DNA of 64,000 nucleotides from Planctomycetota bacterium. Lineage in GTDB: Bacteria > Planctomycetota > Planctomycetia > Pirellulales > PNKZ01. The translations under genes and the position numbers were made by a program. Shown here piece after piece: positions 1-64,000 of this stretch. Within the stretch, counting starts at the first letter, position 1, and every line of letters starts with the position of its first letter. The stretch spans positions 1-64,000 of the forward strand of contig JAFEBQ010000045.1 of assembly GCA_018242585.1 (NCBI GenBank). Reading direction: 5' to 3'. The notes under the pieces are model-generated. The model made no database searches. It saw nothing but the letters and a program-made list of their open reading frames with translations, and had not been told where the DNA came from.

Positions 1-609
1 AGGCGGTGGATTAACTAGGATTTATTTCAAGACCGAGAACTGAAGGACGATGATTTGGTCAATCTCGAAGGATTGACGAATCTGACCAATCTGCGGCTGG
101 AGGCGACATCAATCACCGACGCCGCCTTGCCCCATATCGAAGGGCTAACCCATCTGACTGAGTTGTCGCTGGCGACTTCCAAGATTACCGGCGCGGGGCT
201 CGTGCATTTGCGCGGTCTCAAGAATCTGAACACATTGCTTCTTGGCAACTTGCCGCCGGTCACCGACGCGGACATGGAGACGATCAAGGGCCTGACCAAT
301 CTCACCTATCTTGGACTCTCCAACACGCGCGTCACCAGTACCGGTTGGGTCTCGCTGCGCGCTTTCCCGCAGATGCGAAAGTTGCTGCTAAATCACACGC
401 CCATCACGAACGAGGCCATCGAGCAACTGCGTGTGTTTCCGCAACTGCAAGAACTCGACTTGTCGTTTACCGCGATCGACGACGCTGGCCTTAACAAGCT
501 AGCCGGAATGCAGCAGATTCAAGTGCTAACTTTGAAGAACGTCAAAGCGACCGACGCGACGATAACGCGATTGCGCGCGGCGCTTCCGCAATGCAAGATT
601 CAGTTTTGA
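1..609 (+). CDS. Leucine-rich-repeat protein, C-terminal part, with probable frameshift near the window edge
   Basis: About 190 residues of tandem leucine-rich repeats of the kind LxxLxxLxLxxTxITDAGL, each about 24 residues, ending at TGA 607-609. Such proteins are common in Planctomycetota; their role is probably protein binding, but nothing here fixes a partner. The reading frame is open only from 19, because TAG at 16-18 interrupts it. The first usable start is TTG at 55, which falls inside a repeat. Bases 2-28 in another frame read GGGLTRIYF, the usual lead-in to such a repeat array, so one base appears to be missing near 28. The gene therefore probably continues to the left of the window and is either broken or carries a sequence error. 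Confidence 0.75.
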
Positions 610-690
610 AAACCGAAGCATGACGACGGCACGGAGACTTGGCGGGTTGTCGTTAGCTTTCGGCCCGCGGGGGACAGCGAGCCCCGCGCG

Positions 691-2259
691 TTACCGCGCC
701 GCGAATGTCACGCCTGCCCAATCGTCGGTTCGGAACGGCACCGCCGGCAGCCCGGCCTTGTTGTACAAGTTGCAGTTCGGGTTATCGGCCCAGGCATAGC
801 GCACGGCCACCGGTTCGGCGACCTGGTCGCTCGACACCACGACCGTCTCGCCATCGATCCGGGCCTCGGCCGGGACAAACTTCTTGTCAGCGCCGGCAAT
901 GGCAAAGCCCAGCAACTTTTCACCCTTGGCCACCAATCCGTCGCCGGCGTGCTGATAACGAATGCGGATCGTCGAACCTTCACGATCGTTGCCGGCGTAC
1001 CAAGGGCCCGAGTACTCGACCTGTTGCTGGTACGTCTTGGCCAGCGCGGCCAGGGCCAGCCGGCGACCGACGTCTTGCTTGTTGGTGGGGTGAATATCCA
1101 GCGCGTCGCCGATGTCGATCGATACCGCCAAGCCGCAATTCGGCACGTTGGCCGCGGTCATCGTCTGGGCCTCGCGCAGTTCGGCCCACGCGCTTTGTTG
1201 AGTGCTGTTCGACAATTCGGGCCGGCTGGGGCTGTAGTTCGCCAACTGCACCACCAGAAATGGAAAATCACCCTGGCCAAACGCCTTGCGCCAATCGCCA
1301 ATCAGGGCCGGCAACAGTGTTCGGTACTGGAACGCCCGACCGGCGTTGGCCTCGCCCTGGTACCAAATGACGCCGCGAATGCCCAGCGGTACCAGCGGAT
1401 TGACCATCGCGTTGTACAAGGTGCTGGGAAAGCTCGGCCCTTTGGCCAGCGGCGGACGCGGCGCCCGCGGGCGAGGCTGCTTATCGGCCACGGCCTGCTT
1501 GTCAGCTTCCCGATATTTGGCCATCTCTTCGGCGAACTTCTTCTCGGCCTCGGCCAGATTTTGCACCCCCTGGGTGCCGCGCTCGTCGATCGGCTTGAGC
1601 AACTCGTTCGCGGCCAAGGTCGCTCGCGTGGTCCAGGCTTCGGCCGGCGTGCCGCCCCAGGACGTGTTGATCAGCCCGATCGGTTGGTTCAGCCGTTGGT
1701 GCAGTTCGCGGCCAAAGAAGTAACCCACTGCCGAGAAGTTCGGCACGGTCTCGGGGCTGCATTCGACCCATTGGCCGACACAGTCACTCTTGGCCTCGTC
1801 GTTGCTCAGGGCCTTGGTAACCGTAAACAGCCGAATCTTCGGAAACTTGGCCGCGGCGATTTCCGCTTGCGGGTTCTTGGAGCGGGCGACGGTCCACTCC
1901 ATGTTCGACTGACCCGAGCAGACCCAAACTTCGCCGACCAGGATGTTGTTCAACTCGATGCGGTTCTTGCCCGTGATCGTCATCTCGTACGGGCCACCCA
2001 AGGCGGGCGGCTCGATGGCCAATCGCCAGCGGCCATTGGCGCCGGCGGTGGCCTCGGCCGACTGTCCGGCCAGCGCAACCATTACCTTTTCGCCCGGGTC
2101 GGCCTGGCCCCAGACGTTCACCGGCTTGCCTTGTTGCAACACCATGTTGCTGCCGATCACGGCCGGCAGCTTGATCTCGGCCTGGATCGTCGCGGCACAA
2201 CACCACGCGACGGCCGCCAAGGCCACGGCCCGCCTTGAGCACAGAATGGAACGCATCAT
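691..2259 (-). CDS. Sialate O-acetylesterase-type esterase (SASA family)
   Basis: A 522-residue exported esterase. A signal peptide ends near residue 27 (VAWCCAATIQAE). The SGNH-like catalytic block GQSNM lies at 116-120 with Ser118 as expected nucleophile. Further family blocks are YFFGRELHQR, INTSWGGTPAEAW, GVIWYQGEANAGR, and the late D-x-H block DIHPTNK that supplies the acid and histidine. The family removes acetyl groups from sialic acids or other sugars, and in Planctomycetota more probably from plant or algal polysaccharides. The start has GAGAGG about seven bases upstream. A paralogue lies at 10401-11924 on the same strand. The substrate is inferred from the family only. Confidence 0.9.
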   Translation of the reverse strand: MMRSILCSRRAVALAAVAWCCAATIQAEIKLPAVIGSNMVLQQGKPVNVWGQADPGEKVMVALAGQSAEATAGANGRWRLAIEPPALGGPYEMTITGKNRIELNNILVGEVWVCSGQSNMEWTVARSKNPQAEIAAAKFPKIRLFTVTKALSNDEAKSDCVGQWVECSPETVPNFSAVGYFFGRELHQRLNQPIGLINTSWGGTPAEAWTTRATLAANELLKPIDERGTQGVQNLAEAEKKFAEEMAKYREADKQAVADKQPRPRAPRPPLAKGPSFPSTLYNAMVNPLVPLGIRGVIWYQGEANAGRAFQYRTLLPALIGDWRKAFGQGDFPFLVVQLANYSPSRPELSNSTQQSAWAELREAQTMTAANVPNCGLAVSIDIGDALDIHPTNKQDVGRRLALAALAKTYQQQVEYSGPWYAGNDREGSTIRIRYQHAGDGLVAKGEKLLGFAIAGADKKFVPAEARIDGETVVVSSDQVAEPVAVRYAWADNPNCNLYNKAGLPAVPFRTDDWAGVTFAAR

Positions 2260-2726
2260 GTTTTCCTCTCCCGGAACTGGCCCGATTATCGGTTGCCACG
2301 AGCGGTCATCGCCGGCTCGAAGGTTGTTTCGGCGCAGGGCGATTACTCGCTAAGGGTCGATCAACCCGACAAGATAAGCCAAGTGGGTGGGGGGAGCAAC
2401 CAGCGGGAACGAGTGTTCCAGGGCGCGGCGAGAAGCGTCCCGCCCCAGCAAAGCCCAGGGATAGCCGTCCCTGGGTAGAATCTCGTGCGAACCCCGACCC
2501 AGGGACAGCGAGAACAGCTTCCCGGAAACTGCAACTGGGGTGGCACGTCCCAAGCGCAGCGCAGGGCGTGGGGAATCGTCAATCAAATATTGGGGCGGTA
2601 CATGCTTCCCCACGCCCGAAGGACGGGCGTGCCACCCAGACACCAGAACCTAGCGAGAATCGCTCTATTCTTGGGCTTGAGGAGAGGAGTGGCCGAGACC
2701 ACTAAGATAACGCCAAGCCGGCCAGC
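2260..2726. other. Intergenic stretch with palindromic repeat, no convincing gene
   Basis: No reading frame here has protein-like composition. The middle part (2536-2642) carries a paired palindromic element described separately. Bases 2395-2480 are G-rich with short inverted matches such as CCCAGGGA/TCCCTGGG, but I see no defined feature. Confidence 0.5.
2536..2642. repeat. Paired palindromic intergenic element, GGGTGGCAC/GTGCCACCC ends
   Basis: The left arm opens with GGGTGGCACG and closes with GGGCGTGGGGAA. The right arm opens with TTCCCCACGCCC and closes with GGGCGTGCCACCC, so the arms are inverted copies. The right arm contains its own hairpin ACGCCC-gaagga-GGGCGT. A single related arm is found again at 9486-9530. 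The ends match those of the elements near 9070 and 38521. Confidence 0.6.
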
Positions 2727-2930
2727 TTAGAAGAACGTGATCCGCGTGCGGCCGCGCCCCGACCGGCGCAGCAACACGCTATGGCAACGGACCACCGGAC
2801 AGTTCTCCACCGGCTCTGCGCCCTCGGACGAGGCGCTGGCTGCCTGCTGGGGGGACTTTTCGGGCGCTAACGGCCCTTTGACCGCTTCGGGCTCGGCCCG
2901 ATCGATTCGCAGCTTGCGGCGCGGTGACAT
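2727..2930 (-). CDS. Small hypothetical protein, 67 residues
   Basis: No family recognised. The ATG at 2930 is preceded on the minus strand by GGAGGTCGAA, a near-perfect Shine-Dalgarno sequence at good spacing, which is the main reason to believe it. The protein is basic, with a charged N-terminus (SPRRKLRIDR), an Ala/Ser/Glu-rich middle and a C-terminus containing CPVVRC followed by RRSGRGRTRITFF. The paired cysteines could bind a metal. It stands alone between two minus-strand genes. An upstream in-frame ATG at 2978 would add 16 residues but lacks a ribosome-binding site. Confidence 0.45.
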   Translation of the reverse strand: MSPRRKLRIDRAEPEAVKGPLAPEKSPQQAASASSEGAEPVENCPVVRCHSVLLRRSGRGRTRITFF

Positions 2931-3252
2931 TTCGACCTCCGTGTCTGGTCGATTGATGGGATGCCGCTGCCGAGCCATGCGTCACGGTCTCAAAAGAAAA
3001 AAGTCGTCCCTGACCCGAAGATGGAATCGTCGCAATCGGCGCACCGATTTAAGGGGCCGTAACGCAATTCCACATGGCGCGAACATGCGGCTTGAAGCGG
3101 CCAGCGATGAGGAGCGCCGCGAGCGCGAACCAAGCTCGCGCTCGTCGTGAAGCCGTAGGAGCAAGCGCCGTGGTCAACCACGCCAACCGTGGCAACGATC
3201 TGCTGCTTGACGGCGGTCGCTACGAGGCGCGCTCGATCAGCTCACCCGATGT
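2931..3252. other. Intergenic stretch, nothing recognised
   Basis: About 320 bases between the small minus-strand ORF and the low-complexity lipoprotein gene. Candidate reading frames are arginine-rich and look non-coding. No repeat or terminator seen. Confidence 0.4.
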
Positions 3253-4512
3253 TTACTGCCCGTAGGCAGGGACCGAGATACCCGGCGTCGTGGCGGCCGG
3301 AGTGCTTGAAGCCGGCGGCACAGCGGTCGGCGCGGCCGTTGAATAGGCCGCCGACGTGGCCGGAGCGGTGGCGCTCGGCGAGCTTGGCAAGGCAGCGGTC
3401 GAGTAACTGGCCGGCTGCACTCCCTGAGGATTGGCCGACGCACCCGCGCCAACTGCCGGTGCATATTCCTTCGTGCTGCCTGGGCGGTACGAAGTCGGCG
3501 CGTTCGGAGTCGTGTACTGCGTGGCGGGGGACGAATAGGCCGGCGTTGACGGCGGCGTATAGCCCGTGTTGCCCGGCGTGTAGCCCGTCTGGCCCGGCGT
3601 ATACGGCGCCTGGGCGGTCGTCGCGGTCGACGGATAAGCAGTGTTGCCGGCGGCGTATTCGGCCGGGACCGCGGCGGTGCGCACGGGGCTCCCCGCGGCC
3701 GAAGCGCCACCCTGTTGAGCAGCGACGTCGACATAGCGTGTGCCGGTGCCCGGGGCGCTTGTGGCGCTGGCCGTGGCGTATCCGCCCGTCGTAGCAGCCG
3801 TTGGATAGCCCGGCGTCTGGTAGCCGGTCTGGCCCGGGGTGTACGGAGTCTGAACCGTCGCGGCCGTCGTCGGATAGGCGCTAGCCGGCGTGGTTGCCGG
3901 GACCGCCGCCGTCGGGTTCGCCGCGGCGCTGTACGGATTGGCGGCCGCGGTCGTTCCCGCGTTGTAGGCGTTCGCGGCGTACCCATTGCCAGTGGCGCTC
4001 GGCGTCGTGGCCGCGGCTGTCGCCGTCGGGTACGAAGTGGCCGAAGGATACGACGTGCCAGCCGTCGCGGCCGAGGCTCCGGCCGCCGGGTAGCTGTTCG
4101 GATAGGTGCTCGGCGACGAATAGCCGGCAGCGGCATATGGATTGGTCGTGGTGGTCGGCGTCGGGGTCGAGGCATAGCCAGCCCCCGCGGCCGGGTACGA
4201 ACCAGCGGCCGGATAGCCGTTACCAATTGGATAGGGCGCGCTCGCGCCGGTCGGCGTGGCCGTGGCGGCCGTGGTGTAAGGATTCGCGCCGCCAGCGGCG
4301 TACGGGTTCGACGAACCTGGCGTGGTGGGCGTGGCGCCGGCGGTGGGCAGGGTCGGGTAACTGGGCGAAGTCGTTCCAGCGTAAGCGGCGTTGGCCGGCG
4401 GCTTCTTCTTGGCAAACGACGGCAGCGACCAACCATTGGCGCCGGTGCGGCAACCGCTGGAGCAAATCATGACCGAGCCAGCCACGGCAAGCCGGAAAAT
4501 CGTTGAACGCAT
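3253..4512 (-). CDS. Low-complexity Ala/Thr/Pro/Tyr-rich lipoprotein
   Basis: A 419-residue predicted lipoprotein. The N-terminus MRSTIFRLAVAGSVMICSSGC has a basic start, hydrophobic core and a cysteine after SSG that suits a lipobox. The rest is a low-complexity region of Ala, Thr, Pro, Ser, Gly and Tyr with recurring NPYAA/AAGY words and three copies of a PYTPGQTGYxTPG unit. Such regions are usually disordered surface or periplasmic segments. ATG 4512 is preferred to the earlier in-frame start at 4611 because it places the signal at the N-terminus and has AAGGG upstream. Function unknown. Confidence 0.75.
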   Translation of the reverse strand: MRSTIFRLAVAGSVMICSSGCRTGANGWSLPSFAKKKPPANAAYAGTTSPSYPTLPTAGATPTTPGSSNPYAAGGANPYTTAATATPTGASAPYPIGNGYPAAGSYPAAGAGYASTPTPTTTTNPYAAAGYSSPSTYPNSYPAAGASAATAGTSYPSATSYPTATAAATTPSATGNGYAANAYNAGTTAAANPYSAAANPTAAVPATTPASAYPTTAATVQTPYTPGQTGYQTPGYPTAATTGGYATASATSAPGTGTRYVDVAAQQGGASAAGSPVRTAAVPAEYAAGNTAYPSTATTAQAPYTPGQTGYTPGNTGYTPPSTPAYSSPATQYTTPNAPTSYRPGSTKEYAPAVGAGASANPQGVQPASYSTAALPSSPSATAPATSAAYSTAAPTAVPPASSTPAATTPGISVPAYGQ

Positions 4513-4886
4513 GAGCGCGTCGCCCTTGTAGATAGTTGTGGGCGGAAACGCGGTCGGCGTGGCGTCCCTGCCACTCCTGATACCGACGTTCCTCGTCCCT
4601 GAGGGGTTCAAGCCGCCTGGCTAGCGACAAGTCTGCCGCCGATGAGCGAACCTTGTCGTCCGTCATCGACCGCCAGCAGGCGTCATCTTCAAACTAACCG
4701 GAAAAGTTTACGTAATCGTCAGCGCGTCGCGCAGCTTACTACACGATCGCGGCGAGCGTGGGCCGACTCTGCGGGTTGCGGGGGCGGGACTATAACAGGA
4801 GCCCGCCAGCGGTCAATGCCAGTTTGCCGTGCTGGCACGCGCTGATGTGACGCGTACCTCGAGAGACATTTTCCGGCCCTAGGAAA

Positions 4887-4926
4887 CGACAACGGCCCGC
4901 CCCGGAGTTATCGAGGCGGGCCGTTG
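4887..4926 (-). terminator. Strong GC hairpin, likely terminator of the gene ending at 4971
   Basis: Stem AACGGCCCGCC (4891-4901) pairs with GGCGGGCCGTT (4915-4925). On the minus strand it lies about 45 bases past the stop of the arginine-rich small protein. The following minus-strand bases are only moderately T-rich (GTCGTTTCCT). Confidence 0.55.
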
Positions 4927-4970
4927 AATAGTTTGTTTGCTGGCGCGGGTCGATTCTTAGGCGACGTCGA

Positions 4971-5336
4971 CTAGCAGGTGACGCTGCTATCGCCCGCCGG
5001 CGTGGTGCAGGTGACCGAGACGATCGGCGCGGCGACCTTCATATAGCCCAGGCCGCGGATCACTTCGAGCACTTCGCTGCAGGTGGGGAACATGCGGCCG
5101 CTAGCCCGCTTGTAGACTTCCATGGCGTTCATGAATTCGACTTCTTCGGTCGTGTAGTCGCGTTCGCAGGTGGTGGGGTCGATCTGCCGGCGGCGCTGTA
5201 CCTTTTCACGGCGTTCGACGCCACGGCGTTCAACTTCGACCGGAGCGCTGTTCTGACGACGTTCGTTGCCGCGGCGATCGTTGCTGGTGCGGCGATTGGT
5301 GGCGACTTCGTTCTTGGCTAGCTTGGTCATGTGCAA
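4971..5336 (-). CDS. Conserved-looking small protein with RR-rich N-terminus
   Basis: A protein of 119-121 residues (ATG at 5336 or two codons later). The first half is strongly basic with repeated RR words ([30 protein letters not shown]). It is followed by a structured-looking segment [41 protein letters not shown]. The second part resembles a small helix-turn-helix-like conserved region I believe recurs in Planctomycetota, so nucleic-acid binding is possible but unproven. The C-terminal tail carries two cysteines ([15 protein letters not shown]). It is transcribed alone and followed by a hairpin terminator. Confidence 0.7.
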
Positions 5337-5623
5337 TCCCCCCCGGTCCTGTAGTTTGATTTGATTTGAAGGCGGGCACGGTCAGGGCTCTTAAGCCCGG
5401 CGGCGAGGGCAGAATCTGCCACGCTAGGGCTTAGCTGTTGAGCGTGAAAATATAACACGCAGCTAAACTCTGACGCCTTTGCGGGGAGGGTAAAAAGCCC
5501 AAAGATTTTCGCCAGCGCACGGTATAACGCGCACGAGTTGTCCGCGACGGCACGGCCGGCGCAACGGACGTCCGGTCGTAACGATTGTGCCGGTGGTAGG
5601 GGCGAGATTGCCAACGAGGTGCG
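5337..5623. other. Intergenic region upstream of the arginine-rich protein gene
   Basis: No credible ORF. It should hold the promoter and leader of the gene starting at 5336, but no clear -35/-10 pair can be named. Confidence 0.4.
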
Positions 5624-6415
5624 TCAACGCCACCGGCGTCGCCAGGCGTACATCAACAGCGCGCCAGCCGTGGCGACGTTCAACGATTCGGCCCGACCAT
5701 AGATTGGAATCGTGACGTGCGCCGTCGCCGCGCTCAGCCATTCGGGGGCCAGCCCTTGCGACTCGTGCCCCAAGACCAGCGCCGCGCGCCGCGGCCAGTC
5801 GAACTCCAACCCGTCGGTCGCGCCGTGCGCCGCGGCCACGACAATCGGAATCTTTTCGTGCGCGAAGCGCGCAATCAGGTTGGCCGGTTCGCGCTGGCTG
5901 AATAGGCGCGGCGGCAGATGAAAGATGCTGCCGGCCGAGGCGCGGACCGCCTTCAGGCTGAACGCGTCGGCGCTTTGCTCGGTGGCGACGACCGCGCTGG
6001 CGCCGGCAGCGTCGGCGCTGCGAATCAATGTGCCGACGTTGCCGGCATCGCCAATCCGATCGAGCACGATCGACAGCCCATCGGGCAAGGGGGCGCTATC
6101 ATCGGCGACGGGAAGCTTTGCTAGCGCGATCGCCTCGGGCGCGCTCGGCACATCACTCAGATAGGCCAGCAGTCCGCGCTCGACGAACGCCACCGGAACT
6201 TTCGCCCCGTGCGCCTCGTCGATCCAATGCTCGCTCCGTTCGTCGGCGGCGACGACGATCTGTTCCAGCGGCCAACCGACAGCTAGCGCCACGGCGATAG
6301 CGCGACGCCCTGGTGCGATGAACAAGCCGCGCTGGCGGCGCTGGCGCGGCTGGTCGAGCGCGCGAATCAACTTGCACAATGGGTGTTGACGCGAACTGAG
6401 GACGATCGGCTTCAT
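5624..6415 (-). CDS. TrmH/SpoU-family RNA 2'-O-methyltransferase
   Basis: A 263-residue SPOUT methyltransferase that would transfer a methyl group from S-adenosylmethionine to a ribose 2'-OH in rRNA or tRNA. The three family blocks are visible: LDRIGDAGNVGTLIRSADA near 118-136 with Asn126 and Arg132, LVLGHESQGL near 210, and IPIYGRAESLNVATAGALL near 236, which forms the knotted cofactor site. The N-terminal part fits the SpoU substrate-binding domain (SSRQHPLCKLIRAL). Start ATG 6415 is chosen over 6469 because the family begins just before the SRxNPxxK-type block. The exact RNA target cannot be told. It is divergent from the His-rich lipoprotein gene. Confidence 0.9.
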   Translation of the reverse strand: MKPIVLSSRQHPLCKLIRALDQPRQRRQRGLFIAPGRRAIAVALAVGWPLEQIVVAADERSEHWIDEAHGAKVPVAFVERGLLAYLSDVPSAPEAIALAKLPVADDSAPLPDGLSIVLDRIGDAGNVGTLIRSADAAGASAVVATEQSADAFSLKAVRASAGSIFHLPPRLFSQREPANLIARFAHEKIPIVVAAAHGATDGLEFDWPRRAALVLGHESQGLAPEWLSAATAHVTIPIYGRAESLNVATAGALLMYAWRRRWR

Positions 6416-6615
6416 GCGAGGACTGCTGCACGGGTGAACATCGACGATGGCTCGCGCTGGCACTATCACTCGATGCTAGCGCCAGCGCCGGGTGGTTTAG
6501 TGTAACTCAAGCGCGGGCGCGAGTGTGCGCGGACCCTTGACGAATCTGTCGACAATGTTTGGAATGTCGCTTGTGCCGCGTCGCACGCTCTTCTTTCTCT
6601 GCTCATGAGGTTCGG

Positions 6616-7137
6616 ATGATTCGCACTCGTCGTTGGTTCCTGGGTTCGTTGCTTGTGCCCGCGGCCGCTGCGCTGGCCGGTTGTTCGCAAGGCACGAAAG
6701 GTGGTCACGACCATGATCACGATCATGACCACGAACACGAAGCGCTCGGCCCGCACGGCGGCCATTTGATCGAGTTGGGCGAAGATGCTTTTCACGCGGA
6801 ATTGACGCATAACGACGAGAAACATCGCGTGGCGATCTACTTGCTCGACGGCGCGGCCAAGGCGATGCCGGCGGCCGAGAGCCTGCCCGCTGAGGTGAAG
6901 CTGACGTTCGACGACAAGGGGAAGACGGTCGACTACACACTGGCCAAGGTGGCCGACGGCAAGTACGAGATCACGAACGACGCGCTGTGCAGTTTGCTGA
7001 GCGGCAACTTCGATGTGAAGTGCTCGCTCGCGGCGACGATCGCTGGTAAGTCCTACACCGGCGCGCTCGAACACGAAGCGCACGAGCACGATCACAATCA
7101 TCATCACCACGACCACGGCGACGCGAAGAAGAAATAA
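6616..7137 (+). CDS. Histidine-rich metal-binding lipoprotein
   Basis: A 173-residue predicted lipoprotein. The N-terminus MIRTRRWFLGSLLVPAAAALAGC has a Tat-like RR start and a lipobox LAGC. A His/Asp run directly after it (GGHDHDHDHDHEHE) and a second at the C-terminus (HEHDHNHHHHDHGD) are typical of zinc, copper or nickel buffering. Between them, GPHGGHLIELGEDAFHAEL and following beta-rich segments resemble a small domain often found near planctomycete metal-efflux genes. No efflux genes are adjacent here. ATG 6616 has AGG about seven bases upstream and puts the signal first; an earlier start at 6559 is less likely. Confidence 0.75.
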   Translation: MIRTRRWFLGSLLVPAAAALAGCSQGTKGGHDHDHDHDHEHEALGPHGGHLIELGEDAFHAELTHNDEKHRVAIYLLDGAAKAMPAAESLPAEVKLTFDDKGKTVDYTLAKVADGKYEITNDALCSLLSGNFDVKCSLAATIAGKSYTGALEHEAHEHDHNHHHHDHGDAKKK

Positions 7138-7491
7138 AATTTTTCCGACAACGTGCGCACAAGAGTGTTGCCAAATTCAGATCATCGGTTAAGATCACGC
7201 GCGCTGGGTGAATGAGAGACAAAAAACCTGGCGACTGCTGAAGAGAAAAGTTTTTCACTCCTCACGCCGCTGCGATCGTCCGCTCTGAATCACCAACCTC
7301 ATCAACGATCTCGCCCACTGCTCCACTCGATCAACTGCTAAGAGGGAACTTAGCCCGTCGCGAACCAACCGCGCGTCCGTCAAGGATGACGACGCCGGTT
7401 CGCGACGTAACGCGAGCGGTGGGCCGCGGCCGTCGGCCAGTGATCTTTCGCCGATAGCATTCCGTTTAGGATTCTCATTGCCGACTGGTGC
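7138..7491. other. Intergenic region left of the insertion sequence
   Basis: AT-richer than its surroundings just after the lipoprotein gene (AAATTTTT at 7138-7145). No gene, tRNA or clear terminator seen. Confidence 0.4.
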
Positions 7492-8993
7492 CACTGGTGG
7501 CTTGTCCCAATACTGACCGGGAATTTTTTTGGCCGTTTGGGGTTGCGCGATTCTTCGAGTTGGCGCAGACTACGCGTATGCGAAAGGGTGCGAAGCGTCC
7601 GGAGCCGTTGCCGATCTGGCCTGAAACCGTCCAGGGGGGTCGGCAGGTGCGTCTGCTGGAGCAGCACGTTCGTCAGTTGCGCAACCAGGCGGCGCACGGC
7701 AATCAGCAGTTGCTCCTGGACGATGTGGTGGTGGCTCATCTGCTGGCGTTTTTCAATCCCACGCTCCGTAGTTTACGGACGCTGGAAGACTTCAGCCAGA
7801 CGCGCCAAGCGCAGCGGCATTTGACCGTGCGGCGTCTGTGCAAGAGCACGCTGTCCGACTTTCATGCCCTGGTCGATCCGACGCTGCTGCAGCCGCTGAT
7901 TCAGCGTTTGCACGCGGCTGCCCAAGCCCAAGGAGGCCCGCGTCCCGCCGATCTGCCGGCCACGCTCGCCAAGGTGCTGGCGGTGGACGGGTCGTTTTTT
8001 GCCGTGGCCGCCGATGTGGCTTGGGCCATCAAGCAGCGGAGCGCCGGCAGCCGCCGTCACGCCGGAGTGCGGCTCGATCTGCATCTGGACATTGGCAACT
8101 GGCTGCCGGAAGTGATCGACGTCTGCGGCCAAGGGACCAGCGAAGCCGCGAGCGCCGCGCGCAGCATCCAGCCCGGCGCGATTCACGTCTACGACCGCGG
8201 GATTTTCAGCTTTGCGTTGCTCGCGGCGCAGGTGAAAGCCCAAGCCTTTTTCGTCCATCGCTTGCGCGAGGCGGGAGCCCGCAGCCCACGGTTCGTGGCC
8301 GAAACAACTCGCCCGCTGACGGCGGCAGAGCAAGCCCAGGGGATCGTCAGCGACCAGCCAGGCCGACTGGCCGGTTCGCCCCATCGTCCAGCTCCCGACA
8401 TCCCGCTCCGCGAAGTGGTGGTGCAAGGTGACGGGGGCGAAGTCGTGCGGCTGTTGACCAATCTGCTCGATGTCGAGGCCAGCGTGATTGCCACGATCTA
8501 TCGCTATCGCTGGCAGGTGGAGCTGTTCTTTCGTTGGCTCAAGGTGTTTGCCAACTTCAGCCACCTGATCAGCGAGCAGCGTTCAGGCATCCTGCTCAGC
8601 TTCTACGTGGCGGTGATCGGCGTGCTGCTGCTGGATCTGCACAGCGGTGCCAAGCCGAGCAAGTACGCCTTCAGCCTGCTGGGCATGGCTGCCCAGGGGG
8701 CCAGCCTGGCGGAAATCGCGCCGATCCTGGCGGAACGCGAACGGCGCGTCGCGCTCGATCGGGCGAGCCTGGCGCGGCGCAAGGCCCGCGCAAAAAATCA
8801 AGCGTAACCGAGCCGGGTTCGCGCAGGCGTGCGTGCCGGTGGTTGATGCTGCGCGGAAGGCGGCCACGGAGCGCCGCTCCTCGTCGCGCCGTCGCCAGCC
8901 ACGCGAGTGCGCGACGATTGCCAACACCCTCTGATACACTCGGCACTTGCACTCCAGCCAAATACCGGACACTATTGGGCTTGTCCACCAGTG
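7492..8993 (+). mobile_element. IS4-type insertion sequence, 1502 bp, intact ends
   Basis: The ends form 29-bp imperfect inverted repeats: 7492-7520 and 8965-8993 share CACTGGTGG, CCCAATA, TG and CCGG in order, with seven mismatches of 29. They enclose one transposase gene. No convincing target-site duplication is visible: GACTGGTGC precedes the left end and CGTAGCTCG follows the right end. Confidence 0.85.
7578..8807 (+). CDS. IS4-family DDE transposase
   Basis: A 409-residue transposase that appears complete. The DDE triad is visible as Asp137 (AVDGSFF), Asp206 (HVYDRGIF) and Glu315 in the YREK signature Y308-x2-R311-x3-E315-x6-K322, which is diagnostic for the IS4 group. The open frame extends left to 7488, outside the element, so ATG 7578 (MRKGAKRPEP) inside the inverted ends is preferred. 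It moves the element by cut-and-paste. No frameshift or stop is seen, so it may still be active. Confidence 0.9.
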   Translation: MRKGAKRPEPLPIWPETVQGGRQVRLLEQHVRQLRNQAAHGNQQLLLDDVVVAHLLAFFNPTLRSLRTLEDFSQTRQAQRHLTVRRLCKSTLSDFHALVDPTLLQPLIQRLHAAAQAQGGPRPADLPATLAKVLAVDGSFFAVAADVAWAIKQRSAGSRRHAGVRLDLHLDIGNWLPEVIDVCGQGTSEAASAARSIQPGAIHVYDRGIFSFALLAAQVKAQAFFVHRLREAGARSPRFVAETTRPLTAAEQAQGIVSDQPGRLAGSPHRPAPDIPLREVVVQGDGGEVVRLLTNLLDVEASVIATIYRYRWQVELFFRWLKVFANFSHLISEQRSGILLSFYVAVIGVLLLDLHSGAKPSKYAFSLLGMAAQGASLAEIAPILAERERRVALDRASLARRKARAKNQA

Positions 8994-9341
8994 CGTAGCT
9001 CGTGCGAGACTCGTAGGGTACGCACCCCGTGCGTACCAAGCATCTCGCTCAGCGCAAGCGCTAATCAAGGGATGGCCCGGCCGCTAGTCGGCCGGGTTGC
9101 GACAGCAACAAGAAGAACGCGCAACGTCGTCGGTGATTCTTCGCCACATGCTTGTTCTCGTCGCTAGCGCGATCCAGCCGACAAGCGGCTGGGCCACCCA
9201 TTGTTGTGTGCGCTTCGCGGGTTCATCGGTACGCACAGGGTGCGTACCCTACGGCTGAATCGCCAGCGTCTTGCCGTTTGCCCCCGCCGGACGGCTTGCG
9301 AATCGTGGCTGCGCAGCGTACGTTGAATTGATACAGCCTTC
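8994..9341. other. Intergenic region with nested palindromic elements
   Basis: No gene. Almost the whole stretch to 9255 is taken up by two nested pairs of hairpins, listed as repeats. Bases 9256-9341 should contain the promoter of the tRNA-Ser gene; I cannot name its boxes. Confidence 0.5.
9013..9252. repeat. Nested pair of hairpins, GTAGGGTACGCAC outer arms
   Basis: Outer hairpins GGTACGCAC-ccc-GTGCGTACC (9017-9037) and GGTACGCAC-agg-GTGCGTACC (9228-9248) share an identical stem and are flanked by GTAG on the left and CTAC on the right. Inside lie two further hairpins with different stems: CCCGGCCG-ctagt-CGGCCGGG (9076-9096) and CCAGCCG-acaag-CGGCTGG (9174-9192). They are flanked by GGATGGC and GCCACCC. 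Confidence 0.75.
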
Positions 9342-9423
9342 GGAGGGTAAGCGAATGGCTAGCGGCGACACTGGAAATGTCGTGCCGGGAAACCGGTTGC
9401 GGGTTCGACTCCCGTGCCCTCCG
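9342..9423 (+). tRNA. tRNA-Ser (anticodon GGA)
   Basis: An 82-nt cloverleaf. Acceptor GGAGGGT pairs with GCCCTCC, followed by discriminator G (9423) as usual for serine. The anticodon loop CTGGAAA gives anticodon GGA, reading UCC and UCU. The variable arm is long (TGCCGGGAAACCGGTTG region), a class II feature. The T-arm is GCGGG-TTCGACT-CCCGT. The 3' CCA is not encoded. A terminator follows. Confidence 0.95.
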
Positions 9424-9430
9424 CTCTTCT

Positions 9431-9467
9431 AAACAGCCGGCGACGTAACTCGTTGACGGCTGTTTTT
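9431..9467 (+). terminator. Rho-independent terminator after tRNA-Ser
   Basis: Stem AAACAGCCG (9431-9439) pairs with CGGCTGTTT (9457-9465), and the run of T at 9463-9467 follows at once. It lies eight bases after the tRNA. Confidence 0.8.
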
Positions 9468-9485
9468 ATGTGCTGATGCCGCCTG

Positions 9486-9530
9486 GCGATTCACCACGCC
9501 CTGCGCTTCGCTTGGGCGTGCCACCCAGGT
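9486..9530. repeat. Single arm of the GGGTGGCAC palindromic element
   Basis: The reverse complement reads GGGTGGCACGCCCAAGCG followed by AAGCGCAGGGCGTGGTGAATC. This matches the left arm at 2536-2578 with few changes. No matching second arm is present here, so it looks like a half element. Confidence 0.6.
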
Positions 9531-9562
9531 CACCTACTTCAAAGCGCCTCGCCGGGCACCGT

Positions 9563-10333
9563 CTACTTCGCACCCGTCCACGGCTTACCGAGCACCACTT
9601 CCACCCCTTGCGGCCAATGTTCTTGGGGCGCGTAGCCGAGCAACGTCTTGGCCGGGCCCAGGTCGTGGTAGCACTTGTGCAGATAGTTGCTCATGGCGTA
9701 CACGATGGCGAACTTCAATGGCGGCGCGGTGACCGCGCAGGCAAAGAACCGCCCCGCGTCACCGGGGCTCAAATAGACATCCTGCGCCCAATCGGTGACC
9801 GCGATCTCTTCGACTTGTTCCTTGGTCCGCGGACACCAGCCCAGCCGGACGACGATCACTTCCATGCCGTGCTGCTCCGCAAAGCCGCGGCCGATCGATT
9901 CGAGAAACATCTTGGTCGCCGCGTACCAGTAGCGTGGGCTGGGCGGATCGTCGGCCTTGATGGGTAGGGGCCCCGTCTCGCGCTGCCACCAGTTCACCTG
10001 CCCGCTGCTGGCCAGCACCAACCGGCGCACGCCGGCGGCTCGCGCCGCTTCGAGCACGTGATAGACCCCCACGATGTTGTTGGGCAGGATGCCGGCGAAG
10101 AAGTCGTCCTCGTCGTCGGGCGTGGCGGCCAGATGGATCACCGTGCCCACATCGGTCATCGCAGCGCGCAGCGCGCTCGGTTCGCCGATGCTGCCGACGA
10201 CGAAGTCCGAGATGTCGCGCGTCGGCGCCAGATCAAACCCGCGCACCGGAATGCCGCAACGATGAAGTTCCTGGACCGCGGCCGTGCCGACGCGCCCGGC
10301 CGAACCAATCACCAGCGTTTTTTTGTCAGGCAT
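9563..10333 (-). CDS. NAD-dependent epimerase/dehydratase (extended SDR)
   Basis: A 256-residue extended short-chain dehydrogenase. The Rossmann motif GSAGRVG is at 10-16, Asp34 ends the second strand (RGFDLAP) and suits NAD preference, SS at 109-110 and YAATK at 137-141 form the Ser-Tyr-Lys catalytic set. The family epimerises, dehydrates or oxidises nucleotide sugars or free sugar acids; the short length and WWQRE, RLGW and YAMSN blocks remind me of uronate-dehydrogenase-like members, which is only a suggestion. ATG 10333 is used because the open frame starts with TTG one codon earlier. It is followed upstream by the sialate-esterase gene, 67 bases away on the same strand, possibly one transcript. 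Confidence 0.8.
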   Translation of the reverse strand: MPDKKTLVIGSAGRVGTAAVQELHRCGIPVRGFDLAPTRDISDFVVGSIGEPSALRAAMTDVGTVIHLAATPDDEDDFFAGILPNNIVGVYHVLEAARAAGVRRLVLASSGQVNWWQRETGPLPIKADDPPSPRYWYAATKMFLESIGRGFAEQHGMEVIVVRLGWCPRTKEQVEEIAVTDWAQDVYLSPGDAGRFFACAVTAPPLKFAIVYAMSNYLHKCYHDLGPAKTLLGYAPQEHWPQGVEVVLGKPWTGAK

Positions 10334-10400
10334 CAATCGGTCGCTAAATGAAAATGCCGCGCGCCCGCGACGGGTTGCGTCGCGGGCGCGCGGCGCTGGC

Positions 10401-11924
10401 TTACTCTTTGCCCACGCTGACGCCCGGCCAATCGTCGGTGCGGAACGGCGTCAGCGGCAGCCCGGCGGCGTTGTACATGTTGACGACCGGGTTGTTGGCC
10501 CAGCCGTAACGAACGGCGGCCGGTTCGCTGACTTGGTCGGCCCAGACTTCGACCGTGCCATTGGGCAAAACCTTGCCGTTGGCCCAGACGAACTTCTTGT
10601 CGTCGCCGGCGATCGCGAAGCCCACCGGATTCGCCACATCGAACGGCCGCCAGCCGCCGTCGACATCGTCGAACGTCAGCACGACCTTGTTTCCCTGCTT
10701 CTCCATCGCTTTGTACTGCGGGCTGTGATAGGCGATCTTCACGCCGTAGTCCTTGGCCAACGCCCAGCGGGCCAGGCGGCGACCGACATCGACCTTGTTC
10801 TTGGGGTGAATGTCCTTCCCTTCGCCGATGTCGATGATCACCGCTTCGCCGGTGTTGGGCAGCCGCGACATGGTCATCGTCTGAGCCTCGCGCAGCTCGG
10901 CCCAATCGCTTTCGCCCGGCTGAGTCTGCTCGGGGGTGAAGTCGGCCAGTTGCACCCAATAGAACGGGAAATCCCCCTGGCCCCATTCATCGCGCCAGTT
11001 CTTGATCATCAACGGGAACAGGTCGCGATACTGGTACGCGCGGCCGGCGTTGGTTTCGCCCTGGTACCAGATGGCGCCGCGTATGCCGTAGCCCAAGTGC
11101 GACTTCAACACGCCGTTATAGATGTTGGCCGGGCGAGCGTTGCCCGTCATCAGCCTTTGCACGTTGGCTAGTTGCTTCTTGTCGGCCTCGTCCAGTTCGG
11201 CTTCCTTGGGCTTGAGCGCGGCGAACTGGGCCTCCATACCAGCGTAACGATCCATCATTGCCTTGAAGCGCGGGTCCGCCGACAGCACGTCGCGATTGAT
11301 CCAGGCTTCGCAAGCCGAGCCACCCCAGGCGTTGTTGATCAAACCGACCGGCACATCGAGCGTCCGGTGAAGCTGACGGCCAAAGAAGTAGCCGACCGCC
11401 GAGAAGCTTTCGACGGTGTCCGGCGAGCAGACCATCCACTTGCGGTCATCGTGCGACCACTTCGGCTCCTGCGTGCCGATCTGCGGGAAGTTGATCATCC
11501 GCAGCTTCGGGTGCTTGGCCGATAGCTTCTCCAGGTCCGGGTCGTTCGCCTGCTTCACGTTCCATTGCATGTTCGACTGGCCCGAGCAGATCCAAACCTC
11601 GCCGACCAGCACGTCGTCGAGCTTGATTTCATTCTTCCCCTTGACGGTCAGCACTAGCGCTTCGCCCGGCGTCATCGGGTTCAACCAAACGGACCAGGCG
11701 CCTTGCGCGTCGGCCGTGGCCTGGTGCGACTGGTCGCCGATCGTGACGGTCACCGCTTCGCCGGGCTCGGCCAGGCCCCAGACTTTGTTCTTTTGTTGCT
11801 GTTGCAACACCATGTGGCTGCTGAAGATGTTCGGCAGCTTGACGTCGGCGTAAACGGCCGTGGCCGAACCGATCAGCCCCAACAATGCGAGTGCGAACGA
11901 CAACGGCTTGATCAAACGAGGCAT
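10401..11924 (-). CDS. Sialate O-acetylesterase-type esterase, second copy
   Basis: A 507-residue exported esterase related to the one at 691-2259. The signal peptide ends near residue 26 (GSATAVYADV). GQSNM lies at 115-119, and INNAWGGSACEAW, GAIWYQGETNAGR and the D-x-H block DIHPKNK follow in family order. The two copies share architecture but differ in many positions, for example the middle linker. Start ATG has GGGAG six bases upstream. It precedes an NAD epimerase gene and is divergent from the Gfo/Idh-HEAT pair, so release and oxidation of a substituted sugar is a reasonable shared theme, inferred only. Confidence 0.9.
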   Translation of the reverse strand: MPRLIKPLSFALALLGLIGSATAVYADVKLPNIFSSHMVLQQQQKNKVWGLAEPGEAVTVTIGDQSHQATADAQGAWSVWLNPMTPGEALVLTVKGKNEIKLDDVLVGEVWICSGQSNMQWNVKQANDPDLEKLSAKHPKLRMINFPQIGTQEPKWSHDDRKWMVCSPDTVESFSAVGYFFGRQLHRTLDVPVGLINNAWGGSACEAWINRDVLSADPRFKAMMDRYAGMEAQFAALKPKEAELDEADKKQLANVQRLMTGNARPANIYNGVLKSHLGYGIRGAIWYQGETNAGRAYQYRDLFPLMIKNWRDEWGQGDFPFYWVQLADFTPEQTQPGESDWAELREAQTMTMSRLPNTGEAVIIDIGEGKDIHPKNKVDVGRRLARWALAKDYGVKIAYHSPQYKAMEKQGNKVVLTFDDVDGGWRPFDVANPVGFAIAGDDKKFVWANGKVLPNGTVEVWADQVSEPAAVRYGWANNPVVNMYNAAGLPLTPFRTDDWPGVSVGKE

Positions 11925-12267
11925 GCTAACTCCCAGAAACTCTTGGGTAATACGGCGGGGATAAGGCTGCGCGACGCGTCAACGCGGCCGGCGGCAATCG
12001 GTACTACAACTAGCACGCCGAAGACCGCGTTACAAGCGAGCGGCCCGATCGCCCCGGGGGACGCAACAGTGGGCAGTTTCGCCGAGGTTTCCCGGCGATT
12101 TATTACGACTCGGCCGCGACGAATGGGACGTTTTCTCCCCTTGCGACGCGGCAAAAGTGGCAAGCGGTTCGGCCGATCGTTATGCTGCATGTTCCGCAGA
12201 TTTGTCCTGCCACCCGCTGACCAACTCACGCGCCCTCACGCACCGAAACACGATCAGGAGAGTCGAC
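11925..12267. other. Divergent promoter region
   Basis: About 340 bases between divergent starts (esterase to the left, oxidoreductase to the right). No gene seen. A good ribosome-binding site AGGAGAG at 12256-12262 serves the right-hand gene. Confidence 0.5.
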
Positions 12268-13566
12268 ATGTCGCACAAGGCTTCACGGATTCCACGGCGT
12301 CGGTTTTTGAAGACCGCGGCTTCGACCGGCGTCGCGGCCTTCGCGGCCCCGCACATTATTCCTAGCTCGGCCTTGGGGCGCGACGGCGCGGTCCCGCCGA
12401 GCGAGCGGATCGTCGTCGCCGGCATCGGCATTGGCAACCGTGGGCTGTATGACCTGGGCTGCTTCCTGGAACAGAAGGACGTCCAGTTCACCGCCGTCTG
12501 CGACGTCAAGGAATCGCGTCGCACGCTGGTCAAGAAAATGGTTGACGAACGCTACGGCAACCAGAACTGCGACATGCATCGTGATTTCCGCGAGGTGCTC
12601 GACCGCAAGGACGTCGACGCGGTGCTGATCGCCACCGGTCCCAACTGGCACGCGCTGGCTTCGTTCTACGCCGCCAAGGCCGGCAAGGACATTTACTGCG
12701 AAAAGCCCTGCACCAAGAACATTGCGCAAAGCCTGACCTTGGTCGATGTGATTCGCCGCACCGGCCGCGTGTTTCAGGTCGGCACCCAGCGCCGCAATCT
12801 GCCTCACTTCGCCTATGCCTGCGAACTGGCGCGAACCGGCAAGCTCGGCAAGTTGAAGACCATCTATGCTCACCCGCGCGGCATGATCGCGCTGACCAGC
12901 GGTTGGCTCCCCGCCGAGCCCGAACCGGCCAAGGAAGTCGTCGATTGGGACATGTATCTGGGCCCCGCCGCGTGGCGTCCGTACAACGCCAAGCTGCTCG
13001 ACGGCTTCAACTTTGAAAAAGGTGGCGGCATGATCGGCGCCTTTGGTGGCGGCGGCGTGCTGGAATGGGGTTCGCACTGCGTCGACTTGTGCCAGTGGGC
13101 GGTCGGCGATTGTCCCGCGCCGGTTGAATACAACCCGCCCAAGGACGGCCAGCTTTCGGCGCGCTATGCCAACGGCGTCGAGTTGATCTTCCGCGAAACC
13201 GGCTGGTTGCCGCTGGGCTCGTGCCCGGTTCGCTTCGAAGGAGATCAAGGCTGGGTCGAAGCCGGCGACAGCGGCAAGCTGGTCCTCAGCTCGCCGGCGC
13301 TGCTGGCTGGACAAAAGGTGGCCGAAATCGACGGCTACCCGGCGACGTTCCACGTCCGCGACTTCCTCGACTGTGTCAAGTCGCGCAGCCAGCCCAAGGG
13401 GAACGCCGAGGCCGCTTGCCAGGCGCACATCGCCTGTCACGCCGCCAATATCGCGGTCTACCTGAATCGCAAAGTGACCTTCGATCACAAGACCAACGAG
13501 TTCGTGGCCGACGCCCAAGCGAACCGCCTGCGCAGCGAGGCTCAGCGTGAGCCGTGGAGAGTGTAA
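12268..13566 (+). CDS. Tat-exported Gfo/Idh/MocA-family oxidoreductase
   Basis: A 432-residue secreted oxidoreductase. The N-terminus carries a Tat signal (RIPRRRFLKTAAST). A dinucleotide fold follows with AGIGIGNRG (51-59), then the family motif EKP at 145-147. The C-terminal half is the alpha/beta domain that shapes the sugar site (GGGVLEWGSHCVDLCQW). Members oxidise or reduce sugars or sugar derivatives with bound NAD(P). Exported members are numerous in Planctomycetota. ATG 12268 has AGGAG eight bases upstream; the longer frame to 12157 would hide the signal. The HEAT-repeat gene follows after 63 bases and is probably co-transcribed. Confidence 0.9.
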   Translation: MSHKASRIPRRRFLKTAASTGVAAFAAPHIIPSSALGRDGAVPPSERIVVAGIGIGNRGLYDLGCFLEQKDVQFTAVCDVKESRRTLVKKMVDERYGNQNCDMHRDFREVLDRKDVDAVLIATGPNWHALASFYAAKAGKDIYCEKPCTKNIAQSLTLVDVIRRTGRVFQVGTQRRNLPHFAYACELARTGKLGKLKTIYAHPRGMIALTSGWLPAEPEPAKEVVDWDMYLGPAAWRPYNAKLLDGFNFEKGGGMIGAFGGGGVLEWGSHCVDLCQWAVGDCPAPVEYNPPKDGQLSARYANGVELIFRETGWLPLGSCPVRFEGDQGWVEAGDSGKLVLSSPALLAGQKVAEIDGYPATFHVRDFLDCVKSRSQPKGNAEAACQAHIACHAANIAVYLNRKVTFDHKTNEFVADAQANRLRSEAQREPWRV

Positions 13567-13629
13567 GTCCCGTCACACGTCGATTTGCTTTCTTCCTCTC
13601 ACGCTTCACTGAACACAAGGACCTCTTTC

Positions 13630-15519
13630 ATGCATACGACTCGATTTACGGTTCGCTGTCTGACGGTTTGCTCGACGTTACTGGCGCTCGCCACGACGTA
13701 CGCCCGGGCGGAAGATCGCCCGGTCACGGCCCAGACCGACGAACGCGCCTTGATTCAACTCTTGCAGTCCGACGCGCCGGCCGCCGACAAGGCCGTGGCT
13801 TGCAAGCAACTGTCCGTGTACGGCTCGGCCGCCGCGGTGCCCGAGTTAGCCAAGCTGTTGTCGAACGAACAACTGGCGTCGTGGGCGCGGATCGCGCTGG
13901 AAGCGATTCCCGAACCGGCGGTTGACGTGGCGTTACGTAACGCGGTCCCGACGTTGAAGGGCAAGTTGCTGGTCGGCACGCTCAATTCGATTGGCGTCCG
14001 TCGTGACGCCGCTGCAGTTGAGACGCTGGCCGCGCAGCTCAAGAACCAGGACGCTGAAGCCGCGTCGTCTGCGGCCGTGGCGCTGGGTCAAATCGGCAAT
14101 TCCGTTGCGACCGGGATTCTTGGCTCTTCGCTGAAGGGTGCGCCGGACAATGTGCGCCCTGCCGTCGCCGAAGGCTACATCCTCTGCGCCGAGCGCTTGC
14201 TGGCCAGTGGCCAAGCGGCCGACGCCGCCGAGATTTACGAACGAGTTCGAGCGGCTTTTGTACCCAAGCAAAAGCAGCTCGAAGCCACCCGTGGCGCGAT
14301 CCTGGCACGCGGCGCCGGGGGCATCGCCTTGCTGACCGAACAATTGCGCTCGTCGGACAAGGCGTTCTTTCAGATTGGCTTATCGACCGCCCGCGAGTTG
14401 CCGGGGGCCGAAGTCGGCAAAGCCGTCGCCGCCGAACTGGTCGGCGCCGCGCCCGATCGGGCCGCGTTGTTGCTGACCGTGCTGGCCGACCGTCGTGACA
14501 CCAGCGTGTTGCCGACCGTGCTCGAAGCCGCGACCAGCGGACCCAAGCCGGTTCGGCTGGCCGCGATTGGCGTGTTGCCGCGCCTGGGTGACGATAGCTG
14601 CGTCGAGCCGCTGTTGCGGATCGCGACTGGTGACGACGCCGAGTTGGCCGCCGCCGCCAAGGCCGCCATCGCCGCGACGCCCGACGAGAAGATCAACGCC
14701 AACATCACGTCACGCCTGGCCAATGCTCAAGGGGCGATGCTGCCCGTGCTGATCGAGATCGTCGGCCTCCGTCGGATCGAATCGACCGCCGAGCTGCTCA
14801 AGGCGGCGGGTCACTCGGACGCCTCGGTGCGCAGCGCGGCTTTGACGGCGCTGGGGGCCACGGTGGGACTGCGACAATTGAATATCCTGATCGACGAAGT
14901 CAGCGCCCCGAAACATCCCGAGGACGCCGCCGCGGCCCAGAAGGCGTTGCGCGCCGCTTGTGTCCGCATGCCCGAGGGGGAAGAGTGCGCCGCACAGTTG
15001 ATTGCCGTGATGGCCAAGTCGCCGCTGGAAACCAAGTGTACGCTGTTGGAAATCCTCGGCGCGATGGGGGGCGCCAAGTCGCTCGAGACGTTGGCCGCCG
15101 CCGGCAAGGGGAACGATCCCCAGTTGCAAGACGTGGCCACGCGGTTGCTCGGCGAATGGATGAACCTGGAAGCGGCGCCGGTGCTGCTTGACCTGGCCAA
15201 GAACGCGCCGGGCGAGAAGTACCAGGTCCGTGCGCTGCGCGGCTACATGCGACTGGCGCGGCAGTTCGTCAAGCAAGACGGCGTGCGCGTCGACATGTGC
15301 CAAAAGGCGTTTGCCGTGGCACAGCGTTCGACCGAACAGAAGCTGATCGTCGACACGCTGGGGCGCTCGCCCACGTTGGCGGCCTTGCGGATGGCCGTGA
15401 AGACCAGCGCGAATCCCGAGTTGAAGGAAGACAGCGTGCGCGTGGCGCTGGCCATCGCCAAAAAGCTGGGCGACAAGCCCGAGGTGCGTGAACTGGTGGC
15501 CAAGCTGCCAGCGAAGTAA
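13630..15519 (+). CDS. Secreted HEAT-repeat protein
   Basis: A 629-residue protein with a signal peptide (ending near TTYARAED) followed by about fifteen Ala/Leu-rich helical repeats of 30-40 residues (for example AAVPELAKLLSN, SAAVALGQIGN, AAIGVLPRLGD, LLEILGAMGG). These form a solenoid that usually binds other proteins. It carries no catalytic motif. AAGGA lies nine bases upstream of ATG 13630. Position directly behind the Gfo/Idh gene, a frequent planctomycete pairing, suggests a scaffold for that enzyme, though this is inference. Confidence 0.85.
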   Translation: MHTTRFTVRCLTVCSTLLALATTYARAEDRPVTAQTDERALIQLLQSDAPAADKAVACKQLSVYGSAAAVPELAKLLSNEQLASWARIALEAIPEPAVDVALRNAVPTLKGKLLVGTLNSIGVRRDAAAVETLAAQLKNQDAEAASSAAVALGQIGNSVATGILGSSLKGAPDNVRPAVAEGYILCAERLLASGQAADAAEIYERVRAAFVPKQKQLEATRGAILARGAGGIALLTEQLRSSDKAFFQIGLSTARELPGAEVGKAVAAELVGAAPDRAALLLTVLADRRDTSVLPTVLEAATSGPKPVRLAAIGVLPRLGDDSCVEPLLRIATGDDAELAAAAKAAIAATPDEKINANITSRLANAQGAMLPVLIEIVGLRRIESTAELLKAAGHSDASVRSAALTALGATVGLRQLNILIDEVSAPKHPEDAAAAQKALRAACVRMPEGEECAAQLIAVMAKSPLETKCTLLEILGAMGGAKSLETLAAAGKGNDPQLQDVATRLLGEWMNLEAAPVLLDLAKNAPGEKYQVRALRGYMRLARQFVKQDGVRVDMCQKAFAVAQRSTEQKLIVDTLGRSPTLAALRMAVKTSANPELKEDSVRVALAIAKKLGDKPEVRELVAKLPAK

Positions 15520-15536
15520 ACCGCACCGGCGTCAAT

Positions 15537-15577
15537 AATTTGGCGACAGGCTTCGCGTGGCTTGATCGCGCCAAATT
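15537..15577 (+). terminator. Weak hairpin after the HEAT-repeat gene
   Basis: A nine-base perfect stem AATTTGGCG (15537-15545) / CGCCAAATT (15569-15577) with a long loop, 18 bases after the stop. No T-run follows, so termination is uncertain. Confidence 0.3.
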
Positions 15578-15579
15578 GA

Positions 15580-15624
15580 AAGCCAACAAAAAGAGGCCGG
15601 AGGGAAATAAATCCCTCCGGCCTC
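15580..15624 (-). terminator. Rho-independent terminator of the RRM protein gene
   Basis: A 13-bp perfect stem GAGGCCGGAGGGA (15593-15605) / TCCCTCCGGCCTC (15612-15624) with loop AATAAA. On the minus strand it is followed by TTTTTGTTGG. It lies 60 bases past the stop of the RNA-binding protein gene. Confidence 0.85.
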
Positions 15625-15684
15625 AGTTGGTATTCGCCTGTTGACGACGGCCTATTACGGTCGTCGCTTATACACAGTCTTGGC

Positions 15685-16044
15685 TTAGCCGCGACCGCCG
15701 TAACCACCACGGCCACCGCCGCCGCCGTAGCCGCCGCGACCACCACCACCACCGCCGCCGTAACCACGGCCGCCACCGCCGCCGCCGCCACGATCTTCGC
15801 GCGGACGAGCTTCGTTGACCGTCAGCGGACGGCCATCGTGCTCCTTCTCGTGCAAAGCCTGAATGGCTTGCTGAGCGCTGTTGTCATCGGCCATTTCGAC
15901 AAAGCCGAAGCCCTTGCTACGCCCGGTCTCACGATCCTGAATTACCTGAGCGCTGCGGACTTCGCCGAACTGTGAAAACAGCTCGCTCAAATCGGCGTCA
16001 GAGACCTTGTAACTCAGATTCCCCACGTACAACTTCTTTCCCAT
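15685..16044 (-). CDS. Glycine-rich RRM RNA-binding protein
   Basis: A 119-residue protein. One RNA-recognition motif fills residues 3-80, with RNP2 LYVGNL at 5-10 and RNP1 KGFGFVEM at 44-51 containing the expected aromatic residues. The tail from about residue 88 is almost entirely glycine, arginine and tyrosine (RGG/YGG repeats), as in cold-induced bacterial and plant GRPs. It binds single-stranded RNA and probably acts as an RNA chaperone. ATG 16044 begins the RRM; the open frame to 16113 adds a cysteine-rich stretch not expected in the family. It is monocistronic, with a strong terminator and a long upstream region. Confidence 0.9.
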   Translation of the reverse strand: MGKKLYVGNLSYKVSDADLSELFSQFGEVRSAQVIQDRETGRSKGFGFVEMADDNSAQQAIQALHEKEHDGRPLTVNEARPREDRGGGGGGGRGYGGGGGGGRGGYGGGGGRGGYGGRG

Positions 16045-16539
16045 AGTCAAACCTTCACATGAACACAGAACCACCTCGCAAATCGAGCGAGGCAAACAGA
16101 ACACAGGGCTCAAATTGGTGGGCCCGCCAAGTGGATGGCGAATGAGAACCGTAGACTAAAGAGCCCCTCGCCCAGCAGTGCTACTGATCAAACCGGCCAG
16201 CCGACTGCCGTAGATAATAGCAAGTTCATCCAGAGTGACCAGACTAGTTTTCCACCACCTCCGGGTGGTCGAAAGCCATGAACCCGCCTGGCTTTGCAAT
16301 CGGCCCGCCGGTCGGGTGAGAGGACACGGTTTTGCGCGAATTACGCCCGTCGTAGTTGGTTGCGGGCGGTTTATCGGGCACCGGCGCCGCGGCGACCGCC
16401 GATTTTGACACTCTGTCGGAGGCGCAAGCTGACGAAATTGCAATTGAATGTTGCCTGTGCCAAGCTAGCCGGCAATCCTGGGCCGCGTCCGTCGTCATCC
16501 TCCTTATTCCTGATTCCCACGCCATTGGGTCCGCTTGAA
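16045..16539. other. Divergent intergenic region of about 500 bases
   Basis: No gene recognised. The part next to 16044 (to about 16290) may be a structured leader of the RRM gene. The rest should hold the sulfatase promoter. I see no clear repeat. Confidence 0.4.
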
Positions 16540-17970
16540 ATGCCATTCACACGCCAGTTCGCCTTGCTCGTCACCGTTGTCCTGGGCTTTGCCACGTCCG
16601 CGGTGGCGGCAAGTAAGAAGCCCAATGTTTTGTTTTTGTTTGCCGACGACATGCGGGCCGACTCGATCCACGCCCTGGGAAACGCCGAGATCAAGACTCC
16701 CCAACTCGACGCGCTGGTTGAGCGGGGCATGGCCTTTCGACACGCCTACTGCCTGGGGGGCAACATGCCGGCCGTCTGCTTGCCCAGCCGCAACATGCTG
16801 CTCAGCGGCCAGGCCTACTTTCGCTGGGCCAATCAAACCACCCCTGGCGGACGACAAGGCATGTACGCCCCGGCCGACGGCCCGAACTTTGCTCGCACCA
16901 TGCGCGACGCGGGCTACGCCACCTATCACCACGGCAAGCGCGGCAACACCGCGCCGCCGATCCAGGCCACGTTCGAGGTGAATAAGTATCTGGTCGACGA
17001 CGAAGCCGAACGCCGCTCGGGCCATCCGGGTAAGGAGATCGTCGATGCGGCGGTCACGTACCTGGACACGCGCAACGACCCGCGGCCGTTCTTCATGTAC
17101 CTGGCCTTCGGCAATCCACACGACCCGCGCGTGGCCGCGCCCGAGTACCTGGCTCAATACGACGCGGCGAAGTTGACGCTTCCCAAGAACTATCAGCCGC
17201 AACATCCTTTCGACGACGGCGAGATGACCGTCCGCGACGAGCAACTGCTTCCCTGGCCGCGCACCGAGGCGGCCGTGCGCGAGACGTTGCGCGAATACTA
17301 CGCCACGATCACCGCGTTGGACGCGCAGATTGGCCGGCTCTTGGCCCACTTGAAACAACGCGGCGAGTTGGAAAACACGCTGGTCGTTTTTTCAGCCGAC
17401 CAGGGGATTGCCGTCGGCAGCCACGGCTTGCTGGGAAAACAGAACCTGTACGAGGCCGGCATGGGCGTGCCGCTGTTCTTTGCCGGCCCCGGCGTGGCGC
17501 ACGGGGGAAACGACGCGCTGGTTTACTTGCTCGACATTTTCCCCACCGTTTGCGGCTTGGTCGGCGCGTCGGCGCCCGCGAACATCGACGGCCGCAGCTT
17601 TGCCGACGCAGTGCAAGGCAAAGCGTCGGCGGCTCGCAAGGAGCTGTTCTTCAGCTATCGCCATCTGATGCGGGCCGTGCGCGACGAGCGCTGGAAGCTG
17701 ATCTATTACGCCAGCGTGCCGACGATTCAGTTGTTCGACCTGCAAGCCGATCCTGATGAGACGCGGAATCTAGCGGCGCTGCCCGAGCACTGGGGAACCG
17801 TCTCGCGGCTGCTGGTGAAGCTACAAGAGAACCAAGCCGTGTATGGCGATGACTTGAAGCTTGATATCGAAAACGTCAACAAATCGCCGCCGGCCTGGAC
17901 ACCTCCGACGGCCGAAGAACTGCGCAAAGCCGCGCCGAAGCCAGCGGGCAAGAAGCGGCCCGCTGCTTAG
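16540..17970 (+). CDS. Secreted sulfatase (formylglycine-dependent)
   Basis: A 476-residue arylsulfatase-superfamily enzyme that hydrolyses sulfate esters, typically on algal polysaccharides. A signal peptide ends near ATSAVAA. The metal-binding pair Asp36-Asp37 (FLFADDM) and the modification site C80-L-P-S-R are present, where Cys80 would be oxidised to formylglycine. HHGKRGN, SADQG and GKQNLYEAGMGVPL supply further active-site residues. The C-terminal part ends in a Lys/Pro/Ala tail (KPAGKKRPAA). ATG 16540 puts the signal at the start; the frame reaches back to 16294 without a start that makes sense. No sulfatase-maturing enzyme is in the window. Confidence 0.9.
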   Translation: MPFTRQFALLVTVVLGFATSAVAASKKPNVLFLFADDMRADSIHALGNAEIKTPQLDALVERGMAFRHAYCLGGNMPAVCLPSRNMLLSGQAYFRWANQTTPGGRQGMYAPADGPNFARTMRDAGYATYHHGKRGNTAPPIQATFEVNKYLVDDEAERRSGHPGKEIVDAAVTYLDTRNDPRPFFMYLAFGNPHDPRVAAPEYLAQYDAAKLTLPKNYQPQHPFDDGEMTVRDEQLLPWPRTEAAVRETLREYYATITALDAQIGRLLAHLKQRGELENTLVVFSADQGIAVGSHGLLGKQNLYEAGMGVPLFFAGPGVAHGGNDALVYLLDIFPTVCGLVGASAPANIDGRSFADAVQGKASAARKELFFSYRHLMRAVRDERWKLIYYASVPTIQLFDLQADPDETRNLAALPEHWGTVSRLLVKLQENQAVYGDDLKLDIENVNKSPPAWTPPTAEELRKAAPKPAGKKRPAA

Positions 17971-18121
17971 TGGGCGTGACAACTCGTGGCGGTAATTTGA
18001 CTTTCGCCGGGCCGTCGCCGAACATGGCGGCGTTGGTCTTGCCTGCGCCCACCGTTAAACCGCCCACCCGATTCGTCGCGCGCGAACGTGCGACGAATCC
18101 ACTTTCGTGAAGGGACTCCGC

Positions 18122-19309
18122 ATGTCACGGTCATTGCTTCGTCGCGCGCTCTTGGCAGCCCTGGTTGCTTTGACCAGCGTGCTTTCCGCCCCCGCGACCT
18201 TTGCCCAGGCCGTCGCCTCGGCCAGCGCCGAAGGGTTGGCCCCGGTCATTCAGCCATTCGTCGACAGCCACGGCATCGCCGGCGCCGTCGTCACGGTGGC
18301 CAACCGGGACAAACTGCTGACGCTCGATGTGGTCGGCGCCGCCGATGTCGCCACGGGGCAGCCGATGCGGCCGAACACCATGTTCTGGATCGCGTCGCAG
18401 TCCAAGCCGATCACCAGCACGGCGCTAATGATCCTGGTGGACGAAGGGAAAGTGAACCTCGACGACCCGGTCGAGAAGTATCTTCCCGAGTTCAAGGGGC
18501 AGATGCTCGAAGTTAAGAAAGCGGGGGGCAGCAAAGAGACGGAACTTCGCCCGCCGAAGCATCCGATCACCGTGTGGAACGTGCTGAGTCATACCAGCGG
18601 CCTGCCGTTTCGCTCGGCCGCCGAAGTGCCGACGCTCGACGGGTTGACACTGGCCGACGCGGTGAAGAGCTACGCCCAGACGCCGCTCACGTTCGAGCCC
18701 GACACCAAGTACGCCTACTCGAACGCCGGCATCAACACCGCTGGACGCATCATCGAAGTCGTCAGCGGCCTGCCGTTCGAGACCTTCGTCGACCAGCGCT
18801 TATTTCAACCGTTGGGAATGACCGACACCACGTTCTGGCCCAATGAAGAACAGGTCGCGAGGTTGGCCAAGTCGTACAAGCCGAACGACGACAAGACCAA
18901 CCTGGTCGAAGTCAAGATCGGCCAGTTGCGCTACCCGCTCAGCGACCGGACGCGGCACGTCATGCCCGCCGGCGGTTACTTCTCGACGGCCAACGATTGC
19001 GTCCGGCTCTGCCAGATGGTGCTCAACGGCGGCACGTTTCAAGGGAAGCGCATCCTCTCGGAAACGGCCGTCAAGGAAATGACTCGCCGGCAAACGGCCG
19101 AAGGGTTGAACAGCTACGGCCTGGGCTGGTCGGTGAACGGCAAGAACTTCGGTCACGGCGGCGCGCACGCCACGAACATGAACGTCGACACCGACCGCGG
19201 GCTGGTCACCGTGTTTCTGATTCAAGCCGCCGGCGGCTTCCCCACCAATGGCAAGGAATGCCAAGGGGCATTCAACCGGGCCGTGATCGAACGGTTCGGC
19301 AAGAAGTAG
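18122..19309 (+). CDS. Secreted class C beta-lactamase-like serine hydrolase
   Basis: A 395-residue exported protein. Its signal peptide ends near APATFAQA. Catalytic SxxK is S92-Q-S-K95 (WIASQSKPITSTALM), YxN is Y199-S-N201, and HGG (FGHGGAHAT) stands for the third motif. This set defines the family of class C beta-lactamases, DD-peptidases and esterases such as EstB. Esterase activity on small substrates is more likely than drug resistance. AAGGGA lies seven bases before ATG 18122; a GTG at 18107 is an alternative. A palindromic repeat follows. Confidence 0.88.
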   Translation: MSRSLLRRALLAALVALTSVLSAPATFAQAVASASAEGLAPVIQPFVDSHGIAGAVVTVANRDKLLTLDVVGAADVATGQPMRPNTMFWIASQSKPITSTALMILVDEGKVNLDDPVEKYLPEFKGQMLEVKKAGGSKETELRPPKHPITVWNVLSHTSGLPFRSAAEVPTLDGLTLADAVKSYAQTPLTFEPDTKYAYSNAGINTAGRIIEVVSGLPFETFVDQRLFQPLGMTDTTFWPNEEQVARLAKSYKPNDDKTNLVEVKIGQLRYPLSDRTRHVMPAGGYFSTANDCVRLCQMVLNGGTFQGKRILSETAVKEMTRRQTAEGLNSYGLGWSVNGKNFGHGGAHATNMNVDTDRGLVTVFLIQAAGGFPTNGKECQGAFNRAVIERFGKK

Positions 19310-19324
19310 CAAGCGGCGAGTCTT

Positions 19325-19495
19325 ATACCTCTCCCTTTAAGGGAGAGGTCGCGGAGCAAAGCGCAGCGGGTGAGGGTAAAGACGTCGCAGGCCAGATGGC
19401 TTTGAGTTCTGTGATTGCTTTCTGAGCGCGGAGTCTCGGGGTTGGCGGCGCGTTTACCCTCCCCCAGCCCCTCCCTGGCAGGGAGGGGGGTTTGT
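19325..19495. repeat. Paired palindromic element with GGGTGAGGGTAAA/TTTACCCTC arms
   Basis: A left hairpin CCTCTCCC-tttaa-GGGAGAGG near 19328-19348 is followed by GGGTGAGGGTAAA. The right side has TTTACCCTCCCCC and then CCCCTCCCTG-gca-GGGAGGGG. The arms face each other around about 70 bases. The same wording recurs at 56068-56210. Confidence 0.6.
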
Positions 19496-19525
19496 CGAAC
19501 CAGCTTGAAACTTGCGAGGTGGATC

Positions 19526-21634
19526 ATGGCGGGCGCAGCACAGAACCGTTCCCACTGTTCCCGGCGGGCGTGGTTGCACTCCTCGTCGGCGACGATCGGC
19601 GCGCTGGCCTTGGGGCCCTGGGCCGCCGCGGTGACCGCCTGGGCGGCCGAGCCGACGACGGGGGCCAAAGCGCCGCCGCCAGCGCCGTTGAATCGTTATC
19701 CACGGATGGTCCACGATTACTATGTGGATCAACTGCGCGAGTTCGAGCGCCGCAACTTGGCGCGCCTGGCCGCGCTGCAAACCAAGGCCGACGCCGAAGC
19801 TTACGTGGCCGACGTGCGGGCCAAGATCGCACGCTGCTTCGGTCCACAGCCCGAGCGAACGCCGCTCAACCCGCGCATTACTGGCACGCTCGACCGTGAC
19901 ACCTATCGGGTCGAAAAAGTCGTCTTCGAAAGCCGGCCGCAGTTCTTCGTGACGGCCAATTTGTATCTCCCCAAGAACCTGAAGGGGCCCGCGCCGGCGG
20001 TCGTCGGCGCCTGCGGCCACTCGGCAAACGGTAAGGTGTTCGAGGCGTACCAGTCCTTCTCGCAAGGGCTCGTGCGCCAGGGCTACGTCGCGCTGATCTT
20101 CGACCCGATGGGGCAGGGGGAGCGGCTGCAGTTGCCCGACGAGAACCTGAAGCCGCGCGTGAACGCTGGCACGGGCGAGCACCTGATGGTCGGCAATCAA
20201 CAATTTCTGGTCGGCGAGTTTTTCGGCGCGTGGCGGGCTTGGGATGGCGTTCGGGCGCTCGATTACTTGCTGACGCGTGAAGAAGTCGATCCGCGCCACG
20301 TCGGCGTCACCGGTAGCTCGGGCGGCGGGACCGAAACGGCCTGGCTGTGCGGCGTGGATCAGCGTTGGACCATGGCTGCCCCGAGCAGCTTCATCACTAC
20401 GTTCCGCCGCAATTTGGAGAACGAGCTTCCCGGCGACACCGAGCAGTTGCCGCCGCGTGTACTGGCCGAGGGGCTAGACCACGCCGACTTCATGGCCGCG
20501 ATTGCACCGAAGCCAATCGTCATTCTGGCCCAAGAGCAAGACTTCTTCGACGTCCGTGGCTCGATCGAGGCCGTGACGCGTCTCAAGCGATTGTACTCGC
20601 TGCTCGGCGCGTCGCCCGATGATGTGTCGCTGTACATCGGCCCAGGCGGCCACGGCTATAGCGCCGACGCTCGCGAGGCGATGTACAAGTGCTTCAATCG
20701 AGCCTGCGGCCGCGAAGCAACGGCACCCGAATCGACACTCAAGATCGAAACGGACGCCGACCTGTACTGCACGCCGCGTGGACAGATTGCCGACCTCAAG
20801 AACAAGCCCATTACTGCATTCACGCGAGAGAAGGCCGAGCAGTTGGCCCGTGCGCGGAGCACGGTGGCGAGGAGCAAGCTACGCGGCGCGGTGACCGACG
20901 TGCTTAAGCTCGACGCGCGGCAGGGCGTGCCCGAGTTTCGTATCCTGCGCCCGCGGCGCGGCGTCGACCATCTGCTCCCCTGGTCGGCGATGTACACCAT
21001 CGAGACCGAGCCGGGGATCGAAGCGATCGTTTACCGGCTGATGGACAAGCCGTCCTATTCGCGCCCACCGGTCCAGGCGAATCGCGCCATTCTGTACATC
21101 GCTGGCGAGAGCAGCGACGCCGAGTTGCGCGGCGAGCCGCTGATTCGCGAGCTGGTCAAAGCCGACAGCGATGCCACGCTCTATACGTGCGACGTGCGCG
21201 GCCTGGGTGAGTCGCGTCCCAACACGGTGAACGACACCGCTTACGCCTCGGCCTATGGCAGCGACTACATGTACGCCGGCTATGCCCAGATGTTCGATCG
21301 GCCGTACTTGGGGCGGCGGACGCACGACGTGCTGTGCGTGCTCGACTGGCTGCGCACCTTTGGCCACGTCGATGTCCACCTGGTCGGGCGCGGCTACGGC
21401 GCGCTGCCGGCGGCATTCGCGGCCTTGCTGCACGGGAACGTCACGCAGGTGACGCTCAAGAACGCGCCGGCGTCATATCAACAGATCGCGTCGGTCGATC
21501 TTTACAAGTGGCCGCTGTCGGCATTTCTGCCCAACGTCTTGGCTCATTTCGACCTGCCCGACGTGTACCGCGAGTTGCAGGCCAAGAAGCTGCAACTGCT
21601 CGAACCGTGGAATGTGGATTGTCGGCCGGCGTGA
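19526..21634 (+). CDS. Tat-exported two-domain alpha/beta hydrolase (acetyl-xylan-esterase-like)
   Basis: A 702-residue protein with a Tat-type start (CSRRAWLHSSSATIGALALG). The first alpha/beta-hydrolase domain, about 60-430, has an intact nucleophile elbow G263-S-S265-G-G, a mid-domain acid candidate in AQEQDFFD and histidine in GPGGHGYS, so it should be active. The family contains acetyl-xylan and glucuronoyl esterases. The second half (about 480-700) again has the fold (AILYIAGE, YTCDVRGLGESRP), but its elbow reads LVGRGYGAL, without serine, so it is probably inactive. ATG 19526 has GAGGTG six bases upstream; the longer frame starts in repeat DNA. Confidence 0.85.
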   Translation: MAGAAQNRSHCSRRAWLHSSSATIGALALGPWAAAVTAWAAEPTTGAKAPPPAPLNRYPRMVHDYYVDQLREFERRNLARLAALQTKADAEAYVADVRAKIARCFGPQPERTPLNPRITGTLDRDTYRVEKVVFESRPQFFVTANLYLPKNLKGPAPAVVGACGHSANGKVFEAYQSFSQGLVRQGYVALIFDPMGQGERLQLPDENLKPRVNAGTGEHLMVGNQQFLVGEFFGAWRAWDGVRALDYLLTREEVDPRHVGVTGSSGGGTETAWLCGVDQRWTMAAPSSFITTFRRNLENELPGDTEQLPPRVLAEGLDHADFMAAIAPKPIVILAQEQDFFDVRGSIEAVTRLKRLYSLLGASPDDVSLYIGPGGHGYSADAREAMYKCFNRACGREATAPESTLKIETDADLYCTPRGQIADLKNKPITAFTREKAEQLARARSTVARSKLRGAVTDVLKLDARQGVPEFRILRPRRGVDHLLPWSAMYTIETEPGIEAIVYRLMDKPSYSRPPVQANRAILYIAGESSDAELRGEPLIRELVKADSDATLYTCDVRGLGESRPNTVNDTAYASAYGSDYMYAGYAQMFDRPYLGRRTHDVLCVLDWLRTFGHVDVHLVGRGYGALPAAFAALLHGNVTQVTLKNAPASYQQIASVDLYKWPLSAFLPNVLAHFDLPDVYRELQAKKLQLLEPWNVDCRPA

Positions 21635-21703
21635 AGGCCGAGCGATGAGCGGCTAGCCATTAGCGATGAGACCGGTAGAGCGGAGGGCGCTTTCGCGATC
21701 GTC

Positions 21704-23047
21704 CTACTCTTTTCGCATTCGATCGATGACGACCGCGGCCAGGATGACCGCGCCGAGTACGATTCCTTGCATGTCGCCTTTCACGCCGAGCAGATTCATA
21801 CCGTTGTTGATGACGGCGATGATCAGCGCGCCGACCAGGGTTTCAAAGATTCGTCCCTGGCCGCCGTTGAGCGACGTGCCACCGACAACGACCGCGGCAA
21901 TGACGTACAACTCGTACACTTGCCCATAGGTCGGAGCGCCGCTGCGCAATTGCGAAGCCATCACAATCCCGCCCAGTCCGGCCAACGCGCCGCAGACGAC
22001 ATAGACCACCAGCAGCACCCGATCGACCGGCACACCCGACAGCCGGGCCGCTTCTTTGTTGCCGCCAACCGCATAGACGTACCGGCCGAACACGGTGCGG
22101 GTCATCAACCAGTGGGCGATGGCGTAGAGCGCGACCATCAACAGCACCGAATTGGGCAACCCCAGCACGTCGCGGTCCAAGCCCAAGGCGCCAAACCGCT
22201 CGGGGACGCGATCGATCGATTGGCCGTCGCTGAGCCGCTGGGCCAGGCCGCGGGCAATCAACATCGTGGACAACGTGACAATGAACGGCGGCACTCGGAA
22301 CCGCGTGATCATCAATCCATTAAACGCCCCCACCGCGGCGCACAGAGCAATAGCAGCCAGCGCACAGACCGTGATCCCCAGATTGGTCACGTCCACTCCG
22401 CCACCGTAATCGCGTATCAACAACGTGCAGGTGACTGCCGAAACGGCGATCAGCGCTCCGACCGAAAGGTCGATGCCAGCGGTGATGACCACCATCGTCA
22501 TACCGATTGACAGAATCGCGATCACCACGATCTGGCTGGTGATGTTCAGCAGGTTGCTCGTCGTCAGGAATCGCGAGCCCGCTTGGGTCGCCGGGCGGAT
22601 GATCGTGGCCGATTTGAAAGCCGCTTGCTCGTCGGCCAGGCGCTCGAAGATACCCCAGCGATACGTGGCATCGGTCGTGGCCACGAAATCGATCTTTGCT
22701 CCGTCGGCCAGGCGATTAGCGATCTCTTGATAAGCCGCCCGCGGCGATGCCGCGATCTGGCCGGCGACTTTCAGGCCGCGCGTCTCCAACTGCTCTGCGA
22801 TTATAGTCGCCTGAGCGCGTTCGGCGGGCGTGTCACGCACCACGATCAGCACGTTCTGCCGCTCGGCGCTGCTCGCGTCCTTGATCGTCGCGGCAAGCGA
22901 CTCGGCCGCCGGCGGGCCGGTCAGCGTTTGCTCCTGCCAGGTGACGACGGTCAACACGCCGCACAACAGCAGCAGCACCAGCGTCATCATTGATTCGGCC
23001 ATCCGCCAGCGCTGCCCGCCCGCCGGCCGGTGAGGTATTGCGTTCAT
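21704..23047 (-). CDS. Ribose-type ABC transporter permease with extra N-terminal periplasmic domain
   Basis: A 447-residue inner-membrane permease of the RbsC/XylH kind (usual length about 320-340). After TM1 (about 20-37) comes an inserted, mostly hydrophilic segment of about 115 residues (42-160), before the usual TTSNLLNIT start. The rest is standard, with GMTMVVITAGIDLSVGALIA and the late VVGGTSLNGGQGRI loop. The insert begins ERQNVLIVVRDTPAERAQA and has the alternating pattern of a sugar-binding-protein lobe. Its ATG overlaps the stop of the ATPase gene (ATGA, 23044-23047), so the two are translationally coupled. Confidence 0.88.
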   Translation of the reverse strand: MNAIPHRPAGGQRWRMAESMMTLVLLLLCGVLTVVTWQEQTLTGPPAAESLAATIKDASSAERQNVLIVVRDTPAERAQATIIAEQLETRGLKVAGQIAASPRAAYQEIANRLADGAKIDFVATTDATYRWGIFERLADEQAAFKSATIIRPATQAGSRFLTTSNLLNITSQIVVIAILSIGMTMVVITAGIDLSVGALIAVSAVTCTLLIRDYGGGVDVTNLGITVCALAAIALCAAVGAFNGLMITRFRVPPFIVTLSTMLIARGLAQRLSDGQSIDRVPERFGALGLDRDVLGLPNSVLLMVALYAIAHWLMTRTVFGRYVYAVGGNKEAARLSGVPVDRVLLVVYVVCGALAGLGGIVMASQLRSGAPTYGQVYELYVIAAVVVGGTSLNGGQGRIFETLVGALIIAVINNGMNLLGVKGDMQGIVLGAVILAAVVIDRMRKE

Positions 23048-24549
23048 TGCACCGCCAGTTTCATGATCTGTTGTTGCGTGGCTTGCCGCGCGTCGGTGAT
23101 CTCGCCGGCAATTCGCCCTTCGTGCATCACTAGAATTCGATCGGCCATCCCCAGCACCTCGGGCAACTCGCTGCTGATCATCAAGATGCCTTTCCCCTGC
23201 GCGGCCAATTGGTTCATCAACAAGTAGATCTCGTATTTCGCGCCCACATCGATGCCGCGCGTCGGCTCGTCGAACAGTAACACTTCGCTATTGGCTTCCA
23301 GCCATTTGGCCAGCACGACTTTCTGCTGGTTGCCCCCCGACAGGTTCTTGGCCAACTGCCGCACGTGGGGAATCTTGATCCGCAGTTGCTCGACATAGCG
23401 GTTGAACGCCTGCCGCTCGCCGCCGCGACCAATGACGCCGGCCCGGCTAAAACGGCGCAGGTTCGGCAGGCCGAAGTTCTCGAGCACTGACTGGCCGAGG
23501 ATCAACCCTTGCTGCTTGCGATCCTCCGTCAACAGGCAGATTCCCGCCGCAATGGCGTCGCGCGGCTGGCGAATGTCGAGCTGCCGGCCATTGAGGCGAA
23601 TCGTCCCGGCGCTGCGCCGGTCGGCGCCGAAGATCAATCGCGCCGTTTCGGTTCTCCCGGAGCCGACCAGCCCGGTCAGCGCGACCACCTCGCCACGGCG
23701 AATGTTGAACGACACATCTCGAATTCGCTCGCCGTCGGAAAGCCCAGCAACTTCCAGCAGCGGCGCGCCGATCGGCACGCTGCGCGTTGGGTATTCGGCG
23801 TCGAGCGAGCGGCCGACCATTTCGGCGATCAATTGCTCGCGGCTCACCTCGCCGGTTCGATGGGTCGAGACATTCCGGCCGTCGCGTAAAACGGTCACCC
23901 GATCGGCGATTTCGTAAATCTCGTCCAAGCGGTGACTGATGAAGACAATGCCGATTCCCTGGCTGCGCAGCTCGCGCATCAGCGTGAACAACGCCCCGAC
24001 CTCTTGCGGCGTCAGCGGCGCGGTCGGCTCGTCCATCACCAGCACCCGGGCGTCCAACAGCAACGCCTTAGCAATCTCGACCAACTGTTGCTGGGCGACC
24101 GACAAGCGATAACACGGCGTGTCGGGATCGATCAGCGCGCCCAGGCGTGCGAACAATTGCTCGGTCATGTGACGTTCAGCCCGGCGGTCGACCCAACCCA
24201 GGCGGGCACGTTCGCGCCCCAGGAACAGGTTCTCGCGCACCGAAAGGTGCGGAATCAGATTGAACTCTTGATAAATGATCGCGATGCCAGCTCGCGCTGA
24301 CTGGGCCGGGTCGGCAATGTCGACGCGCTGGCCACGGATGCGAATCTCGCCCTGGTCGGGGCGGTGCGCCCCGCCGATCGTCTTGATCAGCGTGCTCTTG
24401 CCAGCGCCGTTTTCCCCCAACAGCGCCAGGACTTCCCCCTCGTTGAGGTCGAGACTGACCCCGTCGAGCGCCAACACGCCGGGAAATTCCTTGCGAATGC
24501 CGCGCAGTTCGAGCAGCGGTGCGGTGGCCGGCGCGGCGGTGGCGTTCAT
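23044..24549 (-). CDS. Sugar ABC transporter ATPase with two nucleotide-binding domains (RbsA/MglA type)
   Basis: A 501-residue cytoplasmic ATPase built of two fused domains. The first has Walker A GENGAGKST (45-53), signature LSVAQQQLVEIAKALL and Walker B VLVMDEPTAPL. The second has the degenerate Walker A GLVGSGRTE and signature LSGGNQQKVVLAKWL with LLFDEPTRG. One intact and one degenerate site is normal for importers of ribose, galactose or xylose. It powers uptake with the binding protein upstream and the permease downstream. ATG 24549 is used because the earlier start at 24612 runs into the binding-protein gene. Confidence 0.92.
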   Translation of the reverse strand: MNATAAPATAPLLELRGIRKEFPGVLALDGVSLDLNEGEVLALLGENGAGKSTLIKTIGGAHRPDQGEIRIRGQRVDIADPAQSARAGIAIIYQEFNLIPHLSVRENLFLGRERARLGWVDRRAERHMTEQLFARLGALIDPDTPCYRLSVAQQQLVEIAKALLLDARVLVMDEPTAPLTPQEVGALFTLMRELRSQGIGIVFISHRLDEIYEIADRVTVLRDGRNVSTHRTGEVSREQLIAEMVGRSLDAEYPTRSVPIGAPLLEVAGLSDGERIRDVSFNIRRGEVVALTGLVGSGRTETARLIFGADRRSAGTIRLNGRQLDIRQPRDAIAAGICLLTEDRKQQGLILGQSVLENFGLPNLRRFSRAGVIGRGGERQAFNRYVEQLRIKIPHVRQLAKNLSGGNQQKVVLAKWLEANSEVLLFDEPTRGIDVGAKYEIYLLMNQLAAQGKGILMISSELPEVLGMADRILVMHEGRIAGEITDARQATQQQIMKLAVQ

Positions 24550-24577
24550 CGTGTTCACGACTCGATGCGTAACGACA

Positions 24578-25612
24578 TCAATTTTTGGGCAACGTCTGGT
24601 CCGCCTTGCCATCGGCCTGGCGATACAAGGCGGTCGGGATCAATTGCTCGCGCGGCAGTTCATCGCCGCGGAAGTAACGGACCACGCTCTCGACGGCCAT
24701 GGCGCCGATGCGCTCGGGAAACTGGATGGGATCGGCGTAAATCTTGCCATCGCGGATCGCCAACTTGCCATCGGCCTGGCCGTCGAAGCCGATGATTTTG
24801 ACCTGCCGCGCCTTGTCGGCCTTCTCGACGGCGGCACGGGCCCCCAGGGCCGACGGATCGTTGATGGCAAAGATGCCGGCCAGGTCGGTATGCGCCTGCA
24901 AGGTATCTTCGGCAGTACGATAGCCCTTGTCTTTTTGACCGTCGCCGGGCAGCTCGGCCACGATCGCGATCCGCGACTCGGGATGTTTGACATTGTGCCG
25001 GTCGATCACCTCGCGGAAGCCCTTCACGCGCAACTGGCACGACTCGGCCTGCTTGAAGTCGAGGATCACCACTTTGCCGCCGGCGGGGCCGAGCGCCTCG
25101 ATCATGGCGTCGCCGGCTTGCTTGCCGCCGCCATAATTGTCAGTGGCAATGTGCGAGATCACGCGCGAATCCGGCGACAGACAGGCAATATCGGCCGTAA
25201 AGACCGGGATGCCCGCCGCCGCCGCTTTCTGCAAGGCTGGCGTGATGCTGCGCGAATCGCAGGGGCACAACACGATAGCCACCACCTGATGCACGATGAA
25301 GTCATCGATCTGCCGGGCCTGGTTTTGCACATCAAGCTCGCCGCTCAGCGCGATCACTTCGTAACCTTGCTTGGCGGCCTCGGCGGTGATGGTATCGGCG
25401 ATCGTTTTGAAGAACGGATTCGTAAGCGTGAGGACCGAGACGCCGATCGTGCCGCGTTTCAAGGGCGTCGCGCTGTCCGACAGCTTGCGCGTGGCGGGCT
25501 CGCCGCCGTGCGAACCGCAACCTGTAATGACAACTCCCAGAATTGCGACCAGCGCTGTGGCGACGCAGTCGCAAGAGGCTCGATAACCGGCCCGGCGGCG
25601 TAACATGTGCAT
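24578..25612 (-). CDS. Sugar ABC transporter substrate-binding lipoprotein (RbsB-like)
   Basis: A 344-residue periplasmic binding protein of the LacI/RbsB fold. The lipobox VITGC ends the signal, which suits a membrane-tethered receptor. The mature part begins TIGVSVLTLTNPFFKTIADTI and contains further pattern blocks (CPCDSRSITPALQKAAAAGIPVF, HIATDNYGGGKQAG, IFAINDPSALGA, IIGFDGQADG), all typical for ribose, xylose or similar. It is first in the operon, 28 bases before the ATPase gene. Start is unclear: ATG 25612, ATG 25606 or TTG 25633 are possible and none has a strong ribosome-binding site. The operon is divergent from the shikimate-dehydrogenase-like gene. Confidence 0.9.
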   Translation of the reverse strand: MHMLRRRAGYRASCDCVATALVAILGVVITGCGSHGGEPATRKLSDSATPLKRGTIGVSVLTLTNPFFKTIADTITAEAAKQGYEVIALSGELDVQNQARQIDDFIVHQVVAIVLCPCDSRSITPALQKAAAAGIPVFTADIACLSPDSRVISHIATDNYGGGKQAGDAMIEALGPAGGKVVILDFKQAESCQLRVKGFREVIDRHNVKHPESRIAIVAELPGDGQKDKGYRTAEDTLQAHTDLAGIFAINDPSALGARAAVEKADKARQVKIIGFDGQADGKLAIRDGKIYADPIQFPERIGAMAVESVVRYFRGDELPREQLIPTALYRQADGKADQTLPKN

Positions 25613-25818
25613 GATTCGCGGCGATGATGGCAATTGGGGGGACAGCTTGGCGTATCGGCCGGCGCGGCCTGAAATGCTCGTAATTGACGGGGCTTTTCGT
25701 GCGGCTTCGCGCTTGCCGCCCCTTGAGCGATCGAATAACGTGAGACGCAGTAAACGCTGGGGGGAAGTTTAAGCCCCGCCAACCTGACAAGCAATCGAGC
25801 GCAGGAACCGACGCACGC

Positions 25819-26670
25819 ATGGCTCGCAACTTTCTCAGTCCGCTGACCGGCTCGTTCGCCCAGCCCGCCGCCGAAAACCCGACCGTGGCGATGATCGAAG
25901 CGGCCTATCGCCACCACCGGCTCGACTGGCGCTATATCAATTGTGAAGTGCCCCCCGAGAAACTGGCCGACGCCGTGCGCGGCGCCCGGGCCATGAACTG
26001 GGCTGGTTTCAATTGCTCGCTGCCGCACAAGGTGGCGGTGATCGCGCTCTTGGACGGGCTGGGAGAGTCGGCGACGATCATGGGGGCGGTCAATTGCGCC
26101 GTGCGGCGCGACGGCAAGTACATCGGCGAGAACACCGACGGCAAGGGCTTCCTCGCTTCGCTGAAAGAGACGATCGACCCGGCGGGCAAAACGCTGGTGC
26201 TGCTGGGGGCCGGCGGCGCGGCCCGGGCGATCGCGGTCGAGACGGCTTTGGCCGGAGTCAAGCGGATGATCGTCGTCAATCGCTCGGCCGAGCGTGGTCA
26301 GCAACTGGTCGATCTGATCAATGCCAAGACGCCGGCCAAAGCCGAGCTGACCCTTTGGCAAGGGGACTATCGCGCGCCCGAGGGAACCGACATCGTCGTG
26401 AACGCGACGTCGATCGGGCTGTTTCCCGACCTCGAGGCGCGCGTGCCGCTTGACCTGACGTCGCTAGCGCGTGGCACGGTCGTGGCCGACGTGATTCCCA
26501 ACCCGCCCCACACGCGCTTGATTCGCGAAGCCCGCGAGCACGGCTGCCGAGTGATCGACGGGCTGGGGATGCTGGTGAATCAAGGAGTGATCAGCATCAA
26601 GTATTGGACCGGCATCGACGCCGACCCGGGCGTGATGCGCGGCGAGCTGGAAGAGATCTTCGGCGTCTGA
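25819..26670 (+). CDS. Shikimate-dehydrogenase-like oxidoreductase with altered substrate site
   Basis: A 283-residue protein with the AroE fold. Catalytic Lys71 (FNCSLPHK), Asn92 (GAVNC) and Asp107 (ENTDGKGF) are all present, and so is the NADP site GAGGAARA (130-137) with VNRS after the second strand. What is missing is the SxS-P block that holds the shikimate carboxylate (SKSP in the E. coli enzyme); here this position reads GSFAQPAAENPT. It therefore may act on a different polyol acid. It is divergent from a ribose-type importer and 53 bases ahead of a DUF4432 gene, so sugar or cyclitol catabolism is plausible. A true biosynthetic AroE is the alternative. Confidence 0.85.
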   Translation: MARNFLSPLTGSFAQPAAENPTVAMIEAAYRHHRLDWRYINCEVPPEKLADAVRGARAMNWAGFNCSLPHKVAVIALLDGLGESATIMGAVNCAVRRDGKYIGENTDGKGFLASLKETIDPAGKTLVLLGAGGAARAIAVETALAGVKRMIVVNRSAERGQQLVDLINAKTPAKAELTLWQGDYRAPEGTDIVVNATSIGLFPDLEARVPLDLTSLARGTVVADVIPNPPHTRLIREAREHGCRVIDGLGMLVNQGVISIKYWTGIDADPGVMRGELEEIFGV

Positions 26671-26723
26671 TCGCCCGTTGGATACGCACTCGACGGAACC
26701 ATTGACGAATCGGGAGCCATGCC

Positions 26724-27983
26724 ATGCAACGCCACGCCTGGGGGATCGTCGTATTGGGCCTGGCCGGCTTGCTATTGCCAGAGGTCGCAAGCGCGGCCGA
26801 AGAAGCCGAGCACCGCGTGTTGACCAGCACCCGCGATGGCAAGTACGTCGAGGCGTTCGAGTTCACCAACCGCGACACGGCCTACGGCGGCGACAAGCCC
26901 TGGTCGATTCGCAAGACAATGCTGCACGGCGGCAAGCAAGCAGGGGTCGAGCTACTCACGATCGACAACGGCGTGCTGAAGATCACGCTGATTCCAACGC
27001 GCGGCATGAGCATTCTGGACGTGCGGCGCGGCAATTTGCGGCTGGGCTGGAACTCGCCGGTCAAGGAAGTCGTGCATCCCAAGTTCATCGACCTGGAAAG
27101 CCGCGGCGGCCTGGGCTGGCTCGAAGGCTTCAACGAATGGATGGTCCGCTGTGGGCTCGAGTTCGCCGGCCATCCGGGGCGCGACGTGTTCGTCGACAAC
27201 ACCGGCGCAACGTCGGAAATGACGCTGACGCTGCACGGCAAAATTGGCAACATTCCAGCGTCGGAGGTCGAAGTGCTGGTCGATCGCGCGCCGCCGCATC
27301 GCCTGCGCGTCCGCGGCACGGTGAACGAACGCTGCTTCTTTGGGCCGAAGCTCGAATTGGTGACGGAAGTGTCGACCGAGCCGGGCTCGGACACCTTTCG
27401 CATCGACGACGCGGTCACGAATCATGGCAGCGGTTCGCAGGAGTTCCAGTTGATCTACCATGTGAACTACGGCGCGCCGCTGTTGGAGCGGGGGGCCACG
27501 GTGGTCGCCGCCTTGGACCGCGTGGCGCCGATGAATGACAACGCCGCCAAGGCGATCGACGGCTTTGCCACCTATGCCGGGCCGACGCCGGGCTTTGTCG
27601 AGCAGGTCTACCTGGCCCATCCACGCGCCGACAGCAACGGGCGCACGATGGCCATGTTGCGCAACGCCGCCGGTGACCAGGCGGCGTCGATGGCGTGGTC
27701 GGTCACGGAGCTGCCATACCTGACCATCTGGAAGAACACCGCGGCGGCCGCGGATGGATATGTCACGGGGCTCGAGCCCGCGACTGGGTTCCCATTCAAC
27801 CGAGGTGTCGAACGCAAGGCGGGCAGGCTGCCCAAGCTGGCCGCCGGTGAAACGCGCCGGTTCAAGATCGACTGTGGCTGGCACGTCGGCAGCGCCGCGG
27901 TGCAAGGGGCCGCGCGGCAGATCGCGGCGATTGCCGGCAGTGCCGAGACCGTTGTCGAGCGGACGCCGCCGGCGCTGAAATAA
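26724..27983 (+). CDS. Secreted DUF4432 aldose-epimerase-like protein
   Basis: A 419-residue protein with a signal peptide (GLLLPEVASA-AEEAE). The rest is a beta-sandwich of the galactose-mutarotase superfamily, DUF4432 branch, recognised by TLIPTRGMSILDVRRGNLRLGW, GGLGWLEGFNEWMVRCG, LHGKIGNIPAS and YHVNYGAPLL. Histidine in LHGKIGN and the late glutamate (GLEPATGFPFN) would be the sugar-handling residues. The family likely interconverts sugar anomers, but its activity is not well defined. GGGAG lies eight bases before ATG. It sits behind the AroE-like gene and opposite a sugar importer. Confidence 0.85.
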   Translation: MQRHAWGIVVLGLAGLLLPEVASAAEEAEHRVLTSTRDGKYVEAFEFTNRDTAYGGDKPWSIRKTMLHGGKQAGVELLTIDNGVLKITLIPTRGMSILDVRRGNLRLGWNSPVKEVVHPKFIDLESRGGLGWLEGFNEWMVRCGLEFAGHPGRDVFVDNTGATSEMTLTLHGKIGNIPASEVEVLVDRAPPHRLRVRGTVNERCFFGPKLELVTEVSTEPGSDTFRIDDAVTNHGSGSQEFQLIYHVNYGAPLLERGATVVAALDRVAPMNDNAAKAIDGFATYAGPTPGFVEQVYLAHPRADSNGRTMAMLRNAAGDQAASMAWSVTELPYLTIWKNTAAAADGYVTGLEPATGFPFNRGVERKAGRLPKLAAGETRRFKIDCGWHVGSAAVQGAARQIAAIAGSAETVVERTPPALK

Positions 27984-28010
27984 CGGCGAATGCTCAGCCG
28001 TCGTGGCGAC

Positions 28011-29495
28011 TTATTCGGCCGGTTGATGGGCCGTCGCGCGATGTCCCAAGTGAGGCGGCTCGGGCTTTTCGACTTCGGGCTTGAGGCGGATGTTGACACG
28101 GCGCTGATTGATCAGTTCCTCGGCCGCCGCGTGACGCGATTCGACGTTGCCTTGTGGCAACAGACCGCCAATCAGCAACAGCGCGGCCACGAACAACACC
28201 GCGAACTTCTCGCGAGCGCCGATGCCCAACCAGACCGACGAGACGTGATGCTTGCCGGTGAAGAGCAGGAAGTACGCCTTGACGACGGCAATGCCGTTCA
28301 GGGCCGCGGCAATCACCACCGCCAGTCCGACGTGCGGATAGATCTCGACCGCGCTATCGACCAGCAACTCGGTGCCGACAAAGCCCAGCGTGCCCGGGAA
28401 GCCGACGCTGGCCAGCCCGGTGAGCATGAAACAAATCGCCAGCGCGGGCGTGTGTTCGTAAAGTCCTTGGTGCTCGATCAGTTGCAGTCGACCGCGGCGG
28501 GCTTCGAGCGCTCGCAGGGTCAGACCGAATCCGCCCAACGACATCCCCAACGATAGCCACAAGCAGAGCGCCCCGGTCAACCCGTGCATGGTGCCCGAGT
28601 CGAGTTGCAACGAGACCATTTCCAGCCCCATCAGCACGAAGGCCGAATGGCTGATGAACAGATAGCAGAAGAACCGCCGCCCTTCGCGCTGGACCAGCGC
28701 CATGCCGGCAGCGTAAACGGCGGTGACCAATGACAACAACCCGATGCTGCGCAGCACCTGGTCGGGCGCCACCGGCACCATCAACCGCACGGCGGCATAC
28801 GCGCCGGTGATCGGCGTGACGTAGAGCAGGGCGGTGCCAAACGTGGCCTTCTCGAACAGGTCGGTCATCCAGGAATGGAACGGGAAGATGCCGCAACGGA
28901 TGAACACGGCCACCAGAATCGGAATCACCACGGCCAGCGAGTGCAGCCGGTGAGGGCCATCGAGTTCAACCACGGCCCAGCCGACGATCAACAGCACCAC
29001 GAACGACAGCATGTAAATCAAATAGACGCGCGCCGACTGATTGCGGGCTTTCAATTCGAGGTAGGGCGGAATCGCGCCGATGGCCAACAGGGCGATGATC
29101 CCCCACGGCTCCCGACAGCCCAGGGTGGCCAGCACCACCGCCTCGGAAAACAAGCTCCAGGCAAAGGAAAAACGGCGAATCTTGGTCCGCAACGTGGTCA
29201 ACGACATCAACGAATAAAGCAGCGCCGCCAGCGGCAGCAGCGGCGCGCTGAATCGGTCGATGCCGAAAATGGTGCGACCGAACATCATGTGCAACACGCC
29301 CGGCCGCCCCGGCTCGACGCCGTCGAGCAACACGGAGTGGAACTCGTGCCACAGGGCGACCGTGAACAGCAGGGTGACACCCGAAAAGACCAGGCACCAC
29401 TTTCGCGCCAGGTACGAATCCCGCAGGCGCCCCACGTACAGGGCGCCGACGAGCGGCAACAGAATCGCAAGTTCAAGCCAGGGCAATTGGGGCAT
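28011..29495 (-). CDS. NuoM/MrpD-like proton-conducting membrane subunit, third gene of the DAB-type module
   Basis: A 494-residue integral membrane protein of about 13 transmembrane helices. It resembles the antiporter-like subunits of complex I. Motifs include a Glu in the TM5-like LFSEAVVL, IFPFHSWMTDLFEKA (the TM7-8 broken-helix region with conserved Lys nearby), and FFCYLFISHSAFVLMGL. It ends in a charged cytosolic tail. It is last in a three-gene unit, 19 bases behind the NuoL-like gene. No other complex I genes are present, so it serves the carbon-uptake module or another cation-coupled process rather than NADH oxidation. Confidence 0.85.
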   Translation of the reverse strand: MPQLPWLELAILLPLVGALYVGRLRDSYLARKWCLVFSGVTLLFTVALWHEFHSVLLDGVEPGRPGVLHMMFGRTIFGIDRFSAPLLPLAALLYSLMSLTTLRTKIRRFSFAWSLFSEAVVLATLGCREPWGIIALLAIGAIPPYLELKARNQSARVYLIYMLSFVVLLIVGWAVVELDGPHRLHSLAVVIPILVAVFIRCGIFPFHSWMTDLFEKATFGTALLYVTPITGAYAAVRLMVPVAPDQVLRSIGLLSLVTAVYAAGMALVQREGRRFFCYLFISHSAFVLMGLEMVSLQLDSGTMHGLTGALCLWLSLGMSLGGFGLTLRALEARRGRLQLIEHQGLYEHTPALAICFMLTGLASVGFPGTLGFVGTELLVDSAVEIYPHVGLAVVIAAALNGIAVVKAYFLLFTGKHHVSSVWLGIGAREKFAVLFVAALLLIGGLLPQGNVESRHAAAEELINQRRVNIRLKPEVEKPEPPHLGHRATAHQPAE

Positions 29496-29514
29496 CGTCG
29501 TTCAACAATAAATT

Positions 29515-30918
29515 TTATTCGGCCAACAATTCGTCAATCGTGCTACTGGGATGTTCCACGTGGATCGGCTCGGTTGGAGTGCCACCCGAGAGGAAGTCCG
29601 TCCAGCGCCGCTCCAGCCGGTCGCACCAGGCGAACGCGCTGAGCACCCTGTCGACCACGCCGATATTGAGCCAGACGTCGAGATAGCCACGTTCCAGCGC
29701 CAAGCGATAAAACCAGCGGCGAGTCCGCTCGCCGACCAGGCGTTCCCACCAGGAAAGTTTGAGACGCGACGTCTGTCCCAGGCGGCCGCCGATGGCGTTT
29801 TCGAGCGTGCGATAATCGTGCAGCAGCGTCGGCGCTCGGATGAATTGCAGCGTCCGCAAGCAGGCGTGGCCGATGATGTGGATCAGCGCCAGGTAGTGCC
29901 AGCCGAGGCCGATTTCGGCCACGATGATCCCCACTTGGGTCAGCGAGGCGAACACCAAGGCGCACTTGATATCGGTCTGTACGCGGCCGGTAAAGGAAGC
30001 GAACACCGCGGTAATCAAGCCGACCGCCACCACCAGCACGCACAGCAACGGCGATTGCTGAAGAATCGGACTGACGCGCAATAGTAGATACGCGCCCAGA
30101 TGCACCGACAGCGCGCCATAGAAGACGGCGCTCGACGGAGTGGGGCCTTCCATCGCTCGTGGCAACCAGCCCGAGAACGGCACCAAGGCCGACTTGCCGG
30201 CCGCGGCGATCAACACCAGCAGCCCGACCCAGAACGCCTGGGACGGATCGAGCACCGACTGTCCCTCGGGCCAGACTCCGGTGCCGAACAGCCCGTCAAA
30301 GTCCCCTTGGGCCGCGGTGTGATGCAACACAACCGAGGCCACCAATAAGGCGGCGTCGGACACGCGGTAAATCGCCCAGACGCGCAGCCCATTGCGAACC
30401 GGCAACAGTCGCTCGTGAAAAAACGCCACTAGCAAGGCCGACGACAAGCCGACCAACTCCCAACCGGTGAACAAGGTCTCGATTGTGTTGGCCAGCGTCG
30501 TCATCACGCAGCCCAGCAAGAACAGCGCGTAAAAGACGAAGAACCGGCTGAACCCTCGCTCGCGGTGCATGTACCGGTTGGCGAAAGCGCCCACGATGCC
30601 ACACAGCAAGAAACACATGATCACGAACGGCACCGACAACCGGTCGAAGACGAAGTTCACGTGAAAGTGAAAGTGCGGGATCGACACCCAATCGCCAAAG
30701 TCGATCACCACGTGCTCGGTGCCCAACAGCAACATCCCGTCGAGCATCGCCACCGACGCCAACAAGCCAAGCGAAACGGCAATCTGCACACAACGATGAA
30801 TCGCTCGCTCGGACAGCGACTTGCCAATCAAGGAAGGGAGCCCCAACATCGCCAGCAACGCCATCGGCGCGACAATGACGGCGCGGCCTATCCAGAGGAG
30901 TGACGCTTCGGTGAACAT
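29515..30918 (-). CDS. dabB: NuoL-like proton-conducting subunit, DabB candidate
   Basis: A 467-residue polytopic membrane protein of the NuoL/MrpA-D family, shorter than complex I NuoL (about 610). It lacks the long lateral helix but keeps the ion-path elements: [16 protein letters not shown] with the TM5 glutamate, [33 protein letters not shown] with the TM7 lysine and broken helix, and [14 protein letters not shown]. Immediately next to DUF2309/DabA, this is the expected DabB, which would use the proton gradient to drive CO2 hydration by DabA. The gap to dabA is 39 bases. Confidence 0.85.
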
Positions 30919-30957
30919 GGTGGCTTTCGTGGCCTCTGAACAATGAGTGATGCGTGA

Positions 30958-33900
30958 CTAGCCAGCCGCCTCGGGAGCGATCTGGGCAAAGCCCAGGTGG
31001 TCGCGCCAGCCGCGATACCATTCGATCGACGAATTGACCTGCGGCAACTCGGCGGTGTGGGGCTGATATAACTCGTACTCGCCTTGGCGGTAAATCCGCA
31101 GTTGATTCGATTCGGGGTCCAGCAGGATCAACTGCACCCAACCGTTGCGAAAAATATTCCCTACGATCGAGTTGCGATCCATGATCTTTTCGATCCGCTC
31201 GGGCGTGGTCTCGAGGATGAACAACAGCCGCAGTGGCTCGTGAATCTCGACCCCTTGCCAGGGCAATCCGGAGCGCAGGTCGCTGGCGTGGCCGTCCATC
31301 ACGCCCAAGAGCGACGTGACGTTGTGCGGCAGCTTGGTTCCCGCGCCCCAGCCGGTCGAGTCGACATAGCTGAAATAATATTGCAGGCTGATGCCCGAGC
31401 AGACTGGCGCTAGCGGCGCGAGGATGCGTCCCAGAATCGACGATTCATCGTCGTCCTGCGTCGGATCGTACGAGTGCAGGAACGCGCGACGGTCCATGTA
31501 GAGCCCGCGCACTCGCTCGCGCCGGCCGGCAAAGGCGATCGCGACCGACGCATTGCCAAACTCGGGGCGGGTCTGGGCCAGATCCTCGGAGCGGCCTTCC
31601 ACGTGCCAGTGGGCTTCCTCAGGCGTGAGGTCGAACGAGGCCGAGTCAAACCGCCGGCAGCGCTCGTGGGCGTTGCGCTGACAGACTTCGGCCAGGCTGT
31701 CTTGCGCCGCTTCAAACACGCGATGGTGCGTCTTGGGAAGCCGATCCAGGTCATAGAACGTGATCGTGTCGTTGCAGGTGTTGTGCAGCCCCCCCAGGAA
31801 GAACGTCCCCTCGGGCACCGCGAGACCACGCTGGGCCAGAATCTTGCGCACACGCGGATCGTTGAACATCAGCGCCAGCGCCCGGGCGTTGGGACCGCCA
31901 GCGCTCCCCGAACACGCGCCACAGTGATAGGCCGACTCGTGCGGGTTGTTCAAGCAGTACGAGCCGTGGCCAAAGATCATCACCAGCGGCGCGAAATGAT
32001 CGATCAAGCCCGTGTCGCGCAGCATGCGCTCGGCGATGTTCGCCATCTCGTCAACCGAGAAGCCGATGCCGTCCCCCGTGGGCCCCGATTCGGCGGCCGT
32101 GCGCTCGATAACCAGCCGCGTGACCGGCGGCGGTTCCATCCACTGGCCGGCGGTACGCCGCAAACGGGCCGTCAACCGCGGGAACAACACCCGCGCCAGC
32201 AGGGGGACCGACGCCAGCACTCCCAATCCGGCCAGCACGGCGCCGCCGGCGATGCCGCGGCTGCGATTGTGAATATTCAGCGTGGTTTTGCCGACGGCGC
32301 GGCGCGCGCGCTCGCGGCGGCGATTCATCTCTTCGAGCGAGTAGACCACTTCCTCGACGACCCAGTGCTTCGGATGCACGACAATCGGGCACAGCGCCTG
32401 GTAATTGGCGTCGGACACCCCGCGGTAATAGATCGGCACGCAGTAGAACCCCGCCGCGCCGAACGTCTCGGCGTCGGGCACCGTCTCTTCCAGGTGGCGG
32501 CGGAACGATTCCTCGCGGGCGTCGATGCAGAACATCGCCTGAAAGCGCGGCTGCTCCACGCGGCGCGGCGCTCGCGCGCAGTGGACCGAAAAAGCGTCCA
32601 AGGCTCGTTCGCGATAAGTGCGCTCGAAGGCCAATTGAAACACCCGGCGGCGTTCCATGCTCCAGAACGCTTCCATCTCGGTGACCAGCGCTTGCCACTG
32701 GTTGCGTGACAGATGATGCAGGCGCCGCGGGCTCCAGCCCAGCACCTGGGCCACCTGAAACACGACCAGCGCTCGTTGTTCCAAGCTAGTCACGCGCCGC
32801 CGCGCGCCGTGAGCGCGAAGGAAGTCGCGCAGCTCGCCCAGCGGCGCGTCGAAGCCCAGCGATTGCCTGGCCAGATGCTTCAGCGCGAAGCGTTCGAGAA
32901 TCAGCCGCACGGCCAGAAACTCGGCCAGCGTGCCGGCCGGCGCGCCGCGCGCCACCCGGTCGCCGCGGACCTCCATCTGCCACAGCATGCCGGCCCAGCC
33001 GCGCAAGGCGAGCAACGTGGCGGCGATCTTGTCGTCCCACTTGGAATGCGGCAGGCCAAGCAGTTGCAACGATTCGAGAATTGATTCCTCGGGGCCAAGG
33101 CCAGCCGCTTCGATCCGTTTGAACTCGGCGCTCAAGCCGGCGAGCCAGGCCTCGGGCGAGCCCCCTGGCTGGTCATAGATGGCGCGGAAAGCTTGGAAGA
33201 AGCCCCGGTCGCGATCGGGCATCTGCCAATAGGCAAACCCCTGATCGGTAAAGGCCGCGCAGAAGCGAATCAACAACTCGTGTACCAGTAGATCGCTGTC
33301 GTCGCTCGTGGCGTCGAACAGCGCGTCGCGCAGCCGGAACGGCGGCGGCGTGGGCAGCCCCGTCGAGCCACAAGCGTGCGCCCCTTCGCGACAGATCCGC
33401 CACAACGCCTGCAGCGCGAGCGCTTCCCACGTCTCGCGAGGCCATTGTTCGATCGACGTCTCGCCATAGCGTTCGAGCAAGTCGGCCAGCAAGTGCCGGG
33501 CACCGCGATCCTTGCCCACGTGGCGGTGTGATTCAGGATCGTATTCGCGCTCTTCGTGGGGCGCGGCGCCTTGTTGCTGGCGCGCGTGGTGACGGCCAGC
33601 GTGACCGTGGGGCGCGTGATGATGCCCGTCGTGGATGTCGCGCATCACCCAATGCCGCGTTTCTTCCAGAATCCGCTCGCGCATCGTGGACGGCGCTTCG
33701 TCCCGAAAGCGGGTCAATGCGTCGGTCTCGGCCACGAACCAGCGCAGCTCTTCGGGCGGCCCCTTGCGCAGCGTGTGTTCGAGCATGGCCAGCCGCAGTT
33801 CGAACCGCGTGGCCAGTGACCCAATCACTTCGTCGGCGCGCTCCCCCAGGTCTTCGCGCAACACGGTTGCCAGATCGACCAGCCGAATCCGATCGTGGGT

Positions 33901-34179
33901 CAGCTTGTCTCGGTATTGGCTTTCGAGCAAATAAGGCTGACAACCGAACAGCCGCGCCCCCTTGCGGACACCGTCCTCGAACGGCATCGTTTCGAGCGCC
34001 TGCAACGTATTCAGGAACACAAAGGCCGTGATCGGGCCTTGCGCAGGGAGCAACTCGGCCGCGCGCCGAATCAGCTCGCGCAGGTGGTCCAGGTCGAGCT
34101 GTTGTTCGGCCGATGGTTTGGACGGATTAGGTGGGGGGCTAGCTTCAGGCACGGGAGTAACCGTCGTTGATGGAGGCAA
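30958..34179 (-). CDS. dabA: DabA, DUF2309 inorganic-carbon transporter subunit with His-rich insert
   Basis: A 1073-residue protein of the UPF0753/DUF2309 family, the catalytic, membrane-associated subunit of DAB complexes that take up CO2 or bicarbonate. The beta-carbonic-anhydrase-like zinc set is intact: Cys551 and Asp553 (FCIDAREESFRR), His738 (IFGHGSYC) and Cys753 (YHCGACSG); spacing agrees with the characterised Halothiobacillus protein. Between about 183 and 220 there is a loop with eleven histidines (DGHHHAPHGHAGRHH and more), not something I expect in the family. Start is uncertain: TTG 34179, or GTG 34152. It leads the three-gene unit. Confidence 0.9.
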   Translation of the reverse strand: MPPSTTVTPVPEASPPPNPSKPSAEQQLDLDHLRELIRRAAELLPAQGPITAFVFLNTLQALETMPFEDGVRKGARLFGCQPYLLESQYRDKLTHDRIRLVDLATVLREDLGERADEVIGSLATRFELRLAMLEHTLRKGPPEELRWFVAETDALTRFRDEAPSTMRERILEETRHWVMRDIHDGHHHAPHGHAGRHHARQQQGAAPHEEREYDPESHRHVGKDRGARHLLADLLERYGETSIEQWPRETWEALALQALWRICREGAHACGSTGLPTPPPFRLRDALFDATSDDSDLLVHELLIRFCAAFTDQGFAYWQMPDRDRGFFQAFRAIYDQPGGSPEAWLAGLSAEFKRIEAAGLGPEESILESLQLLGLPHSKWDDKIAATLLALRGWAGMLWQMEVRGDRVARGAPAGTLAEFLAVRLILERFALKHLARQSLGFDAPLGELRDFLRAHGARRRVTSLEQRALVVFQVAQVLGWSPRRLHHLSRNQWQALVTEMEAFWSMERRRVFQLAFERTYRERALDAFSVHCARAPRRVEQPRFQAMFCIDAREESFRRHLEETVPDAETFGAAGFYCVPIYYRGVSDANYQALCPIVVHPKHWVVEEVVYSLEEMNRRRERARRAVGKTTLNIHNRSRGIAGGAVLAGLGVLASVPLLARVLFPRLTARLRRTAGQWMEPPPVTRLVIERTAAESGPTGDGIGFSVDEMANIAERMLRDTGLIDHFAPLVMIFGHGSYCLNNPHESAYHCGACSGSAGGPNARALALMFNDPRVRKILAQRGLAVPEGTFFLGGLHNTCNDTITFYDLDRLPKTHHRVFEAAQDSLAEVCQRNAHERCRRFDSASFDLTPEEAHWHVEGRSEDLAQTRPEFGNASVAIAFAGRRERVRGLYMDRRAFLHSYDPTQDDDESSILGRILAPLAPVCSGISLQYYFSYVDSTGWGAGTKLPHNVTSLLGVMDGHASDLRSGLPWQGVEIHEPLRLLFILETTPERIEKIMDRNSIVGNIFRNGWVQLILLDPESNQLRIYRQGEYELYQPHTAELPQVNSSIEWYRGWRDHLGFAQIAPEAAG

Positions 34180-34887
34180 CGAGCGCTATGGGGTACGAAA
34201 TCGTCGGTGGGGGCGGCCGCGCCGCCCGGGGATGATCGCCTGACTCCTAACTCTAGGACGCGGCTAAGTAGTTGCCACAAGCCAAGATACTACGTCCTGG
34301 CTAGTCATTTGAAAACGACCCGCAGCGGGGGACGAGCACTCGCGCTTCGTCGGCGCGGCTGGCCTGCTCCGCATACTCGAACCGCAAGGGGTTCGATATC
34401 CGACCGACAAACCGTCCATCATCCAGCTCCTTTCCGAACCGGGGCGAGCGATGCATGTCGCGAACCGTAGATTGACAGTTGCCTGGGGCGAACCTTCACG
34501 CACATCCCTGGCGCGGGCGTTTTGCTGCTGACGCAGTTGACGAAAGAGCAAACCAGCGATGGGCTTCAGACCACGAAGACCATCGGCATCTAACCACGAA
34601 AACAAGCCCTCTAGGGTCCGTAGCGCTCGGTGGACAACTGTCGTTCCCGGTCGACCATGCTGAAATTATTCTTGTTTGCCAGGTGGCCATGCCACCCGCA
34701 TCATCATTACAAAACCCTCATCCATTTTCGACTGGTTCCAGAGTGATTGTTGCTAGATTCTTCGCGACTGGCCCCTTGGGATTGATGGTTCCCAGGGGGA
34801 AATCGTTGCCTAATCCGTGGCCCTTGCCATATCATGCCGGCCTCGCCCCCGGCCGCCTGCTTGCCCTCCTTTCGGAGACTAATTGTT
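34180..34887. other. Intergenic region of about 700 bases, no gene recognised
   Basis: Candidate reading frames on both strands (such as 34264-34605 minus and 34479-34994 plus) have mixed, non-protein-like composition and no ribosome-binding site. One short palindrome GGTGGCCATGCCACC lies at 34682-34697 and recalls the ends of the GTGGC repeat family. Confidence 0.5.
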
Positions 34888-36024
34888 ATGCGTTGCCTCG
34901 CCGCGCTCGCCTTGTTCGCACTCGCCGTTTCATTTTCGGGAAGGTCACTGGCCGCCGAAACACCCGCCGAGCCGGTACCGCAATATCAATTTGAATCGAT
35001 CACTGTGGCGACGGCCTCGGCCGACGAGCCGCGCGCCGCGGCGCTCGACGTCGAGAAGGCGCTCAAGTACTTGGACCAGGGGGCGCTCGCCTGGTCAGGC
35101 AGCCGCAAATGCGTGAGCTGTCACACCAACGGCATGTACATGACGGTTCGCCCGGCGCTTTCGCCGACGGCCGGCGCGCCGAATCCGGCCATTCGCGAGT
35201 TCTTCGTCAAGACCTTGAAGCAAAAGCAAGAGGTGGCCGCCGAGACTCTTGCCAAAGGAACGGCCCCCGAACAAGTGATCTACCTGGCCACTGGTCTGGC
35301 CGAATGGGATCGTCACGTGAGCCGCGAGTTGTCCGCCGAGACCGCTGCCGCGCTGAAGCTGATGCTTTCGATCCAGCGCGAAGACGGCACCTGGGGCGCG
35401 ATCGATTGCTGGCCGCCGTACGAAAGCGACTCGTATCATCCAGCGACCGTGGCGGCGATGGCCATTGCCACCGCGCCGGGCTGGTTGGCCAACTTGAAGG
35501 ACGAAGATCAGCTCGCGCGTGTCGAGCGCCTGCGTCAATACCTGCGCACGACAAAGCCCCCGCACGACTATGGCCGGGTGCTGTTGCTGTGGGCCAGCAC
35601 GCGGTTGCCGGGCATTGTTGAAGACCGGGCCGAGCTGCTCTCGACATTGAGCAAGCATCAACGCGAAGACGGCGGCTGGTCGATCCGCACCTTTGCCGAG
35701 CCCGAGCAATGGGGACGCGGCAATCGAGCCGAGAAGCTGCGCGGCGAGCCCGACTTTGCCAACCCGGCCAGCGATGGACACATGACCGGCCTGGCCATCG
35801 TCGTGCTGCGCGAGGCGGGCGTGCCGGCGAACGATCCCAGGATCGAGCGGGGCATCGCCTGGCTCAAGTCGCAACAGCGCGCTTCCGGGCGCTGGTGGAC
35901 GCGCTCGCTGAACACCGACAAGTCCCACTACATCACCTACAGCGGCACGGCTTATCCGCTGTGGGCGCTGCAAATGTGCGGGCAACTCCCGGTCCAACCG
36001 ACCGTCAAAGCCGCTTCTCGCTGA
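34888..36024 (+). CDS. Secreted protein with one CxxCH heme motif and terpene-cyclase-like repeats
   Basis: A 378-residue exported protein (signal peptide MRCLAALALFALAVSFSGRSLAAE). One c-type heme motif C75-V-S-C78-H79 is followed by an all-alpha region with repeats QREDGTWG, QREDGGWS and QQRASGRWWTRS, the QW-type motifs of the squalene-hopene cyclase and prenyltransferase alpha/alpha barrel. The catalytic DxDD of cyclases is not seen, so terpene cyclisation is doubtful. Heme attachment plus barrel suggests an electron-carrying or binding protein. ATG 34888 has CGGAGA upstream; the longer frame from 34834 would hide the signal. Confidence 0.8.
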   Translation: MRCLAALALFALAVSFSGRSLAAETPAEPVPQYQFESITVATASADEPRAAALDVEKALKYLDQGALAWSGSRKCVSCHTNGMYMTVRPALSPTAGAPNPAIREFFVKTLKQKQEVAAETLAKGTAPEQVIYLATGLAEWDRHVSRELSAETAAALKLMLSIQREDGTWGAIDCWPPYESDSYHPATVAAMAIATAPGWLANLKDEDQLARVERLRQYLRTTKPPHDYGRVLLLWASTRLPGIVEDRAELLSTLSKHQREDGGWSIRTFAEPEQWGRGNRAEKLRGEPDFANPASDGHMTGLAIVVLREAGVPANDPRIERGIAWLKSQQRASGRWWTRSLNTDKSHYITYSGTAYPLWALQMCGQLPVQPTVKAASR

Positions 36025-36031
36025 GGCATTT

Positions 36032-36268
36032 GCCACTGAAGCACAGAGACACGGGGGATTGCACGGAGAGAATACGCAGACGGAGAGGGGAGAGGGGAAG
36101 GAAATGATGAGTGCTGAGTGATGAATGATGAGTGGGGGGCGACGTGCGTCGTACCCAGTACACAGAGCGACTAAGCGATCCGCCTTTTTCCCTCAATTCA
36201 TCACTCATCACTTCCCCTCCATTCTCCTCTCCGTGCAACCCTCCGTGTCACCGTGCCTCCGTGGCTAA
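36032..36268. repeat. Large fold-back element between two convergent genes
   Basis: The left arm (36035-36137) and right arm (36192-36268) are imperfect inverted copies in the same order. Exact pieces include GCACGGAGAG (36061-36070) against CTCTCCGTGC (36227-36236), and the TGATGAGTG words near 36105-36113 against CACTCATCA (36202-36210). The loop is about 55 bases. It occupies the convergent gap between the heme/cyclase-like gene and tam. Confidence 0.75.
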
Positions 36269-37038
36269 GTATTCCGCGCGCTGAAGAAGATACGCGAGAA
36301 CGGAAACAGCGTCACATCGCCCGACGGGGGATACGCCTGATCAAGGCGTCGGCCTAGCTCGCGTTCGAACTCGGCGGCCTCTTGTTCGTCAAGCCGTGCC
36401 AACAGCGGCCGGAGCGACGTGCCGCGCAGCCAATTCAACACCGGCTGTGGCCCGCGCAGCACGTGCATATAGGTCGTTTCCCAGGCGTTGACCACGCAGC
36501 CCAGCGCGTGCAACCGTTCGACGTACCAGGCCAGCGGCTGCACCGAATCGGCGTGCAGCCCGACGCCGGCCACGCGCTCACGCCAGCGCGCTTCGTGGAC
36601 CAAGTCGAACAAGATTGTGTGGCTCGGTGCGCGGAAGTTGTTCGGCATCTGCACGGCCAGCGTGCCGCCGGCCGCCAACACGGCCGTCAGTCGCGCCAGG
36701 AGCGCCGCGTGATCGTCAATCCAATGCAGCGCCGCATTGCTGACAATCAAGTCGATTGGCGTCGCACACTTCCAAGTCGCTAGATCGGCCTCGACGAACT
36801 CCAGCCGGCCGCGTTGCGACAGCGGTTGTGCCGCCGCCAGCATCTCGGCCGAATTGTCGACGCCGATCACATGGGCCGCGGGCCAGCGCTCGCTCAAGGT
36901 TTGGGTCAGCGCACCCGCGCCACAGCCCAGGTCGACAATCGTGCCCGGAGATTCGACGTTGATCTGGGCCAGCAGGTCGCCGAACGGTCGCGCTCGCTCG
37001 CTGCTGAATCTGCCGTAGATTGTGGGATCCCAGGGCAT
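36265..37038 (-). CDS. tam: Trans-aconitate 2-methyltransferase
   Basis: A 257-residue cytoplasmic SAM-dependent methyltransferase, close in length to the E. coli enzyme (252). The N-terminus MPWDPTIYGRFSSERARPFG matches the Tam start (WNPxxYxxFxxERxRP), followed by SAM motif VDLGCGAG (35-42), then VIGVDNSAEML and SNAALHWIDDH. It methylates trans-aconitate, a spontaneous by-product that inhibits the citric-acid cycle. ATG 37038 is chosen because the Tam motif starts there, although the frame is open to 37245. It overlaps nothing and is divergent from the GH71/99-like gene 92 bases away. Confidence 0.9.
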   Translation of the reverse strand: MPWDPTIYGRFSSERARPFGDLLAQINVESPGTIVDLGCGAGALTQTLSERWPAAHVIGVDNSAEMLAAAQPLSQRGRLEFVEADLATWKCATPIDLIVSNAALHWIDDHAALLARLTAVLAAGGTLAVQMPNNFRAPSHTILFDLVHEARWRERVAGVGLHADSVQPLAWYVERLHALGCVVNAWETTYMHVLRGPQPVLNWLRGTSLRPLLARLDEQEAAEFERELGRRLDQAYPPSGDVTLFPFSRIFFSARNT

Positions 37039-37129
37039 GCTGCTTGATTGCTTGCGGTCGCCTATGATGGTGCGTCGAGTAGGATGGCCTATGCACCGTT
37101 GTATCACGACCCACCGAGGTTTGCATTCG

Positions 37130-38464
37130 ATGCCGTTTGTTCGCTTAATGTCGCTCACGCTCATCGTCGCAACGTCGCTCGTGGCGTTCCCGAGTCTCAA
37201 CGCCAGCGCCGCCGAACCCTCGCGCGAGGAAGTGCTGGCCGCCATGACGCCCTACGCGGGTCAGCACGCGGCCGGCGTCGATCGCGCCACGCTGACCGGC
37301 AAGCTGATGGCCGGCTATCAAGGCTGGTTCACTACGGCCGATGACGGCACCGGCCAGGGCTGGCGGCATTACGCGAAGCAGGGGAAGTTCGAGCCGGGTT
37401 ATTGCACGATCGACCTCTGGCCCGACGTTGCGGAACTTGATGCCGACGAGAAGTCCGCTACGCCGTTCCGGCACGCCGACGGCAGCACCGCGTACGTCTT
37501 CAGCTCGTCGCGCCAGAAAACCGTCCTGCGTCACTTTCGCTGGATGCGCGAGTACGGGCTCGACGGCGTCTTTGTCCAGCGCTTTGCCGTGGCGACGGTG
37601 CGCCCCGGCGACCTGCGACACTGCAACAGCGTGCTGATGAATTGCCGGCAAGGGGCGAATGAGAACGGTCGCTGCTACGCCCTGATGTACGATCTGTCGG
37701 GTCTGAAAGCCGACGGCATCGAACAAGTGATCGCCGATTTCAAGCTGCTGGTCGATCGAATGAAACTCGGTCGCGACGCCAACGATCACGCTTACCTACA
37801 GCACAACGGCAAGCCGGTCGTCGCCGTCTGGGGCGTGGGGTTCAATGACAAGCGAGCCTACACGTTGGCCGAGTGCGACCGGCTGGTGACGTTTCTGAAG
37901 GACGATCCACAATACGGCGGCAACTGCGTGATGCTCGGCGTGCCGACCTACTGGCGCAGTCTCGAACGGGACGCCATGCCCGACCCGTTGTTGCACCAGA
38001 TCATTCTCAAGGCCGACATCGTCAGCCCCTGGACCGTTGGCCGATACCATTCGCCCGAGTCGGCCGAACGCCACGCCACGCAAGTCGCCGCGCCGGACAT
38101 CACGTGGTGCCGCGAGCACCACAAGGACTACTTGCCCGTCGCGTTCCCCGGCTTCAGTTGGCACAACATGCGCCCCGAGTCCAAGCCCAACGCCATCCCG
38201 CGCTTGAAAGGGGATTTCCTCTGGCGGCAGTTCACGGCCTATAAGCAAGCCGGCGCGACGATGATCTACCAGGCGATGTTCGACGAGATCGACGAAGGGA
38301 CCGCCATCTTCAAATGCACGAACGACCCGCCAGTCGGCGCGAGCAGCTTCATCACCCTCGAAGGCCTGCCGACGGACCATTATCTGTGGCTGGTGGGCAG
38401 GGGGGCGAAGCTGCTCCGCGGCGAGATCGAAGCCACGCCGACGCAACCGACGCGTTCTAAATGA
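37130..38464 (+). CDS. Secreted glycoside hydrolase of the GH71/GH99-like type
   Basis: A 444-residue exported protein (signal ending SLNASAAEPS). The body reads as a TIM barrel: LMAGYQGWFTT, RHFRWMREYGLDGVFVQRF, YDLSGL, PVVAVWGVGF, VMLGVPTYW, VAFPGFSWHN and IYQAMFDEIDEGTAIF. This series is the one found in bacterial GH71/GH99-like proteins often labelled xylosidase/arabinosidase or endo-mannosidase-like. Acid residues in MFDEIDE probably belong to the active site. Substrate is not known. GAGGT sits nine bases upstream of ATG 37130; the frame reaches back to 37022 over the tam promoter. Confidence 0.82.
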   Translation: MPFVRLMSLTLIVATSLVAFPSLNASAAEPSREEVLAAMTPYAGQHAAGVDRATLTGKLMAGYQGWFTTADDGTGQGWRHYAKQGKFEPGYCTIDLWPDVAELDADEKSATPFRHADGSTAYVFSSSRQKTVLRHFRWMREYGLDGVFVQRFAVATVRPGDLRHCNSVLMNCRQGANENGRCYALMYDLSGLKADGIEQVIADFKLLVDRMKLGRDANDHAYLQHNGKPVVAVWGVGFNDKRAYTLAECDRLVTFLKDDPQYGGNCVMLGVPTYWRSLERDAMPDPLLHQIILKADIVSPWTVGRYHSPESAERHATQVAAPDITWCREHHKDYLPVAFPGFSWHNMRPESKPNAIPRLKGDFLWRQFTAYKQAGATMIYQAMFDEIDEGTAIFKCTNDPPVGASSFITLEGLPTDHYLWLVGRGAKLLRGEIEATPTQPTRSK

Positions 38465-38791
38465 AGCGTCACTCACTTCAGGGGGCACGCTAGCGCAATT
38501 CTCGCCGCGTTCTAGCGTCTCGGGTGGCACCGATGGCTCGGCCATCGGTGTTGCGCAGCAACAAGAAACTCGATGGGCACGCTCAACTCAAATAGAAACT
38601 CGCCACCCGTGTGGGACGGCGCTCGAGGTTTCTTGCGGCCTTCGGCCGCCCAGGTGCAAGCACCTGGGCCACCCATGCGACAGGGCCCTGAGAACTACGC
38701 TAGCGGATTCAAGTTGGCGCAGCCGCCGTCGGGCCGGACGATATAATTCGACGCCCTGATCGTTCCTCTCTTCTCGCAGGGAATCGTTGCT
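38465..38791. other. Intergenic region largely made of hairpin repeats
   Basis: No gene. The central part (38521-38676) is the paired hairpin element listed separately. The last 100 bases hold the upstream region of the PQQ-propeller gene, with AGGGAA at 38779-38784 as ribosome-binding site. Confidence 0.5.
38521..38676. repeat. Paired hairpin element with GGGTGGC/GCCACCC ends
   Basis: The left hairpin is CACCGATGGC-tcg-GCCATCGGTG (38528-38550), the right one CCCAGGTGC-aa-GCACCTGGG (38649-38668). The outer ends are GGGTGGC and GCCACCC. After the left hairpin comes TTGCGCAGCAACAAGAAACT, close to TTGCGACAGCAACAAGAA at 9097-9114. The two stems are unrelated in sequence but each is perfectly paired. 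Confidence 0.75.
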
Positions 38792-40582
38792 ATGTCGACT
38801 TCGGCCACTGCCGCTGCGCCTTCGTCTCGAACGAACACGTCTGCCGCCGCGTCCGCTCAAAAGCCGTTGCGCCTCTGGCCGCTGGCGATTCCGCTGGCTG
38901 TGTTTTGGCTCTACACGTTCGGCTGTGACTACGTCGAGATGACGTCGCTGCAGCGTTTCCTCTCGCGGCTGATCGTTCACGCCGGGTTGTTGCTCTTCTG
39001 CCTGGTCTGGTGGCTGGGGAACCGGCGGATCGCGCGGCGCGACAAATGGATCGCCGTTGGCCTGACGGTGGCGGGTTTCTTCGCCACGTTGTTCGTCGCC
39101 GACAAGACGATGAGCGCCTTCGGGCTGCTGTTCGGGCTGTGCTATCTCTTCACCTGCGGCACGCTCTGGCTGTTGCTCACACGGCAAGCCAGCCACGCGA
39201 TCCGCTGGGGCGGGCTCTATGCGATCGTCGTCCTGGTCTGGGCCTATCACGGGCTGGTCCGCTGGGAAGGTTTGGACGGCGCGCAGAACTCCAAGTATGC
39301 CTGGCGCTGGACGACGACCAAGGAGCAAAAGTTCCTGACCGAGCGCGACGACTCAACCGCCACGACCAAGCCGACCGCGACGCCGCCGCAAGCTGCCGCG
39401 CCGCTGGTGGCGACGCCCACCGACTGGACGCAATTCCGCGGCCCCGCGCAGAACAACCAGATTCATGGCGTGCCGTCGGCCGATTGGTCGGCAGCCGCGC
39501 CGCAGCCGATTTGGCGGCATCGCGTCGGCCCGGCCTGGTCGAGCGTGATCGTCATTGGCGACAACCTGTTCACCCAGGAACAGCGCGGCGAACAAGAAGC
39601 CGTCGTCTGCTACGACGCCGCGACTGGCAACGAGCGTTGGGTCCACACCGACGCGTCACGCTTCAACGAGCCGGTGTCCGGCGCCGGCCCGCGCGCCACG
39701 CCCGCCTTTCAGGACGGCAATGTTTTCACCATCGGCGGCAAGGGGGTCTTGAACTGTCTCGACGCCGCGACCGGCAAACCTCGCTGGGCTCACAATCTGG
39801 AAACCGACGCTGGCGCGATCATTCCGCAATGGGGCTACTCGAACTCACCATTCGTGGTCGACAACCTGGTCGTCGCCTATCTCGGCGGCGATGGCGATAA
39901 CGGCCTGGTCGCCTATCGCGCCGACTCGGGTGCTGAAGTCTGGCGCGTCGCGGCCGGCAAGGGAAGTTACAGCACGCCACAGTTGTTGACCCTGCTGGGC
40001 CAGCGCCAATTGTTGCTATTGAGCGAGCGCGGCGCGATCAGCCACGAAATCGCCACGGGGCGCACCCTGTGGGAGTTGCCTCTGTTTGAAGTCGCGACGA
40101 CGCCCTTTGTCCAGCCGCAAGCGATCAACGACCACGAGTTCCTGGCCCAGACCGGCGAAGGGATCGGGCTGGTCAGCGTGGCCCGCGACGTTGACCAGTG
40201 GACCGCCACCAAACGCTGGACCTCGAAAGCGCTCAAACCGTCGCTCGACGATTTCGTGGTCGTCGACGGGAACATCTACGGCTTTGATGACGGCATCTTC
40301 GGCTGTGTCGATCTCGAGACCGGCAAGCGGCGCTGGAAGCGCGGCCGATACGGTCACGGGCAAGTGCTGCTGCTGGCCGACGCCAAGCAGTTGCTCGTCA
40401 TTTCGGAAACGGGCGAGGCGGTCCTGCTGGCCGCTAATCCCGAGCGACTCGAAGAGCTGGGCCGCTTCAAAGCGATCGAAGGCAAAACCTGGAACCACCC
40501 GGTGATCGCCCACGGCCGGCTCTACACGCGCAACGACGAAGAACTAGCGTGTTTTGCGCTCGAGCCAACGTCACGCCGCTGA
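38792..40582 (+). CDS. Membrane-anchored PQQ-like beta-propeller protein
   Basis: A 596-residue protein. The N-terminal 180 residues have four or five transmembrane helices (for example LWPLAIPLAVFWLYTFG, LIVHAGLLLFCLVWWLG, WIAVGLTVAGFFATLFVA, GLLFGLCYLFTCGTLWLLL). The remainder is an eight-bladed propeller of the quinoprotein/BamB type with Trp-docking words (VVCYDAATGNERWVH, LNCLDAATGKPRWAH, VAYRADSGAEVWRV, GCVDLETGKRRWKR). It binds no PQQ for certain. Such proteins are abundant in Planctomycetota; their role is not established. It opens with a Ser/Thr/Ala-rich cytosolic tail. Confidence 0.85.
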   Translation: MSTSATAAAPSSRTNTSAAASAQKPLRLWPLAIPLAVFWLYTFGCDYVEMTSLQRFLSRLIVHAGLLLFCLVWWLGNRRIARRDKWIAVGLTVAGFFATLFVADKTMSAFGLLFGLCYLFTCGTLWLLLTRQASHAIRWGGLYAIVVLVWAYHGLVRWEGLDGAQNSKYAWRWTTTKEQKFLTERDDSTATTKPTATPPQAAAPLVATPTDWTQFRGPAQNNQIHGVPSADWSAAAPQPIWRHRVGPAWSSVIVIGDNLFTQEQRGEQEAVVCYDAATGNERWVHTDASRFNEPVSGAGPRATPAFQDGNVFTIGGKGVLNCLDAATGKPRWAHNLETDAGAIIPQWGYSNSPFVVDNLVVAYLGGDGDNGLVAYRADSGAEVWRVAAGKGSYSTPQLLTLLGQRQLLLLSERGAISHEIATGRTLWELPLFEVATTPFVQPQAINDHEFLAQTGEGIGLVSVARDVDQWTATKRWTSKALKPSLDDFVVVDGNIYGFDDGIFGCVDLETGKRRWKRGRYGHGQVLLLADAKQLLVISETGEAVLLAANPERLEELGRFKAIEGKTWNHPVIAHGRLYTRNDEELACFALEPTSRR

Positions 40583-40633
40583 GCTCTATCTGGCCCGATT
40601 TCTGCGTGCCTCCTAAGATGATCGGAGATAGCT

Positions 40634-41083
40634 ATGGGAGTACGAAAAGCGATCGCTGCCGCAGAAAAAAAGATCCATCTAGAACCAAAGACAACGGGCA
40701 AGGATCCGCGCTGGCATGCAATTATCCAGGTAGGAGAATATATTGAGAAGAATCCGGAGTCTGTGTGGCGTTTCATTTCCAGGTGGGGTGGTTCGAAAGA
40801 CGATGATTTGCGCACTGCAATTGCACTATGCCTGTTAGAGCATCTATTGCAGTATCATTTTGACACCTACTTCACCAAGATGAAGGTGCGTGCCTTAGAG
40901 GATCGTTTGTTCGCAGATGTAGTTATGTGGTGCCGATACTTCGGTCAGTCGGAACTTCCTCGTAATCGGAATCGATTGAGGAGACTTGTCGCTCAACTCG
41001 CTGAGAAGTTTGATTTCCGTATACCCTATCAACATGAATTGCGTCATTCCCGCGCAGGCGGGAATCTTGTTCGCCGGCCGTAA
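40634..41083 (+). CDS. Hypothetical protein of AT-richer composition, C-terminus made of repeat DNA
   Basis: A 149-residue cytoplasmic protein. I recognise the central block DLRTAIALCLLEHLLQYHFDTYF and the following FADVVMWCRYFGQS as features of a widespread uncharacterised family; no function is known to me. Base composition is clearly lower in GC than neighbours, which suggests recent acquisition. GGAGA lies six bases before ATG. The last 15 or so residues (RHSRAGGNLVRRP) are encoded by a palindromic repeat at 41041-41112, so the original C-terminus has probably been replaced by repeat insertion. Confidence 0.7.
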   Translation: MGVRKAIAAAEKKIHLEPKTTGKDPRWHAIIQVGEYIEKNPESVWRFISRWGGSKDDDLRTAIALCLLEHLLQYHFDTYFTKMKVRALEDRLFADVVMWCRYFGQSELPRNRNRLRRLVAQLAEKFDFRIPYQHELRHSRAGGNLVRRP

Positions 41084-41112
41084 ACTCTAGATTCCCGCCT
41101 GCGCGGGAATAA
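41041..41112. repeat. Inverted pair of ATTCCCGC(G)CAGGCGGGAAT hairpins
   Basis: ATTCCCGCGCAGGCGGGAAT at 41045-41064 and ATTCCCGCCTGCGCGGGAAT at 41091-41110 are inverse copies of each other, 26 bases apart. The first encodes SRAGGN-type residues at the end of the preceding ORF. This wording is known from REP-like elements of many bacteria. Confidence 0.85.
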
Positions 41113-41611
41113 CGGCCAACGCGGAGCGTAAAAGCGAATCCAGTCCCGTAGTAGCCGATCGATGTCATCTGTGCAGCGATGCGTGTTGGTAACGAGACCA
41201 GGTTGACACTTTTCCGTAGCCCAGGCGTTTACGCCTGGGGCAAGCGCAGGAGTTCCCAGCATTTCAGCCCCGTTCTACGGGGCTTATCGGTGATCGCACC
41301 GTTGGGGTACGTGAAAGCCCGGTGAACCGGGCTACCGGCATATTTCGACTCAGCAATCCCAGGCGTTAACGCCTGGGCTACGAAAAAGAAGACTTACTTT
41401 CTGACATCGATCACTAGATCGACTACTACCAAAGTCTTGAGCGTGCGGCGCACCGCACGCTTTTCCCCGGGAAAAAGTTTCTCCCCCGCCCCAGCTTCGG
41501 TATCATGGAACGGTGCGTCCGCCGCCCCACCAAGGCCCGGTCGCTCCCGCCTGGCGCGCTCGACCCCTAGCGTGCCGACTTCCTGCCGAACATTGGTCCT
41601 GGAGAAGCGTC
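41113..41611. other. Intergenic region carrying a four-hairpin array
   Basis: No gene is seen. 41214-41381 is the hairpin array listed separately. The last 200 bases hold the upstream region of the next gene, with GGAGAA before GTG 41612. Confidence 0.5.
41214..41381. repeat. Array of four perfect hairpins between GTAGC and GCTAC ends
   Basis: Hairpins in order: CCCAGGCGT-tt-ACGCCTGGG (41220-41239), AGCCCCGT-tct-ACGGGGCT (41266-41284), AGCCCGGT-ga-ACCGGGCT (41316-41333), CCCAGGCGT-ta-ACGCCTGGG (41358-41377). The first and last have identical stems and are bounded by GTAGC on the left and GCTAC on the right, so the array as a whole is also a fold-back. Confidence 0.8.
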
Positions 41612-44600
41612 GTGAGAGCGCTGGCCTGTTCGATTCTGCCGCTGTGCGTTGCCGTACTCGTGCCAAGCGCCGCGCCTGCCTTTGGCGCCGAGCCGCTGGA
41701 GTTCAACCGGGACGTGCGGCCGATCTTGTCGCAGAACTGCTTCGCCTGCCACGGCTTCGACGCCAAGCAGCGCAAGGCCGACTTGCGGCTGGACGTGCCC
41801 GAGGGAGCTTTCGCCGAGCACGACGGCTCGGCGGCCATTCGGTCGGGCCAGCCCGAGCAGAGCGAAGTCTGGCGTCGCATCAACACCACGGACGCCGACG
41901 AGGTGATGCCGCCGCAGGCGTCGCACAAAAAACTGACCGCCGCCGAAAAGACGGTGATTCGCCGCTGGATCGAACAAGGCGCGCCGTATCAAAAACACTG
42001 GGCCTTTGAACCGGTCCGCCGTGCGGCGGAACCCGCGGTCAAGAATCAAGCCTGGCCACGCAACGCCGTCGATCGGTTCATCCTGGCCCGGCTCGAAAAG
42101 GAACAGCTCGCGCCCCAGGCCGAGGCCGATCGCGAGACGCTGATTCGTCGCGTGTCGTTCCTGCTCACCGGGCTGCCGCCGACCTTGGAAGAAATCGATC
42201 GCTACGTCAATGACAAGAGCGGCGCTGACAAGAGCAACGACGCCTACGAGCAAATGGTCGATCGCTACCTGGCCTCGCCCCGCTATGGCGAGGAGCGTGC
42301 GCGATACTGGCTTGACGTCGCCCGCTATGCCGACACGCACGGCTTGCACCTGGACAACGAACGCCAGATGTGGGCCTATCGCGATTGGGTCATCGACGCG
42401 TTCAACAACAACCTGCCCTACGATCAGTTCACCGTCTGGCAATTGGCCGGCGACTTGTTGCCCAACCCAACGAACGAGCAACTGACCGCGACCGGTTTCA
42501 ATCGCTGCAACGTCACGACCAGCGAAGGGGGAGCGATCGCCGACGAGTACGCCTATCGCTACGCCGTCGAGCGGGCCAGCACCACGATCCAAACCTGGCT
42601 CGGCCTGACCGGCGGTTGCGCGGTCTGCCACGATCACAAGTACGACCCGATCTCGGCGCGCGAGTTTTATTCGTTCTACGCCTTCTTCAACAACGCGGCC
42701 GATCCGGCCATGGACGGCAACGTGAACAACACCGCGCCGTTCCAGAAGTTGCCCGAGGCTGGTCAGCAGGCGTCGCTCGACGCAACGACCAAGCACGAAG
42801 CCGCGGCGCGCAGGGCATTGGAAGACGCCGCCACGCAGGCCAAGTACACCGACCCGGCCCAGGCGGCCGCCACCAGCGAGCAATCCGACGCCGAGTCGTC
42901 CGCCGAAATCGAGCTGACCACCGACGTCGTGTTCGACGATTTTTTCCCCTTGGGGGCGGTGCTTCGTAACACCTCGCGCAACGCGCCCAACTGGATCGCC
43001 GATCCACCGTTCGGCGCGCCGTCGGGACGCCGCGTGTTGAAACAGGCGAACTCCCATTTCTTTGAAGACACGGTGCAAAGCCAACTGTTGCCCGTCATCG
43101 TCCCCGAAGACGGGCGCTTCGAAGTCTGGCTCCGCGTCGATCCCGAGAATGTTCCCGATGGTGTGTCGATCGTGCTGGGCTCAACAGGCGGCACGCGCCG
43201 CGTCTGGTGGGGGAATGACGACGCCTTGGACGGTGGCTTTCCCGGCATTGCGCAAAGCGAGCGGATTGGTCCCTTGCCCGAGCCGGGACAATGGACGCGG
43301 CTGATCGTCAGCGCCAAAGATTTCGGACTGAAAGCCGGTCAGCGGGTCAATTCGATCGCCCTGCAACAGGCTGGCGGCGTGGTCTATTGGGACGCCTTTG
43401 CCGTGCAAGGGATCGTCGCCCCCGAGAAAGATCCACTGGCCTCGTTCACCAACTGGTGGCAAGGCGTAGGCCAGAAAGCGCCCGCCGACGTCCCCGCCGA
43501 GTTGCAAGCGATTCTCACCGCCGGACCCAAGAAGGAAGCCACGCCCGAGCTGCGGGCCAAGCTGCAAAACTTCTACCTGGCCTACGTCGCGCGGCCGGTG
43601 AATCACCTGCTGGCCACGCGCCGCCGCGAGTGGGAATCGGCCCGGGCCGCGCGTTCGGCGGCCGAGTACGCCATGAACGGCACCATGATCTATCGCGACC
43701 GTGACGCGCCGAAGGATTCGTTCGTGATGATGCGCGGCCAATACGACAAGCCAGGGGACAAGGTCGAGCCCGCCGTGCCGGCCGTGTTCCCGGCACTCAA
43801 GAAAGCAAGCACTGACGGCCGGGCCACGCGGCTTGATCTGGCCCGCTGGCTGGTCGCGCCCGAACATCCGCTGACGGCACGCGTCGAAGTGAATCGCCTC
43901 TGGCAGGAAGTCTTTGGCACCGGGCTGGTGAAGACCAGTTACGATTTCGGTTCACAAGGCGAGGTGCCCAGCCATCCCGAGTTGCTCGACTGGCTGGCCA
44001 GCGAGTATCGCGACAGCGGCTGGGACACCAAGCGCTTGTTGCGGTTGCTGGTCACATCGGCCACGTTCCGGCAACGCGCGTACGCCGGCGAAGCGCTGCG
44101 GCAGCGCGATCCCGAGAATCGCTTGCTGGCCCGCGGGCCGCGCTTCCGGCTTGACGCGGAACAGATTCGAGACGCGGCCCTGTTCACTGCCGGGCTGATC
44201 AACTTGGACATGGGTGGCCCGGGCGTGAAGCCTTACCAGCCGCCGAACATCTGGGAACCAGTCGGCTATGGCGACAGCAACACCCGGTACTATCTGCAGG
44301 ATCACGGCGCGTCGTTGTATCGTCGCAGCTTGTATGTCTTTTTGAAGCGGACCGCGCCGCCGCCGTTTATGTCGAACTTCGACGCACCGAACCGCGAGCA
44401 GTTCTGCACTCGCCGCGAGCGGAGCAATACGCCGTTGCAAGCGCTGCAACTGATGAACGATGTTCAGTTCTTCGAGGCGGCCCGCGCGCTGGCCGAGCGG
44501 GCGATCGACGAAGGGGGCAAGACGCCCGAAGCGCGAATCACGTACCTGTATCGTGTGGCCGTCGGGCGGCGTCCCGACCCGGCCGAGTTGAAGCTGGTGG

Positions 44601-44776
44601 CCGCGGCCTATGCCAAGCAACTGCGCTTGTTCCAGGAACAGCCGCGCGACGCTTCGCGCGCCGTCAGCAACGGCGAATCGGTCCCCCGCCAGTTGGCCCC
44701 CGACACCGAGACGGCGGCCTGGACCTTGGTGGCGAATTTGATTTTGAACCTCGACGAAACCGTGAATCGAAACTAG
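41612..44776 (+). CDS. Secreted cytochrome-c/DUF1549/DUF1553 protein (Planctomycete PSCyt1-PSD1 type), first copy
   Basis: A 1054-residue exported protein. The signal peptide ends near APAFGAEP. A cytochrome-c-like domain follows with heme motif C43-F-A-C-H47 (PILSQNCFACHGFD). DUF1549 comes next (DRFILARLEKEQLAP, LTGLPPT, YWLDVARYADTHG, with a second CxxCH, CAVCHDHKYDP), then a 250-residue variable part that looks like a beta-sandwich (RFEVWLRVDPENVPDG), and DUF1553 (GRATRLDLARWLVAPEHPLTARVEVNR, NTPLQALQLMND). Exact activity is unknown; polymer breakdown is suspected. GTG 41612 has GGAGAA upstream and begins the signal. A DUF1501 gene follows. Confidence 0.92.
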   Translation: MRALACSILPLCVAVLVPSAAPAFGAEPLEFNRDVRPILSQNCFACHGFDAKQRKADLRLDVPEGAFAEHDGSAAIRSGQPEQSEVWRRINTTDADEVMPPQASHKKLTAAEKTVIRRWIEQGAPYQKHWAFEPVRRAAEPAVKNQAWPRNAVDRFILARLEKEQLAPQAEADRETLIRRVSFLLTGLPPTLEEIDRYVNDKSGADKSNDAYEQMVDRYLASPRYGEERARYWLDVARYADTHGLHLDNERQMWAYRDWVIDAFNNNLPYDQFTVWQLAGDLLPNPTNEQLTATGFNRCNVTTSEGGAIADEYAYRYAVERASTTIQTWLGLTGGCAVCHDHKYDPISAREFYSFYAFFNNAADPAMDGNVNNTAPFQKLPEAGQQASLDATTKHEAAARRALEDAATQAKYTDPAQAAATSEQSDAESSAEIELTTDVVFDDFFPLGAVLRNTSRNAPNWIADPPFGAPSGRRVLKQANSHFFEDTVQSQLLPVIVPEDGRFEVWLRVDPENVPDGVSIVLGSTGGTRRVWWGNDDALDGGFPGIAQSERIGPLPEPGQWTRLIVSAKDFGLKAGQRVNSIALQQAGGVVYWDAFAVQGIVAPEKDPLASFTNWWQGVGQKAPADVPAELQAILTAGPKKEATPELRAKLQNFYLAYVARPVNHLLATRRREWESARAARSAAEYAMNGTMIYRDRDAPKDSFVMMRGQYDKPGDKVEPAVPAVFPALKKASTDGRATRLDLARWLVAPEHPLTARVEVNRLWQEVFGTGLVKTSYDFGSQGEVPSHPELLDWLASEYRDSGWDTKRLLRLLVTSATFRQRAYAGEALRQRDPENRLLARGPRFRLDAEQIRDAALFTAGLINLDMGGPGVKPYQPPNIWEPVGYGDSNTRYYLQDHGASLYRRSLYVFLKRTAPPPFMSNFDAPNREQFCTRRERSNTPLQALQLMNDVQFFEAARALAERAIDEGGKTPEARITYLYRVAVGRRPDPAELKLVAAAYAKQLRLFQEQPRDASRAVSNGESVPRQLAPDTETAAWTLVANLILNLDETVNRN

Positions 44777-45046
44777 ATCAGCGTTTGGCGTTGCCGTGGC
44801 GCAGCGAGAAAATTTTGAACCGCAAAGACGCAAAGGGCGCAAAGAAGACATAAAAGAGTGAGTAAGGACGTATGCGTGCGAGCGAGGAAGTGCACTGTAT
44901 TCCGAAGCCCCTAAGTCCCTCGTTCCGCAAACCTGAGTTTTCTTGGCGTCCTTTGCGTCTTTGCGGTTCAAATTGAATTGAGAAGGTTGTCAGATACGCG
45001 AAGTCGAGCATTACCTGCACGTAGTAGACCTATTTAGGCGCTTGCC
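44777..45046. other. Gap between DUF1549/DUF1553 gene and DUF1501 gene
   Basis: No gene. It holds the fold-back listed below and, after it, the start region of the DUF1501 gene, without a strong ribosome-binding site. Confidence 0.5.
44815..44973. repeat. Fold-back element with TTGAACCGCAAAGACG arms
   Basis: The left arm (44815-44848) reads TTGAACCGCAAAGACGCAAA followed by GGGCGCAAAGAAGA. The right arm (44939-44972) is its inverse with three changes. The arms are separated by about 90 bases. The element sits between two genes that are otherwise a standard operon pair. Confidence 0.8.
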
Positions 45047-46528
45047 ATGAACCCAATGCTGGCCCAGCAACTCGATCTAACCCGGCGACAGTTCTTCGGC
45101 CGCTCGGGCGTGCGCCTGGGCGGGCTGGCGCTGGCCATGCTGGCCGCGCGCGGCTCGACGCCGTTGGGGTCGACACTGCGCGCCGCGACGAGCGAGCGCA
45201 TTCAGCCGGCGCTGCCCGGCTTGCCCCACTTTGCTCCGCGGGCCAAGTCGGTCATCTACTTGCACATGAACGGCGGTCCTGCGCAGATGGACCTGTGGGA
45301 TTACAAGCCGAAGCTCGGCGAGCAGTTCGACAAGGATCTGCCCGACAGCATTCGCCGCGGCCAGCGGATCACGACGATGACCAGCGGCCAGAAGCGGTTC
45401 CCTGTCGCGCCGTCGATGTTCAAGTTCGCCCAGCATGGCAAGTGCGGCACCTGGGCCAGCGAGTTGCTGCCTCACACGGCGAAATATGTCGACGATCTGG
45501 CCGTGGTGCGAACCGTGTTCACCAACGCCATCAACCACGATCCGGCCTGCACGTTCGTCATGACCGGCAGCGAGGTGCCCGGCAAGGCGAGTCTGGGCTC
45601 GTGGATTTCGTACGGCCTGGGGGCCGAGACGAACGATCTGCCCGCGTTCGTCGTACTGACGCCCAATTGGAAGTCCAAGGCTCAGGCCCAGGCACTGTTC
45701 ACTCGCATGTGGAGCAGCGGCTTCCTGCCGACAGCGCACACGGGCGTGGCGCTGCGCAGCGTGGGGGATCCGGTCCTCTACCTGCAAAACCCGCCGGGGG
45801 TCGACGCCCGGCATCGCCGCGCCATGCTCGACACGGTCGAAGAGCTGAACGAACGGAGCTTCGCCCGCTTTGGCGACCCCGAGATTCAAACGCGCATCGC
45901 CCAGTATGAAATGGCGTTCCGCATGCAGACTAGCGTCCCTGACCTGGTCGATCTGACCCACGAGTCGGCGGCCACGCTGGCCATGTACGGCGACGACGTG
46001 CTGAAGCCAGGCACGTTCGCGTCGAGCGCGCTGCTGGCCCGGCGACTGGTCGAGCGCGGGGTGCGCGTGGTGCAGATTCTGCATCGCGGCTGGGACCAGC
46101 ACGGCAACCTGCCGCGCGACCTGACGCTGCAATGCCAGGACACCGACCAGCCGGTGGCCGCGCTGTTGACCGACCTGAAGCAGCACGGACTGCTGGACGA
46201 GACGCTGGTCGTGTGGGGGGGCGAGTTCGGCCGGACGGTCTACTCGCAAGGGACGCTGACCACGACCAACTATGGCCGCGACCATCACCCCAAGAACTTC
46301 TGCATGTGGCTGGCCGGTGGCGGCGTGAAGGGGGGCGTCGTGCATGGCGAGACCGACGACTTCAGCTACAACATCGTCGACAAGCCGGTCCACGTGAACG
46401 ACCTGAACGCGACGATCCTCCACTGCCTGGGCATCGACCACGAACGGTTCTCGTTCAAGTTTCAGGGGCTCGATCAAAGATTGACGGGCGTCGAGCCGCA
46501 ACGGGTGATGACCGAGTTGTTGGCATGA
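45047..46528 (+). CDS. DUF1501 secreted protein (sulfatase-fold), first copy
   Basis: A 493-residue protein that regularly follows DUF1549/DUF1553 proteins. Its N-terminus has a Tat-like signal ([24 protein letters not shown]). DUF1501 shows the alkaline-phosphatase/sulfatase-like fold: [22 protein letters not shown], the [29 protein letters not shown] block, [21 protein letters not shown] and [13 protein letters not shown]. Histidines and aspartates in those blocks may bind metal. Activity is unknown. Its last codons overlap the start of the M50 protease gene (ATGA), and the last 20 bases are repeated at 47977-47996. Confidence 0.92.
46509..46528. repeat. Direct repeat, left copy
   Basis: TGACCGAGTTGTTGGCATGA, the end of the DUF1501 gene. 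It matches 47977-47996 in 19 of 20 positions and brackets the M50-TPR gene. Confidence 0.7.
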
Positions 46529-47832
46529 GCGATGCTTCGTGGGCACACTGTTACGCATGTCATGCGCAATCGCGCTGGACATCTGCATTTAAGGCCGTCG
46601 GTGCGTGGCCTTACAAGAGGGTCGTTTGCCCTTGGTGTTGGAATCGACACCAAGCATCTGTTCATCAAGCCACGTTCATCTTTGGTTTGATTTCGCCAGC
46701 GATCGGTGTTGTTTTGACTTGGTACGGGCCAAGCGATGCTCGTTTCTTGGCGATCATTTGTTTTATGCTACCGATTATTGCCGTGGCAACAATCGCGCAT
46801 GAACTCGGCCACGCGTTGACTGCCGAACTTCTGGGTATGCGTGTGTTTCGCGTCGTCTTAGGCGCAACTGGCAAGCCGATTCTGCATTGGCGGCTATGGA
46901 AGTGGAAGATTGATGTACTCAGTGGGCTTTGCGGCGCATTGGTGCAGGCTGGGCACCCAAGCCAACGACACATGCGCATGAAACAGTTTCTAATGGTCCT
47001 GGCGGGGCCGAGCACGAATCTGGTCCTCGCCGCCGTCGCACTATGGACGGCAGGCTTCAGGCCGAGTTCACTAATAATGGAAGATGTGCTCTGGGCTTGC
47101 TGCGCCGCAAACATGTTGTTGGCGGTTATTTCCCTCATTCCACATATGTCCACCACAGCGATTGGAAGAGCTCCAAGCGATGGATTACAGCTTCTAACAT
47201 TGCCGTTTGCCTCTGCCGGAACGGTCGAGTTGTGGCGTAGCAGTTTCACTCTGCTCCAAACCGCTGAGGAATATGAATGCCGAAACTACGAGAGCACCGT
47301 TGCGTTGTGCCAGCAAGAGCTTCAAAGGAACCCGACGAACTTAGCCATTAAGCTGCACATGAGCGCAGCGCTCTGCCAATTAGAACGGTTTGGTGAAGCG
47401 CGCGACTTGCTCGAAGACTCATTCAAGGACTGCAATCTCGATTCGCCGCTCGGAGCTCTGATATGTAACAACCTTGCATTTGCGGACGTCGCCAGCGAGA
47501 GCGCGGAATTGCTTGCCGACGCTGACAAGAGATCGGCTCATGCGATGGCTTGGATACCCTGGGAGCCGGCAATCATGGGAACGAGGGGTTTCGTCTTGCT
47601 GTCGCTTGGCAAACTTGACGAAGCAATTACACTCCTCGAAAAGGCCTGCGATCGCCACGTTACTCCGCGCAGTAAGGCCATCAACGCAGCAGGCCTAACC
47701 ATCGCCCTTGTGCGCCAAGGAGACCGAGATTTGGCGCGAGAAATGCTCGATTACGCGAGAGAACTCGATAGCCAGTGCAAATGGGTGCCGCGAGCGGAAC
47801 ACGAAGTCCTTCTTGCGAACCAACTAACGTAG
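46525..47832 (+). CDS. M50-family membrane metalloprotease with zinc ribbon and TPR tail
   Basis: A 435-residue protein. The N-terminus has a zinc-ribbon pattern C9-x2-C12 and C35-x2-C38. Six or so membrane helices follow with the zinc site H92-E-L-G-H96 and the third ligand in PSDG (Asp219), the site-2-protease pattern. The C-terminal 180 residues form TPR-like helices ([39 protein letters not shown]). It would cut a membrane protein, possibly in signalling. Composition is lower in GC than both neighbours. It begins by ATGA overlap with the DUF1501 gene; transfer into this site is discussed below. Confidence 0.82.
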
Positions 47833-48102
47833 CCAAAACCGCCAAGAGACTTCTCCCACTGGGGTGGTCCAGGCAACTTGCTTGGGCGGCGCAGCCGCAG
47901 AGGGATCGGGGCCGCTACACAATCGGCCTCTTGTCGCTGACGACACCGACAACCAGTTGTCAGTGGTACCCGGACTGACCGAGTTGCTGGCATGACTCGT
48001 TGAGCGAATCCAGGGAGTGGCGATTTCGCAGGTGCGCCGCTGCATTGCTTGCCTGAATTGACTAGAATTGAGGTGTCGACCAGCGAACCGAGGATTCCCG
48101 TC
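47833..48102. other. Gap after the M50 gene, contains the second direct repeat
   Basis: No gene. The only structured items are the 20-bp direct repeat at 47977-47996 and a short palindrome GACAAC-cag-TTGTC at 47949-47962. AGGA at 48090-48093 serves the DUF433 gene. Confidence 0.45.
47977..47996. repeat. Direct repeat, right copy
   Basis: TGACCGAGTTGCTGGCATGA, one base different from the DUF1501 gene end at 46509-46528. Confidence 0.7.
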
Positions 48103-48333
48103 ATGGCCTTCGATCGAATTACTTGCGACCCCGCGAAAATGAATGGCCAGCCCTGTATTCGTGAGTTGCGGCTCACGGTGCGCCGTGTGCTGGAAGCATT
48201 AGCCACGCATGCCAATCGTCAAGAATTGCGGGCCGAGTATCCTGAGCTCGATGACGAAGATATTCGCCAGGCACTGGGATATGCGGCCGCCAATCTTGAC
48301 GATCGCGTGGCGGACCTGCGGCCGTCAGCATGA
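48103..48333 (+). CDS. DUF433 antitoxin-like protein
   Basis: A 76-residue protein of the DUF433 family, a small winged-helix-like DNA-binding protein (DRITCDPAKMNGQPCIRELRLTVRRVLE, then YPELDDEDIRQALGYAA). Usually it is the upstream partner of a PIN-like toxin and would bind both toxin and its own promoter. AGGA lies eight bases upstream of ATG 48103. Its stop overlaps the next start by four bases (ATGA), the normal layout of such pairs. Confidence 0.88.
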   Translation: MAFDRITCDPAKMNGQPCIRELRLTVRRVLEALATHANRQELRAEYPELDDEDIRQALGYAAANLDDRVADLRPSA

Positions 48334-48698
48334 AGCTGCTTTTGGATCAGGGATTGCCCCGCTCGACCATCAAGTACTTAGCCGCCCTGGGCGTCGCTGC
48401 TGAGCACGTCGGCGACTTGGGGATGGCCGCCGCTACAGATACGGCGATTCTCGCTACGGCCCAGCAACGGCAGGCCGTAGTCGTCACGCTGGATGCGGAC
48501 TTTCACCACTGGTTGGCTGCCACGCGCGCCACGTCGCCGTCCGTCGTGCGAATTCGCATCGAAGGTTTGAAGGGGGACCAATTGGCTGCAATTCTTGTTC
48601 AGGTCATTGCGACGACCGGCACGGAACTCACCAGCGGCGCTGTCGTGTCCGTCACCGAGGGGCGAATCCGAGTCCGGTCGTTGCCGATCGGTCGTTGA
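48330..48698 (+). CDS. DUF5615 PIN-like toxin
   Basis: A 122-residue protein of the DUF5615/Mut7-C-like PIN group. The first strand MKLLLDQGLP carries the first acidic residue (Asp6), and TDTAILATAQQRQAVVVTLDADFHHWL supplies the further aspartates (Asp37-like TD and LDADF) of the nuclease site. Such proteins are thought to act as RNA-cutting toxins. Translation is coupled to the DUF433 gene by ATGA overlap. Confidence 0.88.
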   Translation: MKLLLDQGLPRSTIKYLAALGVAAEHVGDLGMAAATDTAILATAQQRQAVVVTLDADFHHWLAATRATSPSVVRIRIEGLKGDQLAAILVQVIATTGTELTSGAVVSVTEGRIRVRSLPIGR

Positions 48699-48902
48699 AG
48701 TCTGGCGAGCCTCTGGAGGTTCGGAAGTGCAATGGTGCGCATCCCCGCAATCGCCCAAAAAAGGGTTGTCCCTCGGGCGGCGCGCGGTCAGAATAGGCGC
48801 TGGCCGAAGTGAGTTCATTTTTCGCCCGCCTGTTACAATGCCTCGGCTGCCGCGTCGGTTTTTCCCGCCTACCCCCGTCCGACGTTCCAGAGTTCTCGAC
48901 CG

Positions 48903-51900
48903 ATGAACGGCCCCGCTTGGCGCAACATGGTCGCCGTAATGCTGATGGCTGCGCTGTCGGTCTGCGCGGCTAACGCAGTCGCCGCCGAAGGGACCGACGC
49001 CAACGCAAAAGCTGCCGCCCAGCCCCCCGCGCGCGGTGCCAAGGTCGACTACAACTGGGACGTGCGGCCGATCCTCTCGGACAAATGCTTCCGCTGCCAC
49101 GGTCCCGACGCGGCGCACCGCGAAGGGAACCTGCGCCTCGACCGCCGTGAAGACGCCGTCAGCGACCGCCCCGGCTGTCGAGCGATCGTGCCGGGCAAGC
49201 CGGCCGAGAGCGAAGTATTCCGCCGCATCACCAGCGACGACGCCGACGAGCGCATGCCGCCGCACGCCTCGGGCTCGACCCTCTCAAAAGCCGAAATCGA
49301 AACGCTGACCCAGTGGATCGCCCAGGGGTCCGAGTATCAACCTCACTGGGCATTCACGCGGCCGAAACTTCCCGCGCTGCCCGCCGTGCGTCGAACCGAC
49401 TGGCCGCGCGGGCCGATCGACCGCCTGGTGCTGGCCGAGTTGGAAGAGCGCCAGCTTGCGCCCGCCCCCGAGGCCGAGCGAGCCGCGCTGCTCCGCCGCG
49501 TGACGCTCGACCTGACCGGCTTGCCGCCCACGCTGGCCGAGCTTGACGCCTTCCTGGCCGACACTTCGGCCGACGCCTATGAACGGGCCGTCGACCGGCT
49601 GCTCGCCTCGCCGCGGTTTGGCGAACGCTTGGCGCTCGACTGGATGGACGCGGCCCGCTACGCCGACACCAACGGCTACTACCTGGACACCGAGCGGCGC
49701 ATCTGGCGGTGGCGCGATTGGGTGATCAACGCCTTCAACCAGAACATGCCGTTCGATCGGTTCACGGTCGAGCAACTGGCCGGCGACTTGCTCCCCGAGG
49801 CGACGCTCGAACAGCAGATCGCCACCGGCTTCAATCGCAATCACATGACCACCAATGAAAGTGGCGTGATTGACGAAGAAGCCCGATTGGGTTATGTGGT
49901 CGATCGGGTCGACACGACGGCGGCGGTGTGGCTGGGGCTGACGTTTGGCTGTGCCCGCTGCCACGACCACAAGTACGATCCGATCACCCAGGAAGACTAC
50001 TATCGGGTGCTGGCGTTCTTCAACAACGTCAAAGAGAAAGGGCTGATCAAAGACCCGATCAACCCCGCGCCAATTCTGTCGTTGCCTACCGCTGAAGAAG
50101 ACCAGCAACTCGCCGACTTGACGCGGCAGCGGACAGATAAAGAAAAAGAACTCAAGGCGCTCGGGCCGACACTGGCCGCGGACATTGCCGCTTGGGAACC
50201 AAAGGCCAACGGCGAGATCGCGTCGCTGCCCGCGACGGGCTGCGTAGCATACTTCGACTTGGAAAAGGACGGCACGTCGCCAATCGAGCCGGCGGTCGCG
50301 GCCCGCACGCTTGGCGAGTTGAAGTTCGCGCCCGGTGTGGTAGGGCAGGGGAGTGCGTTCGACGCCACGCAGTACGTCGAGTTCGACGGCGGCGTGCGGC
50401 TCGATCGGCAACAGCCGTTCGCGGTTTCGCTGTGGATCAAGCCGAGCGGCGGCCCGACCGGGTGCGTCGTCTCGAAGATGGCCTCGACCGCCGACGCGCG
50501 CGGCTTTGAAGTCATCTGGTACAAGTCGCAGCCGCGAATCAACCTGGTGAACCGCTGGGGGCAAACCGCGATCGAGGTCGTGGCCCGTCAGACTTTCTCG
50601 GCCGGCGCGTGGCGACACCTGGTCGTGGCGTACGACGGCTCGGGGCGCGCGGCCGGCGTGAAGGTGTTCGTCGACGGCGAAGCGCAAGACCTGATCGTCC
50701 GTCGCGACTCACTCGGCGCTGAATCGATCGCCACGCCCGAACCTTGGCGGATCGCCTGGAAAGGGATGGGCGTCGGCTTCGAAGGAGGCGTCGACGAGTT
50801 CCGGCTGTTCAACCGCACGCTCTCGGCCGACGAGGTGACGGCAATCTACTGGCGCGAAATGCTCGACGGCGCGATCGCCACGCCGCGCGACCAGCGGACC
50901 AAGCAGCAAGCCGAGCGCCTGCGCCAGTATTACGTCGCCCACTATGGCAGCGAGCAAGTCCGCGCGCTCGATCGCGAACTCGCCAACCTGCGCAAGGCGG
51001 AAGAGACGCTCAAGCAGAACATCATGTCGACCCCCGTGATGGCCGAGTTGGAAAAGCCACGCGAGACGAATGTGCTGATGCGCGGCCAGTACGATCACCC
51101 TGGCAAGCACGTTACGCCCGGCGTGCCGACGGCGCTCGGCGCCTTGGCCGACAAGCCCGGCGTCAACCGGCTCGACCTGGCTCGCTGGCTGGTGGCGGCC
51201 GACAATCCCTTGACGGCCCGCGTGATCGTGAACCGCTACTGGCAGCTTGTCTTTGGCGACGGGCTGGTCCGCACTCCGAACGACTTTGGTCTGCAGGGCG
51301 AAGCCCCGACCCATCCCCAGTTGCTCGATTGGCTGGCGGTTCGGTTCATCGAGTCGGGCTGGGACGTGAAAGCCCTGGTACGCTCGCTGGTCACTAGCGC
51401 CACCTATCGACAGTCGTCGCGACTGACGCCGGCGCTCACGGCGCGCGATCCCGAGAATCGCCTGCTGGCCCGCGCCAGCCGCTATCGCTTGCCGGCCGAG
51501 TTGGTCCGCGACCAGGCGCTGTCGATCGGCGGCCTGCTGGTCGAAAAGGTCGGCGGCCCCAGTGTGAAGCCATACCAGCCGGGCGGACTGTGGGAAGCGG
51601 TCTCGTACAACGGCGACCAGAGCTACGTCGTTGACGACGGCGACGGGCTGCACCGCCGCAGCTTGTACTCGTTCTGGAAGCGGCAAGCCCCACCACCGGC
51701 CATGCTGTTGTTCGATGGCCCGACGCGCGAGGTGTGTACGTTGCGCCGGGCGCGGACCAATACGCCGTTGCAAGCCCTGGTGCTGTTGAACGACGTCACT
51801 TACGTCGAAGCGGCCCGTGGCTTGGCCACGCAGATCTTGCGACACGCGCCAAGCGACACGGCCGAAGCGGTGCGATTCGGCTTCCGCCGCGCGACCGGGC

Positions 51901-52124
51901 GAGTGCCCACCAAGGCCGAGGCGGAACGGTTGGAAAAGTATTACCACGAGCAACTGGCCGAGTACCGGGCCAAGCCGGCCGCCGCGAGCGCGCTGTTGGC
52001 CGAGGGTGACGCGCCGGTCGAGGCGTCGCTCGCAGTGTCTCAACAGAATCAAGCCCAACTGGCGGCTTGGACCATGACGGCCAGCGTGCTGTTGAACCTG
52101 GACGAGACGATTACTCAGCACTAG
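48903..52124 (+). CDS. Secreted cytochrome-c/DUF1549/LamG/DUF1553 protein, second copy
   Basis: A 1073-residue exported protein. The signal ends near AANAVAAEG. The heme motif is C62-F-R-C-H66 (LSDKCFRCHGPDA), the second is CARCHDHKYDP in DUF1549. Unlike the first copy, the middle carries a LamG/concanavalin-like domain (GQGSAFDATQYVEFDGG, FAVSLWIKPSGG, WRHLVVAYDGSGRA, GGVDEFRLFNRTLS), a likely carbohydrate binder. DUF1553 ends the chain (LARWLVAADNPLTARVIVNRYW, NTPLQALVLLND). It pairs with the DUF1501 gene 27 bases downstream. Confidence 0.92.
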   Translation: MNGPAWRNMVAVMLMAALSVCAANAVAAEGTDANAKAAAQPPARGAKVDYNWDVRPILSDKCFRCHGPDAAHREGNLRLDRREDAVSDRPGCRAIVPGKPAESEVFRRITSDDADERMPPHASGSTLSKAEIETLTQWIAQGSEYQPHWAFTRPKLPALPAVRRTDWPRGPIDRLVLAELEERQLAPAPEAERAALLRRVTLDLTGLPPTLAELDAFLADTSADAYERAVDRLLASPRFGERLALDWMDAARYADTNGYYLDTERRIWRWRDWVINAFNQNMPFDRFTVEQLAGDLLPEATLEQQIATGFNRNHMTTNESGVIDEEARLGYVVDRVDTTAAVWLGLTFGCARCHDHKYDPITQEDYYRVLAFFNNVKEKGLIKDPINPAPILSLPTAEEDQQLADLTRQRTDKEKELKALGPTLAADIAAWEPKANGEIASLPATGCVAYFDLEKDGTSPIEPAVAARTLGELKFAPGVVGQGSAFDATQYVEFDGGVRLDRQQPFAVSLWIKPSGGPTGCVVSKMASTADARGFEVIWYKSQPRINLVNRWGQTAIEVVARQTFSAGAWRHLVVAYDGSGRAAGVKVFVDGEAQDLIVRRDSLGAESIATPEPWRIAWKGMGVGFEGGVDEFRLFNRTLSADEVTAIYWREMLDGAIATPRDQRTKQQAERLRQYYVAHYGSEQVRALDRELANLRKAEETLKQNIMSTPVMAELEKPRETNVLMRGQYDHPGKHVTPGVPTALGALADKPGVNRLDLARWLVAADNPLTARVIVNRYWQLVFGDGLVRTPNDFGLQGEAPTHPQLLDWLAVRFIESGWDVKALVRSLVTSATYRQSSRLTPALTARDPENRLLARASRYRLPAELVRDQALSIGGLLVEKVGGPSVKPYQPGGLWEAVSYNGDQSYVVDDGDGLHRRSLYSFWKRQAPPPAMLLFDGPTREVCTLRRARTNTPLQALVLLNDVTYVEAARGLATQILRHAPSDTAEAVRFGFRRATGRVPTKAEAERLEKYYHEQLAEYRAKPAAASALLAEGDAPVEASLAVSQQNQAQLAAWTMTASVLLNLDETITQH

Positions 52125-52151
52125 ACGAACCACCCGCCGCGAGGCGCTACG

Positions 52152-53618
52152 ATGAACCCCATTCACGAGCTGGCAAAGTCCGAAACCCGGCGGCAGTTCT
52201 TTGGCCGTGCGGCCACGGGCATTGGCGCGGCGGCGCTGGCCTCGTTGTTCGATCCCGCGTCGCTCGGCGCCGCGACCAGCGACGCCACCGCCGGCGTGCC
52301 GGGCATTTTGAAGCAGCCCCACGTCGCCCCGCGCGCCAAGCGGGTGATCTATCTGTTCATGCACGGCGGTCCGTCGCAGATGGACTTGTTTGATTACAAG
52401 CCGGGGCTCGCCGCGCGGCATGGCGCGGAATTGCCCGCGTCGGTTCGCGCGGGTCAGCGTCTGACGACAATGAGTTCCAATCAGAAGACATTGCCGGTCG
52501 CGCCGTCGCCGTTCAAGTTCGCGCAACATGGCCAGGCTGGCACGTGGATGAGCGAGTTGCTGCCGAACCTGGGTCGCGTCGCGGACGATCTGTGCGTGGT
52601 TCGCTCGGTCCATACCGAAGCGATCAATCACGACCCGGCGGTCACGTTCCTGCAGACCGGCCACGAACAGCCGGGGCGACCCAGCTTTGGCAGTTGGGTC
52701 ACCTATGGCTTGGGGAGCGAGAACCGCGATCTGCCCGCGTTCGTGGTGCTGACCTCGCGGGGGAGCGCGCTGTCGCCGGCCGATCCGCTGTACGCGCGGT
52801 TGTGGGGCTCGGGCTTCTTACCCTCGAACCACCAGGGGGTCTCGTTCCGCAATCAAGGGGATCCGGTGCTGTACCTGTCGAACCCTGACGGAGTCAGCGA
52901 GCGCGACCGGCGGCGGCAGCTCGACACCTTGGCCGAGTTGAATCGTCAGCAGCAGGTCGAAACGCTCGATCCGGAAATCGGCACGCGGATCGCGCAGTAC
53001 GAGATGGCGTTTCGCATGCAGTCGTCCGTGCCCGAGCTGACCGACTTGTCGAACGAGCAGGCCGAGACGTTCGAGTTATATGGCCACGATTCGCGCACAC
53101 CGGGGACGTTCGCCGCCAATTGCCTGATGGCGCGACGGCTGGCCGAGCGCGGCGTCCGGTTCATTCAGCTTTATCACCGCGGTTGGGACCAGCACTACAA
53201 CTTGCCGTCCAACGTGCGCTTGCAAAGCCAGGATGTCGACCAGGCCTGCGCGGCATTGATCACCGACCTGAAGCGGCGCGGGCTGTTGGACGACACGCTG
53301 ATCGTCTGGGGTGGCGAGTTCGGCCGGACGATCTATTCGCAAGGAACGCTGACGGCGACGAACTTTGGCCGCGATCACCACCCGCGCTGCTTCACCATGT
53401 GGCTGGCCGGCGGTGGCGTGCGCGGCGGCATGAACTATGGCCAGACCGACGACTACAGCTACAACGTCGCCACCGATGGCATGCACGTCCACGATCTGAA
53501 CGCCACGATTCTGCACTGCCTGGGGATCGATCACACCCGACTGACGTTCAAGTTCCAGGGGCGCTACTACCGGCTGACCGACGTACACGGAAACGTCGTG
53601 AAGCCGATTCTCGCCTGA
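52152..53618 (+). CDS. DUF1501 secreted protein, second copy
   Basis: A 488-residue partner of the preceding gene. It has a Tat-like signal ([23 protein letters not shown]) and the same blocks as the first copy: RVIYLFMHGGPSQMDLFDYKP, HTEAINHDPAVTFLQTGHEQ, RGVRFIQLYHRGWDQHYN and [13 protein letters not shown]. The GAGG site lies seven bases before ATG. Role is unknown; the fold is that of sulfatases/phosphatases. The end (YYRLTDVHGNVVKPILA) differs from the first copy. Confidence 0.92.
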   Translation: MNPIHELAKSETRRQFFGRAATGIGAAALASLFDPASLGAATSDATAGVPGILKQPHVAPRAKRVIYLFMHGGPSQMDLFDYKPGLAARHGAELPASVRAGQRLTTMSSNQKTLPVAPSPFKFAQHGQAGTWMSELLPNLGRVADDLCVVRSVHTEAINHDPAVTFLQTGHEQPGRPSFGSWVTYGLGSENRDLPAFVVLTSRGSALSPADPLYARLWGSGFLPSNHQGVSFRNQGDPVLYLSNPDGVSERDRRRQLDTLAELNRQQQVETLDPEIGTRIAQYEMAFRMQSSVPELTDLSNEQAETFELYGHDSRTPGTFAANCLMARRLAERGVRFIQLYHRGWDQHYNLPSNVRLQSQDVDQACAALITDLKRRGLLDDTLIVWGGEFGRTIYSQGTLTATNFGRDHHPRCFTMWLAGGGVRGGMNYGQTDDYSYNVATDGMHVHDLNATILHCLGIDHTRLTFKFQGRYYRLTDVHGNVVKPILA

Positions 53619-53712
53619 CAAAGGCATGCGAAACCATTGCCCACCCCGCGGCCGTTCGTTACTAAAGGGGTTGGCACTTCTGGTTTATCATCCGCGAGCA
53701 CGAGGATCGAGC

Positions 53713-54684
53713 ATGCATCAGCTTAGTCGGCGGCAATGGTTGCGAGGATTCGGGCTCGGTGCGGCGGCGCTCGCATTGGCCAATGGCTCGCGTGCCTTGG
53801 CCGCGAATCTGGCGACGGGCTGCACGTTGAGCATCGGCACCTACAGCATGAAAGGGATGTCGCTGGCCGAGGCGCTGAATGCGATTGCCGACATCGGCTA
53901 CGACGGGGCCGAGGTCAACGCCGCGCCTGGCAGCACCGGCGAGCCGGCTCAATTGTCGAAGTCACAGCGTGAAGACATCGTCGCGTTGCTCGCCAAGCGC
54001 AAGCTCCGGCTGACCGCGCTGATGGAGAACATCCCGCCGGCGCTCGACGCCCAGCAAGCACCCGCCGAGGTCGAACGGCTGAAGCGCGTGTTTGAGTTGG
54101 CGCGCGATCTGGGAGGAACCGACATACCGGTGGTCCAAACCGTGCTCGGCGGCGGCAAGTGGGACGAGCGGAAAGATTTGTTCCGCGATCGGCTCGGCGC
54201 GTGGCAAGAGACGGCCCAGTCGGCCGGCGTGGTGCTGGCCATCAAGCCACATCGGTTCGGGGCCATGTCGCGGCCAGCCGATGCGATTTGGCTGATCAAG
54301 CAACTGGGAGACTCGAAGTGGCTACGGATGGTCTACGACTATAGCCACTATGCCTACCGCGACTTGTCGCTCGAAGCGACGATCGCCGAAGCCCTGCCTT
54401 ACACGGCGCACATCGCGGTGAAAGACGCCGTGCAGCAAGGCGAGAAGGTGGTCTTCGCGCTGCCGGGAGACGGCGGGAACTTCGACTATGCCGCGCTTTT
54501 GAAGCAATTCTATGCTGGCGGCTATCGCGGCGACGTGTGCGTCGAGGTGAGCGCCATGCTCTCGGGCAAGAAGGATTACGACCCGATGCAGGCCGCCCGG
54601 ACGTCGTACCAGAACATGGCCGAGGCTTTCACCAAAGCCGGAGTGCCCCGCGGCTCGCGAGTTTCGTCTGGCGATCCAGGTTAG
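53713..54684 (+). CDS. Tat-exported sugar phosphate isomerase/epimerase-like TIM barrel
   Basis: A 323-residue protein. The Tat signal is LSRRQWLRGFGLGAAALALANG. The body matches AP-endonuclease-2-type TIM barrels (xylose isomerase-like): LSIGTYSMKGMSLAEALNAIADIGYDGAEV, GTDIPVVQTVLGGG, VVLAIKPHRFGAM, MVYDYSHYAY, AHIAVKDAV, YRGDVCVEVSAM. The usual metal-binding Glu-Asp-His-Glu set seems partly altered (Lys in AIKPHR where Glu is usual). ATG 53713 has GAGGAT upstream. It sits 94 bases behind the DUF1501 gene, probably the same transcript, and suggests sugar handling. Confidence 0.82.
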   Translation: MHQLSRRQWLRGFGLGAAALALANGSRALAANLATGCTLSIGTYSMKGMSLAEALNAIADIGYDGAEVNAAPGSTGEPAQLSKSQREDIVALLAKRKLRLTALMENIPPALDAQQAPAEVERLKRVFELARDLGGTDIPVVQTVLGGGKWDERKDLFRDRLGAWQETAQSAGVVLAIKPHRFGAMSRPADAIWLIKQLGDSKWLRMVYDYSHYAYRDLSLEATIAEALPYTAHIAVKDAVQQGEKVVFALPGDGGNFDYAALLKQFYAGGYRGDVCVEVSAMLSGKKDYDPMQAARTSYQNMAEAFTKAGVPRGSRVSSGDPG

Positions 54685-54735
54685 AGCAGGTATTCGCGCC
54701 GCAAGAAACGCCGCCGATCGGCGGCCCAGGCCCGA

Positions 54736-55425
54736 TTACAGAATATCCCGAGGCTCGGCGTTCATCGCTCGCAACGCTTCACAGTATTTCACGCCGCAGG
54801 TTTTGCCCCGGTACAGGGCGATCGCTTCCTTGGTCTGCTGCGCGCCGTCGGGCTTGTCCGGATCGTACGTCTGGCCGCGGACCAGCGCCATGAACCGTCC
54901 CAGCCACTCGATCGACTGGGGCCAGACGTCGGTGGTGTCGACGAACACGTCCGGCTCAAAGCCGATCGTGTGCCGCGGGCCGTTGTCATAGAGATAAATC
55001 TTGCGGGGCGGCTTGTACGCCGGCGCGTCGACCAGCGACGACGCGTAGCGCAGAGCAATACCGCTGAGTTCCGACGCGACGACATGATCGTCGTGATGGT
55101 CGGCCCGCCACAACATCAGCGCCAGGTCGGGCTTAATGTCGACGACGGCCTCGGCCACTTTGCGCTTGGTTTCGTCGTTCACGTCAAAGCGGTGCGATGC
55201 GAAGTTCAGATAGCGCATCTCGACGCCATAGAGCCGGCTGATCTCGGTGGTGCCGGTGAGCAGCTCGGTATGCCGCTTGCCGATCGGCGCCCAGTTGGTG
55301 TAATCGCCGATCAGCGACAGTATCACCACACGGTAATGCCGCGCGACGGCCTGCAACATAATCCCCGGCACGCCGAACACGCAGTCGTCATAGTGAGCGC
55401 CAATGGCCAACAACGTCTTGGGCAT
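54736..55425 (-). CDS. PIG-L family deacetylase with AHYDDC motif
   Basis: A 229-residue zinc-dependent N-deacetylase of the PIG-L/MshB (LmbE) family. The usual AHPDDE motif reads AHYDDC here (His11, Asp13, Asp14, Cys15). The first His and the second Asp, expected as zinc ligands, are kept. The third ligand region is HHDDHV (110-115). The family removes acetyl from N-acetylglucosamine-containing compounds. No signal peptide is seen, so it is cytosolic. It is a single gene, convergent with the isomerase-like gene. Confidence 0.85.
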   Translation of the reverse strand: MPKTLLAIGAHYDDCVFGVPGIMLQAVARHYRVVILSLIGDYTNWAPIGKRHTELLTGTTEISRLYGVEMRYLNFASHRFDVNDETKRKVAEAVVDIKPDLALMLWRADHHDDHVVASELSGIALRYASSLVDAPAYKPPRKIYLYDNGPRHTIGFEPDVFVDTTDVWPQSIEWLGRFMALVRGQTYDPDKPDGAQQTKEAIALYRGKTCGVKYCEALRAMNAEPRDIL

Positions 55426-55535
55426 GCTTGCGATTCTCCGTCAGTGTCTTGGGGTCATGAAGCCAGCCGTAGGGTACAGAATTGCTGAGGGGACTCGACC
55501 TCATTTGAACGTCGCTCATGAACTAATTACGAAGA

Positions 55536-55850
55536 TTACGCACGGTATGACTGCAAATGGGCGCACTCGAGCTTTCCACGCACCGAAGTCCAATACTCGA
55601 CACGGGCGTCGTCGTCGATCTCGACCTTGCCTCCATAAAGCTTGTCGGAACCGTCACGTTTGGGCCCGGACACCCAGAATTGCTCCTGTGTCTCGACGTC
55701 AATGCAGTTGTATTTATAGCCGGCGCACCGAAGCAATGTACGTCCAGCGTAGTGATACGAACGGCGAGACTTGGAGAACTCCACCCACCCAATGCGGCCG
55801 GGACCATCAAGGCCCCCGCTCTTGTCTTCAATGTACATGACGCGCTTCAT
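55536..55850 (-). CDS. Conserved small protein of unknown function, AT-richer
   Basis: A 104-residue protein: MKRVMYIEDKSGGLDGPGRI and later RRSYHYAGRTLLRC, YNCIDVETQEQFWVSGPKRDGSDKLYG and DDDARVEYWTSVR. I recognise this pattern as a widespread short family sometimes mislabelled as deoxyxylulose-phosphate synthase; its function is unknown. GC is lower than neighbours. GGAG is about ten bases upstream of ATG 55850. It stands alone and may be a transferred gene. Confidence 0.7.
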   Translation of the reverse strand: MKRVMYIEDKSGGLDGPGRIGWVEFSKSRRSYHYAGRTLLRCAGYKYNCIDVETQEQFWVSGPKRDGSDKLYGGKVEIDDDARVEYWTSVRGKLECAHLQSYRA

Positions 55851-56067
55851 AGCGAGCGCACTCCAATTATTCGATAAATATCTGCAGGTCAGGGATCACG
55901 CACTATTGTCGCACGCTGCATCCCTGACCGCCAAGTCTGCGTTGGGCACTTCCCGTAGGATGCACTACGTGCATCTTATTTTCAGCTTGAACGCGGGAAG
56001 CGATTCACGCGCGAGACGGCGCCAACCGTGTTGGCCATCCGCAAATGTCAATCTCGCGCGGCGTGAT

Positions 56068-56210
56068 GTTAACCCCTCTCCTCCCGGAAGAGGGTGGCGG
56101 CGGTAGCCGCCGGGTGAGGGTCCACGTAGCCCCGGGCGACGCGTTTCAGTTGAGCGACGTTGACCCTCATCCGGCCTTCGGCCACCTTCTCCCGGGGGGA
56201 GAAGGGTTGC
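56068..56210. repeat. Paired palindromic element, GGGTGAGGGT/ACCCTCATCC arms
   Basis: Left part CCCCTCTC, GAAGAGGGTGG, GGCGGtaGCCGCC and GGGTGAGGGT is mirrored on the right by ACCCTCATCC, GGCCttcGGCC, CCACCTTCTCCC and GGGGAGAAGGG. It recalls the element at 19325-19495. Confidence 0.6.
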
Positions 56211-56245
56211 GCGCGCTCGGGGATGATGGAGGCTGGCAGCGTGGG

Positions 56246-56353
56246 GAAGTGATGAATGATGAGTGCTGAGTGATGAATGCCGGCAAGTGCCGATATGTGG
56301 TATGCGCACGAATGCCCCCCACTCATCATTCATCACTCCGCACTCATCACTTC
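56246..56353 (-). repeat. Fold-back of TGATGAGTG words directly after the operon stop codon
   Basis: The left arm (56246-56279) and right arm (56318-56353) are inverse copies built of GATGAATGATGAGTG and GAGTGATGA words. The right arm abuts the stop codon of the threonine-synthase-like gene at 56354. It could end transcription of the operon, but no T-run follows. The same words occur in the element at 36032-36268. Confidence 0.75.
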
Positions 56354-57427
56354 TTACGTGCCGCTTAGCCAGGCGTCGAGTTCCCAGACTGGCTCGAGCG
56401 GCGGGACCATGCGGTCGATGGCGGCCAGGTCTTTGAACCCGATGCCGGTGACCACGCACACCACTGGCCCCGCGCGGAGCTTTCCTTCGGCCTGCGCGCG
56501 CAGCGCCCCGGCCAACGGCGTCGCGGCCGCCGGCTCGCAGAAGATGCCTTCCTCGCGCGCCAGCCGAGCCTGCACCTCCCACACCTCTTCATCTTGCACC
56601 AGGTGCCCCGTGCCGTCTGACGCGGCGCAGGCCGTCAGGGCTTCCTGGCCGTCGATCACCGAGGGAACCTGCAAGCCGCTGATCCGCGTTTCGCAGCGAA
56701 CCGCTTCGGCCTGGGCCGCGCCGCGGGCCAGCGGACCCGCGATCGTCGCGTTGCCGACGGGTTGCACGCACTCGATGGCCGGCGTGCGCTGCACTCGACC
56801 TGCGGCTTTTAACTCGGCATATCCCAGCGCCGTGGCCAAGGCCAAGCCACCGCCACCAGCGCAACAGAACACGTGCGACGCGCCGCCCGGCAGTTGCTCG
56901 GCCAATTCGTACGCAATCGTCTTCACGCCGCACATGCCGACCGGACAGAACTTGAACGCGCTGATCAAGAGCATGTTCCCTGGCAGCGCCGCGCGAGACT
57001 GCAACGCGCCGAGAATCTGCCGATCGACGTCGGCCGTCACGCCAAAGCCGCGAATGCGGTGCAGCCGCGCGCCATAGGCCAGCATCTGGCGACACTTGTC
57101 GGGCGGAGCGTGTTCGACGATGGCAATCTCGACCGGAATCCCCGCCACGGCCGAGTACGCGGCCAACGCCGCGCCGGTGTTGCCGCTCGATGTGGCGATG
57201 ATCCGCCGCTTGCCTTGGGCCAGCGCGTCGGAAACCGCCACGACGCCGAAGCGATCTTTGTACGAGCCCGAGGGGTTCGTCGTTTCGAGCTTGAAATACA
57301 GTTCCGGGATGCCGGCCTTGGGGCCGATCGAGCGCGACCGCAACAGCGGCGTGCTCCCTTCGCCCAACGTCACGCGGGCCGACAGCGGCACCGTCGGCAA
57401 CATCTCGGCCCAGCGCCAAATACTCAT
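56354..57427 (-). CDS. Threonine-synthase-like PLP-dependent lyase
   Basis: A 357-residue fold-type II PLP enzyme. The cofactor lysine is K57 in NPSGSYKDRF, the phosphate-cradle loop for the substrate is TSSGNTGAA (79-87), and a glycine-rich PLP-phosphate loop CCAGGGGLAL lies near 190. It lacks the N-terminal zinc region of longer threonine synthases. The family makes threonine from phosphohomoserine, but relatives carry out beta-eliminations on hydroxy-amino acids. As the last gene of a catabolic operon, coupled by ATGA overlap to the M81 gene, an elimination role is more likely; that is inference. Confidence 0.85.
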   Translation of the reverse strand: MSIWRWAEMLPTVPLSARVTLGEGSTPLLRSRSIGPKAGIPELYFKLETTNPSGSYKDRFGVVAVSDALAQGKRRIIATSSGNTGAALAAYSAVAGIPVEIAIVEHAPPDKCRQMLAYGARLHRIRGFGVTADVDRQILGALQSRAALPGNMLLISAFKFCPVGMCGVKTIAYELAEQLPGGASHVFCCAGGGGLALATALGYAELKAAGRVQRTPAIECVQPVGNATIAGPLARGAAQAEAVRCETRISGLQVPSVIDGQEALTACAASDGTGHLVQDEEVWEVQARLAREEGIFCEPAAATPLAGALRAQAEGKLRAGPVVCVVTGIGFKDLAAIDRMVPPLEPVWELDAWLSGT

Positions 57428-58935
57428 CGCGATCCTACCTTTGCCTGGGCCCCGTTACCGGCCACCCAGGTCATGTCTGGTTCAAACGGATACATCGGCC
57501 GGCGGTGGTGATACTCCAAGCGCCGCAAGTCGGCGCTCGTCACGCCCGGCGTGTCAACCCGGATCAGGTGGCGACAGACTTCGCGATAGGCCGCCACCGG
57601 GGCGTGTACCCCCTTGGCGACCAGGTAGCGAAAGCTTCCCGGGTCGAGCCCGCAACTGACCAATTGGTTCAGGCTCATCGGCGCGCAACGGCGCGAAGTG
57701 ATCATCACCGTCAAACCCGCGTCGGTCGTCACGATGGCCGTTGGTCCCATGTTGAAGTTCACGATGCCCCCGTGGCGAGGGTTCGGCTCGCTGAATTTCC
57801 CCTCGGCAAACCGCCCGACGGTAAACTCGGCGGTCAGAGGCGAACCGTGCAACGCGTCGGTCTTGCCGCCGATCGACAGGGTGACACGCGCGTCGAGCCC
57901 AGCGGCCTGGGCCAATTCATACGCCGCCGGGTCATAAAGACACACAAAACTCGGCCCCATTTGCCGCTGATGCAAGCCGTGAGCCAGCAACGTCCCGTCG
58001 GCCGGCGAACCGCCGCCGACGTTGTCACCCATATCGAGCAGGCAGACTGACCCGTCGAGTTGCACGGCGCGATCGAGCGCCTGGTCCACCGTGATGAACT
58101 GGCCGTTGAACTCCTCGCGCCGCGACCACCAATGGTTGGCCAGATCGTCGGCCAGCATCCTGGCCTTGGCCCAGTCGTTGTTCGTGACCACGACGATGGC
58201 CGAGCCCATTTGCGCCACGTCAGCATAGGGGAAGCCCAGGGCGACGCTGTTGGTCAGCACGCCGGGCGCGGCCAGCATGGCGTCGGCCCGCCCGTACAGG
58301 CTTTGACACGGCTCGGCCGAGGTGAGCTGCCGCTCGATGTTGACGGCCAGCGGCAGCAAGTTCGCCGCCATCGTCGGTCGCACCTCGCCGCCGAGCGTGC
58401 GGGCCATCAGCTTTGCCGCCTCGACACCGCGAGCCCGCTGATCAAGATGAGGATTCGAGCGATAGCCAATCAGCGCGTCACAGGCCGCGACCAGTTGCGC
58501 CGAAATGTTGGCGTGCAGATCGAACGTGGCGATGATCGGGAAGCGCGTGCCGAACCGCGTGCGCAGCCGCGCCAGCCAGTAACCATCGACGTCGGCCGCC
58601 GTCTCGCTGACCGTGGCGCCGTGCGGGGCGGCAAGCAGCCCGTCGAGCCGTCCGGCACGATCGAGGGCGCGGTCCATCCGGGCCAGCAACTCTTCGAGCA
58701 CGCCGCGCTGCATCGTGCCGTACGGCAGCGCGCGGGCCAGGAAGATCGGCACCGCTTCGATGCCCGCCGCGGCCAGTCCCTCGAAGAAGCCTCCCACTTC
58801 GTGGTGCGCGTCGGCCATCCGCCGCTCGATCTCGGCCCCTTCGCAAAGCAGGTCTTGCTCGAAGTGGGCGAGCGTGGTTTGACCGTTGATGAACGTGTTC
58901 GACTCTTGCAGCAAGCCGACAATTCCGACGCGCAT
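57424..58935 (-). CDS. M81-family (MlrC-like) metallohydrolase
   Basis: A 503-residue metal-dependent hydrolase of the family named after microcystinase C. The N-terminus MRVGIVGLLQESNTF fits the family start. Asp139 and His141 (FDLHANIS) and His163 (YRSNPHLD) keep the +2 and +22 spacing I recall for the MlrC zinc ligands; APHG at 103-106 is another family block. The C-terminal domain has LLDMGDNVGGGSPADGT. Family members cleave linear peptides or other amide bonds, often on non-standard compounds. It lies 12 bases behind ridA-like and overlaps the PLP gene. Confidence 0.9.
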   Translation of the reverse strand: MRVGIVGLLQESNTFINGQTTLAHFEQDLLCEGAEIERRMADAHHEVGGFFEGLAAAGIEAVPIFLARALPYGTMQRGVLEELLARMDRALDRAGRLDGLLAAPHGATVSETAADVDGYWLARLRTRFGTRFPIIATFDLHANISAQLVAACDALIGYRSNPHLDQRARGVEAAKLMARTLGGEVRPTMAANLLPLAVNIERQLTSAEPCQSLYGRADAMLAAPGVLTNSVALGFPYADVAQMGSAIVVVTNNDWAKARMLADDLANHWWSRREEFNGQFITVDQALDRAVQLDGSVCLLDMGDNVGGGSPADGTLLAHGLHQRQMGPSFVCLYDPAAYELAQAAGLDARVTLSIGGKTDALHGSPLTAEFTVGRFAEGKFSEPNPRHGGIVNFNMGPTAIVTTDAGLTVMITSRRCAPMSLNQLVSCGLDPGSFRYLVAKGVHAPVAAYREVCRHLIRVDTPGVTSADLRRLEYHHRRPMYPFEPDMTWVAGNGAQAKVGSR

Positions 58936-58947
58936 GGGTCGCTTCCT

Positions 58948-59322
58948 TTACTTCCCGGCGAAGGCCATCATTTCGACTTCAAATTTCAACGCCGTGCCCA
59001 GGCACTCGACAATCGTCGTCCGCGCCGGGAAGGGCTCGCTGAAGAACTCACAGTAAATCTGGTTGTACTCGGCCAGGTCAGCCGGGCTGGCGACGTAGCT
59101 GCGCACTTGCACCACGTCGGCAAAGGTCAGTTTCGCCGCCGCCAGGATGCGCCGGGCGTTCTCGAACGAGCGGCGCATCTCGCCGGCGAAGGTGTCGACG
59201 ACGATCTTGCCCGCGTCGTCGACCGAGGCTTGCCCCGAGACGAACACGAAACCTCCGGCGCGGATCGCCGGGCTAAAGGGCAAATGGCTGGCCGGCACGC
59301 CGGGCCCGCGAATCACTTCCAT
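58948..59322 (-). CDS. RidA-family enamine/imine deaminase
   Basis: A 124-residue small protein of the YjgF/RidA family, a trimeric cytoplasmic enzyme that hydrolyses reactive enamines and imines from PLP elimination reactions to 2-oxoacids and ammonia. Family blocks seen: GFVFVSGQ, VVQVRSYVA with the arginine that binds the carboxylate, YNQIYCEFF and PARTTIVECLG. ATG 59322 starts the usual fold and has AGGAACGG upstream. It is third in the five-gene operon. Presence next to a PLP lyase fits its known role well. Confidence 0.92.
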   Translation of the reverse strand: MEVIRGPGVPASHLPFSPAIRAGGFVFVSGQASVDDAGKIVVDTFAGEMRRSFENARRILAAAKLTFADVVQVRSYVASPADLAEYNQIYCEFFSEPFPARTTIVECLGTALKFEVEMMAFAGK

Positions 59323-59347
59323 CGCTAACCGTTCCTTTCTCGGTGAA

Positions 59348-60010
59348 CTACAGAACTCCATACTTGTCGTAAGCGGCCTGAGCCTTCATGCCGCCGCGAA
59401 TGGCGTCGCGCGTGACGTTCTCGGCGTGGACCTTCTCCCAGGCCCGGCGAACCACCTCGACCTCGACGCGGCGCGGCACGACCACTACGCCGTCGATATC
59501 GGCGATGACCAGATCGCCCGCGGCGAACGTCACGCCGTCAATTTCGACGGGGACGTCGACGTCGATCACGCGCTGGCGGTCTTTCGAATCATAAATGCAC
59601 ACGCCGCGCGCAAAGACGGCGAAGCCCATCCGCGTCATCTGAGCCACATCACGGACCGCGCCGTCGACGATCGTGCCGAGGCAACCGCTGTTGCGCGCGG
59701 CCGTCGACAGCAACTCGCCCCAAATACCCGAGCGCATCGACCCGGCCGCCGCGGCAATCAGCACGTCGTCGGCCTGACAGCCGTCGACCGCTTTCAGTTC
59801 CAATTCGTACGGCCGCGGATCGGCATGGGCCATGTCGGCCCAGAGGGTCGTTTTGCAGCGGCCGACGAGCACGCCCGGCGTCGTCATGGGGCGCAACTGG
59901 ACGCGCGGCGATTGCTGACGCAAGCCGACGGCATCGAGCGCGTCGCAAACGACGGCGCTGGTGAACTTTTCGCGCATCATCGGCAAGGTGATTTCACTGG
60001 TCTTCGACAT
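59348..60010 (-). CDS. RraA-family aldolase/decarboxylase
   Basis: A 220-residue protein of the RraA/HMG-aldolase family. The active-site block GxxxGELLSTAA (94-105, SGIWGELLSTAA) and TIVDGAVRDV with Arg120-Asp121 are intact and mark catalytic members rather than the RNase-E inhibitor. These class II enzymes cleave 4-hydroxy-4-methyl-2-oxoglutarate or similar 4-hydroxy-2-oxoacids to pyruvate and a second oxo compound, and decarboxylate oxaloacetate. ATG 60010 has GAGGAG upstream. It is 28 bases behind the transporter gene in the operon. Confidence 0.9.
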   Translation of the reverse strand: MSKTSEITLPMMREKFTSAVVCDALDAVGLRQQSPRVQLRPMTTPGVLVGRCKTTLWADMAHADPRPYELELKAVDGCQADDVLIAAAAGSMRSGIWGELLSTAARNSGCLGTIVDGAVRDVAQMTRMGFAVFARGVCIYDSKDRQRVIDVDVPVEIDGVTFAAGDLVIADIDGVVVVPRRVEVEVVRRAWEKVHAENVTRDAIRGGMKAQAAYDKYGVL

Positions 60011-60038
60011 CGACGCTCCTCGCTTCCTCGACGGTGAT

Positions 60039-61673
60039 TCATTCATCCGCAAACAACGGCTGGTCGGCCCGGATCAACAAGCCCGCCAGCATGCCAATGG
60101 CACAGGCCAGCGCGCTTAAATAGAACACGACGTTCCAGCCATAATACTTCTGGGCCCAGGCCAGGGCGATTGGCCCCAGCCCCGCGCCCAAGTTCCCCCA
60201 CATGTTCCCCCAGCCAACGACCGAGCCGACGTGTCGGCCGCCGACGTCCTGGGCAAAGGCCCAGATCGACGGCACACCCAGATCGGTCGCGAACGCCATC
60301 GCCGACAAGGCAACCGTCACGGCCCACGGCGAGTCGAGCCAGGGACAGGCGGCCAAAGCGATCACGCTGACAACCTTCGAGCCGCCAAACGGCAGCGCGC
60401 GGCCCCACCGCAACCCCAGCGTGCGCGTCAGCCAGTCGGTCAACCAGCCGCCGAACAACATCCCGCCGCACGATACCACCAACGGCACCGTTGTCATCCA
60501 GCCGCGCTCTTCGATCGGTACCGAGAATTCGTCGGCTAGATAGGTTGGCGACAAGGTGATGATGAACACCCAGCCAAAGTTCACGAAGAACTGGGCCAGC
60601 GAGTTGAAAGTCATGTTCCAGTTCAACGCTAGCGCGCGCCAGGGAATCGACTCGGGCTTGCCGGTCTGTGCCAGTGCGGGTGGCTCGCCGGCGGTAATCA
60701 ATTGGGCCTCGGCTTCGTTGCAACGGCGATGCTCGCGGGGCCAATCGCGGACCATGAACCAGAAGACCAGCCCCATCAGCACGCCGCCAGCGCCATAGAC
60801 CAACAGCGTCGGCCGCCAGCCAGCGCCGTGCAACTGCTTGAGCGAGCCGGGAAACGCCTTCTCGATGACCAGCCGGTTATAGCGGGCGATTTGCCACGTG
60901 TTCCGATCGGCGATCGGCACCGCTTCGATCGATCTGGCATCGGCCGACAGCCACAATGTCGTCGCGTCGAGCCCCTCGAAACAGTTGGGCGAAGCCAACA
61001 GCGCGTTGAGCGTCAACAGAATCTGCTCGTGACTCGGGTTGGCGCCGGGCAATTGCGCGCGAAGCCGCTCGCGCAGCGGGTTCAACTCGGCCGGCTTGGT
61101 GGACGTCCAATGCTCTTGCAACTTCTGGGCGTCCAGCACATCGCCAGTCGAGAACAACGTCGGCGCATCGCTGGGGACAAAGCCGACGATCAGCAGCGCC
61201 GTCAACAGGTTGGCCCCCGCGCCGCCGGCGCGACCACCGAACGCGACGACGCTGCTGGCCCAGCCGCGCGCGTCGCGCGGCACCCAATGCTTGACCAGGA
61301 CGGTCAACGTGGGATAGGCGCCGGCCTGGGACAGCCCCAGCGCCAATCGCGCCAACAGCAGCGTCCAGAGATTGTTGGCCAGCGCAATCGAAATGCCGAA
61401 CACTGACCAGCCGACCAGATAGACCGTCATCATCTTGCGCGGCCCGAAGCGATCGGTCAGCCAACCCGACGGCACCTGCCCGGCGGCATAGGCCCAGAAG
61501 AAGACCCCCATCGCCCAACCCAACTCGACATCGGAGAGCAACAAGTCTTCGCGAATGTAAACCGCCGCCACCGACAAGCAGACGCGCTCGAGATACAACA
61601 ACACCGCCGCGCACGTGGCCGTGGCGATGATCAAGTGACGCACGTGCGTCGGCCGTTCGGTCGATTGACTCAT
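60039..61673 (-). CDS. MFS transporter with 120-residue extra loop
   Basis: A 544-residue inner-membrane permease of the anion:cation symporter kind (GudP/NanT/hexuronate group). TM1 carries YLERVCLSVA, the motif after TM2 is GWLTDRFGPRKMM, and later GGWLTDWLTRTLG. Between TM5 and TM6, normally joined by a short link, residues about 168-287 form a hydrophilic loop, expected outside the cytoplasm. The family imports organic acids such as glucarate, hexuronates or sialic acid. It is first in the operon. ATG 61673 removes 100 residues of non-membrane sequence that the open frame would add. Confidence 0.9.
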   Translation of the reverse strand: MSQSTERPTHVRHLIIATATCAAVLLYLERVCLSVAAVYIREDLLLSDVELGWAMGVFFWAYAAGQVPSGWLTDRFGPRKMMTVYLVGWSVFGISIALANNLWTLLLARLALGLSQAGAYPTLTVLVKHWVPRDARGWASSVVAFGGRAGGAGANLLTALLIVGFVPSDAPTLFSTGDVLDAQKLQEHWTSTKPAELNPLRERLRAQLPGANPSHEQILLTLNALLASPNCFEGLDATTLWLSADARSIEAVPIADRNTWQIARYNRLVIEKAFPGSLKQLHGAGWRPTLLVYGAGGVLMGLVFWFMVRDWPREHRRCNEAEAQLITAGEPPALAQTGKPESIPWRALALNWNMTFNSLAQFFVNFGWVFIITLSPTYLADEFSVPIEERGWMTTVPLVVSCGGMLFGGWLTDWLTRTLGLRWGRALPFGGSKVVSVIALAACPWLDSPWAVTVALSAMAFATDLGVPSIWAFAQDVGGRHVGSVVGWGNMWGNLGAGLGPIALAWAQKYYGWNVVFYLSALACAIGMLAGLLIRADQPLFADE

Positions 61674-61891
61674 AGGCGCTGGCGGGACGTTCGGACGGCG
61701 CGCGGGGCAGGGGAGCAACAACACGCTGGGGGCAGGGCAAAGCGGCTCTGATCTTAGCACAAACGGGGAAGGTGCATTCACTTTTTCCGTTGACTTTTGC
61801 CGATCAATCAGAGTAGATTGATACTTGCTCTCCGGCCCGTTTTCCCTCCCCCTTGCCGACCACCCTCCCTGGCTTTCCGCGGGCTCGTTCC

Positions 61892-64000
61892 ATGCGACTT
61901 TTCCGGCGCTCAGATTTCGTGACGGCGACGATGTTGTTGAACATCGCGCTGGTGGGCACGAGCCGCGCCGCAACGCCCGAACCGGTGATCCGTACCGCGT
62001 CGGCTTCCAGCAAAGCGCCCGTGGGAACGCCGCGACTGACGTTCGAGTTGGACGTGATGCCGGTGCTGACCGCGGCGGGTTGCAACCAAGGGGCCTGCCA
62101 CGGCAAGAGCCGGGGGCAAAATGGCTTTCAGCTTTCGCTGCTCGGCTTCGATGCCGACTTTGACTACAACGCGATCGTGAAAGAGGCGCGTGGCCGCCGC
62201 GTGTTCCCCGCCGCGGCTGATGAAAGCCTGCTCTTGCGCAAGGGGTCGGCCGCGGTCTCGCACGGCGGCGGCGAGCGGATTGCCCGGGACAGCAAACAAT
62301 ACAAGATTCTCCGCGACTGGATCGCCGCCGGCATGCCGCGCAGCGGCCCCGCCGATCCGGTCCTGAAGTTAATCGCCGTCGGGCCCGAAGAGTTGCCCCT
62401 GTCGCCCAACAGCAAACAGCAACTCACGGTCACGGCCCGCTACTCGGACGGTTCGACGCGCGATGTCACCCCCTGGTGCGCGTACCAGTCAAGTGACACC
62501 GGAGTCTCGACCATCTCGACGACTGGCGAGATCAAGACCGGGCGGCTGCCCGGCGAATCGTCGACGATGATTCGCTACATGGGGCACATCGCCACCTGGA
62601 ACGTGGTGATCCCGCGCGGGGCGCGACTGCCCGCCGAGCGCTACTCGGCCTTGCCGCGTCACAACTTCATCGATCAGTTGGTTTGGGACAAGCTCGAATC
62701 GGTGGCTGTGCTCCCCTCGGGTCCGTGTAGCGACACCACGTTCCTGCGCCGGGCCAGCCTGGACGCGATTGGCCGCATGCCCACCCCGGACGAGGTGAAC
62801 AAGTTCCTGGCCGACACCTCGCCGAACAAGCGGGCCGCGCTGGTCGACGCCCTGTTGGCGCGGCCCGAGTACGCCGACCATTGGGCCAACAAGTGGGTCG
62901 ATCTGCTGCGGCCGAATCCCTACCGCGTGGGCATTAAAGCCACGCTCAACTACGATCAGTGGATTCGTGACGCCTTTCGCGAGAACAAGCCCTATGACCA
63001 GTTCGTGCGCGAGCTGGTGACCGCGCGGGGCAGCACTTGGCGCAACGGCGCGGCGACCATGTTCCGCGATCGGCGCACGCCCGAAGAAATCACCGTCCTG
63101 GTCAGCCAACTGTTCCTGGGGGTGCGGCTTGACTGCGCTCGTTGCCACCACCATCCCTTCGAAGTCTGGGGACAAGACGAGTTCTACGGCATGGCGGCGT
63201 TCTTTGGCCGGGTGGGCTACAAGGGGACCGGCATCTCGGCGCCGATTTCGGGCGGTGAGGAAATGATCTTCACCGCGGCGAAAGGTGCCGTGAAGCACCC
63301 GATCTCCGGCGCGATTGTCCCCCCCGAGCCACTGACGGGCAAAGCCGCCCTCAGCGACGACGAGGATCCTCGCCTGGCGTTCGCGCGCTGGATGACGGCC
63401 AATGACAATCCTTTCTTCGCGCGCGTGGCGGTCAATCGGATGTGGGCCGAGCTGATGGGTCGCGGCCTGGTCGAGCCGGTCGACGATCTGCGGGCCACCA
63501 ACCCGGCCACCAATGCCGAGCTGCTCGACGCGCTCGGCGTGGAATTCCGCCGGCTGAAGTACGATCAAAAGGCGATGCTCCGCACGATCATGACCTCGTA
63601 CGTCTATGGATTGTCGAGCGCAACGAACGACACCAACGTGGCCGACACGCAAAACTACTCGCGACACTATCGGACGCGGCTGCGGGCCGAGACGATCTCG
63701 GACGCGATTGCCGACATCACCGGCGTGCGTGACGACTACGCGGCCATGGCGCCGGGGAGTCGGGCGACGGCGATCTGGACCCATCGGATCAATTCGCTGT
63801 TCCTCGACGCCTTCGGTCGACCCGACCCGAACCAGGATCCGCCCTGCGAGCGAACCGGCGAGACGACGATGGTCCAGGCGCTGCACCTGATGAACTCGTC
63901 GCAGTTGCACCAGAAAATCGTCGGCGATCCGGGCTTGTCGGCGCGCCTGGCCGGTGGCAAGCAAACGCCGGCCGAGTTGGTCGAGCAGCTTTACTTGTCC
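61892..64000 (+). CDS. Secreted DUF1549/DUF1553 protein with bacterial Ig-like domain, third copy, cut by window edge
   Basis: Open from ATG 61892 to the window end, 703 codons, no stop. After a signal (TMLLNIALVGTSRAATPE) comes a cytochrome-c-like segment with CNQGACHGKSRGQNGF, which has four rather than two residues between the cysteines, as usual for this subgroup. Then a Big2-like Ig domain (QQLTVTARYSDGSTRDVTPW) and DUF1549 (FLRRASLDAIGRMPTPDEV) with CARCHHHPFEVWG. DUF1553 begins near LAFARWMTANDNPFFARVAVNRMW and is incomplete. It is divergent from the MFS operon. Confidence 0.92.
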   Translation, partial: MRLFRRSDFVTATMLLNIALVGTSRAATPEPVIRTASASSKAPVGTPRLTFELDVMPVLTAAGCNQGACHGKSRGQNGFQLSLLGFDADFDYNAIVKEARGRRVFPAAADESLLLRKGSAAVSHGGGERIARDSKQYKILRDWIAAGMPRSGPADPVLKLIAVGPEELPLSPNSKQQLTVTARYSDGSTRDVTPWCAYQSSDTGVSTISTTGEIKTGRLPGESSTMIRYMGHIATWNVVIPRGARLPAERYSALPRHNFIDQLVWDKLESVAVLPSGPCSDTTFLRRASLDAIGRMPTPDEVNKFLADTSPNKRAALVDALLARPEYADHWANKWVDLLRPNPYRVGIKATLNYDQWIRDAFRENKPYDQFVRELVTARGSTWRNGAATMFRDRRTPEEITVLVSQLFLGVRLDCARCHHHPFEVWGQDEFYGMAAFFGRVGYKGTGISAPISGGEEMIFTAAKGAVKHPISGAIVPPEPLTGKAALSDDEDPRLAFARWMTANDNPFFARVAVNRMWAELMGRGLVEPVDDLRATNPATNAELLDALGVEFRRLKYDQKAMLRTIMTSYVYGLSSATNDTNVADTQNYSRHYRTRLRAETISDAIADITGVRDDYAAMAPGSRATAIWTHRINSLFLDAFGRPDPNQDPPCERTGETTMVQALHLMNSSQLHQKIVGDPGLSARLAGGKQTPAELVEQLYLS

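Follow-up and report, generated by a model that had tools for sequence, protein, structure and literature searches.

The closest described counterparts of the locus analyzed here are the GTAG REPs and REPINs with their RAYT (TnpA-REP) transposases (PMC2817692, PMC3116915, PMC3733652, PMC6006769). Earlier publications cover REPs, REPINs, and RAYTs as well as heterodimers and subfamilies whose stems are alternative but complementary, and GTAG REPs have been reported in planctomycetes. The elements studied in this work resemble these systems in several respects. A GT[AG]G guide stands at the foot of each perfect hairpin, copies run into the hundreds and occur as closed inverted doublets, a RAYT gene has units of its own kind on its flanks, and subfamilies carry different stem letters that still complement each other. 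Unlike-ended dimers, which occur in several of the described families, are likewise shared. In contrast to the GTAG REPs, the unit of the inner family described below is formed by two successive hairpins with a conserved tail CAAGAR, its stems vary much more while the foot and tail are constant across genera, and short REPINs invariably have a different second hairpin at each end. In the open-access text of the literature, we found no description of the two-hairpin unit or of the rule of differing second hairpins, the double-palindromic TIR figure of PMC3733652 lying outside this comparison.

Two other systems are similar in part. TIRtrons, with the "double palindromic" TIRs of TIRYT genes (PMC3733652), also place a pair of neighboring palindromes on either side of a Y1 transposase gene, and in the TIRs of P. 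putida and P. fluorescens a degenerate GTAG-1 unit stands beside another stem-loop (PMC3733652). Here, however, the GTRG foot of the first hairpin is intact, and the hairpin pair is itself the dispersed repeat. Identity with TIRtrons was rejected, as neither the foot nor the tail that the units conserve contains the published TIR motif GGGGWSAS, and the units have the GTRG foot instead. Insertion sequences of the IS200/IS605 family (IS608, ISDra2) share with the present elements an HUH and tyrosine enzyme that reads subterminal hairpins in folded single-stranded form, as well as left and right ends that differ. Here, by contrast, the dispersed units lack a transposase, form inverted doublets, and carry a GTRG guide, and the scores of the enzymes exceed the REP cut-off but fall short of the IS200 one.

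Against this background, we consider it highly probable that the locus comprises two nested non-autonomous RAYT-type REPINs, i.e., a two-hairpin GTRG REPIN (9070-9199) within a single-hairpin GTAG REPIN (9013-9252), that depend on a single-strand RAYT mechanism.

Structure of the locus

The window is the first 64 kb (64,000 nucleotides) of contig C45 from a planctomycete-like genome of 5.57 Mb. The hairpin cluster is located between the ORF of an IS4-family transposase (7488-8807) and a tRNA-Ser gene (9342-9424). The following features were identified in the window:

9013..9037, plus strand: left outer REP, GTAG foot and 9 bp hairpin GGTACGCAC-CCC-GTGCGTACC (single-hairpin family 'E')
9070..9114, plus strand: left inner REP, foot GGATGG, hairpin 1 CCCGGCCG/CGGCCGGG, hairpin 2 TTGC/GCAA, tail CAAGAA
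9097..9108, plus strand: second hairpin of the left inner REP, TTGC-GACA-GCAA
9155..9199, minus strand: right inner REP, inverted, foot GGGTGG, hairpin 1 CCAGCCG/CGGCTGG, hairpin 2 TCGC/GCGA, tail CGAGAA
9161..9172, minus strand: second hairpin of the right inner REP, TCGC-GCTA-GCGA
9228..9252, minus strand: right outer REP, inverted, stem as in the left outer REP, loop CCT, GTAG foot outward
9070..9199, no strand: inner REPIN within the outer REPIN, 130 bp, feet outward, unlike ends
38522..38674, no strand: another two-hairpin REPIN, ends CACCGATGG/TTGC and CCCAGGTG/CGGC
47862..47971, no strand: third two-hairpin REPIN, diverged, R1 matches of 33.5 and 42.8 bits

All four perfect hairpins of the original prediction were found at 9013-9252, and the region contains two more, the second hairpins that follow the inner ones, making six. 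The outer hairpins (9017-9037 and 9228-9248), claimed to share one stem bounded by GTAG and CTAC, indeed both have the 9 bp stem listed above, with their GTAG feet facing outward. The first hairpins of the inner units, described as unlike yet perfectly paired, have stems of 8 bp (9076-9096) and 7 bp (9174-9192); the C that precedes CCAGCCG in the right unit faces an A and is unpaired. The sequence TTGCG...CAACAAGAA is present as described, but what had been taken for a spacer is the second hairpin together with the conserved tail. Both inner REPs match covariance model R1, the left one with 44.7 bits (E 2.9e-8 over 1.25 Mb) and the right one with 35.3 bits (E 8.1e-6). The arrangement is nested, as had been claimed, with one REPIN lying inside another.

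Elsewhere in the window, a further GTAG doublet at 41216-41381, with stem CCCAGGCGT/ACGCCTGGG and outward feet, has no RAYT linked to it, and two very stable perfect hairpins of 17 and 13 bp (10356-10394 and 15593-15624, respectively) are possibly terminators.

Two dispersed REP families

Further copies, on which the original prediction depended, are abundant for both families, which are dispersed and mostly intergenic. The outer unit GTAGGGTACGCA-N2-6-TGCGTACC has 27 exact copies in the 5.57 Mb genome against zero for the reversed-pattern control, and copies of GTAG-GGTACGCAC-NNN-GTGCGTACC mostly form closed pairs. Besides the pair in the window, 11 closed pairs of this family were found, each 70-78 bp long. 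The outer doublet of the window is 240 bp long because the second REPIN (9070-9199) sits inside it. A perfect hairpin of at least 8 bp immediately follows 216 per 10,000 GTAG sites, as compared to approximately 2-18 per 10,000 for unrelated tetranucleotides; tetranucleotides overlapping or lying within REP feet score higher than unrelated ones in the same test. A strict pattern demanding both feet (GTAG and CTAC) on one hairpin yielded no matches.

The inner unit of 45 bp is composed of a foot GGRTRG, a variable hairpin 1 (7-10 bp), a variable hairpin 2 (4-6 bp), and a tail CAAGAR. About 200 copies of two-hairpin units are present in the genome; exact-pattern counts are 107 for GGGTGGC..CAAGAA (control 4) and 95 for GGGTAGC..CAAGAG (control 3). 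The subfamilies differ by their stem letters, and both GTAG and GTGG feet are found. Closed pairs number 51 among 187 two-hairpin units of this genome. Rough ORF calls, which are crude as gene calls, are overlapped by 43 of 93 units, in comparison with 89% of random 45-mers. Foot tetranucleotide, copy number, and closed doublets place these repeats in the GTAG super-family, as does RAYT flanking for the two-hairpin family overall, though not for the exact subfamilies of the window.

In relatives, the foot and tail pattern barely exceeded its reversed control in most genomes, and the covariance model was used instead. It detected 94 units within a 1.25 Mb sample of this genome, as well as units in 58 of 146 related genomes and in 38 of 88 genera. 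Model R1 was built from 19 rows, one of which (row 2 of A2) is not a natural sequence. Only natural sequences enter the evidence counts, while the covariation sets from this genome and from other genera were both collected with the model containing the non-natural row. At some RAYTs in other genera (L195-L198), the flanking units are 83-87 nt long, with first-hairpin stems exceeding 15 bp and with the foot, second hairpin, and tail unchanged.

Nesting of REPINs

A second nest, a two-hairpin REPIN within another two-hairpin REPIN, is located at C13:1259-1560. Hence, insertion into REPIN spacers recurs. An outer-type pair at C28:30346-30721 (376 bp) was considered as another nest and ruled out, as the sequence that it encloses is unrelated and is not a REPIN. 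With the inner REPIN removed, the outer element in the window still measures 110 bp, above the 70-78 bp of its relatives; thus, the nest is not the product of one clean insertion into a standard outer copy.

The alternative that the outer-inner-inner-outer arrangement is one composite mobile element, rather than a nested insertion, seems unlikely, although several observations favor it. At three other sites (on C16, C5, and C3), 16-40 bp separate the outer unit from a REPIN of the inner family, which is above chance: the outer family occurs near the CCCAGCCG/CCGGCCG inner subfamily at 4 sites against about 0.2 expected, a rough and post hoc estimate. For two-hairpin units overall, proximity to other REP families is in mild excess (6 vs. 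2.5 at random, with a maximum of 8 in 500 randomizations). Moreover, the window shares with C16:88282-88468, at 81% identity, a segment of 187 bp that takes in the inner REPIN, the spacer, and the right outer REP. On the other hand, no other site shows an inner REPIN with outer units on both flanks, outer-family doublets usually stand by themselves, and most inner-family REPINs also occur alone. Given the co-occurrence and the half of the nest shared with C16, the outer and inner elements may have spread together.

The sites at which the outer unit recurs next to an inner one (window 9013-9252, C16:88282-88468, C5:106516, and C3:134136-134375) possibly represent a composite in the making. A search for the empty site in 77 genomes from other genera returned, among the matches listed outside this genome, only the tRNA-Ser gene and one weak 45 bp match to an inner unit, and thus revealed no empty site; a transposition event or excision product was not observed either.

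Covariation and mode of stem change

The original prediction proposed that stems differing in sequence while keeping their pairing reflect either selection on the structure rather than on the bases, or a process that generates each hairpin by copying, and suggested a check for covariation. This check was positive in this genome and across other genera. In the set from this genome, 98.5% of cells are paired, with a covariation score of 0.615 vs. 0.199 for shuffled and at most 0.105 for slid alignments; 99 distinct units from other genomes and genera likewise yield 98.5% of paired cells and a score of 0.613 vs. 0.166 for shuffled alignments. Covariance-model alignments are fitted to the model and therefore favor pairing. 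A separate count, for which 142 distinct units were anchored by foot and tail and only the boundary of hairpin 2 was picked by pairing, agrees with the model-based scores: 96.1% of pairs in stem 1 are Watson-Crick vs. 61% in shuffled data, and 98.1% vs. 71% in stem 2.

The variability is not uniform along the unit. Nearly fixed pairs are found at positions 1 (C-G) and 5 (G-C) of stem 1 and at position 3 (G-C) of stem 2, position 4 of stem 2 also being nearly fixed, whereas all four Watson-Crick pairs (C-G, A-T, G-C, T-A) occur at position 4 of stem 1. The foot and tail are fixed across genera while the stems vary. The 60 stem changes within subfamilies (one double mismatch counted apart) comprise 43 one-sided and 17 compensated ones, and 15 of the latter are able to pass via a G-T wobble, suggesting stepwise change with decay rather than one-step copying.

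Quasi-palindrome correction and strand switching at replication forks are known mutational processes, and perfect stems with unlike letters are their expected product. Nevertheless, it is quite improbable that one-step templated copying made these stems with no selection on structure. Firstly, the nearly fixed pairs stand beside varying neighbors, and the foot and tail do not change across genera. Secondly, one-sided changes persist and outnumber the compensated ones. Thirdly, templated correction would be indifferent to the G-T path, which nearly all compensated changes fit. Of the two proposals, selection for structure is thus favored and origin by copying disfavored. Both hairpins of the inner family remain paired as their letters change, as expected if a transposase reads the shape of the DNA over its sequence.

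RAYT transposases

The genome contains ten Y1_Tnp genes. Three of them (L005, L006, and L007) are flanked by two-hairpin units, and three others by single-hairpin units, namely, GTAG-GGTGCAT at L009, GTAG-GTCAGGCC at L010, and GTAG-NNGCGGC at L008. Two inverted units, 650 bp apart, enclose the L006 gene (C19:30192-30841). Two of these proteins, L006 and L009, were tested against NCBIfam and matched NF047646 ("REP-associated tyrosine transposase") with 110.6 and 187 bits, above the cut-off of 80. Their identity as IS200/IS605 insertion sequences was rejected, since their scores for the IS200 family are 34.9 and 22.7 bits, under the cut-off of 55. The RAYT motifs PDHVH and YMHMNP, i.e., the HUH motif and the catalytic tyrosine, are conserved, and one of the two proteins matches the E. 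coli TnpA-REP structure 4er8.

In other genomes, two-hairpin units, each with its own paired stems, flank all 18 RAYTs of the L006 clade (43-63% identity to L006) and none of ten RAYTs that are 31-37% identical to L006. A repeat of this analysis in named records found flanking units at 6 of 6 RAYTs from the L006 clade vs. 1 of 74 more distant RAYTs. The guess that a RAYT-like transposase would be found is thereby borne out in this and other genomes. In this genome, no RAYT is flanked by units of the window subfamilies (CCCAGCCG/CCGGCCG and GTAG-GGTACGCAC), and hence we infer their cognate enzymes.

Outside planctomycetes, the Desulfarculales MAG UBA702 encodes a 43%-identical RAYT (L244) with flanking two-hairpin units (E 2e-5 to 3e-5), a case that may reflect transfer or a mis-binned contig. 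At L008 (C21:12824-16063, minus strand) and L049, a 1263-residue ORF that resembles a type I restriction HsdR-like helicase gene contains, in frame, a Y1/RAYT-type transposase together with many GTAG-NNGCGGC REPs, which encode repeats, e.g., DAASSRI.

The least probable alternative is that the hairpins are mainly RNA elements (terminators, stabilizers of mRNA 3' ends, or small RNAs) whose pairing is kept for a host function. In its favor, transcription of REPs is frequent and they can function at the RNA level (PMC3733652), and the composite as a whole adopts a single long fold (-78.7 kcal/mol with DNA parameters). Against it, no Rfam family is matched here at the gathering score, the weak matches to eukaryotic miRNA precursors reflecting the long inverted repeat; the units form amplified subfamilies and flank transposase genes; the letters of the foot and tail are conserved in the manner of a single-stranded guide; and the hairpins are not followed by a T-run.

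Proposed mechanism

For the two nested REPINs, we suggest the following scenario, by analogy with the biochemistry of TnpA-REP and IS200/IS605. In the single-stranded element, each unit would fold into its hairpins, and the RAYT would recognize the paired shape along with the GTRG guide at the foot of the hairpin and a small number of fixed bases. The enzyme would then cut both ends, and the doublet would re-insert elsewhere, mostly between genes. With such recognition, stem letters would be free to change so long as pairing is kept. Group-3 TnpA-REP requires GTAG and hardly cleaves when the stem contains a mismatch, yet it accepts most exchanges of stem bases (PMC8266576). The spacer of a REPIN may serve as dispensable DNA where a second REPIN can land, which would account for nesting.

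Several hundred stem variants with a fixed foot and tail, from dozens of planctomycete genera, represent a natural mutagenesis of single-strand reading by a transposase. These variants could tell which pairs are contacted by the transposase, i.e., the fixed ones, and which need only to pair, i.e., the variable ones.

Unlike ends of short REPINs

In this genome, none of the 50 short closed REPINs has the same stem-2 position 2 at both ends, whereas random re-pairing of ends gives a mean of 16.2 and a minimum of 6 in 5000 trials. In other genera, none of 15 short REPINs share stem 2 between their ends and 4 share stem 1. Altogether, equal second hairpins at both ends were observed in 0 of 65 short REPINs from at least eleven genomes. 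The graph of partners contains a triangle, in which each of TTGC, TCGC, and CGGC is a partner of both others; hence, there is no fixed code of left and right ends. With identical ends, end-to-end pairing would have a mean energy of -70 kcal/mol, whereas the ends as they are give -31.6 and the local hairpins -25.7 kcal/mol.

Unlike ends could prevent a single long hairpin from forming between the two ends of a short REPIN and thus spare the local hairpins. We tentatively suggest, as a possibility that we hold to be somewhat less than even, that the ends of short REPINs are under pressure to differ, the second hairpin being a fast-evolving tag of difference that blocks end-to-end pairing or marks the identity of the end for the enzyme. 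The rule bears on an open question in the literature, namely, why REP dimers are so often heterodimers, which has no obvious explanation according to PMC3733652, and it can be tested by swaps of second hairpins.

The rule is not absolute, as RAYT-bearing elements may have equal second hairpins: among pairs with a transposase gene between the ends, identical second hairpins were found in 4 of 9 (P = 1e-4, post hoc and with units that are not independent).
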